Shown piece by piece: positions 1 through 64,000 of a stretch of DNA of 64,000 bases. The position numbers were made by a program, and so were the translations under genes. This stretch comes from Acorus gramineus (taxonomy: Eukaryota; Streptophyta; Magnoliopsida; Acorales; Acoraceae), in the NCBI GenBank assembly GCA_030737835.1, contig CM060857.1, positions 15,883,496 to 15,947,495 of the forward strand, given 5' to 3'. A model generated the notes under the pieces. The model had not been told where the DNA came from, made no database searches, and saw only the letters and a program-made list of their open reading frames with translations. Within the stretch, counting starts at the first letter, position 1; each line of letters begins with the position of its first letter.

Positions 1-218
1 CCTTATTTATTATATGAGGTATTGATACATTCATATCATTTTTACAGTATGTAATATATACTTCATTATCTCGATATCTAATTTTAAAATATAAAAAATA
101 AACATTCAATGTGTATGAGTATCTGTATAATTTTTTTAATAAAATATTTTATTAGCTGAGTATATATTTTGAAAAACAAATTAAAAAATGTGCTAGCTAC
201 AAATAAATAGGTAAATTG

Positions 219-479
219 TGTGGCCTAACCTTGTTTCGATGGTAGAGGACACCCCTGTCTTTCTGACAGGGCTGGTTTCAAACCTTGCATTTAGTAAGGA
301 GTGGCAAAAAAAAAAAAAAGTCCATGTGGGATTGGATATTATAAGTTGTTTGGTGCCATGTCAAGTTTAGATATGTAATAATAGTTTTTGTACTACTAAT
401 CAGTATAAACATGTTTGTTCTAGTTTCTGAGGGACTCCGTAGCCCTTTGGAGCCTCTGTGTACCAATCAATAAATAAAT
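219..479 (+). mobile_element. tRNA-derived SINE, full length, with target-site duplication
   Basis: A 261-bp short retroposon. Near-identical 18-bp direct repeats flank it (201-218 and 480-497, one mismatch, AAATAAATAGGYAAATTG), the mark of target-primed insertion. The head holds a Pol III-like B box (GGTTTCAAACC, near 273-285) with a weak A-box-like stretch upstream, near 220-235. An internal run of A follows near 307-320. The 3' part is unrelated to tRNA and ends in an AATA microsatellite tail that merges with the target repeat. Seen: target repeats, B-box-like motif and tail. Inferred: mobilisation by a LINE partner. No second copy of the same family was found in the window. Confidence 0.75.
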
Positions 480-497
480 AAATAAATAGGCAAATTG

Positions 498-2039
498 GGT
501 TGAACAAAGAGAGCTGCGCTACGGCCCACTTTAACATGGTGACAACCCAGGCCCACCAAAATTCTATCCGACTATCAAATGCATGCGCAAGTATTCTTTT
601 TTCATTTTTTGTTTTTTTCTTTGTTTTAGGTGTGATAATATGCATGCCGTAATTGACTGGTTTTTTTTCATTTTGAAAATGGGTGTTTCACGTGATTTGA
701 TACTCTGATCTCCTTCATGTAGAGGAGAGATGCTAGCCACTTAATTAAAGTAGGGTTTACAGCAATACGATCAAATTTGACTAGTTGGGAACACTGATTG
801 ACGCATTCGGAATTTCTGTGACTATGAACAAAATTGAGTAATTGACTCCGGACTCTACATTTGGATTATAAGAAATGTTTACGTGTTCGTTTTGATACTT
901 AAACCTGTAATTGTTTGGAAAAAAAAAAGTAGTATTCTATGTTATCTGAAATACATTCCATCATATGCCAAAATAAATTTAAGGGGTTTCTTACCAGTTG
1001 TTCTTATTTGCAGTTATATAGGCTTTGTTAGCCCCATTTTATTTTTAGTTCATGTGCTCCTATTTAAAAGATATACGCTAATAAAGAAGTTCCATATAAA
1101 TATGTATACCTCTCAAATAAATGAGTGAGGTTAAAAAATGAACTAGTTATAACAAAATCCAAAAATGAACTTGTTTTAGATTTCATGAAATGATTAAATT
1201 ATAAACGATAACATATAAAAACAAAACTAAATTAAATAGGATAAAGAAATGAATAAAATTCTAAAAATAAAACTAAAAATCTAAATATATATAAAATATA
1301 AAATCATTATCTAATTAAACATAAAACATAAGTTGAAGACGTATAAACTAGGACTATATATGTTCTCAAAGAATTACAAATATTATAAAAAATTTAAAAA
1401 TAAACCATTGGGAAGCATTGATCAATTTTGTAAATAGACTAAAATTTGAAATATCCCAAATTGCATAGCTTCTTTTATAAAATCTTCTTTTTCAAAATTA
1501 CCAATCTAGTTTCTTTATTCTGCGGGCCCTAAAAAGTGGTCTTACTCACCTATACTCAAGCCACATTTGGATCCACGGTGAAGAATTTAAGATAATGCTA
1601 CTAAAGATGTAAACAAAAATTTAGTGTTCGTCTTGAGACAGTCAACATAGCGTTTTAGTCCATTTTTATTCCTAATTGAGAAACTCTAGAATTTTTGTTT
1701 CTCTACCGCGACTCCTTTTAGCTAACACAGGTGTCTCCGCTTGATTTCAAAGGAACCCTGAGTTGGGGTCATGTGAAGAGGTGGTGGGGAACTGGGGATC
1801 CACATTATGTTCAAAATTTAATCAATTTGCAAATGTTAAAAAAAAAAGGGTATACTTTGCTATCTTATTTTATTATTGAATTCGAATGACAAAGTCTGAA
1901 AGCGAAAGGAAAGATAGGGAATCAAGAGAGAATAAAGAAAAAAATATTGAAAAGGAATAAGAAAGCTAAAGAGTCAGGCAAAGAGCTCCCCAGTTAAAAG
2001 AGATGTCTAACCATGAGAGGATGCTAGACTACCCTTCCA
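498..2039. other. AT-rich intergenic DNA, no gene seen
   Basis: Long A and T runs and short open frames without family resemblance. No promoter, tRNA or transposon ends could be supported here. Confidence 0.6.
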
Positions 2040-2790
2040 CGTGAATTCGATCGTCACGAATATCTATTCCCCTTGCCTTCGCCAACCACCATGCCCAGTC
2101 TCGCAAACTCTACCAAAATATATCCCACATATTTTCGCAATTGATTTTTCAGCCTCTGAAAATATAATGGCCTCATTCCTCGTACGTCAAATCACCCAAG
2201 CTCCTGTTGGAACTATAGCTTGAGATACTGCGGCCGTGTTGCTACTGTCGATCCGCTGGCTCAAAGATTTCCCCGCTCTCCATAGGTCATCAACTATTTG
2301 AAAAGAAGGGTTGAGGCCCGACAATTCCCCAATCTTTCTCCACAAAGACTTCATGACCCGATAGGAGCAAAACATATGTTGTACAGTCTCGGGTTCTTCC
2401 ATGCAGAATACACATTCGGTGGGATCGTTGGTGGCCCATCTCACCCTCTATAGGCCTTCGTCGGGAGATGCTCGTGGTAAAGAAGTCACATGAAAACCTT
2501 AATTTTCAATGGCACTTTGACCTTCCATATCTGCCAATATTTGATGTGCATTGCCGGCCTCACCACGTCAGTCCTGCACCACCAGATGTTGCTGGCTTTG
2601 ACTGAAAATGTTATGGAAGGCCTTGGACGCCATAGGATGCCGTCCTCCAACGCTTGATGCACGCGTAGTGAATCCAGTCTTTCCAATTTTCGAAAGCCAA
2701 TTGGCAGTATTGAAGGAAGAACACATTGTAAGATTATATTATATACTTTAATGAAGAGTAACTTGTAGGGCAATTTCACAAACTAAAGAT
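2040..2790 (-). pseudogene. Decayed LINE (non-LTR retrotransposon) 3' coding fragment
   Basis: On the minus strand two short frames give the zinc-knuckle region that follows the reverse transcriptase in plant LINEs (zf-RVT). The upstream part (about 2779-2486) ends with IWKVKVPLKIKVFM and the downstream part (about 2444-2187) carries a C-x2-C...H-x4-C knuckle within CVFCMEEPETVQHMFCSY. A TGA replaces the Trp codon expected after KVFM, and a further frame change lies before the knuckle, so it cannot be translated whole. Only the region between reverse transcriptase and RNase H survives; the polymerase core and endonuclease are absent. It is a 5'-truncated dead copy. Confidence 0.8.
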
Positions 2791-3880
2791 GAAGATCATG
2801 AAACTCAAACCTCCCATGAAGTGAACATGTGATGCTATTCCGATACGGGGAACATGAGAGACTGTTTGGCAATGTTGACGTGTGTGGACGAGAATATGCA
2901 ATACTAATGCAAATACTAGTGGTGGTCAGTAACTCTCCACAGCTAGTGGTCCACCTTCCATTTTTTTTCTACATGCTTCTATTACTTAGTAGGGAATAAT
3001 TTTTTTTAACCTATATTATTGAATTTGAAATGTGGGCATTAGTCAAACATCCTATAAATCCCAAAAAGGAGACACCTTGGGTGGTGGGAACGAGGAGGGT
3101 GTAATGCAACAAGTCTGGTAAGTGATCATTACCCAAGAGATGGTATGTATTAAGGGGCCGTGTTTAGTATTTAAATATGAATCTTTTCATATTCAAAGTG
3201 GATAACTGATATCTCTAACATAAATAATAACTGAGTCAATTAAATGACACGCTAGAAATTTGAATGAAATAATAATACAATCGGAAACCTAGAGATGAAA
3301 TAGAGACTTTAGTATTTTTTATAGCTATTTAGTTATTATTATCCCTGCTTATACGTACATATGTTAATAGATTAAAATAGAGTTTTGTTAAGGAATGCAC
3401 TAATGGCACTGGTTAACTCATTTACTATTTTTATTTTTAAAAAAATCAAGTTTAGGATCATAAAATATTAAATCACTTTTAAACTATTTAAAAATTATAA
3501 TTTATTATTCATTATTTCATTTACTAATCATCGAACTTGTCTTCAATTATATAAAGTGAATCAAATAATAAATGTGATTTTTGTGCTTTTAAAAACAAAA
3601 GGCACAAAATAACTCAAAATCCCTTATGTTATTTTTATGAATTTGATGCTGCCGCTTTTTATTTTTATATTTAGATTAATCAGCCTACAATTGATCAAAT
3701 AAGATATATTTATTTATTACTCATGATAATGTACGTTTTTAGTTTACCCAGGTCAAAAAAAAAAAAAAAAAAAAAGATTTTTCACCGTCTAAAATGGGTC
3801 TTGAATTTAAATATTTTAATGCTATTTATTAATTTTGCATTAATTATACATCATGAGCTCACCGACATCAGGGGCACATC
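2791..3880. other. AT-rich intergenic DNA, no gene seen
   Basis: No coding signal. A run of about 21 A lies near 3756-3776. The sequence near 3158 (GGGGCCGTGTTTAG) looks like the end of a MITE, but no matching opposite end was found. Confidence 0.5.
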
Positions 3881-4445
3881 GTGTTCGTACGATGGATCAC
3901 TTAAATCAATCAACCGTCCATTCGGTGCGCTCAAACCAGTAACCGTCCTTTTCCCAAATTTTCAAACCCATATGTTACTCCGCCGGATCAGGAAAACTAT
4001 TCGGTGTCTCCAATTTCAGATGCAGCCACGTAAGATTAATCCGTCAATCCACACCGTCCGATCAAATACACGATTTTACCTCATTATGACTTGTTTTGAA
4101 CGGCTTGGATTTTGCTGGATTTGATAGAAGTCTGAACGTATAACGAGTACCATTAAATTACCATCATACCCTTCAAATACATCCAACTCCCGAAAATACC
4201 CCTCTTCACCCAAAAAAAAAAAAAAAACCCAAATTTGCATGAATAACCGCAAATGGCATCACAGAACGGCACGTCTTTCTAAATCCGACTCCCATAAACT
4301 TTCAGCCGTCCGATTTCAATCTCGCTCACTCCAAAAAACATTTTCAGGACCATAAATTGAATTCCCCAAAAATAATCTTATACAAAAGAATGGCAATACT
4401 GTTATTATGGGGAACAATAGGGACAATCAACGAGTGCCCTTCCTC

Positions 4446-4487
4446 TATAAATAACGTAAAGAGAATATCTCTTCCCCTCTATAAATA
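4446..4487 (+). promoter_or_regulatory. Duplicated TATA box upstream of the EDA6-like gene
   Basis: Two copies of CTCTATAAATAA lie 34 bp apart (TATAAATA at 4446-4453 and 4480-4487), each followed by pyrimidine-rich DNA. A CT-rich leader follows from about 4507. Further upstream CCGTCC-type motifs recur near 3907, 3941, 4053 and 4306. This fits a core promoter with two possible start sites for the gene at 4843. Confidence 0.6.
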
Positions 4488-4842
4488 AATCCCCAAATCT
4501 TCAGACCCTCTCTCTTTCTCTCTCTTGAATCATAACCTCTCTCTCTTCCCCCACCGCCTCCGGCGTTTCCTTCCGCCGTTCCTCCGCCCTCCCACGGCGG
4601 CTCCGATCAGATCCCGCCGTTCCTCCGCCGGTCCGATACTCTCCGGCCGACAATCTCCGACTCTCTCTCGCTCTTGTAATTTTTTTTTGGGGAGGGTTTG
4701 TTTATGTGTTTTACCATTTTACCCCTACATGTAACCCACAATTCCATTGAAATCCTAGTGAGAGAACCGTCCTTTCATCCGCTGACGTGGCAGTGGGGGT
4801 CCGATTATTATTTTTTATTTGTTTCTTTTCGTCGTAAATGCG

Positions 4843-5301
4843 ATGCCGAACCAAATCCGTCAAAAATTGACGCCCCTCCCGTCCAGGAAACGAAAAGCCA
4901 GTGACGGTCTCCTTGACGCCCCCAAGCCGTTTAGAGCCGAGCCGGTCCCCCAGTTCAAGCAGTCAATAGCCGAGCAAATGGCGCAACCTTTGCCGGCTCC
5001 ATCTAATAACCGGCTCCTAGCCGGCTACTTCGCTCACGAGTTCCTCACCAAAGGCACGCTCTTCGGCCAGAAGTTCGACCAGGCTCGAGCCGAAGCCGCC
5101 GCCGCATCAACAGCTTCGTTTTTTCAGCAACAGCCGGAGCAAGAAAAGAAGCCCGCCGTCATCATCCACCCGACTCGGCTGAAGCCCAATGAGCCGCCGA
5201 AGGGTTACGCTGACGTTGCCTGCCTGTTGAAGACGGATGGGGCCCACATCCCAAGCGTCTACAACCCGGCCCAGCTCGCGCGGTGGCTACAGATGGGATG
5301 A
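4843..5301 (+). CDS. Small conserved plant protein, EDA6-like
   Basis: Single-exon frame of 152 residues beginning MPNQIRQK. The N-terminus is basic and Pro-rich with a possible nuclear signal (SRKRK). The core LLAGYFAHEFLTKGTLFGQK and the C-terminal DGAHIPSVYNPAQLARWL recall a plant-only family that, from memory, includes Arabidopsis EMBRYO SAC DEVELOPMENT ARREST 6. That link is tentative and the biochemical function is unknown. The start is the first ATG in this frame; the in-frame TTG at 4819 is not a normal eukaryotic start. An ATG at 4838 opens a 10-codon frame that overlaps the start, and another upstream ATG lies at 4704. The coding part is much richer in GC than its flanks. No membrane segment or signal peptide is visible. 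Confidence 0.75.
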   Translation: MPNQIRQKLTPLPSRKRKASDGLLDAPKPFRAEPVPQFKQSIAEQMAQPLPAPSNNRLLAGYFAHEFLTKGTLFGQKFDQARAEAAAASTASFFQQQPEQEKKPAVIIHPTRLKPNEPPKGYADVACLLKTDGAHIPSVYNPAQLARWLQMG

Positions 5302-6179
5302 CGTGGCGAAATCGTATTGGATCCTATCTTTGTGTGGACCCAATCTTTTGCATGAAAACAAAAAGGGATATAATGATAAGAAAAAAAATTGGGATTTCTT
5401 TTTGTGCTCCTTTGTTGTTCATTCTGAATTTTTTTTTTTTTTTTTTTGTGTGATTGATAATGTGATGAATCGATCATCTTCTCTTGCGAGGGAAATGTGA
5501 AATGTAGATTGATGTTCTTTTGTTGTTGAATTTGTTTGTCTCTCACTTGTGTTTGTTTTTTTGTTTGGTTGCTTGTGTTTTCTTCTATCTTCTGTTGCAT
5601 GAATTTTTTTTTTAAAACTACGTATGTTGTGAATATTGATATCGTTGTAGTCACTTATAAATCGATTGATGGGATCAACAGAAGCTAATCGTTTATGATT
5701 TATTGTTCTATCACTGTGGATTCTGATCTTCCCCTGTATAGCATTAGGTAGCATTTGGATTCGCGCATAGAATGATAGAAGTAGAAAATATTTAAAAGAA
5801 CCCACCTTAGAAATTATTTAAAGAAATGGGTCCTTTGTTTATATACAGAATTGATTGATTGGCTACTGAAACTACTCATACGAATCATACCATGCCAAGT
5901 ATTTTTTTTTTTTTTTGGTTAGGTAAAAATAAAACATAATGCAAGATATTCATCTTAAATAAACATGTTCTATGTTTATTCCACACTATTTTCCCCCTTA
6001 TTATTCCTCTACCAAACAGGGAAGAAAGATTTCCCTAGAAGGGTGCGTGACTATGAATCTATACGAGGAACATGTTAGAAACATGTAATAACCACATGCA
6101 TTGAAATATTCATGAAGCTTTTTTTTATATTTTGGGCAAAATATAAGCTCCAATGAGCTGTCGCTTCGCAAGCGACATG
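5302..6179. other. 3' flank of the EDA6-like gene, T-rich
   Basis: T-rich DNA with homopolymers (T run near 5429-5447, another near 5901-5914). The likely 3' untranslated region lies in the first few hundred bases. Open frames on the opposite strand are low-complexity shadows. Confidence 0.5.
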
Positions 6180-6512
6180 CAAAATTAGATTTCGAGAAAT
6201 CATGTGTAACCAACATAAATCATATAAAAAGAAACACTTAACATGAAATCTGTTTTCATCATCATTCACCTCACGTTATAATATATACCGTTGAAGAAAA
6301 TATATGATCCCAGAAACATTTAATTGGATCAAAATGAAATTAATGAAAACTTCAAAATGAAAGTAGTTGATCTTTGACCCACCACCAAAAGTCTTTGTTA
6401 TTGTATCACAGATTGCCACGTGGCTCACCAAACTAGTGCAATAAGGGTCACCTTCCACCATTCACGAACGGTGGGATTTTGTGAAAGGACCATCCATCAT
6501 GACCGTCCAAGG
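6180..6512. repeat. Duplicated intergenic module, copy 1
   Basis: About 330 bp resembling 8113-8575. Shared landmarks in the same order: GAAATCATGTGTAACCAACAT; ATGAAATCTG with TTCATCATCATTCACC; CCCAGAAAC; GACCCACCACCAAAAG; a G-box within GCCACGTGG; ACCATTCACGAACGGTGGGA; and GGACCATCCATCATGACCG. Conservation is highest around the G-box and the GGTGG palindrome. No coding frame accounts for it. Confidence 0.8.
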
Positions 6513-6632
6513 GATGTTGACAAAGAACAGAAATACAAAATCTTATTTTATCAAAATATAGTCTTGAAATTCTAGGGTACAATTTTATGTTGATTCTCAT
6601 TGTTAGATAAAATAAATTGTAACTTTTTATAA

Positions 6633-7273
6633 GAGTATCTCCATTTCTATATCCAAACTCTTATTCAAACTTAAATTTAAATAAAAATCATTCAAAACCC
6701 TCTCCAATAATTTACCCATGTCTATACCAAATCAAACTTTTACTCAATTTTTTACCCAAATAAAGGGAGATTCAAATCTTTTCACAAATTTTAACATTTT
6801 TTTTTCCCTTTTATCTCTACATTTTCTTCCAATGTAACATTTTTTTCTCTTCAACTCCACATTTAGTTTAATTATATTAGATGTTTTCCCACTCCCAAAA
6901 TTTTCATCATCTCTTGAAATAAAAAAAAAAATAGTCTCCTTTCTTAAATTTTTATCTTTGTTTTTTAACTTCTTATTTTTACTCCAATAAAAAAATATTA
7001 CTTTTACCTTTTTAAAAAAAAATTGGATGATAATAATTTTTAAATTTAAATATTTTGAAGGAAAAAAAAAATTGAGTAGTAAAAATGTTTGAGGAAAGGA
7101 CTTTGAAAATGTTTATATGAAATAATTAGAAGAAGATGTGAAATTTTTAAAAAATTTGAGTAAAACACAAAGTGATGGTGGGAGACACGTCATATCAAAT
7201 CAAGCTTTTACTCAAATTTTAAGTAAAATTTGGGTATAAGTTTGACCGTTTGAGTAAGGGCTGGAGATGGTCT
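6633..7273. mobile_element. MITE-like element with inverted ends
   Basis: The left end GAGTATCTCCATTTC and the right end (reverse complement AGACCATCTCCAGCCC) form imperfect inverted repeats. Similarity continues inward through stretches rich in TTTACTCAAATTT. The ATCTCCA terminal motif is common in plant non-autonomous DNA transposons. No clear target duplication was found, so the family is left open. Confidence 0.45.
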
Positions 7274-7274
7274 A

Positions 7275-7633
7275 ACTAGTACTAACTACTTTTAATTTAT
7301 TGTAACTTCTTATATTCTTGTAACTCTTTATAACTCCTTATAACTCCTCTTGCAACTTCTTGTATTCATCTCTATAAATGAAGATCCTCAACACCACTAA
7401 GAGTGTGGAAGAGAATTATGTTTTAATATGGTATCAAAGCACAACTAGATTCTTATCTCATGACTTTCCAAAAAGCCACTCCCCCACCCTCCCAAAAAAA
7501 AAAAATGAATTCTTGGATATCCCAAGAATATGTCAAAAATAGATTACAGGAAATAACGAATTCTTCTTATATTTCAGATTTACCAAACTGGTTTTATATG
7601 ATTGTCTTAGTTAGTGTTACATCGTATATAACA
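7275..7633 (+). mobile_element. LTR-retrotransposon remnant: LTR end, primer-binding site and leader
   Basis: A TATA-like TCTATAAATG at 7371-7380 is followed by a short leader and then TGGTATCAAAGCA (7429-7441), a near match to the primer-binding site complementary to initiator tRNA-Met (TGGTATCAGAGC) used by many plant Copia elements. A short frame begins at ATG 7505 and stops after 42 codons. No protease, integrase or reverse transcriptase follows, so this is only the left edge of a dead element. The LTR start cannot be fixed; it may begin near 6601 and be interrupted by the MITE-like DNA. Confidence 0.5.
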
Positions 7634-7645
7634 TAGAAAATTTTA

Positions 7646-7762
7646 TTGGCGATTATTCGAAAGAATTTTTTATAGGATCAAAACAAATAGGTGGACGTAG
7701 TCTTCCCAAGTCAACCATAAAGTCAGCCACGAGGGCTCCCTCCAATATAAAAAAAAAAAAAA
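7646..7762 (+). repeat. Short dispersed repeat with A-tail, copy 1
   Basis: Starts TTGGCGATTATTCGAAAGAA and ends in a run of A after a CCTCC-AATATAA segment. The same 110-bp sequence with about the same start and an A/TAA-rich tail recurs at 55310-55435. The A-tail and shared start suggest a retroposed small RNA or SINE. Confidence 0.6.
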
Positions 7763-8112
7763 CCATAGAAAACTTTATATTTATCATGATATAGCAATTT
7801 CTCAACAAAGACTACTTCTCCAATTTCTCACCAAAGCAGCCGTATTGCTATAACATATATCATCCAAGTTTTATTCATAATGAATATTTTATGTTTCATA
7901 CATTATATTACTTAATATAGTGATGAATTTGCGAGAATAATTTAGTGATTTATCATCTTAATATATCTAAATAAATGGACAAGATTTGGAAGATAACTTA
8001 TCTCAAATTTTGAGAGAAGTATATAGATTTTATTCTTATTTTTACATGATCAAAATCAATATAAAAAGAGAGATACAGTTATTCTAATCTCATCTCAATT
8101 GACTGAGGATTT

Positions 8113-8575
8113 CCAGAAATCATGTGTAACCAACATATATATATTTTTTAAGGGTGGATAGGAAATCATGTGTAACCAACATATATATATATTTTTTAAG
8201 GGTGGGTAAAGGAGGGTTTGAACCCGTGACCTCCCCTATAGAGAGGGTGCATCTTGACCACCTCACTAGTAATTTGCTGCACCTAACATATATCTTACCA
8301 AACTACACATTATATGAAATCTGTTTCATCATCATTCACCTGATCAAGTTATAAACTTTTGAAGAAAATAAATGACCCCAGAAACGTTTAATTGGATGAA
8401 TGAAAATCGTAAAAAAAAGTCCAAATAAATGTAGTTGATCTTGACCCACCACCAAAAGGACCTTCTATCACAGAATGCCACGTGGTTCACCAAACCAGGG
8501 GAGGAAGGGTCACCGTCCACCATTCACGAACGGTGGGATTTCACCAAAGGACCATCCATCATGACCGTCCAAGTG
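8113..8575. repeat. Duplicated intergenic module, copy 2, interrupted by a SINE
   Basis: Second copy of the module at 6180-6512, with the same block order. It differs by a local tandem duplication of about 46 bp (unit GAAATCATGTGTAACCAACAT plus TA/T-rich DNA, near 8117-8208) and by a tRNA-derived SINE at about 8187-8284. The G-box core CCACGTGG (8479-8486) and the block around ACGAACGGTGGGATTT are kept. Confidence 0.8.
8187..8284 (-). mobile_element. tRNA-derived SINE, minus strand
   Basis: Read on the minus strand it has an A-box-like TAGTGAGGTGGTC, then a perfect B box within CACGGGTTCAAACCC (plus strand 8215-8226), then a short A-rich tail. AACATATAT lies on both sides (8178-8186 and 8285-8293) and fits a target duplication. 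Comparison with the uninterrupted copy of the host module at 6180 supports a true insertion. Related but diverged copies appear near 54340 and 63080. Confidence 0.7.
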
Positions 8576-8938
8576 GTTTAGCTTATTCTTATTCTCTTTA
8601 TGTTAAAACACCCGAAAGAAAATGATGTTTGAGATATTTCATTCTTGTATATTCATTCTTAAACATCTCTAAAAAAATTTATATACAGAATCTATAATAG
8701 AAATGTATTTTTAGAAAGAAAGAAAAAAAAAACACTTATAATAGAAATGTATTTCTAGAAAGAAAGGAAAACCCTTCTGCAACATAGTTACTAAATTGAC
8801 CCTACAGGAATACCTTAGTGAGTGTTATACCATGTATAACATAAAAAAAAAATTACTTTTATTATGACAAAAGTACATATGTATACAACTCAATCCATTT
8901 TGAAAGGTATTGCTAGGACTATGGTTTAAAATAAAATA

Positions 8939-9707
8939 GGGTTATTTGCATATGCATCTTTATTAGGATCCTTATTTACAGAAATACTCATATTAGATTC
9001 ACGATTACAAAAATACCCATACTAAACTGATAAACAATGCATCGGTGCCCCTGTGGTTAGTCTCTGTGGGTCTGGTTAAAAAATGGTTGTTTCGCTCTCC
9101 ATCCTTCTTCACAGCAGAGAAGTCCCTTTTTTTTTTTGTCAAATCTCTCCTCTCATTCATTTGTTTCCTCTTTCCCAAATTAAAAGCCCAACGAGTAGTT
9201 CAATGAGTAGTCCCCATCCAAACCCTAACTGTTATTGAGGTTTGTTATGTTGTATACAACATCAATGTCAAGATTTTCTTCAAAAAAAAAAAAACTCCTC
9301 ATTGAATCTTTGATTTGGAGACTAGTTGATTGATGAGGGGTTGATTTAGGTTTGATTTGGAGTGGATTTGGTTGGCGGATTTGATTTGGTTGCAAGTGTT
9401 GAGAGGACCAAGGGTTAGGGTTTGGTAGAGACAAAATTAGGGGAAGGAGAGGGATTTCATGAGAGGGAGAGAGGGTATTCGGGTCGGGTTAGGTTAGTTT
9501 TAGTTAGGGGTAAATAAATAATCTACACGTGTGGTTAACAAATTAACCGTGATCGATTCTATTTTGCTTACAGTGAGTAATAGAGGGATATAATTGCACT
9601 GCTAATTAGGTTGGTAGGGGTATTTTTACAATTGTGAATCCAATACCAATAGAGATATTTCTGTAAACTAAGATTCCAGCGAAAGTATATATGCAAAACA
9701 AAACCCA
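8939..9707. mobile_element. Mutator-like non-autonomous element with about 90-bp inverted ends
   Basis: The left arm (8939-9025) and right arm (9613-9707) are diverged inverted copies. Both contain GGGTT..TTGCATAT at the edge, ATTTACAGAAAT or its variant, and a TTTTTGTAATCGTGAATC-type block further in. Possible 9-bp target copies AATAAAATA (8930-8938) and AACAAAATA (9708-9716) differ by one base, as expected for the Mutator superfamily. The interior is not related to a transposase. Confidence 0.55.
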
Positions 9708-9951
9708 AACAAAATATAATTTTCAGGGTGCAAATAACAATTTTCCCCGTACGAGAGGAAGTTGGACACCTGATCCGTGGCTAACAAACTACAGTTCTGC
9801 ACCTAACAACAAGACTGTCTTTATCGAGTGATGGTGCGTGTGAACAACATTAATTCATATTGTAAACAACATCCATCATCAGCATTAAATATCATCCAGG
9901 TTTCATTCATTATGACTATTTCATATTATAATTATATATTGGATAATAACA

Positions 9952-11076
9952 GGGGCTAATCTATTTCCACCAACCAATTAATTAATATCACCAATAAAAA
10001 TAAATAAATAAATCATAATTTGAACAACCCTAATATAATCAACTATTTGACAGTTTTTCTATCAACCACTGTTTAAACAATTCGACAGCTTCCTTGTCAA
10101 CCACTATTTAAACCATTCGACATGCGCTCTATCAACCTTCCTTTAAAAACTTCGACGATTGGTCTGTCGATTTGAGAAGACCATTTAAATTTGTTCAGCT
10201 CTGTTATTGTTTACATTCGATGTTGGTTAATTAGTTGGACTTTGTATAGAGAACTTTTAAATTGAACAAATCACGTGTATTGGTTGGATTTGGAGCTATG
10301 ATGGATTTTGGGTGCGATTTTGTATATGGTATGAGGAATGAGTTATTGCATTGAGTATTTCAACTTCCTTTGTTGTTTGCATAATGCGTGCAGTTAGATT
10401 TAAGGTTAATGGTGTTTAAGAATAGCAAATTTGGATAGATTCATATGATGATATGATGATTGGCTGTCAATTGATTATGATTTTTTTAAATTTTTTGAGG
10501 TGCATAACTAACCTCTTAGTCATGAATCGAATTTTTTGTTAAATTTTTTAAGTGCATGACTAACTTCATTATTTTTTCTCTCTTATAATGGTAATTTTGA
10601 TTTATCTACCATTTAATTTAACTGAAATCCTGGTTGTGATACCTTTGGAGTTTACCTTTTTGCAATTATGTTCATGTTTTTTTTTAATATGCTAAGAGTT
10701 GAGTGAATATATTCTAAGTGTTGAATGAAGTATGAATGTGAGTGTGTTGATATTTTTAATGTACATTAAATATTGAATGCAGTCAAATGCATCTTAGTTC
10801 TTCTTTTGAAAAAAAAATATATAATTCGACACCGCTACGGTCGAACAAACCTTATCAAGTCAACAGACCAACTGTCAAAAGTTTTAAAGGAAGATTGACA
10901 GAGAGTCTGTCAAATATTCTAAACGGTGATTAACAGACCTCTTGTCAATTGTTTTAAAGGAATGTTAACAGAAAGACTGTTGAATGGCTGATGGAATTAA
11001 TGTTGTTCAAATTTTGATTTTTTTACTTTTTTGGTTGATGATATTAGCTAATTGGTTAGTGGATTAGACGTGCCCA
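9952..11076. mobile_element. Fold-back DNA element with tandem repeats in its arms
   Basis: The left arm (about 9952-10175) and right arm (about 10830-11076) are inverted copies. The outer part shares CTAACCAATTA and AATTTGAACAAC. The inner part of each arm is a string of units about 37 bp long, built on GACAG-n-CTGTC and TTTAAA (left about 10048-10170, right about 10850-10985). The middle is AT-rich, with no transposase. Target repeats are not clear. Confidence 0.65.
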
Positions 11077-11672
11077 ACTTATAATACGGACAAGATCAAA
11101 ATCCAATCCATTGTTCGCATTTTATTCCAGAGTTTTTTTTTTTACAAATAAGATAAGATGTGCTGTTCTTAACCACTTTATCTTATTCTGAGTTGTATTG
11201 CCCAACCAGGTAAACTATCCCATCCTATCCTATTAAGATTACCAAATCAGGTGCTAAAAAACAAATATCAAGTCTGAGTTCAACAATAATAAAAAAAAAC
11301 ATTGCAGAATGCATGGCTAACAAACTCACACCACCAAAAAAAAAAAAAAAAAAAAAAACACCATATGAAACCATAAACACTCTCAGCTACTCCAAGCCTA
11401 ATCTTGAATGCATGCAGATCAAGTCCTCAAAACCGGACCAAAACATCACATATATATTTCTACATATGATAATCAAGCAGTAGACAAAAGGGTTTTATCC
11501 ATCAATTCTATAAATGATGAAATCATTGCCACTGTCTTCTAGTACAACCTTGAATCCAAACACACACAAGCTTTTCTACACCAGTTGAAAATATCTGAAG
11601 ACCAAGAGGACTTTCCAAACATTCAAAGAAGAAGAACCATGTATCATACTGAGGTCTGTAGTCTTTGTTTCT
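11077..11672. other. Downstream flank of the PMP22 gene
   Basis: AT-rich DNA with an A run near 11336-11357. The 3' untranslated region of the minus-strand PMP22 gene should lie in the upper part. No further gene was seen. Confidence 0.5.
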
Positions 11673-14600
11673 CTATGCTTGCTTGATAGTAACCGTACGT
11701 GCTTTAAGGTTCAGAAATATTGCCCTGATATTGCAAAGGAGAAAAATATAGTCAAGCAGTGTTTCTATGCATAGCAAAAAATTTGTACAGCAATTTATGC
11801 ATGTATGATAACATACCAAGCCAAGTCCAATTGCTTGGATGAATCCTTATTCATGAAAAACCAATCCATTCCACAAGATTTTTAGCTATTAGACCTATTC
11901 CATGCATCATTCAAGGAGCTTTTTTCTTCTGAAGGCAATATATTCCCATTTTTATAGATTCCGTTATCATGCTTGAAAAGCAACGTTTTGTAGATGTCTA
12001 CATAGATGGTTTCCATGTTTTTAATTATTTATTAATCATGACTGTAACAACATTACAGTAATCAAAACATTAGCAGCTACATGTATCTTATGTACTGCAA
12101 TGCCTAAGCAACCTGTTTAGTGACCATAACAGTTCATGGATCAGAATAAATCAGTACCAAAATTGAAAGACGACGTGTCATGACTGAATGAAAACGACAT
12201 GAGGGAGGCAATATGAAAATCCAAGCATACATGTATAATAGAATTCCTTGTGTTTGTACACTAGCTAATCTTAGGAGGACTAGAGAAACAAATTGTTAGG
12301 CATGCATTGATGCATAAAGAGAGAAATAAAACTATGGAAAATGAAAGTAATCAGTCTTGCAAACAGTAATCTCATAGGGAAGAAAAGAGGCAGCACACAT
12401 ACCAGCATGACGCAACAAAGCTGTGGAAAAGGACACGAAACTGCAGAGGCATGTATTGGTAGTTCACCCAACCCACTAAGGGCCAAAACTGAAAAATTGT
12501 TCAGCAAAGTTAGTCTGATAGTTTCTCAAGAGTAGAACCACTAAACAATTTACAAACTCGTACCTTCCATGCAGTTAATTGAACAGCAGGGTAGTCCTTT
12601 CTAATTTTATTCCTCACCAATCCCCATGGTCTTCCTGCATGAATGAACAATTGCTTTAATTGTGTCGATTATGCTAAAGTTCCTCAAAAATCTTATTTTC
12701 ATCAGGAATATTCAAGTTTCAATGAATTAAAGAAGGCTGTACTCAAAAGAATGTCCCAAAAAAAAAAATTGTCAGTGTCCATAATCATTGGAGAAGAAGT
12801 ACAAGAAAAGTCACTTCTGTTCCAACCAAATGGTATCCCAGAGAAAACTATCACAACCAAATTTTATACTTTATTGTCTGCTACACCACTTGAAACTCAA
12901 TATTGGTAGTACCCAACCATCTAGTGGATATGCCTCTGAAATGATTTTCAACTGCTAAACCAAATTACCAATCAAAATTTTCAAGGCTAGACTCAGCAAA
13001 GTATTTGTGAAATTGCAGTCCGCACTAGTGTTTTTCATTAAATAAAATGCAGATAAATTTACAAATTAGCTGTAGAAGCATAAAAAACTAATACAAAAAA
13101 TGAATTTTTCCCCGCATAAAAGAAGCAGGATATAAATCATAAAATCCATAAAATTTACCTCAGTTGCTCAAAAATGAGATCCAGTCATTAGCAATGATTT
13201 AAAGCTCTGGACTCAGGTGAGTTTGACGCTACAAATTATTTCAACCACGTTATTGCAAACTTTACTCTGGTCTCAAATTTTCTGGAATTGCAAATTTAAC
13301 TCTGACCACAGATATTATGATTCCACGATAAAGTGATTCAGAGCTTGTGGGGCAGAAATCATTAGAGACCACAGTACAAAAAATTATGGGGACAGAAAAT
13401 ATTAGTCAACTAAAATTTCCAAGTAGAATAAAAAAACAAAACCAAGAAAGATGCCTCAAGTGTTGAGCCTTTGATGGATCAATGCATAGAGGGATATACC
13501 TTCAACTACCAATCCATAATACATCATAAAGAACATGTTGTTCCACGGTGAAGAAGTCAATTGTTCCAACAGCACCTGAAACACAAAAAAAATCGAGCAC
13601 CGTCACTTAATATTATAGTTAACAATAACCACGACACAAAGAATTCATTAAACCAGGAAAAGAAAACCAATGTTCTCTTCTTCTTCCAAGCAACATTTAT
13701 ATTTTGCTTTGTAAACAGATACATGGTGGGGATGACTATTACCAGAGAGAAGAAATATGATTGGCATATAAATTAAATACCTTTTTAGCAACTGTACTCT
13801 TTCCCTTCTGACCTTTAAAAATTACTTCCATCAGCTTGTGGAGAAAGTGCCCAAATGGTCCCGCATATGCAAACCCATATAACTGAAATTGGAGGTCAGA
13901 TCAGATACAGATTGGGAAGCATATTTACATTACACATCAGTAAATGATGCTTCTTCCCGGAGAAATCAATATATACATTATATAAAGGTTCCAAATTACC
14001 AAAGCTGTACCTGACAATTTTATTATTAAAAAAAAAACAGAATTTACTTTGCAGTTTATACACAATTAATGGAAGCAACAAACATGCCAATGGTGTAGAA
14101 GATCATTTCAGGTATTCATGCATTTAAACTGGAACTAAAAATTTAAAAACAAAAACATGTATATTAGTATTAAAAGAACCCCCTCCCCCTATAGTACATG
14201 ATTTTTTTATGATTCCAGATATGCCTATCAGTTATGAACTGAAACAATGAAAGAACACAGGACGAAAACAATGAAAGAGACAGGTTCATCAACTTGAAAC
14301 CTTAAAACACTCGGCCAAAAAAACATCATATTAGTTGAAAATAATGACACAAAGACAACTCTGCATGAATTAAAATTTTCTCTTATAGTTGGCAAAAATA
14401 ATTTAGTGGGAAAAAGAAAACCACGAATTTCAATTAAGTGCACAATTTCTGTCATAAAACATAACCACATCACCACTTCTAACCCTCTTTCATGTCCCAA
14501 TTATCTCAAATGATTATCCAATACCCAAAAGAAAAACAATTGAAGCACACATAAAACTATTGAAAAATTCAACAAAAAAAAAATACAGAATTATTTAATA

Positions 14601-14943
14601 GTATATCAAGCATTCATTAAAGAAAAAATTGAAATATCAACCCAAAGAACAGAACGAAAAACCCATACCATAACGAGGAGGAGCCTCCTAAGCTGAAGCC
14701 TCTTGATCCCAGATATCTTCTGAGCGACTGCATCACTGAATCCGGCCAAAACCCCAGCTGTCACCGCCTGCAATACAAAACAAGAAGAACCCATCAAAGA
14801 TAGGCATAAAAAATGAATGACCCAAATCTTAAAAACCCCCGAAAAGTTCTTCCATAGATTAAAAAAACGACCTTTGTGCGTAGTGGGTGCTTTTGGAGTT
14901 GTTGGAGATACTTCTGCCATGTCTCTGCGACCACCTCCGACAT
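11673..14943 (-). CDS. PMP22: PMP22/Mpv17-family peroxisomal membrane protein
   Basis: Seven exons rebuilt from splice sites: 14943-14872, 14767-14669, 13882-13781, 13575-13500, 12634-12564, 12488-12403 and 11724-11673. All junctions are GT-AG and in phase, giving 185 residues (MSEVVAETWQKYLQQLQKHP... to ...KQA). The order matches plant PMP22: an N-terminal amphipathic stretch with HPLRTK, then AGVLAGFSDAVAQKISG, GPFGHFLHKLM, EQLTSSPWNNMFFMMYYG and the family C-terminal FWPLVGWVNYQYMPLQFRV block (about residues 141-159). Four hydrophobic segments fit a multi-span membrane protein. Plant members are known in the peroxisomal membrane; a pore-like role is inferred for the family. The length is close to the usual 185-195. 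An open frame in intron 5 (12643-12909, plus) is not part of it. Confidence 0.93.
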
Positions 14944-16949
14944 GGCTTATACCAAGCTGTGGCTTTTCTTCCTGACCGGATGTTGTTCAGTTGTTGTTTT
15001 CAGGGTTTCAGAGGGACTGATGAGAAGAGAGAGAGGGGGGACGAAGGGGGGGCTTTTGAAGAGGGAGAGAAGGTAACCATGTCAACCATAAAGGGTGGAA
15101 ATTACAGAGAGAGAATATTTTGTGCTTTCAGATATTTTAATAGGGGGAATAAATTGGACTATTCTCATTTCATCTAACTCTGAATTTTAAACCGTCTTGA
15201 TTGATCTAAACACAAAAAACTAACAGTCTGACACCTTCAACTTCTTTTAAAAAATTTACACATGATCTTAATGTAATTTTTAAATTTCCATAATTCATAT
15301 ATATATGAATTATGGATATATGAATTATGGATATATATATATATGAATTATAGTACATACTTTAAAATATATATATTCCCTTATTAATGTTATATACTTT
15401 AAACTTTTTAATTAAAATAATGAAGACCACAATTAGGACTGTAGTCGCATAGAGGAGCTCTCTTTTCTTCATAACATTCTATCTTTTAATATTTAATCTC
15501 ATTATATTTGATTTTATTAGTCCCAAATTGTGAATTGGATTTTATTTTTATAAAAATTAATTTTTAACAGCTTTAAACAGATATTTTAAAATTTTCAAGT
15601 CAATAAAATAATTTTATGAAAAAGGTTCAAAGTAGTTTTTTATAAAATAAATTGTTTTTTAAAATAAATTCTAAAAAAGGACTTGTGAAGGGTCTACATA
15701 CATGATATTACCAAAATAATAAGCTTCATCTTCTTTTGATTCTGTTTCTTCATATGAAAAAAAAAGGCCAAAGTAAAATTTTGACCATTATAAAGTTTGG
15801 GTAATAAAATTTTGTTGGATATGGGTTGTCATATCAATTTTTAAATTTTGAGCAAAGCAAAGGACATGCAAGGGTTACATCCATGGAAGATCTCCATTGG
15901 AAATGCAGGACTAATGGAATTTAAAATAAAGTTCCTTGGAGGTTTGACTTATCATGTGCTTTGTGACAGCAAAATGTTTGGATGCCTCCAAGAAATATTA
16001 TATCTCAGTTTTGGCTTGTCTGCTTGTTTAACAAATCTGAAAGAGGACAAACAAAAAATTAGGTGGTGAAATTTCAGCTTCTCCCCTTCTGACCAAGGCA
16101 AACAATTAGAGTCTGTTATTTATATAAGTAGTTATAATAATATAGGTTGATTGGTTGGTCAAGTCTTTTTCTGTAATTATATTGCAGAAGCAGTTGAGCT
16201 CTTTCTATCATAATAACTTACGATTCATATAAACTCAGGAAAATCTCCTTAGGATTAGTTAGAATTGAATTTGAGTTGGGTAATTCAACTAGGCCCGGGT
16301 CAGGGTATTATGTAACTGATATTATCTATATGAATCTCCACAATGTTGGATTTTAAGTTACAGAATTCTTAGAATTAACTTTTCACTCTAAATTTTATGT
16401 GCTGAGAAATTCACTTTTGCATTCTCATTTATGTCCTAATAACAAAGTATGCTGAATTTTTTTAATATTTAGAAAGGTACTCTCCGATTGGATATCTCCT
16501 CGCGTCTATCAGTCAGACATACTTTTGTTCATCTAACTATGCATTTAATATGTTTAGAGTCGTATCTGTTTATTTTGGATAATTTCTCGTAAATTAAAAA
16601 AACTAATTATAATTGTCTTGCAACTTTTACATCTAATATGAAAGAAAATTACATGTATTTCTCATGCTAATGATCAAAATACATCTTAAAGAACAGTTCA
16701 AGCATCTTGGATTATCGGATTATTTCATATGATTTACAATTGTACGCGTACAGTAACAAATAAACTCCCACTGAATACTTGATGTAAATGAACTTTTTGG
16801 GGCTATGATCACAACGAACGACCAGAAAACAAAGCAACGTTTTTAACAAACCAACAATGACCAAATTTTTGCTGCCCATCCAAAATTGTAATTGTAATTT
16901 GCAAGTACAATTTAGTTATTAGAGATAGTCGATCAATCCAATTTTTTTG
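14944..16949. other. Upstream flank of PMP22 and AT-rich intergenic DNA
   Basis: The first 150 bases form the likely PMP22 promoter and leader, purine-rich on the plus strand (GAGAGAGAGGGGGGACG near 15030). Near 15290-15350 an AT palindrome cluster repeats ATGAATTAT and TATATATA. No coding gene was found in the rest. Confidence 0.55.
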
Positions 16950-17625
16950 CATGTACCTAGAGGTGTCAAACGGGCCGTGCCGTGCTGGCCCGGCCCGTTA
17001 AACAACCGGGCTAACGGGCCGGCCCGGCCCGGCCCGTTTCATGTAACCGTGCCGTGCCGGCACGGCACGGTCCGCAGGAGGGCGGCCCAGCACGGCCCTC
17101 CGTGCCAGCCCGGCGGGCCACCGTGCCGTGCCGTGCTAGCCCGGCGGGCCAAACGGGCCGGGCCCATTGACGGGCCAACGGGCCGGCCCATTAAAATGTC
17201 CATTTTTTTAAAATTTTTAAGTTTAATATTTAATTCCATGTTTAATTTACTAGTTCCTTTAAATTAAAAAATTAAAAAAATATACATAAGTCATTTATAA
17301 AAATTGAAAACTAAAAAGAATTAAGAATACAAATATTTATTTTATTGAATATTGAATTTCTTTGAGTACATGAACAATAATTAAATAAATGATAAAATGA
17401 ATAAAAAATACACAAATAGTACATTGATGAATAAAAATAAATTATACAATTCTTAAAAAATACATTGACAAATACAAAAAATTAAAAAGTGAGTAATAAT
17501 TGCATCACTATAGTTTTTAATACATCCCAACTAGGTTGGCACCTATTAAAACTATCAATCACTTGCAACTCACCTTTCAAAAAATTAAAAAAATACAACA
17601 ATGAGAAGATTTATATGTGAAATCT

Positions 17626-19728
17626 TCATTGATCATCATCTATGTTGAATTTTGTAAAATCCACCTCAAGACTATCTACAAATTCTTGATTTCTTTCATC
17701 AGCATCACTCCAATCCTTCAGACAAATAAGAGCTTCCAGTGAACTTGCTGCCAACCTGGTCCTCCTCTCAGATAATATTCTCCCACTTGTACTAAAAGAA
17801 GATTCTGAAGCCACTGTAGACACTGGAGGAGTTAGTAAATCTCTTGCCATTATAGAAAGCACAGGAAATGTCACTTCATGTGCTTTCCACCATTGCAAGA
17901 GATCAAAATTTTCCATCTCCTTTTCAGTTAAAAGAGACTTCCAATCATTTTCTAAATATTTAAACAGTTCATTAAGATGAGAACTACCACTACTAGAATC
18001 ATGTGAAGTGTGTGAACTTTGTGAAACAAAATCAAAGAAATAATCTTTTTTCTTACCTTTGCCTAATAAACTAATAGATGAAGTGGAGGATGATGCTCTA
18101 GTTCTATTTGCATATTTATTTTCATATTTTTTATACATTTCAGTTAAAGCAAATTCTACATCTTCACCACTTATAACCATTGGAAATCTAACATTATCAC
18201 TTATTCTTGAAATTATAGTTTTAACAGTATCTAATTTAATAGTAATATCCATTACAGCAGCTAAACAAAAAAGCATAGGAATATCTTCAAAATATTTTTT
18301 AAATTTTTGTTCCATCAAGAAAATAGATTCTTGAAGTATACTATAATCTCTATATTCTTTAAATGCACAAGAAATATTAAATAATTGTCTAAGTATAAGA
18401 TTTGATGTAGGATAATAAACACCTGAACAAGCAATAGAAGCATCATAAAAAATACTTAAAAATTGCACAAAAACTTTTGAAATTTGCCAATCAATAGGAG
18501 AAATTTCAACACGATTGTTAAACATTTCATTAAATTCAATAATCAAATTTTCATAACCCTCACAACTTTGCAACATTATATATGTAGAATTCCAACGAAC
18601 ATGCATATCAAGAGGAAATTTTCTAGGGGGAATATTGCGTGTCGCACAAAAATCACCAAATGCTTGTACTCTAGAAGGTGTACAAGTAATAAATTTTAAT
18701 GCTAATCTAATATTTACTAATGATTCTTCAATATGAGTTAATCCATCTTGCACAATTAAATTAATAATATGACATACACATTTACAATCATAAAATTCAA
18801 AATCATAAGGTAAACCCAAAGAAGATTTAAATTTTAAAATAGCACTAACATTATTACTAGCATTATCAAAAGTTATGGATAAAATTTTTTCAGTTATATT
18901 ATATTCTCTAAAAATATCCATTATTGCTTGATAAATTACTGTGCCGGTGTGTGGAAATGTAAGTGGACGAAAAGCTAACATTCTTTTATTTAACATCCAA
19001 TGAGAATCAATATAATGTGAAGTAACACAAATATAGGCTAAATCATTCTTACCGGACCATAAATCAGATGTGCATGAAATTTTTTGAATGTTCATGAATG
19101 ATTGAATTAAATGATTTTTCATTTCATTGTAAACTCTAATTATATCTGATCTAATAGTATTTCTAGAAACAGCTCTATATTGTGGATTAACGTACCTTTT
19201 TTGAAAACGTTCAAATCTTTTACTTTCAGCAAATGTAAATGGTTGTTCATCAGATGCTATATATACAGATAAACCTTCTCTCATACTAGATTGATTATAA
19301 GAGAATGTAGACATTGTACCTTCAGTACTACCTGTTTGACCGAAACTCCCAATCTGAGACTGCGTACCGGGATTCAGTTGTTGTTGATGCCTTTTCAGAC
19401 ATGATTCAGCATGTCTCTTGAGATGTCCGGTACCACCCGCGCTTGCACAACTAAAATTTTTGTTACAATATTTACAAACAGCTCTATCTTCCATTCTACC
19501 TTGGTATTTAATATTCTGTATTGTGTAGTGCTCCCAAACTTCAGACTTCCTACTTTTAGAGGGTTTTTTTTGTTTTCCAGTTGGGGGGTGACTAGATGAT
19601 GCACCAACATCACCTCCAACTGATTCATGGGGGGTTTGGGATTGGTCTTGGGGTAAATCATGTAGTAGGTTATCTATATTGTCAAATTCATCATCAGTGT
19701 GTGAATATTCTATGTTTGGGTTGGCCAT
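17626..19728 (-). CDS. hAT-family transposase (BED finger, RNase H-like core, hAT dimerisation domain)
   Basis: Uninterrupted 700-residue frame from the ATG at 19728. A BED zinc finger spans about 62-110 with C85, C88, H102 and H106. The RNase H-like core shows the conserved acidic positions D222 (in CTSDLWSG) and D288 (in TFDNASNN). The C-terminal hAT dimerisation domain, about 580-670, has LLQWWKAHE and PVSTVASESSFSTSGR; E642 there is probably the third catalytic acid. The length is normal for plant Ac-like transposases. It excises and reinserts the element by cutting at the inverted ends in the nucleus. It is the only gene in the element. No stop or frameshift was found. Confidence 0.95.
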   Translation of the reverse strand: MANPNIEYSHTDDEFDNIDNLLHDLPQDQSQTPHESVGGDVGASSSHPPTGKQKKPSKSRKSEVWEHYTIQNIKYQGRMEDRAVCKYCNKNFSCASAGGTGHLKRHAESCLKRHQQQLNPGTQSQIGSFGQTGSTEGTMSTFSYNQSSMREGLSVYIASDEQPFTFAESKRFERFQKRYVNPQYRAVSRNTIRSDIIRVYNEMKNHLIQSFMNIQKISCTSDLWSGKNDLAYICVTSHYIDSHWMLNKRMLAFRPLTFPHTGTVIYQAIMDIFREYNITEKILSITFDNASNNVSAILKFKSSLGLPYDFEFYDCKCVCHIINLIVQDGLTHIEESLVNIRLALKFITCTPSRVQAFGDFCATRNIPPRKFPLDMHVRWNSTYIMLQSCEGYENLIIEFNEMFNNRVEISPIDWQISKVFVQFLSIFYDASIACSGVYYPTSNLILRQLFNISCAFKEYRDYSILQESIFLMEQKFKKYFEDIPMLFCLAAVMDITIKLDTVKTIISRISDNVRFPMVISGEDVEFALTEMYKKYENKYANRTRASSSTSSISLLGKGKKKDYFFDFVSQSSHTSHDSSSGSSHLNELFKYLENDWKSLLTEKEMENFDLLQWWKAHEVTFPVLSIMARDLLTPPVSTVASESSFSTSGRILSERRTRLAASSLEALICLKDWSDADERNQEFVDSLEVDFTKFNIDDDQ

Positions 19729-20295
19729 TTGAAATTTAAAAAGTACAAATTTGAAATTTGAATTTAAAATTTAAAATTTGAATTTAAAATTCTTCTATTT
19801 GAATAGTTAAAATTTAAAATATTAAAAATTTGAAATTTAAAATACACTTTGGTTTTGAAATATGGAATTAATTTGAATTTAAAACTTGAAATACACTTTG
19901 TAAAACTTGAAATTTCAAATGTGTAGAGAGTAGAGACTAGAGATGAAGAGTGTGAGACTAGTAGAGATTAGAGACTAGAGAGAGAGAGAGAGCTTCCCCT
20001 AATCTCCTTAGGCTTGGAGAGTTGGAGCCTTGAACCTTCCCAGTTCCCACCCTTTGGAGAGAACTTCCCTTGGAAAGAGCCTTGAAGAAATGGAGATTGG
20101 AGACAGAGAGAGCTTTCACCACCACTTCAATTTGATTGAAGTTTTCACTTGAAAAGAAAGAGAGCACTTGAACACTAGAACACTTGGAATTCCAACACAA
20201 AACTAGAAAATTTTAGAGGAAGAAGAGAGTGTAGTAGTGGAGGAGTAGAGAGATTTGTGATTGAATTGATGAAGAAATGGGTGGATGGGGTGGGG

Positions 20296-20303
20296 TATTT
20301 ATA
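20296..20303 (-). promoter_or_regulatory. TATA box of the hAT transposase gene
   Basis: On the minus strand the sequence reads TATAAATA. It lies inside the right end of the element, between the GC-rich subterminal repeats and a leader of more than 500 bases ahead of the transposase ATG at 19728. This is the position expected for a self-contained transposon promoter. Confidence 0.6.
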
Positions 20304-20371
20304 GGTGAAGAGTTTTGAGTTCGAGCGGGCCAACGGGCCGTGCCAACGGGCCGGCCCGGCCCGTTGGCCCG

Positions 20372-20540
20372 CCAACGGCTAGTCCAACTAGCCGTTGGCC
20401 AACGGGCCAACGGGCCGGGCCACCGGGCCGGCCCGGCCCGTTGGCCCGCCAACGGCTAGTCCAACTAGCCGTTGGCCAACGGGCCAACGGGCCGTGCCGG
20501 CCGTTGGCCCGTCCCAACGGCTAGGTGGACTAGCCGTTGG
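20372..20540. repeat. Three perfect or near-perfect palindromes in the hAT subterminal region
   Basis: Three 27-bp palindromes with arms CCAACGGCTAG and CTAGCCGTTGG around a 5-bp loop lie at 20372-20398, 20449-20475 and 20514-20540. The first two sit in a tandem unit of about 77 bp that also holds CGGGCCGGCCCGGCCCG. They occur only at the right (promoter-side) end. Likely roles are transposase binding or hairpin formation. Confidence 0.8.
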
Positions 20541-20968
20541 TGGAGGTGGGGCCCACGGCACAAATTGTGCCGCGGGCCTAGCGGGCCGTGCTAGAAACGG
20601 CACGCGGGCCGGGGGTCAGGCCCAGCCCGCGTCGCCACCCAAACGGGCCGGCCCACGGCACGGCCCGTGCCGTGCCGTGCCGTGCCGTGCCGGCACGGGC
20701 CCTTAACGGGCCGTGCCACGGGCCGGGCCGGGCCGGCCCGCCCGTTTGACACCTCTACATGTACCTTATATCTGATCTATGGTGTTGATTTTGCATGGGC
20801 CCACAACCAAATTATTTTATATTATATCTGTAAAAAAAATTATTTTGGACAAAGTGGCAACATATGATTGATCTTAATTTGTTTTTTAATAATATTTCCC
20901 CTTCAAACAAGGATCAGTGTAGTGCATAAGATTCGCAAGAGTCTTCCTACTATATTCTTTTTTTTAGG

Positions 20969-21395
20969 ACGGGAATAAAATTTATTCTTAGAGATACATT
21001 TATTCCAACATAAGTGAGTATAAATAAAGATAAAGTGATTTTGTGTTTGATTGTGTTTTAAATTATTCTCGTTGATAAACGTAAGAATAAACGTTTTATT
21101 GTGTTGGTAAAATATGAATAAAGTATGGATAAGAATTTATAAAATATAAAAAAATAATGACAGTTGATTTGACATGTAATTTATAGAAGGTGATGACAGT
21201 TGATTTAACAATAGACCACATATTCTTTGGATGGAATAACCTAAGATAATTTTAATTTCAAGAGTTAATTGAAATCTATATACCACTTTATACCAGTTTA
21301 TTTTAACATACTTTATCTCTAGCTATTCTATGTTTTCAAACACCCAAAATCTCTTATTCCCCTTTATCCTAGGTTATCCATAGCTTTATTCCCGT
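20969..21395. mobile_element. Possible MITE with ACGGGAATAAA inverted ends
   Basis: ACGGGAATAAA (20969-20979) and TTTATTCCCGT (21385-21395) are perfect 11-bp inverted repeats about 430 bp apart. The interior is AT-rich and non-coding. Right-hand flanking DNA (AACAGGGGC) resembles MITE termini, so the true ends may lie slightly further out. No target duplication was fixed. Confidence 0.4.
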
Positions 21396-21399
21396 ATTA

Positions 21400-22045
21400 A
21401 ACAGGGGCTATAAGATAAAATGTGGGACACTTCCATCTTTTCCAAATAAAATATCCAGAAATGTCAATTTGGACCTCTATATTTTTGGCTGGTTGTGCAA
21501 ATGTTCGAGTCGGTCACATAGTTGTTCCCTCCTATAGACGTGAACATAACATTTCAGTACCTTTGAAAATCATCCAAAAAATATTAAAATAATGCCTGCT
21601 TAGCAACATGACCATTTAATAATGAAAAATTCAAGTGAAGTTAACCTAATCTATGTTGATTTTTTTCCCATGAAATGAGAATTATTATGTACGTGGTTAC
21701 TTATAATTTCCTCTCTAATATTTTTCTCTGTTTTATCTCATGTACACCTGGCTGTTACAAGTAACAAGACCATCCCACACCACCTACATACACCATCCCC
21801 TAAAGATAGTAGTAAAAAATTAAAAATAAAACAAAAAACATCAAAATTAAGACACAAAGATGAATCCCTGTAACCCTTGCCCATTTCAACCAAGCAATAG
21901 GAACTCACTTTTCAAAGTCCCCCTCTTACTGCCCATCAAATGGTGAAAAAGAAGAAGAAAAAAAAACGTAAATAAAATCCAAACTTATTAGCCCTCACTT
22001 TATAACTTAATAAGGATCAACGAATAACCATAACAGACCAGTCAC
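21400..22045. other. Downstream flank of the LEUNIG_HOMOLOG gene
   Basis: Non-coding AT-rich DNA. The 3' untranslated region of the minus-strand gene should occupy its right part, from 22045 leftward. No other feature was seen. Confidence 0.5.
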
Positions 22046-25000
22046 CTATCTCCAAAGCTTCACAGACGTGTCATGGCTTGCCGATGCAACCATTCCACTG
22101 ACGGGAGACTGGGCCAATGCGGCGATCAAACCATCGTGCCCTTGCACCGTCATGCACTTGTTCTCCGTCATGTTCCACAACTCCAGTGACTGCGATCATG
22201 ACGAACCACGAAAATTTAAAAAAAAAAAAATTGAAAGCAACTTTCTTTCTCCATCGGATGACTACTACAAGAAACTGGGTTTTTACCTGGTAACCCCCTA
22301 TAATGAGGAGGTTAGAATAAGTTGGATGGAAGATACAAGAATGGAATTTGTTCCCATTGGAGCTCAGCTCATGAACAAGATCTCCATTTCTGATTGACCA
22401 GACTCTCACAGAATCCTGGCTCACAGAGGCTAAATATTCTCCATTAGCATCCCAACATACTGAGTGCACCTCTTTTCCATGGCCCTACAAAGAAGTGGAT
22501 ATGGTCAAATGCTAGCACGAGCCAAACTTGATGATGTATGGTCTTTCATTGGATTTAAACTTGGGAAAATGATCTAAGCTGGATATTTTGAAAAATTAGA
22601 ATAACCACTCGATGAATAATCAAGATAAGGCCCCTGCTCATGTGGGATTCTTTGCTCATTTGGTAGCGCATTGTTTTTTTGTGCATAAGGCTTGGTGTAA
22701 TGCCAACATAACTTACATATAATAGGTATTAAATGTGATAAACAAAAATATACAGTCAGATACCTGTAAAGTGTAAGACTTTCTATCCGTTTCAACATCG
22801 AAAACAGAGACCATGTTATCAGCTGCAGCAGCAAGATATTGTCCAATTCGTGGCTGAAATCTCACTTGAGCTGTACCACCCTGACCAATTAACAATGTAT
22901 ATCAGAAACACAGATCAGAAACAAAACACCACTCCTCTAAAACTTTTATGTATATAAAAGAATATAATAAGTATAGTCAAAATTGAGTGTTCTAGAAGAA
23001 ACCTTTGAGATACGTGTGCATGAAATCTGGTTGATGTTCCAGTAACGCATTTCACCATTGCCATCACAAGAGCAGAAGAGATCAGTCTTCTTCGGATGGA
23101 AATCTAGTGACATCACAGGGAAATTATGTCCGCTATATGTCTTCACTAGATAGTCTGGCTGCAAACCATATTATTTATAAATAAGATTAATTCAAACATC
23201 ACAAAGTTGAAAATAGGAATTTTTAAACATCTCAAGTGGCATAATTAGCCTATTTTTTAAAAAATGAAACAACCAACTGTTAAGTGTGAACAGACAAATA
23301 ACAAAATAAAGAAGCCAACGGTAAACCAGGTCAATCAACTAGTTGCAAGAATGGTTTCACTGATTAAACTTACCATGTTATTAGGTGGCATTCATTCATG
23401 GAAAATAATACATAATGAAATTTTGAACAGACATATCAATTGTCTGCAATCCACATACAAATTGTTCTGCAAAAGCACCTAGCAACATCCAGGTAATTGG
23501 AGAAATATAGGAATTATAGCATGCAAAAATCTTTCATAATTCATAAACATTGAATGGATGAGGACAGACACTAACATAATAGGTTTAGCACATCAAGCAC
23601 AAACTCTTGTGAAACAACCTAGTTCCATAAAGCCAATCCCAGATCAATCAGAAACAGCCTTTTTTAATGCTCTATAATCTGAGAGGAGAATTAATAGGAA
23701 GATTTTTTAGTAAAGCTTTCCTAATTCAATTTAACTTAAATGATAACCTAATTCAAATTAAATGATATTCATTGTCCACTACTTTCAGTAATTGCCTGCA
23801 AAGTTAAATTCTGTGATTCAGTATGGCTAGTGGCATCTAATATACCTTGCCACCTTCCACAACTTATATTGTTAGCATTCAAATCCGCCTCTTTTAGATA
23901 AGATTCTTTTCGATGTAGAAAGTAATATAGAAAGTAAGACATCAACAAACATTTTCTACACTTTGCACATAATCAAAGGAGCTCAGTCACCTCTCCAATT
24001 CCCTGGGAAGTTCATGGTCATGATTCAATTGTCTGTCTAATGCAAATTTCCTCAACTAAAATTGGATTCAATGGAATCTGCAGAACAACATTTTAAGGAT
24101 CCATTTGCTTTCGAGGAGAAAACATGATAACAATGATCATAGACAAGCTTTAATAAAAAAATGAATAAATGAAATTGATTACCATCAAATCACGTAAAAT
24201 AGGTCTATATCTTCAATCAACGAATAACTGAATGATGTAAAGAAACAGTAGTGAAAACATCCTGGAGAAATACACACTACAGATTATATATTTCTACAAG
24301 TAAAAGAGTATCCAGTAATCATGTACTCATGGAATTCATTTTTACTTGCAATCGATCAGAAAGAGAATGAAATCATACTTTTGCTGCATCCCATAGCCGC
24401 ACAGTCCTATCAAATGAGGATGTTGCCAGCTGTGTTGAACTTGGTCTAAAGCGAATATCCGTAATTATAAGAGCATGTCCTTCTGGTGTGCTCTCTGTTT
24501 TTAGTGTGTCCATGTTCCAAAGTACAACCTACCAACAAATGCACAGACTAATCAGACAACCATTTTCTACATAATTAAACCAATGTAAAACTGCCAAAAG
24601 TTTCAAGAAGATATCTCCAAGTCATTTATGTAAATTTAGTAAAAAGATGAAATGGTCCCATTAGTGTTTGTCAGTCTCCAATGAGGGATGCCTAATTGCT
24701 CACAACACCTCACATGTTAAACATGTGAGGGACGCCTAATGGTCCCATTAGTGTTTGTCAGTCTCCAATGAGGGATGCCTAATTGCTCACAACACCTCAC
24801 ATGTTAAACATGTGAGGTGCCATGTGTCAACCTCTAATTAGGAACATGACAACAAAAAACTGATGAGATCCAGCATTGACTATATCCCATCCCTAAAAAG
24901 ATACGTCTTCTGATTTCTATAACCAAAAAAGGAGCAGCTAGAAACATTCAACTTCCTTAATGAAATTTCAATGTGAGGGTTCACATGATCCAAGTGAGCC

Positions 25001-28000
25001 AGAAGGAACACAATGATTTTGATTCAATTATGGGCATCATCTCTTTTGTGTAAGACAGAAAATAAATACATTAGAAAAGAGAAACAATGAAAAGATTTAA
25101 ATCTTCAATCAATATCCTTCATCACCTTCACTTCTAGAGGCTTTCAACTTCTTGATGGGAGTTCATCCATCAAAAGTGACCTTTAGTTTAATCAGAATGC
25201 TAAAATCATAGCTCCAGATGTCAGTGATTTATACCCAAGTTCCTCGAACTCGTTTAATGAAAGGAGGTTTTAAGTATTCAAGATGTTTCAAGGGATTTTC
25301 TTGTTTCAAAGTTTTTTTTCGGGAACTTGATGTGGAGTACTTTCCAAATTCAAGCTGGCTTTTACATATTAAAAAAATAAATCAAACAATGGGATAAGAA
25401 TAAAATTTTATAGTGAACTGTTCAGAAGACCATTAGCCTCTGTGTTTACGTATAGAAGCAAGCAGAGCAGCCAACTGTGTATCAAATTTGGCTTGTTGAA
25501 TCATTCATGAACCTCCACAAAACATCATTCTATTTAATTCAGCAAATTAATACTGTAAGTATGGTGTTCAGAAGACCATTAGCTTCTGTGTTTACGTATA
25601 GAAGCAAGCAGAGCAGCCAACTGTGTATCAAATTTGGCTTGTTGAATCATTCATGAACCTCCATAAAACATCATTCTATTTAATTCAGCAAATTAATAAT
25701 GTAAGTATGGTGTTAGTTAATCCATAAAGAACACACCCAGACCCTTTGAAAATAAGGTATATTAAGGTTTATATATACATATGTATGCATGTGTGTGTGT
25801 GTGTGTGTATGGAAGTGCCAAGGATCTCCAACAATCAACTTATGCATGAATTATGTCTCCAACAAAACAATTTATCAAGAACAAAGAGTTCATACAATAA
25901 TAGCTGCAATTACCTTCTTCTCATGCCCAGCACTGGCCAACAATTTACCATCTGAAGAAAAATGGCAGCAGACAACTTTGCTATTGCTCGTACAGATGCG
26001 GCCAACTTCTTGGAAGGTAAATGCTGAAAGGTAGAACATGTGTTATTGAAACAACCAGAAAACACCAAATAACTTAAAAAACAGAAAAGAAAAAAAAAAG
26101 AAAAAGCAATAAAAAAGCAATTACATTTTGAGTGATCTGTTTTGTGATCTGTGGGGCTTCTTGTAAATGCACTAAACACATCCCTTGTTTCTCCATCATC
26201 ATGTGAGAGAATTGATTCTACGTTATCAAGGGAACTAACATCCCCAAAATTTTCCATATCATCCTGAATGAAAGAACAAATGGTAATAAGGATTGAATAG
26301 ACTTTATGTAAATTAACACTTTTAACGCAGAAAAGAAAGTTTATACCAGTTGATTAGAAGAAGAAACAAGTCCACCAGCTCCATCTGTACTGTACATCAT
26401 TAAACTCTTGGGCATGTTGTTAACTTGTTGTAGACCTCCCCCCAAGGCCCCTCCATCACCCGATGTATGAATAGACGGAGTTGATGGAGGAGATATCGAA
26501 GGACCAATTGTATTCCCTGTACCCGTGCTGTTTGCAGCTCCAGAAGCAGATTGCTTCCTTTTTCTGTTATTCTGACATCACTTTAAGCAGTTAATAGAAA
26601 AGGAACCAGTATGCTTGATCAAAAGAAAAAAATCGAAATAGCTGAAAATCATATTACATTATCTAGACCAGATACCTGTTGCAACTGCTGCTGCTGCTGC
26701 TGCTGCTGAGCAGAGGACTGCTGCATATGAGCCAACTTCATCTAAGAAAAGCATAACGGGATGTTAAAACAAATGTAGTAGAGTAATACAACAGATTTCC
26801 GTACAGGATCTATGTAAAGAGAACACTTCCTTGTCCAGGTTTTGGAGGCCTATTGGTACCCCTGTCCATGTCTGACATGAAAAACAGGAACGTTTATAGC
26901 ATTGAGCCTTCTCATGTCATTGTTACATCAATTTTGCACACAATTCAAAACCAAGTTAAACAAGATTGGCAGAGTTCCTAGTTTTTTAACATGCAAATAT
27001 CAGTTGGTGAGTGGTGACCGATACCACCTAGTTCAGATAGATGGCATCATGATCAGGATTTCCTTAAATTTCATGTACATTCCAAAATCTCTGGATCAAG
27101 AAGACCCATAAAATCCTCACCTTCTCTAGTTATGGGAAACCATTGGTTTGGGTGACGTAATCATGGACTTGATTGGCGTTGGGGTTTTCCCTGGTTTGTT
27201 GTATTTCTTGTTTTCAAATTTTCCCTCTTCTCCTCTCTCTTTGTTAGGAGATCCCTTTTCTCCTTCTATTCCGAGCTTGTTGTTTTTTTATGACGGAGGG
27301 ACCTTCCAAAAAAGGACATGATGAAAAAATAAATATTCCGAGGTTTCTTATAATAAGATTCTCCTATCTCCTTCAAAAAAAGAAGACCCATATAATAATC
27401 AATAACCCATATAGCCCAGTATCAACATAAACTTCTAATATCAAAGTGTGGCCAGAAATTCAAGTCTCTGGACCATGAAGAACCACAAAATCATCAATGT
27501 CTACAAAGCCCAGTATCAACATAAACTTCTGATATCAAAGTGTGGCCAGAAATTGTTGCTAACATGCCAACTTATGATCCCTCAGCCAGGAAAAAATAGT
27601 AATGTTAATTTTGTTGTCAAATTGGCCAAAAATTTTAAGCCAAAGATAAATATTAAGCTAATGGTGTTCAAGAAAGAAGATAAGAACTGCCACTCGATGC
27701 AGATTGAGGAGGCCAGGTGGGCAAAGATATGCTCATTTATGGCTACTAATCAAATAACTTATGGATTTAAATAATGAAAACACATTTATTTTGCTGATTA
27801 AATAAAATCTCAAAATATTCAATAATTATTTCAGTGAGTAAATAACTATAATTTAAGATCAACTTAATACGAGTCCCCACTATATGCTAACATCTGTGGA
27901 TGTAAGCATGTCGGAGAGTGTTTTGATATGGTAATAATTCTAGACCGTAATGTGCACACGAAAAGTTCATAAGAAAATATATGCATGTACAAGACAGACA

Positions 28001-31000
28001 CAAGAAGATGCAGGAATATCACAACATAGAGGCAATGAACACATACAGCTACAAAATTAAAAGGAAAAAAAAAAAAAAAAGATGGTAGATATCTGTAACT
28101 CATAGACACATGCACAAAGATCAAAGCAAACTATACATTTGTACAGTTGTACAGTTGTACCTCACCTTTCAAGCTTCAGTATGCAGGACAGATGCAAAGC
28201 CAAAGTCACATATAAAAAAATAATTTACTTCTACATTAATGATGAAAATCGGTTTTGATTATACCAGTTATGCAGCTCTTTTTTATATATTCATCACCTA
28301 ATACACATATGAAAGCAACTATCTTATTGTAACAATGATCTTCCTTAAAGATAAAAGAAATTTTTACAGCACCAGAAAAACTAACCTTCATTATAATTTC
28401 TGTTTGATCCTGAGAAGTCACTCCAACATTTGGCGAAGTTGATTGGCTGGGAGAACCTATCAAATCATTGTTTTCAGTAAGTTGGGAACATCTTTTACAT
28501 TCAGACTACCACTAGGTAACACCCTAAATTTCTGATGATTCAATTTTCTGAAGTTGGGAACATTACCAAGATTGCCCTGCACCTGAGCCTGTGCGAAGAG
28601 CTGCTGCTGCCTCTGGGGGATCAACATTTGATTCTGATTAGGTGCATGCAGAAAAGGCCTATGTACTTGTGGGCTAAAGCTTGGACCTAGTTGATCAATC
28701 CCCTGAAGATTTTGATAATTTGATGTATCAGTATTCATGCTCCTAAAAACAGAGAAGTTATTCCATATTCAAATCAGATTTTCATATTCTTACAGTTAAA
28801 GGCCAGCCACCCTTCATATGAAGACTACTGACTCCTTGGTTCATTCCTACAGAAAGGATGAAGCAGAAATATCAAGATTTTGTTGTTTTAATAATTGACA
28901 CATCAAACTAATTTTTATGAAGAAAATACCTATTAATATGAACCAAGGATCCTTAACAATCAATGAATTTACAGTTCTTTTCATTCTTTAAAGTCTCAAG
29001 CATAACCAATTGCTTTAGAATAATTCCACAGTTTCACCAAAATTTTATAAATATCCTCTGCAATTAACTTAAAGATGCATTGTTAATCTCAAAGGTCATA
29101 AAATCATTTAGAACCATATTAACCAATCAATTGGGTGATAAATATCCCATTTTTCCAGGCAGTTAGGCATGCAACATTGCCTAATTAAGCTATAAAAGAG
29201 AAACTGAATGGACCTTGAAAGATTCAATAAGGCTAAGTGCAAGATCGGGCAAAGGCTCACTAGCCTCACTTAGAACTTTTTTTACCACTCAAATCATGTC
29301 CTACTCTTTGATTTCTGGATGGTTTCTCAGAAAGTCATTTGCATAATGTTGTGCATAGCTGAAGCCAATATTTATAGGAGAAAAGAAAAGATAAACAAGC
29401 AGAAAAGTTTCTGTCATATCTGGTGGTTAAGTATTGTCAACTATGAAAATAAAAGAATCATAGTAGCAAAGAAAAAGAAAAAGCGGAAGTTGGATAATTT
29501 TACGAAAAAGAGTGTACTCTTCACTTAGCAAATGGATCAAACATATCAAAAAATTTAAGGAAATCTAACACGATTTATTTTTTATGTTAATTATTTTGAA
29601 GAATAGCTTGAAATTTTAGAAAGTATTAGATGTTATCCAAGGAACATTTAATAAATACATTAGCCCTTGAATAAAGAATTTGCATATTCAAAGCAAGGTA
29701 TGCAGTTCTGACACATTTAAAATGATTCACTTACCAGCAGGACTTGATCCTAATGGCTGCATAACACCCTGTGCATAGATTGATGTATTCATAGGTAGAC
29801 ATCTCTGAGATAAACCCGAATTCGCATCACTTAAGATGTCCTATGATCATTAAAAAATGAAAAGAAAAGAAACAAAGAGATTAACATAAACAAATTATGT
29901 TCATATAAAAGGAAAATACAATGAAAATGAACAAGGAAGTCAAAGAGTGCAAGTAATTACAGTGCTCTGTTGAGCTTGTGCCTGAATCTGCTGCAATGAT
30001 ACACTGCCATGATTGCCTTGGACTAATTGTCTGCATCAACAAATTACAATGAAAACATTAATAACAACTACAATAAATTAACTAACTTCCTGAAGTCATG
30101 CAATCTTCTTCTTCTTCTTTTTTTATTGTTATATTTTAACTTCAGTTAGTAAGTTGATAGAAGGGAATAAAAATAAAAGAGTAATTGAATGGATTTCTAT
30201 ACTGATGCCCTAACAATCAGCTGAAATGTTAATGGCCGACATCAAGGAATATTAGTACAAGAAAGTGAAATTACCCAGGATGATTATTTGCTGATTTTAG
30301 AAGGGACATTCTGCTAGCATCAAGTTGGGGGGACGAGTTAGAATCTAATGACTGAGGATATTTCACTCGTCCATCATATAGTTTTGCAGCCAAAACACTA
30401 GCTGGGGATGGCCCCCCCAGAATTCCATCAGAATTGATAGCACCTCCAAGAGATTGATAACTACCATCCCTTTTCTGTATTTGTCCGTGTTGCTGTACAA
30501 ATTGCAATTGCTGCTGCATTTGTAGCTGTTGTCGCTGCTCTCTTGCTTTAATTTGTTGCATCTACATACACAAACACACAAGAACTATAATAACCAAACA
30601 GCCAACACAATTTAACAGGAAAAAGAAGGGAAGAAAAGGCCACTTTAAGAAGCACCTCTATGTATGCTGCGGCAACCTCAGAGTGCTTTTCATTTGTCCT
30701 TGAAATAAAGATATCCCAAAAAACAGACCACCATTCATAAAGAAATCCTCCAGGTGCATCAATTGCTACATCCAAGGCAGAAACAAGATCATTGTCAGTG
30801 TCGCTCATTCTCTGTAGGGAACTCATAAAGACGGAAAGGAGACACTATCTTTTAATGTAATTCGTGTCAAGGGTTGGTCAGGTGAAGGGGAAATTAGTCA
30901 AAGTTTTGTTGGGAAGTGGATATTAATATATATGTAGCTAAAAAAGGTAAGGTTGATCCATAGATGTGTTTGGAAGTGCGTTATTACAAATCTACAACCA

Positions 31001-32696
31001 GGTGTTCTAAAGGATGATTAAGATATAACATTGCATTAGATGGAAAGGAAATGTGCAATGCCACCATTGATTACATCTATAAATAAAAAAGATGAGCAGA
31101 CTATGTTCCATGAAACTTGGTTGGTAGGTGTGTGAGTGGGAGTGCATTTGTGTTATGGGTTTGAGGAAGTGTGGATTGAGGGAGGGGGATTGGGGTGTTG
31201 GGGATTGTAAGGTGTGGATGGAAGTTATAAAGACTAAGGATATTTCACAAAATGTACCTCATTGTGGGATTGTAGAGCCAACAGAAAAACAATTTCCCCC
31301 ATCTTTTATTGAACAAAAAGATGTTTTCTCTTTTTGTTTGTCCAAAATCCTAAGGTTGACAATTGACATCAACAGCCAGGCAACAGAAACAATCCAATGA
31401 ATCCATGTAAACCAAATTCCTCACTGAGAGAGATATCATCCTCAATCAAGAAAAACCAAAGTGAAATTTTTAAATTTAATCGGAGTATAAATTTCATGAC
31501 AAGTGGTTATGTTCAACAAAAAGTTAAGTGAGAAAAAATAATTTCTTTTTCTTGCGGAGGAAAATTGTGTTCTCTATAGATGAAACGACAATAGAACAGT
31601 AAGCTTCAAATCTAGTATACAAAACAAGCTGTGTACAAATTGAAAAGGTGTACATACAACCCAAGTTCCCAGATGGCCAGATCCAGCACATAGCCTATAT
31701 TATCGGCTATATAATGAATACTCATTCCATTCTTTTATGAATTTTCATTTTTTTACAACTATTCCAACTTCAACATGTACAAATTGGAAAAGAAGTAGAA
31801 TCTGCAATCCACTTTTTCGACAGAATTTAATGTGAACAACAATAGTCAAAGAGAGGGAAAAAAGGTAATGGAATGAGTAAACTATTCAATCAATATACTC
31901 AAAGCATTGATATAAGAAATTTGATCAATTTTTCTCTTTTTTCTTTTATTTTTTCAGCCCCTATATGCTTATTCCAGCTTTTAAATTTACATCAACCACA
32001 AAAAGTATCCTCCTGTTATAGGCTTTTGTTTGTGCCAAACCAAGAAAAGGAAATTCAGCATGGCAATCAGTTGTTTTAACTTTCATCTATTAAAAAAATC
32101 AAATGTTGCAAGCAAACCCACTCAGTTCCCTTTATCGGAGAGCAAACTAAAAGACGCTAAGAAATTGTATTTCAGCTTCCAATTCACTCATGCACCATGA
32201 AAATTCAAAATATACAACCAATAAATTGCCACTTAGTCCAATTAAGTCGTCTGTCTTTTACTTGGGTGACCCATGTTCAAACCCAAAAAGAACAAGATTT
32301 CAGAGAGATAAAATCAAAATCCGGCCGAGTTATTCTCACCTACGGGGTCAGAGGAGACCTTCCCTTCATCCATGAAAGCTTTAGCTGTAGATTGCAAGTT
32401 CTTTTTCAACAAATAGTCATGTATGTAAACATCCAGCCTACAAAAGAGTTCAGACGACTCGATACAGCTCAATCTTGCATTGAAAATAACATTAAAAAAT
32501 TTATTACAAAAAATATCTGAACTAAGAAGGATTTTTTTTTTTTTTTTTTTTTTGAGAAATTGGTAGTTCATTCATATCGAGAAACGATTACAAATGAGCC
32601 GAATGGGGGGAGAACAGAAGGCATAGAACTAACAAGGATTAAAAACACAAGCAATGCATACATCTTTTCCGCCTCCCAATTGCTTCTTTGCGCCAT
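22046..32696 (-). CDS. LUH: LEUNIG_HOMOLOG-type transcriptional corepressor, with a one-base frame break in exon 8
   Basis: Seventeen coding exons: 32696-32662, 32437-32340, 30765-30656, 30561-30275, 30030-29961, 29840-29735, 28846-28794, 28702-28386, 26741-26676, 26571-26347, 26263-26125, 26023-25914, 24528-24379, 23158-23003, 22880-22764, 22484-22287 and 22189-22046. Residues 1-81 form the LUFS/LisH domain ([13 protein letters not shown]..., [20 protein letters not shown]). Gln-rich linkers follow, then seven WD40 repeats ending [10 protein letters not shown]. Plant LUH is a Groucho/Tup1-like corepressor that works with SEUSS-type adaptors in the nucleus. Exon 8 is 317 nt although both its junctions are phase 0. 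The frame changes near 28489 and, read as is, stops at 28462-28460 after 333 residues, before the WD40s. One added base would give about 793 residues, the usual length. The break may be real or a sequencing error. An acceptor at 32717/32718 suggests a leader intron. Confidence 0.93.
24651..24824. repeat. Two-copy tandem repeat, unit about 87 bp, in LUH intron 12
   Basis: The unit starts AATGGTCCCATTAGTGTTTG at 24651 and again at 24738, nearly identical. Each copy ends with a hairpin, CCTCACATGT-TAA-ACATGTGAGG. The copies are so alike that the duplication must be recent. Confidence 0.9.
25420..25711. repeat. Two-copy tandem repeat, unit 146 bp, in LUH intron 12
   Basis: GTTCAGAAGACCATTAGC starts at 25420 and at 25566. 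The units differ by only a few bases. This is the second independent tandem duplication in the same intron (24529-25913). A GT microsatellite lies just beyond it, near 25789-25808. Confidence 0.9.
27413..27554. repeat. Two 48-bp direct repeats in LUH intron 8
   Basis: AGCCCAGTATCAACATAAAC to GGCCAGAAATT occurs at 27413-27460 and 27507-27554 with one mismatch, a 94-bp spacing. A chance 108-codon frame overlaps them but shows no family signature. Confidence 0.8.
32534..32625 (-). mobile_element. Short 5'-truncated LINE-like insertion with poly-A tail in LUH intron 1
   Basis: On the minus strand about 70 bp of LINE-3'-end-like sequence (ending ATGAACTACCAATTTCTC) runs into a run of A (22 T on the plus strand at 32532-32553, the first two shared with the target repeat). 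GAACTAAGAAGGATT (32519-32533) and GAACTAACAAGGATT (32626-32640) flank it with one mismatch. The tail and target duplication show retroposition. The insertion lies 36 bases from the end of the first coding exon. Confidence 0.75.
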
Positions 32697-33017
32697 GGCT
32701 TTCAGCCCGATCAGCACCTGTATGAACAAAAGCTAACAATCGATCACCAATATTTGCCTTCTAAACGAGGGAGATCTCCATTTCAAAAACCCTAATTTGC
32801 ACCAAAGACGGATACAAAACCCATGATACAAGAAACTGACCTGAAAATCCTCCAAAAACAAACGACAATTTTTGCAAACCCTCGAAGTGACACTTTTTAC
32901 AGCTCGATCAAGAAAATATGAATTAGGGTTTCATCTATTTCAATGGAATATAAAAATCGAAAATAAAAATTAAAAAACAAAAATCGAATAAGAAGCAGTC
33001 GTTCCTTTGCTTAAACT

Positions 33018-33029
33018 CTGATTATAGAG
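33018..33029 (-). promoter_or_regulatory. Possible TATA-like core promoter of LUH
   Basis: On the minus strand CTCTATAATCAG lies about 320 bp upstream of the LUH start codon, just inside the boundary of the duplicated promoter block. This is weak on sequence alone, but the position fits a leader containing an intron. Confidence 0.35.
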
Positions 33030-33079
33030 CGCAAACGGAAACTCCGAACCTGAGGGCTTTGATCCGAAGCTACGAGGCT

Positions 33080-33492
33080 CGGATGAAGTAACGTGTTGGC
33101 GATCGCATCCGTTGATACGATGGACCCAAACGAGGTACAGCCGTTCGTACGGTGAGTTTCGTCTTTTTGAGTCTCAACGGTCCCTCCTGGCTTGAGGGGT
33201 AAATTAGTCATTTTTTATGGCTTTCGTAATAGGAAGGTTGTTAGAAATGCACAGCTGTTGACGAATGATTTTTTTTTAAGATTCTTAAACAATCGGATGA
33301 AGTGATGTTTAGCAATCGTATCCGTCGATACGATGGACCAGAACGAGATCCAGCCGTTCGTACGGTGAGTTTCCAAGGTTAGTTTCGTCCTTTTGAGCCT
33401 CAACGGTTCTCTCCATGTTGGAGGGGTAAATTAGTCATTTAAAACTTTCATAATAAGAAGGTTGTTAGAAAAACACAGCTGTTAAAATAACG
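33080..33492. repeat. Tandem duplication (period 214 bp) upstream of LUH
   Basis: Copy 1 starts CGGATGAAGT at 33080 and copy 2 at 33294. Shared blocks in order: CGTATCCGT/CGCATCCGT; GATACGATGGAC; CAGCCGTTCGTACGGTGAGT; CTCAACGGT; GAGGGGTAAATTAGTCATTT; AGGAAGGTTGTTAGAAA (copy 2 AAGAAGG...); ACACAGCTGTT. The blocks are kept better than the DNA between them, which suggests regulatory function. Short minus-strand frames in both copies are similar only because the DNA is. Confidence 0.9.
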
Positions 33493-33500
33493 AATAATTT

Positions 33501-33972
33501 GGAGAAATTAATTAGGGTCCTAAGCGCACTCATCTATTATTTTTAGGTCCCTGATAATTTTTAAGTTTTTTTTAGGTCTTTAAGATATTGAAAAATTATC
33601 TTTAGATCGCTTCAGTCAGATGTTGTTTAAAAATATAGAATACGCCCTGGCCAATTATGCGAAGGTTAACAATGTATTTAGAAGTATTTACAGTGTACTG
33701 AAATAATTGGATATGAGGCATTTTATGTGAAGGTTAACAATATATTGAGAAGTGTTAATAATTTACTATAGATACTTAATAATGTATTGAAGAGTTTTCA
33801 CAGTGTACTAAAATAATTATATGGGGGATATTTTTAGTATTTTTGAAAAGCATCTGGCGGGAGGGACCTAAAGACAATTTTTTACCGCTTTAAGGACCTA
33901 TAAAAAATGAAAAATTACAAGGATCTAAAAATAACAGACAGGAGAGCACATGAACCCCTAATTAGTTTCTCC
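33501..33972. mobile_element. Small inverted-repeat element (MITE) with 8-bp target duplication
   Basis: Perfect AATAATTT flanks both sides (33493-33500 and 33973-33980). The inverted ends start GGAGAAA(T/C)TAATTAGGG and continue for about 100 bp through TTATTTTTAG(G/A)TCC and TTTAGGTC blocks. The interior repeats AAGGTTAACAATGTATT- and TTTACAGTGTACT-like motifs, so it is partly tandem. Eight base pairs suggests hAT, but a Mutator-like origin is also possible. Confidence 0.65.
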
Positions 33973-33980
33973 AATAATTT

Positions 33981-35520
33981 TTTTAAAAAAAATCTTAAAC
34001 AATCATGACATAATTAGAGAGTGATTCATAGATTGATTACCCCTAATTTAATCCAGATGCAAAAAAGAATGTCACATAAGATAATTTTTATAATATAATA
34101 ATAAAGAACATAGTAAAGTTATTTTTTTTGGCTTAAAAATAAAAACAAGGCACCTATGACAAATGAAAAACGCATGTCTTATGATGCGTGTGGTCGGCGA
34201 TTGTAAAATTGATTATCTACATAAATCTGAGTTTTAAAACTGATTCTATAGAAATCTCAATCCCCGCCCCCCAATTTTGAAAATTAAAGTTTGCAGGAGC
34301 AGCTTCTTATAAACGCAAAAGCTGTACAATTATACAACCAAATGCTGCCTTACAAAACTCTATATACTAATATGTTTGTATATTATTTTTATGTAAAACT
34401 ATATATATTGCATGGTTTATCAATGTAGTAAACATTGAACCGTTCATAGGAAAAATAACCATTTAAGATCAACAATTAAACCATCTTGAATTATGGCATG
34501 GTCATCACATGTAATAAATTTAGTAATTATTATAAATTGTAATTATTATTAATTTAAAAAAAAAAAAAATCAGTAAAAGTGATCTGGTTGGTTATGCAAA
34601 ACCATATGCCATTTTTTAATTTTATATATTGGTGGAAAATATTACACTCAGTCATTAAACACTTTTGAAGTCGGAACAGATTTAATTTTTTTTGAAATAA
34701 TAAATTGAATGCACACATTGTATATATTTTTTCTAATAGAACATATTTATACTCTAGGACTACATGAATATTTGAGTATATGGAGTCTTGGGTGTATATT
34801 TTGTACCCCTCAAATCTATATGCACACTCTCCCATTTACATGTTTCATTTAATAGATATCTAATTATTTAGAAATCTCATATATTTAACCCCTAAATAAT
34901 TTCTTTTGTAGCAAAATTTGGTATTTTTTTTACCAATGAAATCCTTGTGTATCTCTTTTGGTCACCCTCACCCCCTAGTATCCTTTATCATTTGTTCTCA
35001 TTCATCGCCCGATATCTCTTGTCGCTGAATCTTTCTCACCATTCGATGTCCTCATGGTCTAATCTCCCCTTGAGTGATTAAATATATTAGTTTTGAATGA
35101 AAACAGTGATTGAACGAGTTAGCTGAATGAAATTTTGTGAAAATGTTAATTGAATGTGCTCTTATAAAGTGGTTCTTAATGTCTAAAGATTGACATAATT
35201 GACTAGTTTTTCTTTTCATAAATTGTCTGCATAGTTTTTTTTTTTTTGAAAAACTTATAGGTATATCTATTCCAATCAAAATCAAAACAAACAATGTTCG
35301 AATGAGATTACAAGAGGGAGAAGAAAAAGTAGGGAAGAGAAAAATAAATAAGAGAAAAGAGAGGAGTTGGATGACCCTCAACTGCCCTCCCAAAAAAAAA
35401 AATAGTATCAACATTACAAATGTAAACAAGGTAGAGATTTGTCGACACACAGTTTATGCAAAAATCACATTTGTCGGCTTACTTAAAAACCTCTGCATCT
35501 ACCCCCACTAAAGATTGTAC
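33981..35520. other. AT-rich intergenic DNA, no gene seen
   Basis: Contains A and T homopolymers (near 34557-34570 and 35236-35247). No coding, RNA or clear transposon feature is supported. Confidence 0.5.
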
Positions 35521-35628
35521 TCCCTCACCACCGCCAATGACGCGCTCTTGCCCAACGTGACAGTCGTGCGTGAGCTCAAAATCGTCGCCGACAACTACTA
35601 CGACTACGACAACCCCTGGTACAGTTGA
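35521..35628 (+). pseudogene. Isolated GC-rich coding-like fragment
   Basis: A 36-codon stretch reads SLTTANDALLPNVTVVRELK then IVADNYYDYDNPWYS and a stop. It has strong C/G third-position use and sits alone in AT-rich DNA. It has no start codon, no neighbouring exon and no splice context. It looks like a broken piece of a real gene, but I do not recognise the family. Confidence 0.4.
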
Positions 35629-36002
35629 ACGCACTGTTGTCAATCCTCGCATGGGAATAGTCTGAGAGGCCGGAGTCCGGAGAGGTTCGTGTTGTTTAAG
35701 GGGGGTGGGTAGGCGGGTAACATGGGTTGAGGGGGTGATGAGTGTTAGGGGTGAATTAACTTTTTGAGTTATGTAGGGATGACTTGAGATTTATTTGACA
35801 CATGAAATCTCTTTATCGCTACGTAAGGGGTGAGAATATTAAAATAGTGAACATAATTTTCAATACATTTTTACGGGTAAGAATATTAAAAATATAATTG
35901 ATTGTACTGCCTATGTGTCTTATTGTTAGGTGTTTCTACTATAGAGGATCTGAACTCTATCCTGGGATCCTTCCTCTCCTTAAGTAAAACAAGAATTTTT
36001 TA

Positions 36003-37231
36003 GATGTCGTTTTGGTTGGGATGAAATTCAGCGCTTATCATACTTTATCCAAAATTTTAGCTCTTTTTTTGTTAAATAGTTGTTTGGTTGACCCCAAAAT
36101 AAGTACTTAAAATATCAGTTTCTAGTAAAAAAATCACAATTTATTTTTAGCCACTGAGATTGCACTTCTTTTTCCACTTCCGCATAAGAGACTAGCGAAA
36201 AGACTACTATACCCCTGCAATCCACCACATATTACCTAGATTATATAAGCCCTCTACCAGCCCCTCTCTCTATCTCCTCTCGTTAAAAATTCACCAAAAC
36301 CAAGCCGAACGAAAAGGGAAGAAACCTAGCCTCCGCTCCGGCGTCCAGTGATGCCGCCTCCGCCTCCTTTGCATCCCATCCTCCGACGTCGCCTCCCATC
36401 ACCTCCTCCTCTCCTCAGAAATCGCACAAATTTCGGCCTGGATTTCTCCACCCCATCTCAGGCGCTCGCCCTCCTCAACAAGTCCTGATCAGCACTCATC
36501 GAGACCACTCGTCGCGGTGGAGAACCTTGAACATGATCAACATAGGCGATGTCGACCTCTCCGGTGCGATCCTCTCAAACCCTAGGTCCACACCTACATC
36601 ACCCCTCCCGACCACGACTTCCTCCTCCGCCTGCATCATCCCCTCTGATGTCAATTGCATCGGAAGTTTGTTGAAGGGGTTTTCACATGATTTTAGTGTT
36701 TTTGTTTGTGGATTGTTTGATTTTTGTTGTTTCTGTTTGTGAATTTGTTTGGATTTGTCGTTTTCTATTGTGAATATGTTTGTTTTTTTTTTTTAATTGG
36801 GGAATGTCGTAATATTCACGCAAATTCTATTGTAGCATGATATGATATGCAGGTCTAGCACATGTCTCTTACATAGTTTTAAATATGTATAGATTTTCAT
36901 CTGGTTCTCCTAACTAATTAAATTGCAGTGATGTAGTACATGTATTTTAATCATCAAACCAAAGTATCTTTTTTTATATATAAATAGAAAAAATAAACAA
37001 ATTTTCAGGTTTTAACAAAACATTCAACACTTATTAAATGGACAGAAATACCCTCCTAATAAGCACATATGTTAAGTGGTCAACCAAACACACTTATCTA
37101 AATAACTGCATAATATTTTTCACTGAACCAAACACTTTTTTTCTGAACTCCTAAAGATTATCAGCATAACATATTTCTGCACTTATTAATCAATACCTAA
37201 AATCCGCATTCTGCCGCTGTCAAACGCCACC
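36003..37231. mobile_element. PIF/Harbinger-like non-autonomous element carrying gene-like DNA
   Basis: TTA lies on both sides (36000-36002 and 37232-37234). The ends are imperfect inverted repeats, left GATGTCGTTTTGG and right GGTGGCGTTTGAC. A further inverted pair, GTTTGGTTGACC, lies inside each end (near 36088 and 37076). The interior includes a TATA box, a CT-rich leader and a GC-rich open segment not typical of MITEs. A TTA target site and such ends fit PIF/Harbinger. No transposase is present. Confidence 0.5.
36351..36488 (+). pseudogene. Captured promoter and first-exon-like fragment inside the PIF-like element
   Basis: A TATA-like GATTATATAAGCCC at about 36238-36251 is followed by a CT-rich leader and an ATG at 36351. 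The frame has 45 codons, MPPPPPLHPILRRRLPS... to ...ALALLNKS, Pro- and Arg-rich at the start like an organelle transit peptide. Coding-like GC-rich DNA continues to about 36660 but in shifted frames with stops. The source gene is not recognised. Confidence 0.4.
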
Positions 37232-37242
37232 TTAATTTTTTT

Positions 37243-38617
37243 GGGTTAAAAGCATTTAAGTCCCTACAAATATGGGAAAACCCATATAAGTCCCTACTAA
37301 AATTGGGACAGACGTACTAGTCCCTTCAAACTCAGAAAAACCCAATTATCATCCCTGAGTTAAATTTCTATCCAAATTTAACGGAATATTCTCAAAATAT
37401 TCCATCACATATAATTGTGTAGACATTGAAGTCATCCCTGAGTTAAATTTCTAACCAAACTTAACGGAATATTCCCATAATATTCCATAACATATAATTG
37501 TGTAGACATTGAAGTCCTTATAAACAATCATAAAGATAAAATTACCCCTGAAAGACTTTTACATTAAATTGTGTACACATTACAGTTCCCGTAAACAATC
37601 ATAAAGACAAATTAGTACCTGGAAAAGATAAAATTGCTCCTGAAAGATTTTTATATTTAATTGGATAGACATTACAGTCCTTATAAATAATCGTAAAGAC
37701 AAATTGGTCCCTGTAAAAACAAAAAAGCCCTTGAAGGATTTTTACATTTAATTGAGCAGACATCACAATCCTTATTTACTTATAAACAATCATAAAGACA
37801 AATAATATAATTTTTTTATTTATTCTTTCATCTTTTATCCTATTGCTCACACTCCACCTAAAGAAGTACTGAATAATGCTCTTTTCTTTAAGTGTTTGCT
37901 TGCTTTGAAATACCTATACATGATTTTTCAAAATTTTTGTTTATTTACATTCATAACAGAGAGAATTCTAATAAACTCATTCCACTTTTTTTATTTCTCT
38001 ACAAACAAAAAGGCAAAAAGAATGCATTCTACTTATTAAAATTTTTTTTACATCCAAATTGAGATCTTCATGTGGAGTGTGAGCGATAGGATAGAAGATA
38101 AAAAAATAAAAAAATAAATTATATTATTTGTTTTTATGATTGTTTATAAGAGCTGTAATGTCTATACAATTAAATGTCAAAATCCTTCAAGGGTATTTTT
38201 ATCTTTTACAGTGACCAATTTGCCTTTACGATTATTTAAAAGTACTGTAATGTCTATTCGATTAAATGTAAAAGTCTTTCGGGGGCAATTTTGTCTTTTG
38301 CAGGGATTAATTTGTCTTTATGATTATTCATAGGAACTGCAATGTGTATACAATTTTGTGTAAAAGTCTTTTAAGGGTAATTTTATCTTTTAAATGAACT
38401 AATTTATCTTTATGACTGTTTATACGGATTTCAATATCTATACAATTATATATAATGAAATATTTTAAAAATATTCTGTTAAGTTTGAATAAAAATTTAA
38501 CTGAAAGATAATAATTAATTTTTTCTAAATTTTTAAGGATTCGTACGTTTGTCCTAATTTTAATAGGGACTTATATGAATTTTTCCATGTCAACAGCGAA
38601 TTAGATATCTTTGACCC
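37243..38617. mobile_element. Fold-back Mutator-like element with long inverted arms of tandem repeats
   Basis: The inverted arms are each over 500 bp (about 37243-37830 and 38030-38617), with GGGT(T/C)AAA at the tips. Flanking AATTTTTTT and AATTATTTT agree at 8 of 9 bases, like a Mutator target site. Each arm repeats units of about 100 bp containing AATCATAAAGACAAAT, GACATTACAG and TGAAAG/GGATTTTTA. The interior is AT-rich and has no transposase. A transcript would fold into a long hairpin. Confidence 0.75.
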
Positions 38618-38758
38618 AATTATTTTTTTTTTTATAGGGGTGGGACGAGTTACAGAGGTGGAATTGTGGAAACCCCCCACGCCATCTATTCAAGGGAGAA
38701 GCGCACGGTTTCGAGGGTGATAGGCATCCTATATTCTTTTCCCTTTTCTCGAGCGTTC

Positions 38759-41700
38759 ATGGAGGAAGAGACGGCCAAGGAAGCACCAACCAAGGTGGAG
38801 GACCAAACCCTAGATTCCATGGACGACACTGGCGACGACGGGATCGATAAGGCTTTCCAATGCTTCATTTGCTTGTAAGCTTCACATTTTCGGTATCACC
38901 GTTCGAGAATGTCTTTCGTTCATTTATGATCTGATTTTTATGCTATTCCGGTGGTCGCGTGTTTCGATTCACGGTGATTGGATTGAAGAACATGTAGTAG
39001 ATCGGATAAGTAGGCAACAAATCAAATATAACTCTTGAAAAATCTGTTTGCCTGTCATGAGTGGCAGACCCAGGATTTTTATAAAAAGGGTCTAACGTGA
39101 CTTACATAAATATTTTTTAAGGTTATATTATTATTTTTAAATTTTTTAATAATATATTAAAAAAAATGAAATAAGGACATTCATATAAAATATGTCATTG
39201 AATAATTAAAAAAAAATAATTATCACATTTTACAATGATATATCAAATTTCATATCGATTATTCAAAAAAAAATGTCAAAACATAAATTTAATAAACAAT
39301 ACATACATTTAAATTTGACATCGACGAGGTTTCATATTCTGAAAATGTTGAGTGGTAGAGTGTTGCTGTTTAAAGAATATGCATTGTTACACTCAGTTTT
39401 TTTTATAGTCCAAAATACAGTCCTATATACCTCGGTAGAAATTCAATAAAACATATACCTCATTAGACGATGTATATATCTCATTAAATATTTTCTTAAA
39501 TTTAAAAATGAGTTCAATTAACTCGAAATGGAGCGATGTATATTTTTTTTTATCAAATCATATACATCATTAAATGATGTTTACTATTTAAAAAAATGAA
39601 AATACGTGTGTTCTGAATTTTGGTTGATAAAAATGATCGAGTCTAACATTTTTCTTAAGAAATTTCATGTGTAGATGAGGTCATGACCTATGAGCTCAAT
39701 TAAAATCAATTAATTACAAAAAATAAAAGTATTTTAGAAAGAATAAAAAAGAAGGCAAAACCCAGGGGGGCTCATGCCCCCCCGGGCCCATGGTGGCTCC
39801 GCCACTGCCTGTCATACTTTGAAATGATTGATTTGGATGTATTTGTTAGTGATTAGGTCTTATGGATTAATTTGATTCGCTAAAACATGCTTTTGAATTT
39901 CTGTAATATGTATTTTTCAAATTCAACTTGCAAAATCTAACTCCACAATAATATATTTGGATGAAATATAAGAACCTAGATTTCTTTGAAACACCGCTAT
40001 TGTTGTGGGTGTACAATCTTGAATTATATTATTCAGTGTTATCGTTGATTACAATTTTTGTTTGTTTTGCAGAGATCTACTTTACAAGCCGGTTGTGCTG
40101 GGTAAAAAAATTAACAGCATTTCAGTGTTAAGAATGGTGTAACAATCACTTGGATTATGAATTTATGATGGAAATATTATTTTGACTTTTTATGTTTTTT
40201 TTCTTTGTAGCATGCGGTCATGTTTCTTGTTTCTGGTGTGCCCACATGTCTATGAAGGGCTGGGTACATTCTCATTGTCCGATTTGTAGGCAGACGTACA
40301 ATCACTTTCCCTATATCTGCAAATTGCTTCACTTGTTGCTTCTAAAAACACACCCAGTGATCTACAAAAGAAGGGAGAAACAAGTTCTGGGTATGCTCCA
40401 GAATATGTAGTAACATGTTTAGCATTACTGCATCATGTGTTCACATGTTCTGCATGTAGTATGAACTCTTTCTAATTTGGAGTATGCTGCCAATTTGATG
40501 CAAATATTCATGTAGTGTTTATTCAGCCGTTCAGTTTCCTTCTTGGTTTAATATATGTAGATTATGATTATAAAGCCTGATGTCTTTTTCCCCTTTTCCC
40601 TTTTTTCTTTTATTTTTTATTTTTCTTATTAGATATCAATTCGAAGAACAGTTCTTTGCTTTTGCTTTCATTCTGTTTTGATACTCATCATCTAGTTTTT
40701 TTATTACAACTTAGGGTATGGATACATGAATAATTATTAGTTTCTCTCAGTATCATTGTTATTCATTTTCCTTTGTTGGGTTCATCTGATGTATGTAGAC
40801 TGTGGGGCTAATTATCAAGAGAGTAAAAGGAATATTATAAGATTCACATCCAGATAAAAGGAAATGAGGCACCTATGTCTTTAATATGGTCCGGTCAGTG
40901 ATTTCACAATCAATGTTTATAAGGAAAGTATAGATGTGGAGATGGATAGAGAAGATAAATAAGAATGCATGGAAGAGATGGGAACGGCATGCTGAATGGG
41001 GGAGAAGAAAGATGGGAAAGAGAAGAAAGTACAGGAGGGCTGAGATGATAGGAGGAATAAGTTTTCACGAGCAATAATGGAATCCATTTGATGGTTCATT
41101 CTCCAGTCAAATAATAAAGTACACATTTAATAGGACTTTGAACATAATTTGTGTAGCTACCTAAACAACTGCAACCCCATTCCACCAACCTTTATGAAAT
41201 TTATATGATTATACACAATACCATTATAAAAATATTTAGTGACAGTACATATTCATATCGTTTTTCTATTCCATGATATTGCTACATGTATTCTTGAAGA
41301 AAGGTTTTCTCCTCATTTACTCCATAATCGAATGGACCAAGAGGTTCAAACCTTGATCCTTCTGTTTTTTGTTTCATCTTATATATTCCAATAGAAAATT
41401 TGTACCACACTAAATTTGTAAAATTGCATCACAGAAATAAATGGGATTGATTCTTCTTTAGTCACATGCATAACATATAATGGTTATTCACCATTCAGTA
41501 CTTTTTTCTTCCGTGACCATCACATGTCAATGTCTATTTCTCTGTGAACTGACTAATTTACTTAAATGATTACACATTCTTTGTTATAGACACTGTAGTG
41601 CTTATATTTCAGTCTAAGTTTTTTCTTTATTTTGCACAGCTCCGTAACACCATATCCATATCTTCTTGGGTACACAATACTAGTGTGCATTCTAAAATTC

Positions 41701-44700
41701 CAACGGGAATTGATGTTTTCATATCTTAAAATTTTCCCTTGGACCATCAAATGGTGCTTTCTTATTCTCCTTGCTCTTGGTTGTTAGTAGCATGCCTGAC
41801 ATGGCTTATCAATATACATCGGAGTGTTTGTTGTGTTATGTGTTTATATGTATCAATTAAATACTTCTGAGTGATCTTGGTTGGCTCAAAGCTGTCAGAG
41901 AACATACAATGTTCATGTTACAAGCATGTTTCTCATCATTATCTATGAGATTGAGATCCCATTGCTTATATTTGGTTTCTTTTATCTTGCATATATCATG
42001 TCTATATTATGGATGCAACTGTTTCAATGTTCTGATATCTTAAGGTAATCAATTAGTCACTAAATCCAATTAGCATTACTGTGATGTTGTAATGGCCGAC
42101 ATACTTTTCTTGTCTCAGAGGAAGAAAAGAAAAACGAATGTTTTTCACCCCAGCTTGTTGATGGTCTGATTATCAAGACAGGGCGTGAACTTGCTGGTGA
42201 GGAATCAAAGCTCCTCTTCCATTCTGTTTCTATATATGCTTCCGCTTGGATTAGCTTGTACTTATGTAATATTTCATATGAAATATACTGCTGCCACCTT
42301 GAAAGCAAAGATGATCTATTTTATGATACCTGTACTGCTTTGACATTTTTTCTATTAATTGATGGGAATCAACAAAAATCGTAATGTTTTGACAAAGAGT
42401 AACTTGACAGAGAATGCTTCTGAAAATGGAACCTCCAAGCAAATTTCAATCACTGATGTACTTTGTACTGCATGCAAGAAGATGCTCTTTCGACCAGCAG
42501 TTCTCAATTGTGGTCATGGTATATTTTGTGCTCTTATGCTTGCAATGTTAAAGTGGATGCCATTTTATACAAGGATTTACACTGTCTTCTGATTTTCTTA
42601 TTGTACAGTATACTGTGAAGATTGTGTTCACACCCTGGTAAGTGGAGCCCTCAGATGCCAAGTCTGTCAAAGCTGTCATCCTGGGGGGTTCCCTAAGGTT
42701 TGCCTCATTTTGGATAATTTTTTGGAGGAACATTTTCCAGAAGAATATGCTCGGAGAAAAGATGCAGTTCAGCTCCAACAACATCATGCACGTCATGCTG
42801 GTACATCTACATATAATATGCCTAATGACAAATGCTTTATTTGAATGCATCGATTTTTTTATACTTTCCGGTTCAACTTATTCTTCATGCTAGCATAAGT
42901 AGTCTAGAAATGGCATGACAATTTTTTGGCTTGACATCAGTTGTTTATTTTTGGAATTTGAAGTAACCTATTTGAAGAAATATGATTGCATGGCACTTTC
43001 TTTCTCTGCTTAAATTCAACAATATTTTGGTCATTTCCAGAAAGATATGTTCTTATGGAGTTACCACCAACATATATGTTAGCCTTTTGATCTACAAATA
43101 AGGAATAACAGCTTGCTGGTAGTTGTATGTTGTTAACTATTGGTGTACCATGATATAAATTCATCATGCAAGATACGCATTGCTGAATTCAGAACTAGAC
43201 ATCATGCCAAACGTCCTTTAATACTTTTTGTTGGACATAGATATGAACATGGCCCTTTGCAAATACTTCTTGTTTTTTATAGTTTAGTATCAAGGATGTC
43301 CCCTCTAGGCCTATTGGACTGCTTCCCTTTTGGGCTTTGGCTTAATAGAATTTGATCCAATAGAAATTTTCATGAAAGATCTAGAAGACTACATAGAATT
43401 TTCTGTGGATGTGTATAGATTTTGAATAGATGCAAATTGGAACATGTAAAATTTTATATACTTCTCTTAGCTATTAGGCAATTTAAATTTCCCCCATCCT
43501 CTGTAGTGTCATGTTCCCTCATTTCCAATTAAAAAGTTGTGGGCAAGGCTTATTTATTGTACTAAACTCTCTGACTCGTAGTGAAATCTTGAGCAGCTTG
43601 ATCGAAGTGACATCCTCTCTCTTGTTTGTGTATGGTTGGATCAAACGGTAGCTTTAATGTGGGGGAGCTTGAGGTTATGGATTTTGTGGGAAGGACACCT
43701 GAAAATTTGAAGAGGGCCATGTTGGGTTGTTACATGGTTCTTTAGTTGAGCTAAGGGTCAAGTCCGTGTCATTAGATTAATACATTATTTAAAGATGGAC
43801 TGTATTTTAATCTCAATTCACTTGGTTCCATGTTGATCACCATATTTTGGACAGCCAAAATGCATCATCACTAGGGACTAGCCATTTGATTTTATAACAA
43901 TGACAGCATTCATAATGATTTTGCTTGAAAAAGAGGGTGTGATCTGAACCGTCTTCCATCTAGTTATTCATATGCACCTCTTTTATGGAAAAACATGTCG
44001 TTTCTTTTTTGAAGTTTGAAACCTTAAAATGAAGATCTACTCTTCTTTTTTTCTTTTTTTTTTAATTTTACATCCATCAACATAAACTATTTGTAGTTAA
44101 TTACTTGCATGTCTCAAAGAATGTTCTATGTTCCTTCTTTATTGACATTTCCACGTGCTGGATGCTTTATCTTTTGAATGAGATGCTTATGTTTATATCC
44201 ATATGAGAGATCTCTGGCATGTGGCACTTATGTTTCACATTGTATGTTTTGGCAACTTTCCTTGCCCTAGTAGAATTCTGGTCAGCTTGCCTATGGAAAG
44301 ATTCAACGTTATCCAAATTATTCCTGTTTAGATATCATCATTGCCTAGATCAAAATCAATGGAAACTTTTCTTGGTAGATGGAAAGAATGTGATTTGTAT
44401 GTGATTTTGGTTTCATGCATGTTCTACTCCATGTATAGTTGTATACATGTATGTGATATCAAATTACAATGTTTCTATGAGTTTTCAATACCAAATTTTA
44501 GGGTGACATCTTTTGAGCCAGGTGCATGCATAAGATGTAGAATCTATCTGCTGATGACAGAAGTTGATGTGTGTTATCCTAGGTGAATCACAAAATGAAA
44601 AAGGCAGCACCAATTCAGCACAGAAGGATGGCTTATTGCAGACAAATGGCATATTAGAATTCGCTGCTCACATTGGAGTTGGTTGTGATTCGTGTGGGGT

Positions 44701-45458
44701 ACATACTCATACAATGTTATATTTTCCATATGTGATGAATTATACAACATGCTACTTCCTGGGTGACAGAGTTACTTGTGTCTCGAGCTATGCAAAAATT
44801 TAGTGTACTGCGAGTTGAGACTGTTTTCTTGAAAATCATATTATTAATATAAAATAAATAATTTGTATCAAATGAAACTCATTTTAAAAGACACCTTTAT
44901 CCATCCTTTTTTTTCATGTACTGTATTTGGATGGATGATGTAGGCCTTGTTGGGGGCACCATGTTAGAAACATTTTAACATCAATGTCTTAATGGTAATA
45001 GAATAGGGAATTAACATGAATGTGTGGTTGATGATTGTGTTCAACCCTTGGTCCAATTTGTTGCCACTTCAGGAACTACTTGTTTATCATATTGGGTTCA
45101 TATGTTCATGCATTCACACTCCATTGTTTTATAGGTTTTCTGATTGTTTGATGGCCTACTAAAATCAATATCTCCAACTGACTGTTTGAGGTTTGTATAT
45201 CTGCAGGTTTTGCCGATGACGGGGAAGAGATACAAATGCATAGACTGTGTGGAGAGTATTGGTTTTGATCTATGCGGAGATTGTTACGAGAGTTGCTCTA
45301 AGCTTCCAGGTCGATTCAATCAACAGCACACCCCGGACCACAGGTTTGAACTTGACTGGTCACATTATGGTGTGGTAATACAGAGTGCAGGACATACTGA
45401 GATTGTATTACACCATGAAGAGGAAGTTGATGAAGATCTAAATGATCCAGTCCCTTAG
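38759..45458 (+). CDS. PRT1: PRT1-type E3 ubiquitin ligase (two RING fingers and a ZZ finger)
   Basis: Eight exons: 38759-38874, 40073-40101, 40211-40390, 42119-42196, 42411-42518, 42609-42800, 44583-44698 and 45207-45458. All junctions are GT-AG and in phase, giving 356 residues. RING 1 has C35, C38, C50, H52, C55, C58, C71 and C74. RING 2 has C153, C156, C168, H170, C173, C176, C187 and C190. The ZZ finger spans C269 to about H318, with the NQQHTPDH motif. This order is that of Arabidopsis PRT1, the plant N-degron ligase for proteins with aromatic N-terminal residues. It is somewhat shorter than the roughly 410-residue Arabidopsis protein, mainly in the linker and tail. Exon 2 is only 29 nt. 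Intron 1 holds a transposon. The intron 4 acceptor (42410) has a weak pyrimidine tract, so that junction is the least certain. Confidence 0.93.
39059..39806. mobile_element. Mutator-like element inserted in PRT1 intron 1
   Basis: Perfect 9-bp target duplication GCCTGTCAT (39050-39058 and 39807-39815). The ends are imperfect inverted repeats, GAGTGGCAGACCCAGG on the left and AGTGGCGGAGCCACC reading in from the right. The right end is strongly GC-rich (CCCCCCCGGGCCC). The interior of 748 bp is AT-rich and carries no transposase, so it is non-autonomous. Confidence 0.82.
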
Positions 45459-45640
45459 CCTAAAAACCAATAGGTTGATGTAAAGGCAAACATTTATAAA
45501 CTAAACAGAGGGTCAAAAGTGGGGTTGGGTGTAAAATCACTTGGTGAGAATATTAAGGTCATGTTTGTTGCAGCTTTAGTTTACCAGTCACAGATAATAG
45601 CATATAGATTATATATTTCAACTTTTCTAATAAACACTTA

Positions 45641-45964
45641 GGCGCCGTTTGGTTGCGCGTTTGGGCACGATTTTGCTTTTTGAAAAGCTGAAAAGCTAAA
45701 ATTGTGCAGTCAAACGAGGCAGATTTTTGCAGAATCGGAAGCTGGATTCCTTTTAATTTTCCCCTCGAAATATGTGTTTTAAAAAGCTCAGAAACAACGT
45801 TTTTTTTGTCAGAATCGATTTTTTGAATTGAAAAGCAACTTTCTCTGTCAAACATTAAATTCCAATTAAAAAAAAGCATCCTAAAAAAGTCAAGGTCTAA
45901 AATCATCTTAAAAAGCAGTTTTATTCTAAAAGCTACTTTTCAATCTGTGTTTCCAAACGGACCC
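45641..45964. mobile_element. Tourist-like MITE (PIF/Harbinger), 324 bp
   Basis: TTA duplications at 45638-45640 and 45965-45967 flank ends GGCGCCGTTTGG and GGGTCCGTTTGG (10 of 12 bases the same as inverted repeats). These are classic Tourist termini. The interior is non-coding and partly self-complementary (GAAAAGC/GCTTTTC). It lies about 180 bp downstream of the PRT1 stop codon, so it may lie within or next to the 3' untranslated region. Confidence 0.85.
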
Positions 45965-45968
45965 TTAG

Positions 45969-46285
45969 ACATGTTTGTTGTAATTATTAAAAAATGGTGA
46001 GTAAGCAGTAGTAGATGTTTGTTAGATTAAGTTATAAAATAATTTTTACTTTGTAATTGTTAAAAATATCCCTCGTGTTAATGTCTCGGAAGAGAAGAAG
46101 AGTTTGAGATAAAATGAAAGAACACGTCATTAGTAAAAAAGTTAAGGGCATTGGTGTTTAATATAATATTATTTAAAACACTTATAAGCTATAATCTCAT
46201 AAGCACTAACTATCCAGTCTTCAAATTCTGATTTTGTAAAGTTATTTTTAGTTTAATAAGTTTCAATAAATTTAAACAAACATGT
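45969..46285. mobile_element. Possible MITE with ACATGTTTGTT ends
   Basis: ACATGTTTGTT (45969-45979) and AACAAACATGT (46275-46285) are a perfect 11-bp inverted pair. The interior is AT-rich. Similar CATGTTTGTT sequence occurs near 45560 and at the end of the window near 63891. No target duplication was fixed. Confidence 0.45.
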
Positions 46286-46289
46286 AACA

Positions 46290-47696
46290 ATAGAAAATCT
46301 TATCTATTCCAATCACATTGCTATGATTTGTTTGGCGCCGAACCTTTTCTCATAGAGCCCTAAGAAATATGAAAAAAAAAGCATTTAACATGTACATGTT
46401 AAAAATAAAATTACAATGTATGTACTCCATCAGTGTAATACATGAAAATTTAAAAAATTTATATTTTCAAAGAAAAAAAATATGTTAGTTTATTGAAGTA
46501 CATATTTCACTTTCTATAACAGTATATATTTCAATTCAATAAAGGAGGTTCATAATTATTTTTTTTAGTAAAAAAATAAAAAAGAAAAACAGTGAGAGAT
46601 GAGGCTTGACACATCACTTACCATATAAGAAATCTTTCAAACCAAATGGATGCATAGATGAATGTATTGTTTAGTGAAGAGAAAGAAGATGTTTGATTGA
46701 GGAGATATATAATCAAATTGCTTTTGCGCCAAAAAGATCAGAACACTTTTAGTTTTTAGGTAGTATTTGAAAACATGTTTGAAAAATAAGATTCTGAATA
46801 AAGTGATTTAAATAGACTTCGATTCCTAAAAAGTGTATTTTTAATTCTTCAATCAAATATTTTGTCTCAAATAATAACACATACCAAAAGTTACCTTATT
46901 TCAATTAAATCATTTTATTCAAATTAAAACTCATAACTCTACACACACACGCACAACTCTCTGTATTTTGGTTTTGATGGAATCCAAGCTTGAGTAAAGT
47001 TTTCAAATGTAAGATCCTTAAATGGCATCCCATACTAAAAGAGAACATTTGATTGCCTGAGGATGTTAATTGTTCCTTATTTGGTGTGGGTGGGCCATGG
47101 CAGTGGATAATAAAAAATAATAATGATTTTTAGGTGGCAAGATTGAATTACACACTTTACCCTTCCTATCTAAATGAAATTTGAAAAAGTTTTTTTCATA
47201 ACCGATTCCTTAAATCTCGAGGTGGTTATGATTTAAGATATTCTCTCTCTTTTTAAAGCAATCAATTCAATTAAATACCAAAAAAATAAGATTTACATTT
47301 TTTTATTCAGATTGATATGTGGAAAAAAATATCGAATTCAGTTTTGGTGAGGATTATAGGAGAAGATTATAATTACTCTAGTAATTTTTTTTTTATTTGC
47401 GATCTGATTGTGATGCAAACAATGACGATCCATTCAGGTTAAGCTTTTCGATCTAAATAAAACATATTGTTCTGATTTTACATTCATCTTTGAATCATCA
47501 ATACATTTTTGAGATCAAATTTAATTTAAATTAAGATACATTGCCACTGTATTTGAATTTTTAATATTATTCAGTTCGATTTTTGAGATCTGAATAAGTA
47601 CGATTTGTATAATCGTTTTTGTTGTTGTGTATGTGTATAAGTATGCATATTGAGTCATTCAGTATATTTTTAACCTTGCATGATCATTATTTAATT
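46290..47696. other. AT-rich intergenic DNA, no gene seen
   Basis: Start of a gene-poor stretch that runs to about 58.2 kb. No coding or RNA feature is supported here. Confidence 0.5.
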
Positions 47697-48182
47697 CATT
47701 CGGATTCAGGATACATTGTTATCTAATGTAAAGTTGTTAATTCAGATTTCAGATACATGTGTATCTTAATTATTTATCCAACCCAATTTGTTGTTTGTTA
47801 TTTTTTTTTTGGTGGATTTGATTAATGTGTATCTGAATAATATTTAATTATTTTTTGACATCTATATTTAAAGATTTTTATTAATCATCTATGCAACGTC
47901 TCATTAGCATATAAACCATAATTGTTTCATTTTTAAACTCATTCAGATTCCAGATACACTTGTATATAATGTAAAGTTGTTATTTCAGATACACGTATAT
48001 CTGAATTATTTACCTAGCTCAATTTGTTGTTTGTTATTTTTCTTTTTAATGGATTTGATTAATGTGTATCTGAATAATATTTAATTATTTTGTCATGTAT
48101 ATTTAAATATTTTTATTAATCATCTAAGCAATGCTTCATTAACAGGTAGAATATAATTGTTTCATATGAATATACTCATCTG
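47697..48182. repeat. Two-copy tandem duplication, unit 243 bp
   Basis: CATTC(G/A)GATTC starts copies at 47697 and 47940. Shared blocks include AATGTAAAGTTGTTA, GATTAATGTGTATCTGAATA and CAATTTGTTGTTTGTTATTT. The copies have diverged by substitutions and small gaps. Non-coding. Confidence 0.8.
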
Positions 48183-48793
48183 TAAATGAAATTCTAATAT
48201 ATTCATTTGGAGCTGTATGTGAAAAAAATGGGGGTAGAGGTCGGAGGAGATGGAGGTCGGAGGAGTGCTCGGAAGGTAGCCGATCCACCTCTCATATAAG
48301 GCAACGAGAGTAATCCAAAGGTAGTGATGCCGATCGTCGGAGATGAGAAGGCCAGTCGGAATGAATTTTTGAAGTAGTAGATGCCTTATGAGCGTAAAAA
48401 AGAAATTTTTTCAAAGAATGAGTGTTAGAGGCGGTTATTCAATCTCAATTAATGAGGGATTGTTTTTTATAATGAAAAATTCAAATACAAAGGAACAGTA
48501 GTATTGTCTGTGCACTTTTTGTCTTTAAAAAAAATCAAACAGAAAATCAATAAATTAATGATATTTATTGGGGCTTCTCAATGAGACTCAAATTTTGGAG
48601 TCCATGTAGTAAGACCCAATAACAAATTATGCACGGATACACACAACTGTTTTTCATACGTTATTATAGTGTATTGGTTATATTATAGTATATGGGGCCA
48701 ATTATTTTAATTTTTTTTTTAAGAAATGTGAATATAGCAGTGTATCTTAGTATACTTCAATTTAGCAATATGTATTTCAAAATAATAAATGTG

Positions 48794-48973
48794 TATTTTT
48801 ATGTATATTACAAATGTAAAAGGTGAGTACTACTGCAAAGGCAACAAATTTAAAATAATAAAATAAATAAAAATACATAAATTTTTTTTTATGGATATTA
48901 CAAATGTAAAAGGTGAGCACTACTGCAAAGGCAACAAATTTAAAATAATAAAATAAATAAAAATACATAAAAA
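48794..48973. repeat. Two-copy tandem duplication, unit 90 bp
   Basis: TATTACAAATGTAAAAGGTG and ACTACTGCAAAGGCAACAAA occur in both units with almost no change. The unit also gives the internally repeated short frame MYFYLFYYFKFVAFAVVL on the minus strand, which is a by-product of the repeat. Confidence 0.9.
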
Positions 48974-50275
48974 AAAACGTGAAATAAGAGTAATATTTCT
49001 ACATAAGATGCATTTTACAAAATATTTGGATATTAAAACTAATAGCATCCCAAATTGAACTTAAGACCAGAAATAAAATATACCACCATACAATTTATTA
49101 CAACCCAAATTAAATTGTTCATAATTTGAAATTTGTTCACTAATATTTGTGACTACTTAACTATTCATTACAATCCAACAAGAGATTGGTAGAATCCAAT
49201 TATGGTGAAAAATAGAAGGGCTTTCTATTTAATTAGGGACATGAATTATATTTTCTAAAATTTATGTTAATAATGGAGGGTATTGGCCATTATAGTATTC
49301 ACAGAATCTCACCAAATTGTTGAGATTTCACGGTATTTTTAAATACCTAGATTCTTAATTAGATGACACCCAAAATTCTTGCTTAGAAAACCACAAAAAA
49401 AGTCATGTGTATTTTCATATTTTTCTTGTACTCCTAGAGTAGCATCAAAATTCACCACTGAATACTTAATCAATCAGACCTTAGATTCTAATTTTACTTA
49501 TCCCTGAAATATCTAGACGACTCCCTGATCAAATAAATGCTCATTACACCCCTAATTAATTACATTCTAATTAATGAACAAATCCTATTCAATACAAAAA
49601 AAAAAAGCCTATCAGATACAATGTGTGACACTTATCCTCCATAGATGCAAATGAATGGACGATTCAAATGTTGAAATTCAAAAAAAAAAAAAACAGATTT
49701 GAATATCCAGATGCGTGATTCTAGAAATTAATTACCGTTCCATTTTCTTAATTGCCCCATTAATTATGTGAGCATTAACAAACACACTTAAATGATATTT
49801 TGGGTAATCCAATCTATATCATGTCATGGGACTTACGAGGAACCTACGAAATGGGGCTTGATAATCATTTTTTAAAAAATAAAAAGACATATCAGATACA
49901 ATGTTGTGACACTTATCCTCCATAGATGCAATTCACAATATTTTAACAGAGCAAAATAACAAAGAAAAAGAAAAATGAAAATTTTGCATATATGTCCCTC
50001 AAAAAAAACTTTTATTGTCAAATTACACCCCTTAAAACTTTATTACCACCCCCGCGAAGTGTTGGGCCGACACGGCGACACCCGAGAACTAGACATGACA
50101 TGTAGACAAGCCATCTGGGCTGCTCTCTCAATTATGGGCCAAATAGACGCGGGTTGTGCTTATGTCAGCCCATAGCGGGTGATGGTAGCCACCCACTAAA
50201 CCAACTAAAGGCCCACTAGATCTGACAAACAAATTACCCGCAAAATGATATGTCCAGATGTGCAGCACCAGTTGC
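48974..50275. other. AT-rich intergenic DNA with one short direct repeat
   Basis: No gene. ATCAGATACAATG and GACACTTATCCTCCATAGAT recur near 49613 and 49891, about 280 bp apart. A GC-richer patch at 50050-50200 has no recognisable coding content. Confidence 0.5.
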
Positions 50276-50279
50276 AGGC

Positions 50280-50790
50280 ACACTGATTTTTTTTTTTTTA
50301 AATCATACTCTTTTATTAGAGTACATGATATACTATAAAATAAAATATATACTGTGATACATTAATATATTATTTTCATATTAAAAAAATGATAAAAATA
50401 TTTGAATCAGACACTATGATAGAACCTAATATATTATGATAGCGCAATATATATTACACTATCATATGGTCTGGGGCTATAAAATGGATTAAGTGTATTA
50501 GTGCTCGGAAAAAAATCATACACTCCTATTGTACAGCCCCAAGTGCAGCATAATCCACAATCCATTCCATTTTTTTCTTTTAAATTATACACTCTTCTAT
50601 TGAAATACATATTGTTATATGAAATGAATTATATATTGAAATACAATAGTATATTTTTTTCGTTTTATCATAAACTATAATAGAATCTCATACACTATAT
50701 AACGCAATATATACTGCACTATCATTATATATAAGGCTTTAAATAAGATTGTAAAACAGACTGAGTATATCAGTGGGCGAGGAAAAATGA
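50280..50790. repeat. Diverged tandem AT-rich repeat, unit about 290 bp
   Basis: Blocks such as AAATCATACTCTTTTATT / AAATTATACACTCTTCTATT, GCGCAATATATATTACACTATCAT / CGCAATATATACTGCACTATCAT (short stretches) and GTATTAGTG / GTATATCAGTG recur in the same order. A weaker third copy may lie near 51170-51350. Non-coding. Confidence 0.5.
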
Positions 50791-50799
50791 TACGTTCAA

Positions 50800-52520
50800 C
50801 CAGGTCACATATTTCCTTAACAAAAAAAAAAAAATTGTTCACAAATTTTGATTTTTTTATAATATATATTTAGCTAATAAAATGTACATTTTTATTTTGC
50901 TTATTTTTATTAAAAAATTATGTACACATTCATATATATATATTGGATATATATGTTTTAAAAGTTTTCATAAAGTAGTAGATACGGAGATAGTGGAATG
51001 TGTTACGTTACAAAATTTCACACACATGAGGTTAATGACGTGGTAATTACAAAATTGGTTGAGTGTATCAACACACTATATATGTGGGAAATGGAAAATA
51101 TTCTGCTCAACTCCGTTGTTGCCTGTCATATGTTTTATTTTATTTTGTTTTTATTATTGAAGCATATATTCTTTATTAATGAAATACATTCTTTTAATAT
51201 TGATAATATGATTTTAATGCATATATTTTTATATTTTTCATAATAAAGTATATATTGAGATAGAGTATATACTCCGATAGGCGATTTTATAGACTATTAT
51301 ATCGTCTTATATATTATATATTAACGTGACAATTACATCTACACTAGTGCCCTTGGAAAAATGCTACTCTCATCACCTTTTGCAACTCTATTGGTTGTTT
51401 ACACGTGTTAATATTTTTTATAATACATCCTCATATATATTACATGTGTTCGTATTAATTGAATATATATTTTTTATAATAAAATATATATTGACATGAT
51501 GTAATAGTCATACAGTGTTTGGCGATTTCATGTTACGCCAACTTAACAACGTAAAGCTGACTGGTGATGAGACTCAATGCTGGTGATATGACATAACATA
51601 ATGTTGACAAAATAGACTCAATCCTTGCCTTAAAGAAACTTATATTAAATAGTTGATCTTGAACATTTCTTTTCTTTATTAATTAAGGGGATCCATCTGG
51701 TGTTAAAAGAGCAATGTGACCTGCGACCAAGACAGCATGGTCCATGTCACTCGTGCCTAAATCTCCCATCCAACATTTTATTCTTTCTTTCTTCCTTCCT
51801 TCTTTTTTTTTTTTTTAAACTATGATATATTCATTTCACTAAATTATCAAAATGAATCTTGTTCGAAGAAATAAAAAGGAAATAAAGATAGAAAAAAACG
51901 AAAGTAAATTAAAACACACAAAAAAAAATTATAAATAAAGATCACAATCCATTATTCCCTTCTTTTGATAACATACATACAAAACATCTCAAATACAAAG
52001 TTATTTCTTTTGTTGTCTTTCTTGCATTCTCATATGTTTTTCTCATAAATATAAAACATTACCCTAATTGGATATAGATTAGAATGCCAATGCATTAAGT
52101 ATGTTTTGCAGTCTCGTACGCAACTAAAAAATGATCTTCAAATCATTTATATATTTTATATTTTATAATAGTATATATTTCAAATGATAAAGGTGTATTT
52201 TTTTTTATAAAAAAAATGATAAAGCACAGTGCGTGTGGGCGGGATGCACACATATTTGAACATATCATTTTTTTAATAAATAATACTTAACTCTAAATAA
52301 CAAAAACAAGAATAAATTTTAATTGAATCATCAGAATTTCAACAAAGTAGGTGTCAAGGCCGTCTCTGCAAGTGATTCGGGTCAATTGGCAATTTTGAGG
52401 TGACAGATTCCCTGATGCAGTGGACACCTTAACATATGATATAATTAATTGGTGAGCACTGACTGATGAACGAAATTAAAGATATTTTTTGCAATATTAA
52501 TTGCCCACAACAATGACCGT
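50800..52520. other. AT-rich intergenic DNA, no gene seen
   Basis: Homopolymers and AT dinucleotide runs only. Confidence 0.5.
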
Positions 52521-52534
52521 CGAACGACCCAGTT

Positions 52535-53080
52535 TTTAGGTGGGCCGAGTCCGGGTCTGATTCTTTGGCTCGGGCTCGACCCACAGGCTCGCCTAAATTG
52601 AGTCCATTCGGACTGACCCGTAGACCCGCTCATGAGCCGGACTCGTAGACTCTTGGGGGAAAATCCAATAAATGAGTCACATGTAATTTTTATTTGAATT
52701 GTGATTAAATTATTCAAATTATTAATATTTATATAGATGTTTAACTAGTTAGGTGCATGTAATTATTTAATTTTTTTAATAATTAATTTATTTAAGATTT
52801 TTATTTTTAAAAATTTAATAAATATAAATATTTTTTTCAACATTATGCTTTCAATTTTGTGTTATTTTAACATTTATATACAAATAAACAATTTAAAATT
52901 ATAAAATTAAAAGAAATTAGATGTTTAAAATCTGGGCCCACATGCCCGTCCGTGGGCCCGAAGCCCGAGCCCGGCCCATGGGCAGGGCCTGGGGACCTTT
53001 TTCCCCGCGGTCAGCCTTGCCCGAGCCCGCTGGCCAAGCAGGCCTGCCCAGGGTTAGGCTGAACCCTGTTTCGATGCCCA
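52535..53080. mobile_element. Possible decayed hAT-like element: two GC islands around an AT-rich core
   Basis: GC-rich blocks (52538-52650 with GTGGGCCGAGTCCGGG; 52935-53080 with GGGCCCGAAGCCCGAGCC) bracket 280 bp of AT-rich DNA. This is the same architecture as the subterminal regions of the intact hAT at 16958. No matching inverted termini or target duplication could be fixed. Confidence 0.3.
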
Positions 53081-53084
53081 TAGA

Positions 53085-55305
53085 AATTCATCAAGGCATT
53101 AATTATAAAACACATACCAAACACAAGTTAGGTCTATTGTCACATCATACTTTGCCTGATTGTAAAACAATCAATTCAATAGCATCATGCAACACCCTTG
53201 AGTCCATCCCACATTTAATTCCCATGAAGCAACCTTACCCAATTATGACCCATTCACATTGGTTCTTTAATTCATGTGCGCTTACACATTTGGTCTGTAT
53301 TGGAGTCTCACCATACACTACTATAATGCAAGACTTTATCATAATATGTATATTAAAGTCAAGGTCGACCATGAGATTCGTTTAATGGGAATGAGTCCTC
53401 GATGAATTCATGAAATGAGTCCTTACAAATAAAAAATATAGCGAGTAACAAACAATTAATCTTAAAAAAATTAAAAATAAAAAAATAAACACAAAAAAGT
53501 TACCTTTTAAATGAACAAAAAAAAAAAACATCTTTGAAATATGGGATCTATTAACGAAAAAATTACATTCTTTGTAAATTCAAATGCAAAACTAAATTAC
53601 TGGAAAATTTTTAAAAAGTTATCAAAAACTAAAAAAAAAAAGATAAAAACAAATATTCAAACTGATTTGTTTTAAAAAAATATTAACCCTTAACCCTAAA
53701 ATTACTCAAACTGTTTAATACAATCTTATTTTTCAAGATTTAGGGCTCTGTTTGGCCCTAGTCAGTTGCCTTGGTCACCTACCCTTAAGGCTGACTCTGA
53801 TTAAAGTTAAATTTTTTTTATTTTTTCAAAGAAAAAAAATCTATATACTTCATTTAGTTTACCATTCCTCAATGGACTGAGTATATAATTTTAAATAAAA
53901 AAATGGTGTGAATCGTAGACACTTCTGCACACGGGATTGAATGTATTGTTTGATATCTAATTTGAAATTTGATAATGCTAAACAAACAAATTGATTTTTA
54001 ACAAAGTGTTGGAATTTATCTTTTTTCAATGATATATTGAATATTAAGGAAGGACAACGAAGGATTGTACGTGAAAGAAAATTTTACACTCTTTAACTAG
54101 TTGGAGAGTGGAGGAGATATGGAGGATTTTGCCTGTAATGACAATGTTGTAAACTTTGTGTTATACAAGCGTTATGTTTTTTTTTTAAGGAGAGTATGAG
54201 ACCGTTATGTTAATGTATATGAAGTCGTATATGTATTCTTTTTTGATTGAATAAAGATTTATGATATACAGTCAATCATGGTTTAATCACGTGATAGTAG
54301 TGGATTTGATAATATACAATTTTTTTTTAAAGATTGGTGTCCTCAGAATTTGATATTTGATCTTCTTTCACGGAGAGGGGGCGTTAGCAAGACTTTTTCA
54401 AAACGCGGTTTACCCTGTATTCGAAGTGATTAGAATGCCGACTATCCCATCACTTCATTAATTTCCAAACCTTCCGTTATGACCTACTTATGCATGTCCC
54501 CTTCATATATGGGTGGCAGTTGATCAATAGCCGTGAATTCATTCATAGCTTCTTCTTTTTAAAGTTTTGTCACTTCAAACGATATGGTGTTGTCAAAACA
54601 TTCATGTGACAATAGTTTAGCAAATATATTTCCTATTGTTAGATTGTGAGAGTCCGGTTTTAGATTTTTCAGATTTTATTTACATGGTTAATTTGCTCCA
54701 AACAAGGACCAAATTTAATTATTTGGATTTTTATTACAATGACAAGCTATCTCTTTCATCTTGGAATATGATCCAATGTTCAACGTCATCGAAATGCGAT
54801 TCAAAATGAATGAGAGGAGGAAATTTAGGGTTTGAAATTCGAACTGCCTCGCCTTTAATTCGTTTGAACAGAGATTGATTATTCAATAATAAAATTATAT
54901 AGGCAATAAAAATCTTTGTGATTTATAAACTGTCTTTCTCAAACTTTTTCAAACCTAAATCTAGAAATTGAGGACAATTTCCACATCATTAATGAAATTA
55001 GTAATACCATCTTAAATTTACAAGTCATATGATATGATACTTTGACTAACTGAAGTCACCTTGATGGATCCATTACGTGCTAATTAGGACAGATAAATGC
55101 ATTGAAATAGATGGATATGATGTAACTGAATCAAGAAAGAAAGATTAGTGCGGCAACAAAAGAAAAAGGAAATGGATTCCATGATGATGGTTGATGCCTT
55201 ATTGAACATGGAGGGGGAACTCATTTTGGACTATATTTAAAGTCAAAACAAGAAAATTTGATTTCAAAAATCCTAAGTGAGTCTTGGCGCTGAATTACCC
55301 ACCTG
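53085..55305. other. AT-rich intergenic DNA with a SINE-like scrap
   Basis: Near 54335-54410 a segment (AATTTGATATTTGATCTTC then CACGGAGAGGGGGCG) resembles, by order of blocks, the minus-strand SINE at 8187-8284, after a T run. Nothing else is supported. Confidence 0.4.
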
Positions 55306-55309
55306 TTTG

Positions 55310-55435
55310 TTGGCGATTATTCGAAAGAATTTTTCGTGGGACTGGAACAAACAGGCGGAGGTAGCTTTTCCAGCTCGACCGTAAAATTAGCCACGGGGGC
55401 CCTCCGATATAAAATAATAATAATAAAAAAAAAAA
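55310..55435 (+). repeat. Short dispersed repeat with A/TAA-rich tail, copy 2
   Basis: Matches 7646-7762 from TTGGCGATTATTCGAAAGAA through AGCCACG and GGGC-CCTCC to an A-rich tail. The two copies differ by scattered transitions, which suggests an old, inactive family. Confidence 0.6.
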
Positions 55436-55439
55436 TTAA

Positions 55440-58215
55440 AGGAGAAGCACTAAAACAGATGGTGAGCAAAATCAATAATTAACATACTAATAAGATCATG
55501 TCTTGAATGCACCGAAGGTTATGAATTATGATGGAGTCATTTGGTACGTGACACCATTGACTAGTTGGTTAAATTGTGTGTTAAGAATGTTTATTTATTT
55601 TTATTTTTTTTATTGGTTAAATTTTTATTTTTTTTGGTCAAATTCTCTTATATAAGAGCCAGGAAAACTCGAATTCAAATCCCTTATCATCCTACTAAAA
55701 AGAGATTAGATGGGTTAAAAATGTTTGTATATAGAGAATCTGTATTAATTCTTATATATTGTAAACTGTTATAAATAAGATTTTCTTGTAACAATGTGTT
55801 GAGAGTTGTTGGGAAAGTAGTTGGGCTATAAATATATCCAGGTAGAAAATATTTTGCATGTAATTTCAGAGAGAGAGATATATATCTAGAGGTGTGAGGT
55901 TTGAGAGGGATTATTTGTATGAAAATTTAGAGATATCTACACATGCAGATGTTTCTGAAGGATAGATACCATGTAAATTTGTGTTTCTTATGTAAATTTG
56001 AGAAGAATACACTTTTCCTCAAAATGCTAGCTAGAAGCAATAATTGAGACACTATAAAAGTCCCATGGCAACATGCAATATGACAGCATTCTCCCAGGTA
56101 GCCGGGAAATGAGTTTGTACTTCTATTTTTTTGTAAGAAAATTATACATAATCTAAACTCACTTTAATTTTTTTTTTATATATAAAATTAGCTTTTCCAA
56201 AATCTAGCAAAAGTATACTCTCTAAGATATTAATTTCAAAATTGTTTTAAGTATAAAAAAAATATTATTTTTTAAACAATTATGTTAATCATTGATCTCT
56301 CAAATGATATTAAAGTTCTCACACCACATCTCGCGGTGGTCTCGGATTCAATACCAGTAAAAAATTTCAGTTCCTGTCTTTATGAACTGAAAAAAAAAAA
56401 AAAAGAGTTTTAGAACAGATATAAAAAAAATATTGACTGTACCTATTCATTTATGATCTTCCCGTGGCCACCTTATTCTCAAAGGTGATATATATTATTT
56501 AGCTCTGACTCCATGGACAGGCTGTAGTGTTCCCCCCATGTACAGTACAAAGTACCACTTGAAGGTCAAATATAAAAAAAATTAAAATAAATCACAGTGC
56601 AAAATAGATAGTGTTCGAACGGGGTGAGAGATCCAGAGTACAAAATACAGGAGATAAAACACAGAAAGCGAAAAGAAAATGATACAACTTGAGGGTGTGT
56701 TTATGTCATAGGAAAAGTAAAGGAAAGTAAAATTAATTTTTTTTTTTACCATGCAAAAATTTAGTATGTGTACCAAACAAGAAAAAGAAAAGTTTGTCAT
56801 TTTTTTTTTCTTATTTTATCTTATTATGAATAATGAGAAAAAAAATTATTTTTTATAAAAGAGAATTTGATGGAGACTGATGAAAAATAATTTCACATTT
56901 TATGCACAAACACATACTCGCTGGAAAATGTTTCTACTAGTTTCAAAAGGCCAGTCAAAGCCTATGCCACCAGTATCTGCCACCCCTCCTCCTCAAAATG
57001 CACCCTTTAGAGCTCCCGCGAGCAGTTTTCCCAGTCTTTCATACATTATCGTGTCATTTTTCATAAGTTCTCGTAGTAGAATAAGTTGTTCTTGCATGCA
57101 AACTGAGTTCATCCTGTGAGTTGTAGGATATCATCAAATAATTAAACAAGTTGGCTCGATATGATGGTCCTTCTCATTTTATCTAAGACTAGCTAATGTA
57201 TTAATGGAGAGACAGAAAGAGCTAAGTTGAAAATGGGTTGTGACCCTAAATAAGGACCACTCAATCTCACTCATATATGAAAATAAAATTATGATTTGAT
57301 TTACACAGACAGAGATGGGTCCAATTTAATTTTCCGCAAACATGGATGAAATGAAACCATGCACATCTTCTTCACATGCACTCTTTTAAAGCTCTCATAA
57401 TGCACCAGCTGTCGGTGTGACTTGTGAGAGCGCACCATGAAATTTGTTCTTTAGATGGTGAACCTAATTAATTAATTGCACATCATCTTTAATTAATTTT
57501 AATTTCTACTTGTTTCTTCCTTTTAATTAATTAATTAATTTGAAAGTCGTTTTATGCTACGGTATATGTATATTGATTTGTCTAATTGTCTGTATATAAT
57601 TTTTTGAAAATCTAAACTAGATCACAGCATTGGATACGCATAAAACTAGTTGCAACTAAACTGTGGGGCATTCATTTTATGACTGGTATTTTCTGATTAT
57701 ACAAAATCTGTCATATCTCTTGTAGGCTGAAACTGACACCCACCCCCACCCGGCCCTCTTTAATGGAGCCATTGGTTCTGAAAAAATTCAAATTAAACAT
57801 CAGTGGTCTTACCAAGTATGTATCATAATTATTTTGATACAATCAATGGAAACAACCAGGGCATTATAATATTCATATTCATCACTTAAATTAATATATA
57901 AACATTGTATTGATAAGATTGTATGAGTGAGTATTAATAAGGTCTTGTTAGTGTTCACTAGCTAACTAACGAAATGATGATAAGTTTTAACTGTTTTTGT
58001 CACAAATCAATCTCAAGATCAACCAGACTTGATAAAAATAAGTTCTTCTAGCCAGTCATGATCGACAATTCTAAATCAAAGACTCCATTAGACCGGAGCC
58101 TCCAATACAGGTTTGTAAAACAAAAAGTTTTTATTGTTGGTTGTGGGGAGGGTGAAAGTTGTTCATCTGGATTGCATTGAATAGCCTTCCCATGTACGTC
58201 CCCACCACCACCTCC
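55440..58215. other. AT-rich intergenic DNA upstream of the KCS gene
   Basis: No gene seen. Tandem TTAATTAATTAATT occurs near 57526-57541. The last few hundred bases act as upstream promoter DNA for the KCS gene. Confidence 0.5.
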
Positions 58216-58218
58216 TTC

Positions 58219-58225
58219 TATAAAA
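58219..58225 (+). promoter_or_regulatory. TATA box of the KCS gene
   Basis: TATAAAA in CCTTCTATAAAAGCTC lies 290 bp upstream of the ATG at 58509. A CT-rich leader and ACAAAC microsatellite (58437-58462) lie between, typical of a plant 5' untranslated region. Confidence 0.6.
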
Positions 58226-58508
58226 GCTCAATCAAAAACCCTAATATCCAGAATTAGTAGTGCTAGATCTAGAGAATCTTAAACCATATATCCCAACCCT
58301 TTCTCTCTCACATGGCCCTCACGCCTCCCCTCCATTGTCTTTAATTTACATCTTTTCATTTAATCCTCCTCTCTTTCACGTGTCAATCTCGTGATTCTTG
58401 TTCACCCCGCCCTCTCTCTCTCTATCTCTCTCTATAACACAAACACAAACACAAACACAACCTCTAAATCTGTTATAACACAAATTTCAACCAATCTCTT
58501 TTTCTCTC

Positions 58509-60395
58509 ATGGAGTTCCTGTTTGTCTTAGCTTCAACACTCCTCATCTCCTCACTGTTCCACCTATGGAAGGCCTTCCAAAGAAGAAGGAACAGCCGTGA
58601 CTGTTACCTCCTCAACTACGTGTGCTTCAAGCCGGTCGACCACCGGAAGGTGTCGACGGAACTCTGCGGGAAGATCGTGAGGCGGAACAAGCTCCTCGGA
58701 CTCGACGACTACAAGTTCCTTCTGAGGGTGATCGTGAACTCCGGCATAGGCGAGGAGACCTACGGGCCGACCAACATCATCGAGGGGAGGGAGACGGAAC
58801 CCACCTTCGACGACGCCATGTCCGAGATGGATGACTGCTTCTTCCCCACATTGGACGAGCTCTTCATGAAGTCCGGTTTCTCCCCCTCCGACATCGACGT
58901 GCTCGTCGTCAACGTCTCCATGTTCTCCCCCGCCCCCTCCCTCTCCTCCAGGATCGTCAACCGGTACAAGATGAGGGAGGACTTGATGGTAAGGATATAT
59001 GAACAAATCTGGATGGGATCTATTTTAGATCCGGCTGATTTACAATATTTATTTCACATGTTTAGCACGTGAGATCTGTTAAAACAGTGATGGAATTCAA
59101 TTTTGACTTGATTCACCTATGAAATTGTCTACTTGAATCTATAAAAATTACTAAACATGATCACTCATACTCACTTTTATGGTTGAGTATGTTTTAATTT
59201 TTTGTTGAACACACACATATATATATACACACACACACTCTGAAGGATTCACAAAAAATTGAATATATGTTTTTTATAATATCAAATTAGAAAAAAAAAA
59301 TACATATATATACATATGTTAGTCAACGAATAGCTGAATATAGCATAACACTAAAATTTATACACGGGGATATGATTTTATTATACCATTATATTAATGT
59401 TATGTTATGTATTTAAACTTATGAAAAGAATATATAAATACTTAATCACATACACATATATGCACATGCAGACATACAACCTGACAGGGATGGGATGCAG
59501 CGCAAGCCTGATAGCGATCAACGTAGTGAAAGACATCTTCAAGTGCCAAGAACGAAAGCTAGCGATCGTGATGACGTCGGAGTCGATCAGCCCGAACTGG
59601 TACTCCGGCAAGGACAAGTCAATGATGCTCGGCAACTGCCTCTTCCGCTCCGGCGGCTGCGCCGTCCTCCTCACCAACGACCCCCTCCTCAAGTCCCGCG
59701 CCAAGCTCAAGCTCTCCTGCCTCGTCCGCACCCACCTCGGCGCCGGCGACGAGGCCTACGACTGCGCCGTCCAGAGGGAGGACTCCGACGGGCTCATGGG
59801 CTTCCACCTCAGCAAGGACCTCCCCAAGTCCGCCACCAAAGCTTTCTTCGTCAACCTCCGCGGCCTCGCTCCGATGGTCCTCCCCATAAGAGAGCTCCTC
59901 CGCTACCTCCTCACCAGGCTACGCGAGAAGAGGAGACGCGACAAGATGACAAATACGACGACGAAGTCGGCGGGGGTGAATTTCAAGGCAGGGATTGACC
60001 ACTTCTGCCTGCACACGGGCGGGGCGGCTGTCATTGAGGGCGTGGCAAAAAGCCTCGGCTTGAGCCAGTTTGATGTCGAGCCGGCGAGGATGACCTTGCA
60101 TAGGTTTGGGAACACTTCGGCGAGCAGTCTTTGGTATGTGTTAGGGTACATGGAGGCGAAGAAGAGGTTGAAGAAGGGGAACAAGGTGTTGATGATAAGC
60201 TTTGGAGCTGGGTTTAAGTGCAACAGTTGTTTGTGGGAGGTGTTGAGGGATTTGGAGAACAAGAATGTGTGGGAGGATTGTATTGATGAATACCCACCTA
60301 AGAATTTGATTAACCCATACATGAAGAAGTATGGGTGGATCAATGAACACTCGGTTATTCCGGATGTCCTTCCTAAAGAGTTTATTGGGTTTTGA
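58509..60395 (+). CDS. KCS12: 3-ketoacyl-CoA synthase, KCS12-like
   Basis: Two exons (58509-58988 and 59472-60395; GT-AG, phase 0) give 467 residues. It condenses malonyl-CoA with long-chain acyl-CoA, the first and substrate-selecting step of very-long-chain fatty acid elongation at the ER membrane, feeding cuticular wax or other lipids. One N-terminal hydrophobic segment (about 3-20) is followed by the FAE1/KCS catalytic domain. Catalytic residues visible: C169 (TGMGCSAS), H341 (HFCLHTGG) and N374 (RFGNTSAS). The short N-terminus, [12 protein letters not shown] and [21 protein letters not shown] point to the KCS12-type subgroup; the exact orthologue is inferred. Both exons use C or G heavily in third positions, in contrast with PRT1 and LUH. 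A possible polyadenylation signal AATAAA lies at 60493. The exon 1 frame reads through into the intron for 27 codons. Confidence 0.93.
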
Positions 60396-61305
60396 ATTTT
60401 TTTTTATTATTTTCAATTAAGGTTAATTTGGTGTTTTATTATTGAGATATATAATTGGGTCTGTAAGGGTTTGGTGATTTGTACCGGGTTGAAATAAAGA
60501 TCAGTTAATATGTTCACAGCATTTTTATTTTATTTTATTTTATGTTTAATTTTTTTGGCAGTACTTGTCAGTGTTTCTTCAGGGGCTGCAGTAATGACAC
60601 TGTTTTCTTGTTGAATCAATTCGTCATACTTGGAGATGTGCGCTGTTAAAAATGTAGTCCAAGTAGAGAACACATTTATGTAGATATTACATGCATGTGT
60701 GTGTGTGTATATATATCCAGGTATACATTCAGTTAGATAAATATTACTACTTCATTGGTGTTTTTCATTTTTTTTTTTTTTTTTGTCAAATGAGATATTC
60801 ACACATCACCGTGTATATGAGTTTTGCAATAGTTAGCTAGCTTGTGGGATTCATACAATTTTTTCTTTTTATCTTACTCGCGCCAATGTATAAATGAGAA
60901 AAAAAAAAATGGATTGTTGCATGCAACACCACCTTTGAAAATAAAAGCACACAAGTTTTTGTAAAAAGTGGTGATACAGTGGATCAATTATTTCTGCAAT
61001 CTCAGCATATAAAATCTTTAATAGACAATATATTATATATATTAAAAAAATATAAAAAATGTATGCATTCAATTTATTCACTTATTTTATTTGTGAAAGT
61101 ATATAAATACTTTTAAAAAAATTCAAAATATATTAGAAATACAAAAAGTGACCGTAGAAATAACACTGTATAACATTAATTTCCTCTTGTAAACGTTAGT
61201 GTCACTGGTCAAACATGAAAAGATAGAGAACCAACTTGCCCTGAAGAGCAGTAGACATTACTGTTGATCGTTGTTTTTTGAAGCCCCACCACCCCCTTCT
61301 CTCAT
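60396..61305. other. 3' flank of the KCS gene
   Basis: The 3' untranslated region, with AATAAA at 60493-60498 and TTTTATTTTATTTTA downstream (near 60525). A TG/TA microsatellite lies near 60697-60713. No further gene. Confidence 0.55.
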
Positions 61306-61314
61306 TTAATTTTA

Positions 61315-61782
61315 AGGAAATATCCATGCAACCCTCTATAATCTTTCTGATATTCATATAACCTCCTGTAATTTCAATATATCTATATAACCCCCTGTTA
61401 ACACATCATAAATGCAAATAATCTCTCGTAATTAATTTTTTTTTAAGAGAATTAAAATATTTCTGACATATTGCGTTATCTAAACTATGGTTAACAAATA
61501 TGTATTCTTTTGACTCCCGAAAAACAGTCAATACTTAAAAAAAACACTCATATTTTTAATTTTACACTCTTTTAGGATTTTTTTTTTTAAAATATTGACT
61601 GCTTTCAGAGAGTTAAAATGATACATATTTATTAACCATGGTTTAGATAACGCAATATGTCCGAAATATTCCAATTCTGTTAAAAAAAATTTAACCGTGG
61701 GGGATTATTTGCATTTATAGTGTGTTTACAGGGAGTTATATGAATATTAGGAAGATTACAGGGAGTTATATGGATTTTTCTC
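61315..61782. mobile_element. Mutator-like MITE with long inverted arms
   Basis: Perfect 9-bp target duplication TTAATTTTA (61306-61314 and 61783-61791). Inverted arms of about 200 bp (61315-61535 and 61580-61782) share TCCAT(G/A)(C/T)AAC, ATAAATGCAAATAATC, ATATTGCGTTATCTAAAC and CAGTCAATA. The left arm has one extra ATATAACC(T/C)CCTGTAA unit. The loop is under 60 bp, so a transcript would form a nearly complete hairpin. Confidence 0.8.
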
Positions 61783-61791
61783 TTAATTTTA

Positions 61792-62289
61792 TTAACATCT
61801 GTACATAAGACATGCATCCAGCTAGATGAGGGTGTGATCATTGTAGGGTCACATACTACAAGGATACGTTAATACTCTAGAAGCATCAATGTCACAACCA
61901 ACCATGTGTAGGCGTTCCATGGTCACATTATTTAAGAGCCAAATATATATATGGTCGTTAGTCACCTATATATGGTCGTTAAAACCCAATACGTAAATTA
62001 AAAAAATATAAAATTCGTTATTAACTACTGAACTATATATGAATATAAACCCATGTTTCTTATGTTGCTTCTGCTATTAATTTGCCAGAGTATTTTTGGA
62101 AAGAGAATCCCATAATTAGTAACTTGTTTATTGGAGTACAAAGAGGAACTGACTATATACAGACACACTATATATAGACACACACACACACACACGACAA
62201 CCCGTTGGTCCCGTTCTGTACCCTTAACTTGCAGAGATACTCAAATAAAAAATATCTACAAAAGTAAAATTAATTTATTACACATAGAA
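61792..62289. other. Intergenic DNA, no gene seen
   Basis: Contains a CA microsatellite (62178-62195) and two copies of TATATGGTCGTTA (near 61948 and 61969). Confidence 0.5.
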
Positions 62290-62830
62290 CTCATGATCTA
62301 TCCCAAAGAAAATATATTTTCTACATTGAGTCCAAATCAACAAGCATTAATTAGAAATCTAATTAATAATGCTTTGGGCCTCTCCTCTAAGGGCGGAAAT
62401 TGCTGCCATTCGATTAGCAGTTCAGAAAGCTCGTCAATTGGGACTTGCTCATCTTTGTATATGTTCTGATGCGGAGGTCATCATTCAAATATTAAAATCA
62501 GGAAGTCCAGGTCCTCTTCCTATTCAGAGTTTTATTGATCAAATCAGACTTTGTCATAGTGCAGGTCAAGGATCCCATAGCAATTTGTAAAGTATCAAGG
62601 GAGGCGGTGAAAGCTCCTGAAGTGTTGGCAAAACATGCTCGAACAACACAATCTAGTGGCTACTCTGAGGGACTTCAGGATAATAGCATTAGAAACTGGA
62701 TTAATCCAGTTATATCATCAGTGTATACTTGTATAGATCAGGCTAATTCACAGGACTCATGTATTTTGGGCTATACTATATAGTTCCCTTTTTTGTTTGT
62801 TTATAAGATTTTGCCCAGGGGGCTTTCTAC
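62290..62830 (+). pseudogene. LINE RNase H-domain fragment and 3' end
   Basis: Frame 62381-62590 gives SPLRAEIAAIRLAVQKARQL and CICSDAEVIIQIL, the second and third acidic blocks (E and D) of the RNase H domain found at the C-terminus of plant LINEs. The first Asp block is missing. Later frames read out of phase (EVLAKHARTTQ), so it is frameshifted. An A-rich tail appears near 62837-62851. It is a 5'-truncated dead copy, in the opposite orientation to the fragment at 2040-2790. Confidence 0.75.
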
Positions 62831-62834
62831 CCAA

Positions 62835-64000
62835 AAAACAAAGAAAAAAAAGGCCTTATTTTATATGGCACAACCAGATAACAACACTGTAAATAATATT
62901 TCTAAGCCTTTTATATCTGCAATAAATAAATAAATAAAGAAAAATATAGTAGGCATGATTCTTTACAAAAGAATATTGTCAATTTTTGACACCATTGATT
63001 AGGTAAGCAAATAAAGGTTTACCAAAAATATTGGATAGAAAACACAAGCTTTTTCTTCTTCTTTTTTTTTTGAATTTTTAAAAATTGGTGCTCTAAGGTT
63101 TGATCACTTGACCTCCTTTACGGATGGAGGAGTTCTTATAGACTTTCCAAAGTTCGGTTCACGACAAACATACATATTAAACAACATATTGTCATGCGAG
63201 TGGAAAAGGAGAGAAAAAAAAAACTTACATGAACAATGGACGTATGTACGTTTTGGAATTTTAAGAAGTTGATTGTATGTCTTTTTAGAGGTCTTTGTGA
63301 TCCTCATAATATAGTTTGTGATGGGTTAGAACAACCATAAAAATCTGAATTAGATTGAATGGGGGTTCAAATTAAATATTTTTAAAACAATCCTTTTATG
63401 TTCCTTTCCTTGGAGCAATACGACCCTCAATGTTACCAATTTCTAATCAATAAATCAATCGTCCTTACAAATTTGGTAAGTCGATGGCCAATAATATGAA
63501 TGCTTTAACCATATATTATGATCTTGATTTTATAAAAATTATATTTTATAATTAAATATATCACCATTATTGTTTAAAATTTGGAACAAATCTTAAATAC
63601 CTTCATATTGGGTCTATTAAATTTCGGAGAAGCCAATTAATACTTTGATTTTTCTTAGATTTATGTCTTCCAAACAAGTATATACCAATAGTAGTATTAT
63701 ATTTTTAACCCATCAATATATCATATAATTTTTACCTAATCACAACCAAAACAGGAATGTAAAAAAAAGGAAACCGAGTCTCTCCATTACCCGCTGATTT
63801 TTTTGTGGCTTATTAAATAAACGGTCCAGATTGATTGAGTTCTATTATTAGGAAATCAAGCAAATTAAATTGGTCGAGTGGACACAGTGCATGTTTGTTA
63901 AAATTTATAAGCTACATATTATAGCTTTTAGTTTAAAACAAATGGTTGTTAAATGTTTGTTTAAACTTATTAGAATTCATTTATAAGTTAAAAACAACTT
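62835..64000. other. AT-rich DNA with a SINE-like scrap at the right edge of the window
   Basis: At about 63062-63160 (minus strand) a block with GGAGGTCAAGTGATCAAACC and a downstream A run resembles the SINE at 8187-8284. CATGTTTGTT near 63891 may start a MITE cut by the window end. No gene. Confidence 0.4.

Follow-up and report, generated by a model that had tools for sequence, protein, structure and literature searches.

The closest described counterparts of the locus considered here are the Groucho/Tup1-type corepressors LEUNIG and LEUNIG_HOMOLOG (LUG and LUH), early-stage pseudogenes among the products of whole-genome or segmental duplication, and template-switch or templated-insertion mutations. 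Most described short template switches are inverted. A stop codon with exon junctions downstream is expected to lead to nonsense-mediated decay. For the corepressors, PMC12643531 assigns tetramerisation and SEU binding to the LUFS domain, and has the LUFS plus Q part failing to bind AP1 or SEP3, with the WD part being sufficient for AP1. In a 64,000-nt stretch of the Acorus gramineus genome, here called the window, a LUH-like gene on contig C11 has its reading frame broken in exon 8. Our favored account, held with moderate confidence, is that the break came about through a recent, real and templated small mutation in one of two old duplicates.

As applied to genes of this genome, the names LUH and LUG are presumptive and follow domain order. 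An earlier reading made from the sequence alone (below, the sequence-only reading) was right about the gene, its exon phases and the LUFS-only product of 333 residues. Its 17-exon model, with an exon 8 of 317 nt and every other junction in phase, withstands frame arithmetic: the introns are GT/AG, exons 1-7 total 759 nt and exons 9-17 total 1305 nt, each divisible by 3, and exon 8 is phase 0 at each end (coordinates of the features are in Table 1). In frame 0, exon 8 has a stop at codon 81 (28462-28460), giving 253+80 = 333 residues, while its 3′ part is open in another frame from 28505 onward, so that the frame change must fall within 28505-28460. The presence of the frame break in the assembled sequence is confirmed. 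From the exon coordinates, 74 nt separate the premature stop from the exon 8/9 junction, and nine junctions are downstream of it. The LisH/LUFS domain is complete at the N-terminus (Pfam LisH, E 5.1e-08, in the 5′ product) and residues 5-70 of that product match SSBP2/SSBP-type PDB chains (best 1.2e-09); the product of exons 9-17 is WD40 (E 2.8e-38) and matches beta-propellers. As assembled, the WD40 region is out of the LisH/LUFS reading frame, and the C-terminal WD40 in the same frame that LUG/LUH requires is therefore wanting. Frame and domain searches thus agree with the prior claim of a stop at this position leaving 333 residues with LUFS and without WD40.

Table 1. Positions in the window of the gene, its broken exon and the elements relevant to the break
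Feature	Position	Strand	Basis
LEUNIG_HOMOLOG-like gene, 17 coding exons, C11 copy	22046..32696	-	splice sites, phases; LisH in 5′ product, WD40 in 3′ product
Exon 2, LisH part of LUFS domain	32340..32437	-	gene model, Pfam, PDB matches
Exon 8, of a length (317 nt) not divisible by 3 (C7 copy: 315 nt)	28386..28702	-	
Part of exon 8 kept with candidate new donor AAT/GTAAAA (GT 28498-28497)	28499..28702	-	joined to exon 9: in frame, 755 residues
Upstream copy of 13-nt ATGTTCCCAACTT, in frame (NVPN), presumed template	28551..28563	-	repeat search, copy comparison
Downstream copy of 13-nt ATGTTCCCAACTT, spanning the frame break	28479..28491	-	repeat search, shuffles
Altered letters, five bases in place of the three of C7 and of each LUG paralogue (net +2)	28485..28489	-	copy comparison
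Premature TGA ending the 333-residue reading; TAG directly after	28460..28462	-	frame reading
Exons 11-17 with the WD40 region, open though lying beyond the break	22046..26263	-	

A check for a second LUH copy, which had been advised, revealed one on another chromosome that is complete and collinear. When the assembly from which the window derives (398.6 Mb, 137 contigs) was searched with exon 8, two matches were returned, the window itself and C7:22889234-22889548 with 80% identity; since nothing else was returned, an alternate haplotype within the assembly is rejected. The C7 gene as built has 17 exons and 813 codons and is open throughout, and it lies in a block that, in inverted order, is collinear with window positions from roughly 4.5 to 46 kb, some of the matching rows being scattered repeats. 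Comparison of the 17 exon lengths gives eight that are equal, eight whose difference is divisible by 3, and a single one, exon 8, that differs by 2. The frameshift is thereby the sole exception among nine length changes, which fits error as well as it fits recent mutation. With dS between the two copies at 0.427 in the 5′ part and 0.432 in the 3′ part, the duplication is an old one. C8 and C32 each carry a more distant paralogue, LUG. Compared in protein identity among the copies of this genome, the window copy is closest to C7, for instance at 75-85% over WD40 and linker exons versus 52-68% for their C8/C32 counterparts, though some exons of the latter reach 73%. Intron 2 of the C7 copy (C7:22879620-22885868) is 6249 nt, versus 1574 nt in the window copy, with about 4.6 kb of it lacking a match to the window; the extra length is probably an insertion.

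What changed in exon 8 is apparent from the relatives. The site reads GATGTTCCCAACTT in the window copy versus GATGGTCAACTT in C7, and the LUG paralogues have GATGGCCAG (C8) and GATGGACAG (C32). All three relatives encode KDGQ there (GKDGQ in both LUG paralogues), which makes KDGQ the older state and means that the window copy gained two bases net. The sequence-only reading had one base missing near 28489. That is at variance with the relatives, which show three bases replaced by five, and because C7, C8 and C32 all carry the shorter KDGQ form, a single missing base is rejected as the simplest reading; the two descriptions have the same resulting frame and different histories. Just upstream of the break, at 28550-28510 (-) in exon 8, a stretch common to the other copies is lost: C7 has GEMDPRRLRVLPRG with GEMDPRR, LUG has GDIDSRRLRML (GDIDSRR), and the window copy has RKLNHQK.

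The 13-nt sequence at the break does recur 72 nt upstream in the exon, as had been pointed out, and the repeat bears on the origin of the change. Within the window, ATGTTCCCAACTT is present twice with no other occurrence at up to 1 mismatch. A direct repeat of at least 13 nt within exon 8 arose in a fraction of 0.0006 of 5000 dinucleotide shuffles, the longest such repeat being 13 nt in window exon 8 and 7 nt in that of C7, and when all 1024 5-mers are tried at the site with the flanks fixed, just the observed one finds a 13-nt match in the rest of exon 8. Widening the template search to the gene with 2 kb of flank at either end makes the match less striking, as 7/1024 5-mers then reach at least 13, and 2 of 100 whole-window shuffles also gave at least two matches to the 13-mer at up to 1 mismatch. 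Within exon 8, the changed letters match a nearby template beyond chance. The corresponding upstream stretch in C7 is different (ATGCTACTAACTT), and so the copied letters are the window's own version. Judged from these letters, copying from the upstream stretch would be the best single account of the change. Synthesis at the downstream site during replication or repair would have taken a few bases from the nearly identical sequence that lies 72 nt upstream within exon 8, with the shared flanks ATG and CAACTT being used for the copying and three bases being replaced by five; the resulting patch, known from a single assembled sequence (one allele, one individual), would shift the frame and bring ribosomes to the stop after 333 residues. 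Elsewhere in the gene, intron 12 contains tandem duplications at 25419-25714 (146 bp x 2.0, 98%) and 24651-24817 (87 bp x 1.9, 100%), which are recent and local and fall within the gene that carries the templated patch.

As to when the break occurred, the 467 codons after it have no stop in their own frame and a dN/dS versus C7 of 0.22 (0.50 in the first 130 codons, 0.17 in the last 337), and the 316 codons before it have 0.30 (0.12 for the first 80, 0.38 for the others). With changes polarised by agreement of C8 and C32 as outgroup, the 5′ part has 28 on the C11 lineage versus 5 on that of C7 (p 6.6e-5 over 214 sites); for the 3′ part the counts are 24 and 14 (p 0.14 over 373 sites). The C11 copy has evolved fast, though not especially behind the break: faster decay of the 3′ part than of the 5′ part, which would have been a sign of an old break, was not seen in this comparison (Fisher p 0.059, in the opposite direction). 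Relaxed constraint behind the break, which a duplicate-derived pseudogene should exhibit, was not found (3′ dN/dS 0.22), so that pseudogene status fits only if the break is recent. A model of neutral decay, in which the range given is that of the assumed indel rate, expects three disabling events by 0.009-0.019 substitutions per site, versus roughly 0.21 substitutions per site per branch since the duplication. Taken with the open and constrained 3′ part, that expectation implies that the break is recent, or is an error, or is bypassed.

Error in this context means a base-level fault in the assembly, with the plant's actual exon 8 being in frame and the locus encoding the full protein. An open and constrained 3′ part that is not evolving faster than the 5′ part is what this would predict, as are the eight other exon length differences in multiples of three, and an in-frame templated change combined with a one-base error would look identical to what is seen. 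However, a plain indel error would not create a 13-nt match to sequence 72 nt away, and what distinguishes the site from its relatives is three bases becoming five with a substitution, not the absence of a single base. Further, exons elsewhere in this gene, in the C7 copy and in the ketoacyl-CoA-synthase-like gene nearby read open, with no sign of a low-quality stretch, and we consider an error unlikely. A shade less likely again is that the break is actual but spliced out of the mRNA, either by skipping of exon 8 (in frame, 687 residues) or by joining of a new donor to the exon 9 acceptor. Each of these joins preserves the frame, exon 8 having phase 0 on either side, and persistent constraint on the 3′ part (dN/dS 0.22) is also in keeping with rescue. 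The candidate donor GT is 9 nt upstream of the patch and is found only in the window copy, with GG in C7 and both LUG paralogues. Its score of 5.7 is reached by just 2/114 exonic GTs in the C11 coding sequence (1/117 in C7), and 5/32 real donors score lower, on a matrix trained on those same 32 donors, a circularity that counts against the comparison. The exon 8 tail has a higher dN/dS than the head, 0.66 (5 synonymous, 12 nonsynonymous) versus 0.44, on too few changes to decide. Against rescue, the normal exon 8 donor is intact and at 8.8 outscores the candidate, and since enumeration of splicing gave 38 in-frame open outcomes, having one near the break is not rare. That the G-to-T donor is in use, with the last 113 nt of exon 8 now intron and a candidate 755-residue LUH with a shortened linker as product, is accordingly quite doubtful. 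Were it so, the end of the exon would have turned into intron and sheltered the frameshift, which would have arisen in sequence no longer coding, and the copy would not be dead. Programmed -1 ribosomal frameshifting is rejected as a means of bypass, there being no in-frame X_XXY_YYZ slippery heptamer in the overlap 28505-28460; exon 8 has a single heptamer of this type, beginning at 28531, which is outside the overlap and out of frame.

A very different outcome is that the truncated reading yields a protein, 333 residues of LUFS plus linker, that behaves as a dominant-negative partner toward SEUSS-type adaptors. Its LisH/LUFS domain is whole, the first 80 codons have a dN/dS of 0.12, and on the domain roles set out in PMC12643531 a stable fragment could bind SEU but not AP1 or SEP3. 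However, the stop precedes an exon junction by 74 nt and nine junctions follow it, so that mRNA decay is to be expected. As the change is recent, the constraint on LUFS predates it, dN/dS in the 5′ part is 0.38 past codon 80, and the faster C11 evolution is seen over the whole 5′ part (28 versus 5). The truncated, partner-binding corepressor earlier envisaged is thus possible in principle but weak as a proposal, given the expected decay and the intact C7 copy, and we regard it as very improbable; with C7 intact, loss of a spare copy is judged far more likely than acquisition of a new dominant-negative.

By the templated-mutation account, the gene would be one of two LUH copies from an old segmental or whole-genome duplication, with the complete C7 copy buffering loss of the window copy, whose transcript would be removed by nonsense-mediated decay and which would be at the start of pseudogene decay. 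Decay of its mRNA and loss of its function are what the exon structure predicts. The best reading is then of an event ordinary in kind, the loss of one duplicate beginning through a templated frameshift. In the literature on LEUNIG/LUH and template switching, no report of this LUH frame break was found among the matches listed. The case illustrates how, following duplication, a corepressor copy can be set on the way to loss by one small act of copying, and the window/C7 pair is a clean system for testing whether losing one LUH is silent. For annotation, without RNA the locus should be called neither an intact LUH nor a natural dominant-negative.

Other elements of the window merit mention. At about 17000-20750, 3′ of the LUH gene, is a hAT-type element with a 714-codon stop-to-stop frame, 17626-19770 (-), that has a hAT dimerisation domain (E 1.1e-26), an RNase-H-like domain and a BED finger, and that is flanked by very GC-rich repetitive ends. 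The element is apparently open. With blastn (E 1e-8, rows >60 nt), the C7 stretch compared has no match to the window between 15138 and 21005. A two-exon 3-ketoacyl-CoA-synthase-like gene at 58479-60395 (+) reads as intact, its frames covering FAE1_CUT1_RppA positions 3-136 and 135-288 and the C-terminal domain.

In relation to known systems, the window copy is like LUH, and the LUG/LUH Groucho/Tup1-type corepressors in general, in its LisH/LUFS N-terminus, Q-rich middle and C-terminal WD40 repeats, and shares its 17 coding exons with the intact C7 LUH copy. It is unlike them in the broken frame of exon 8 and in loss of the GEMDPRR stretch that C7 has kept. With early-stage pseudogenes among whole-genome or segmental duplicates it has in common a collinear intact twin, one disabling change and faster protein change; it departs from them in having one defect so far, with its loss of function being deduced. 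Parallels to the template-switch and templated-insertion mutations described in PMC7954356 are in the clustering of a substitution with inserted bases in a manner explicable by copying of a nearby stretch, and the difference is that the template of the window patch is in direct orientation, 72 nt away.
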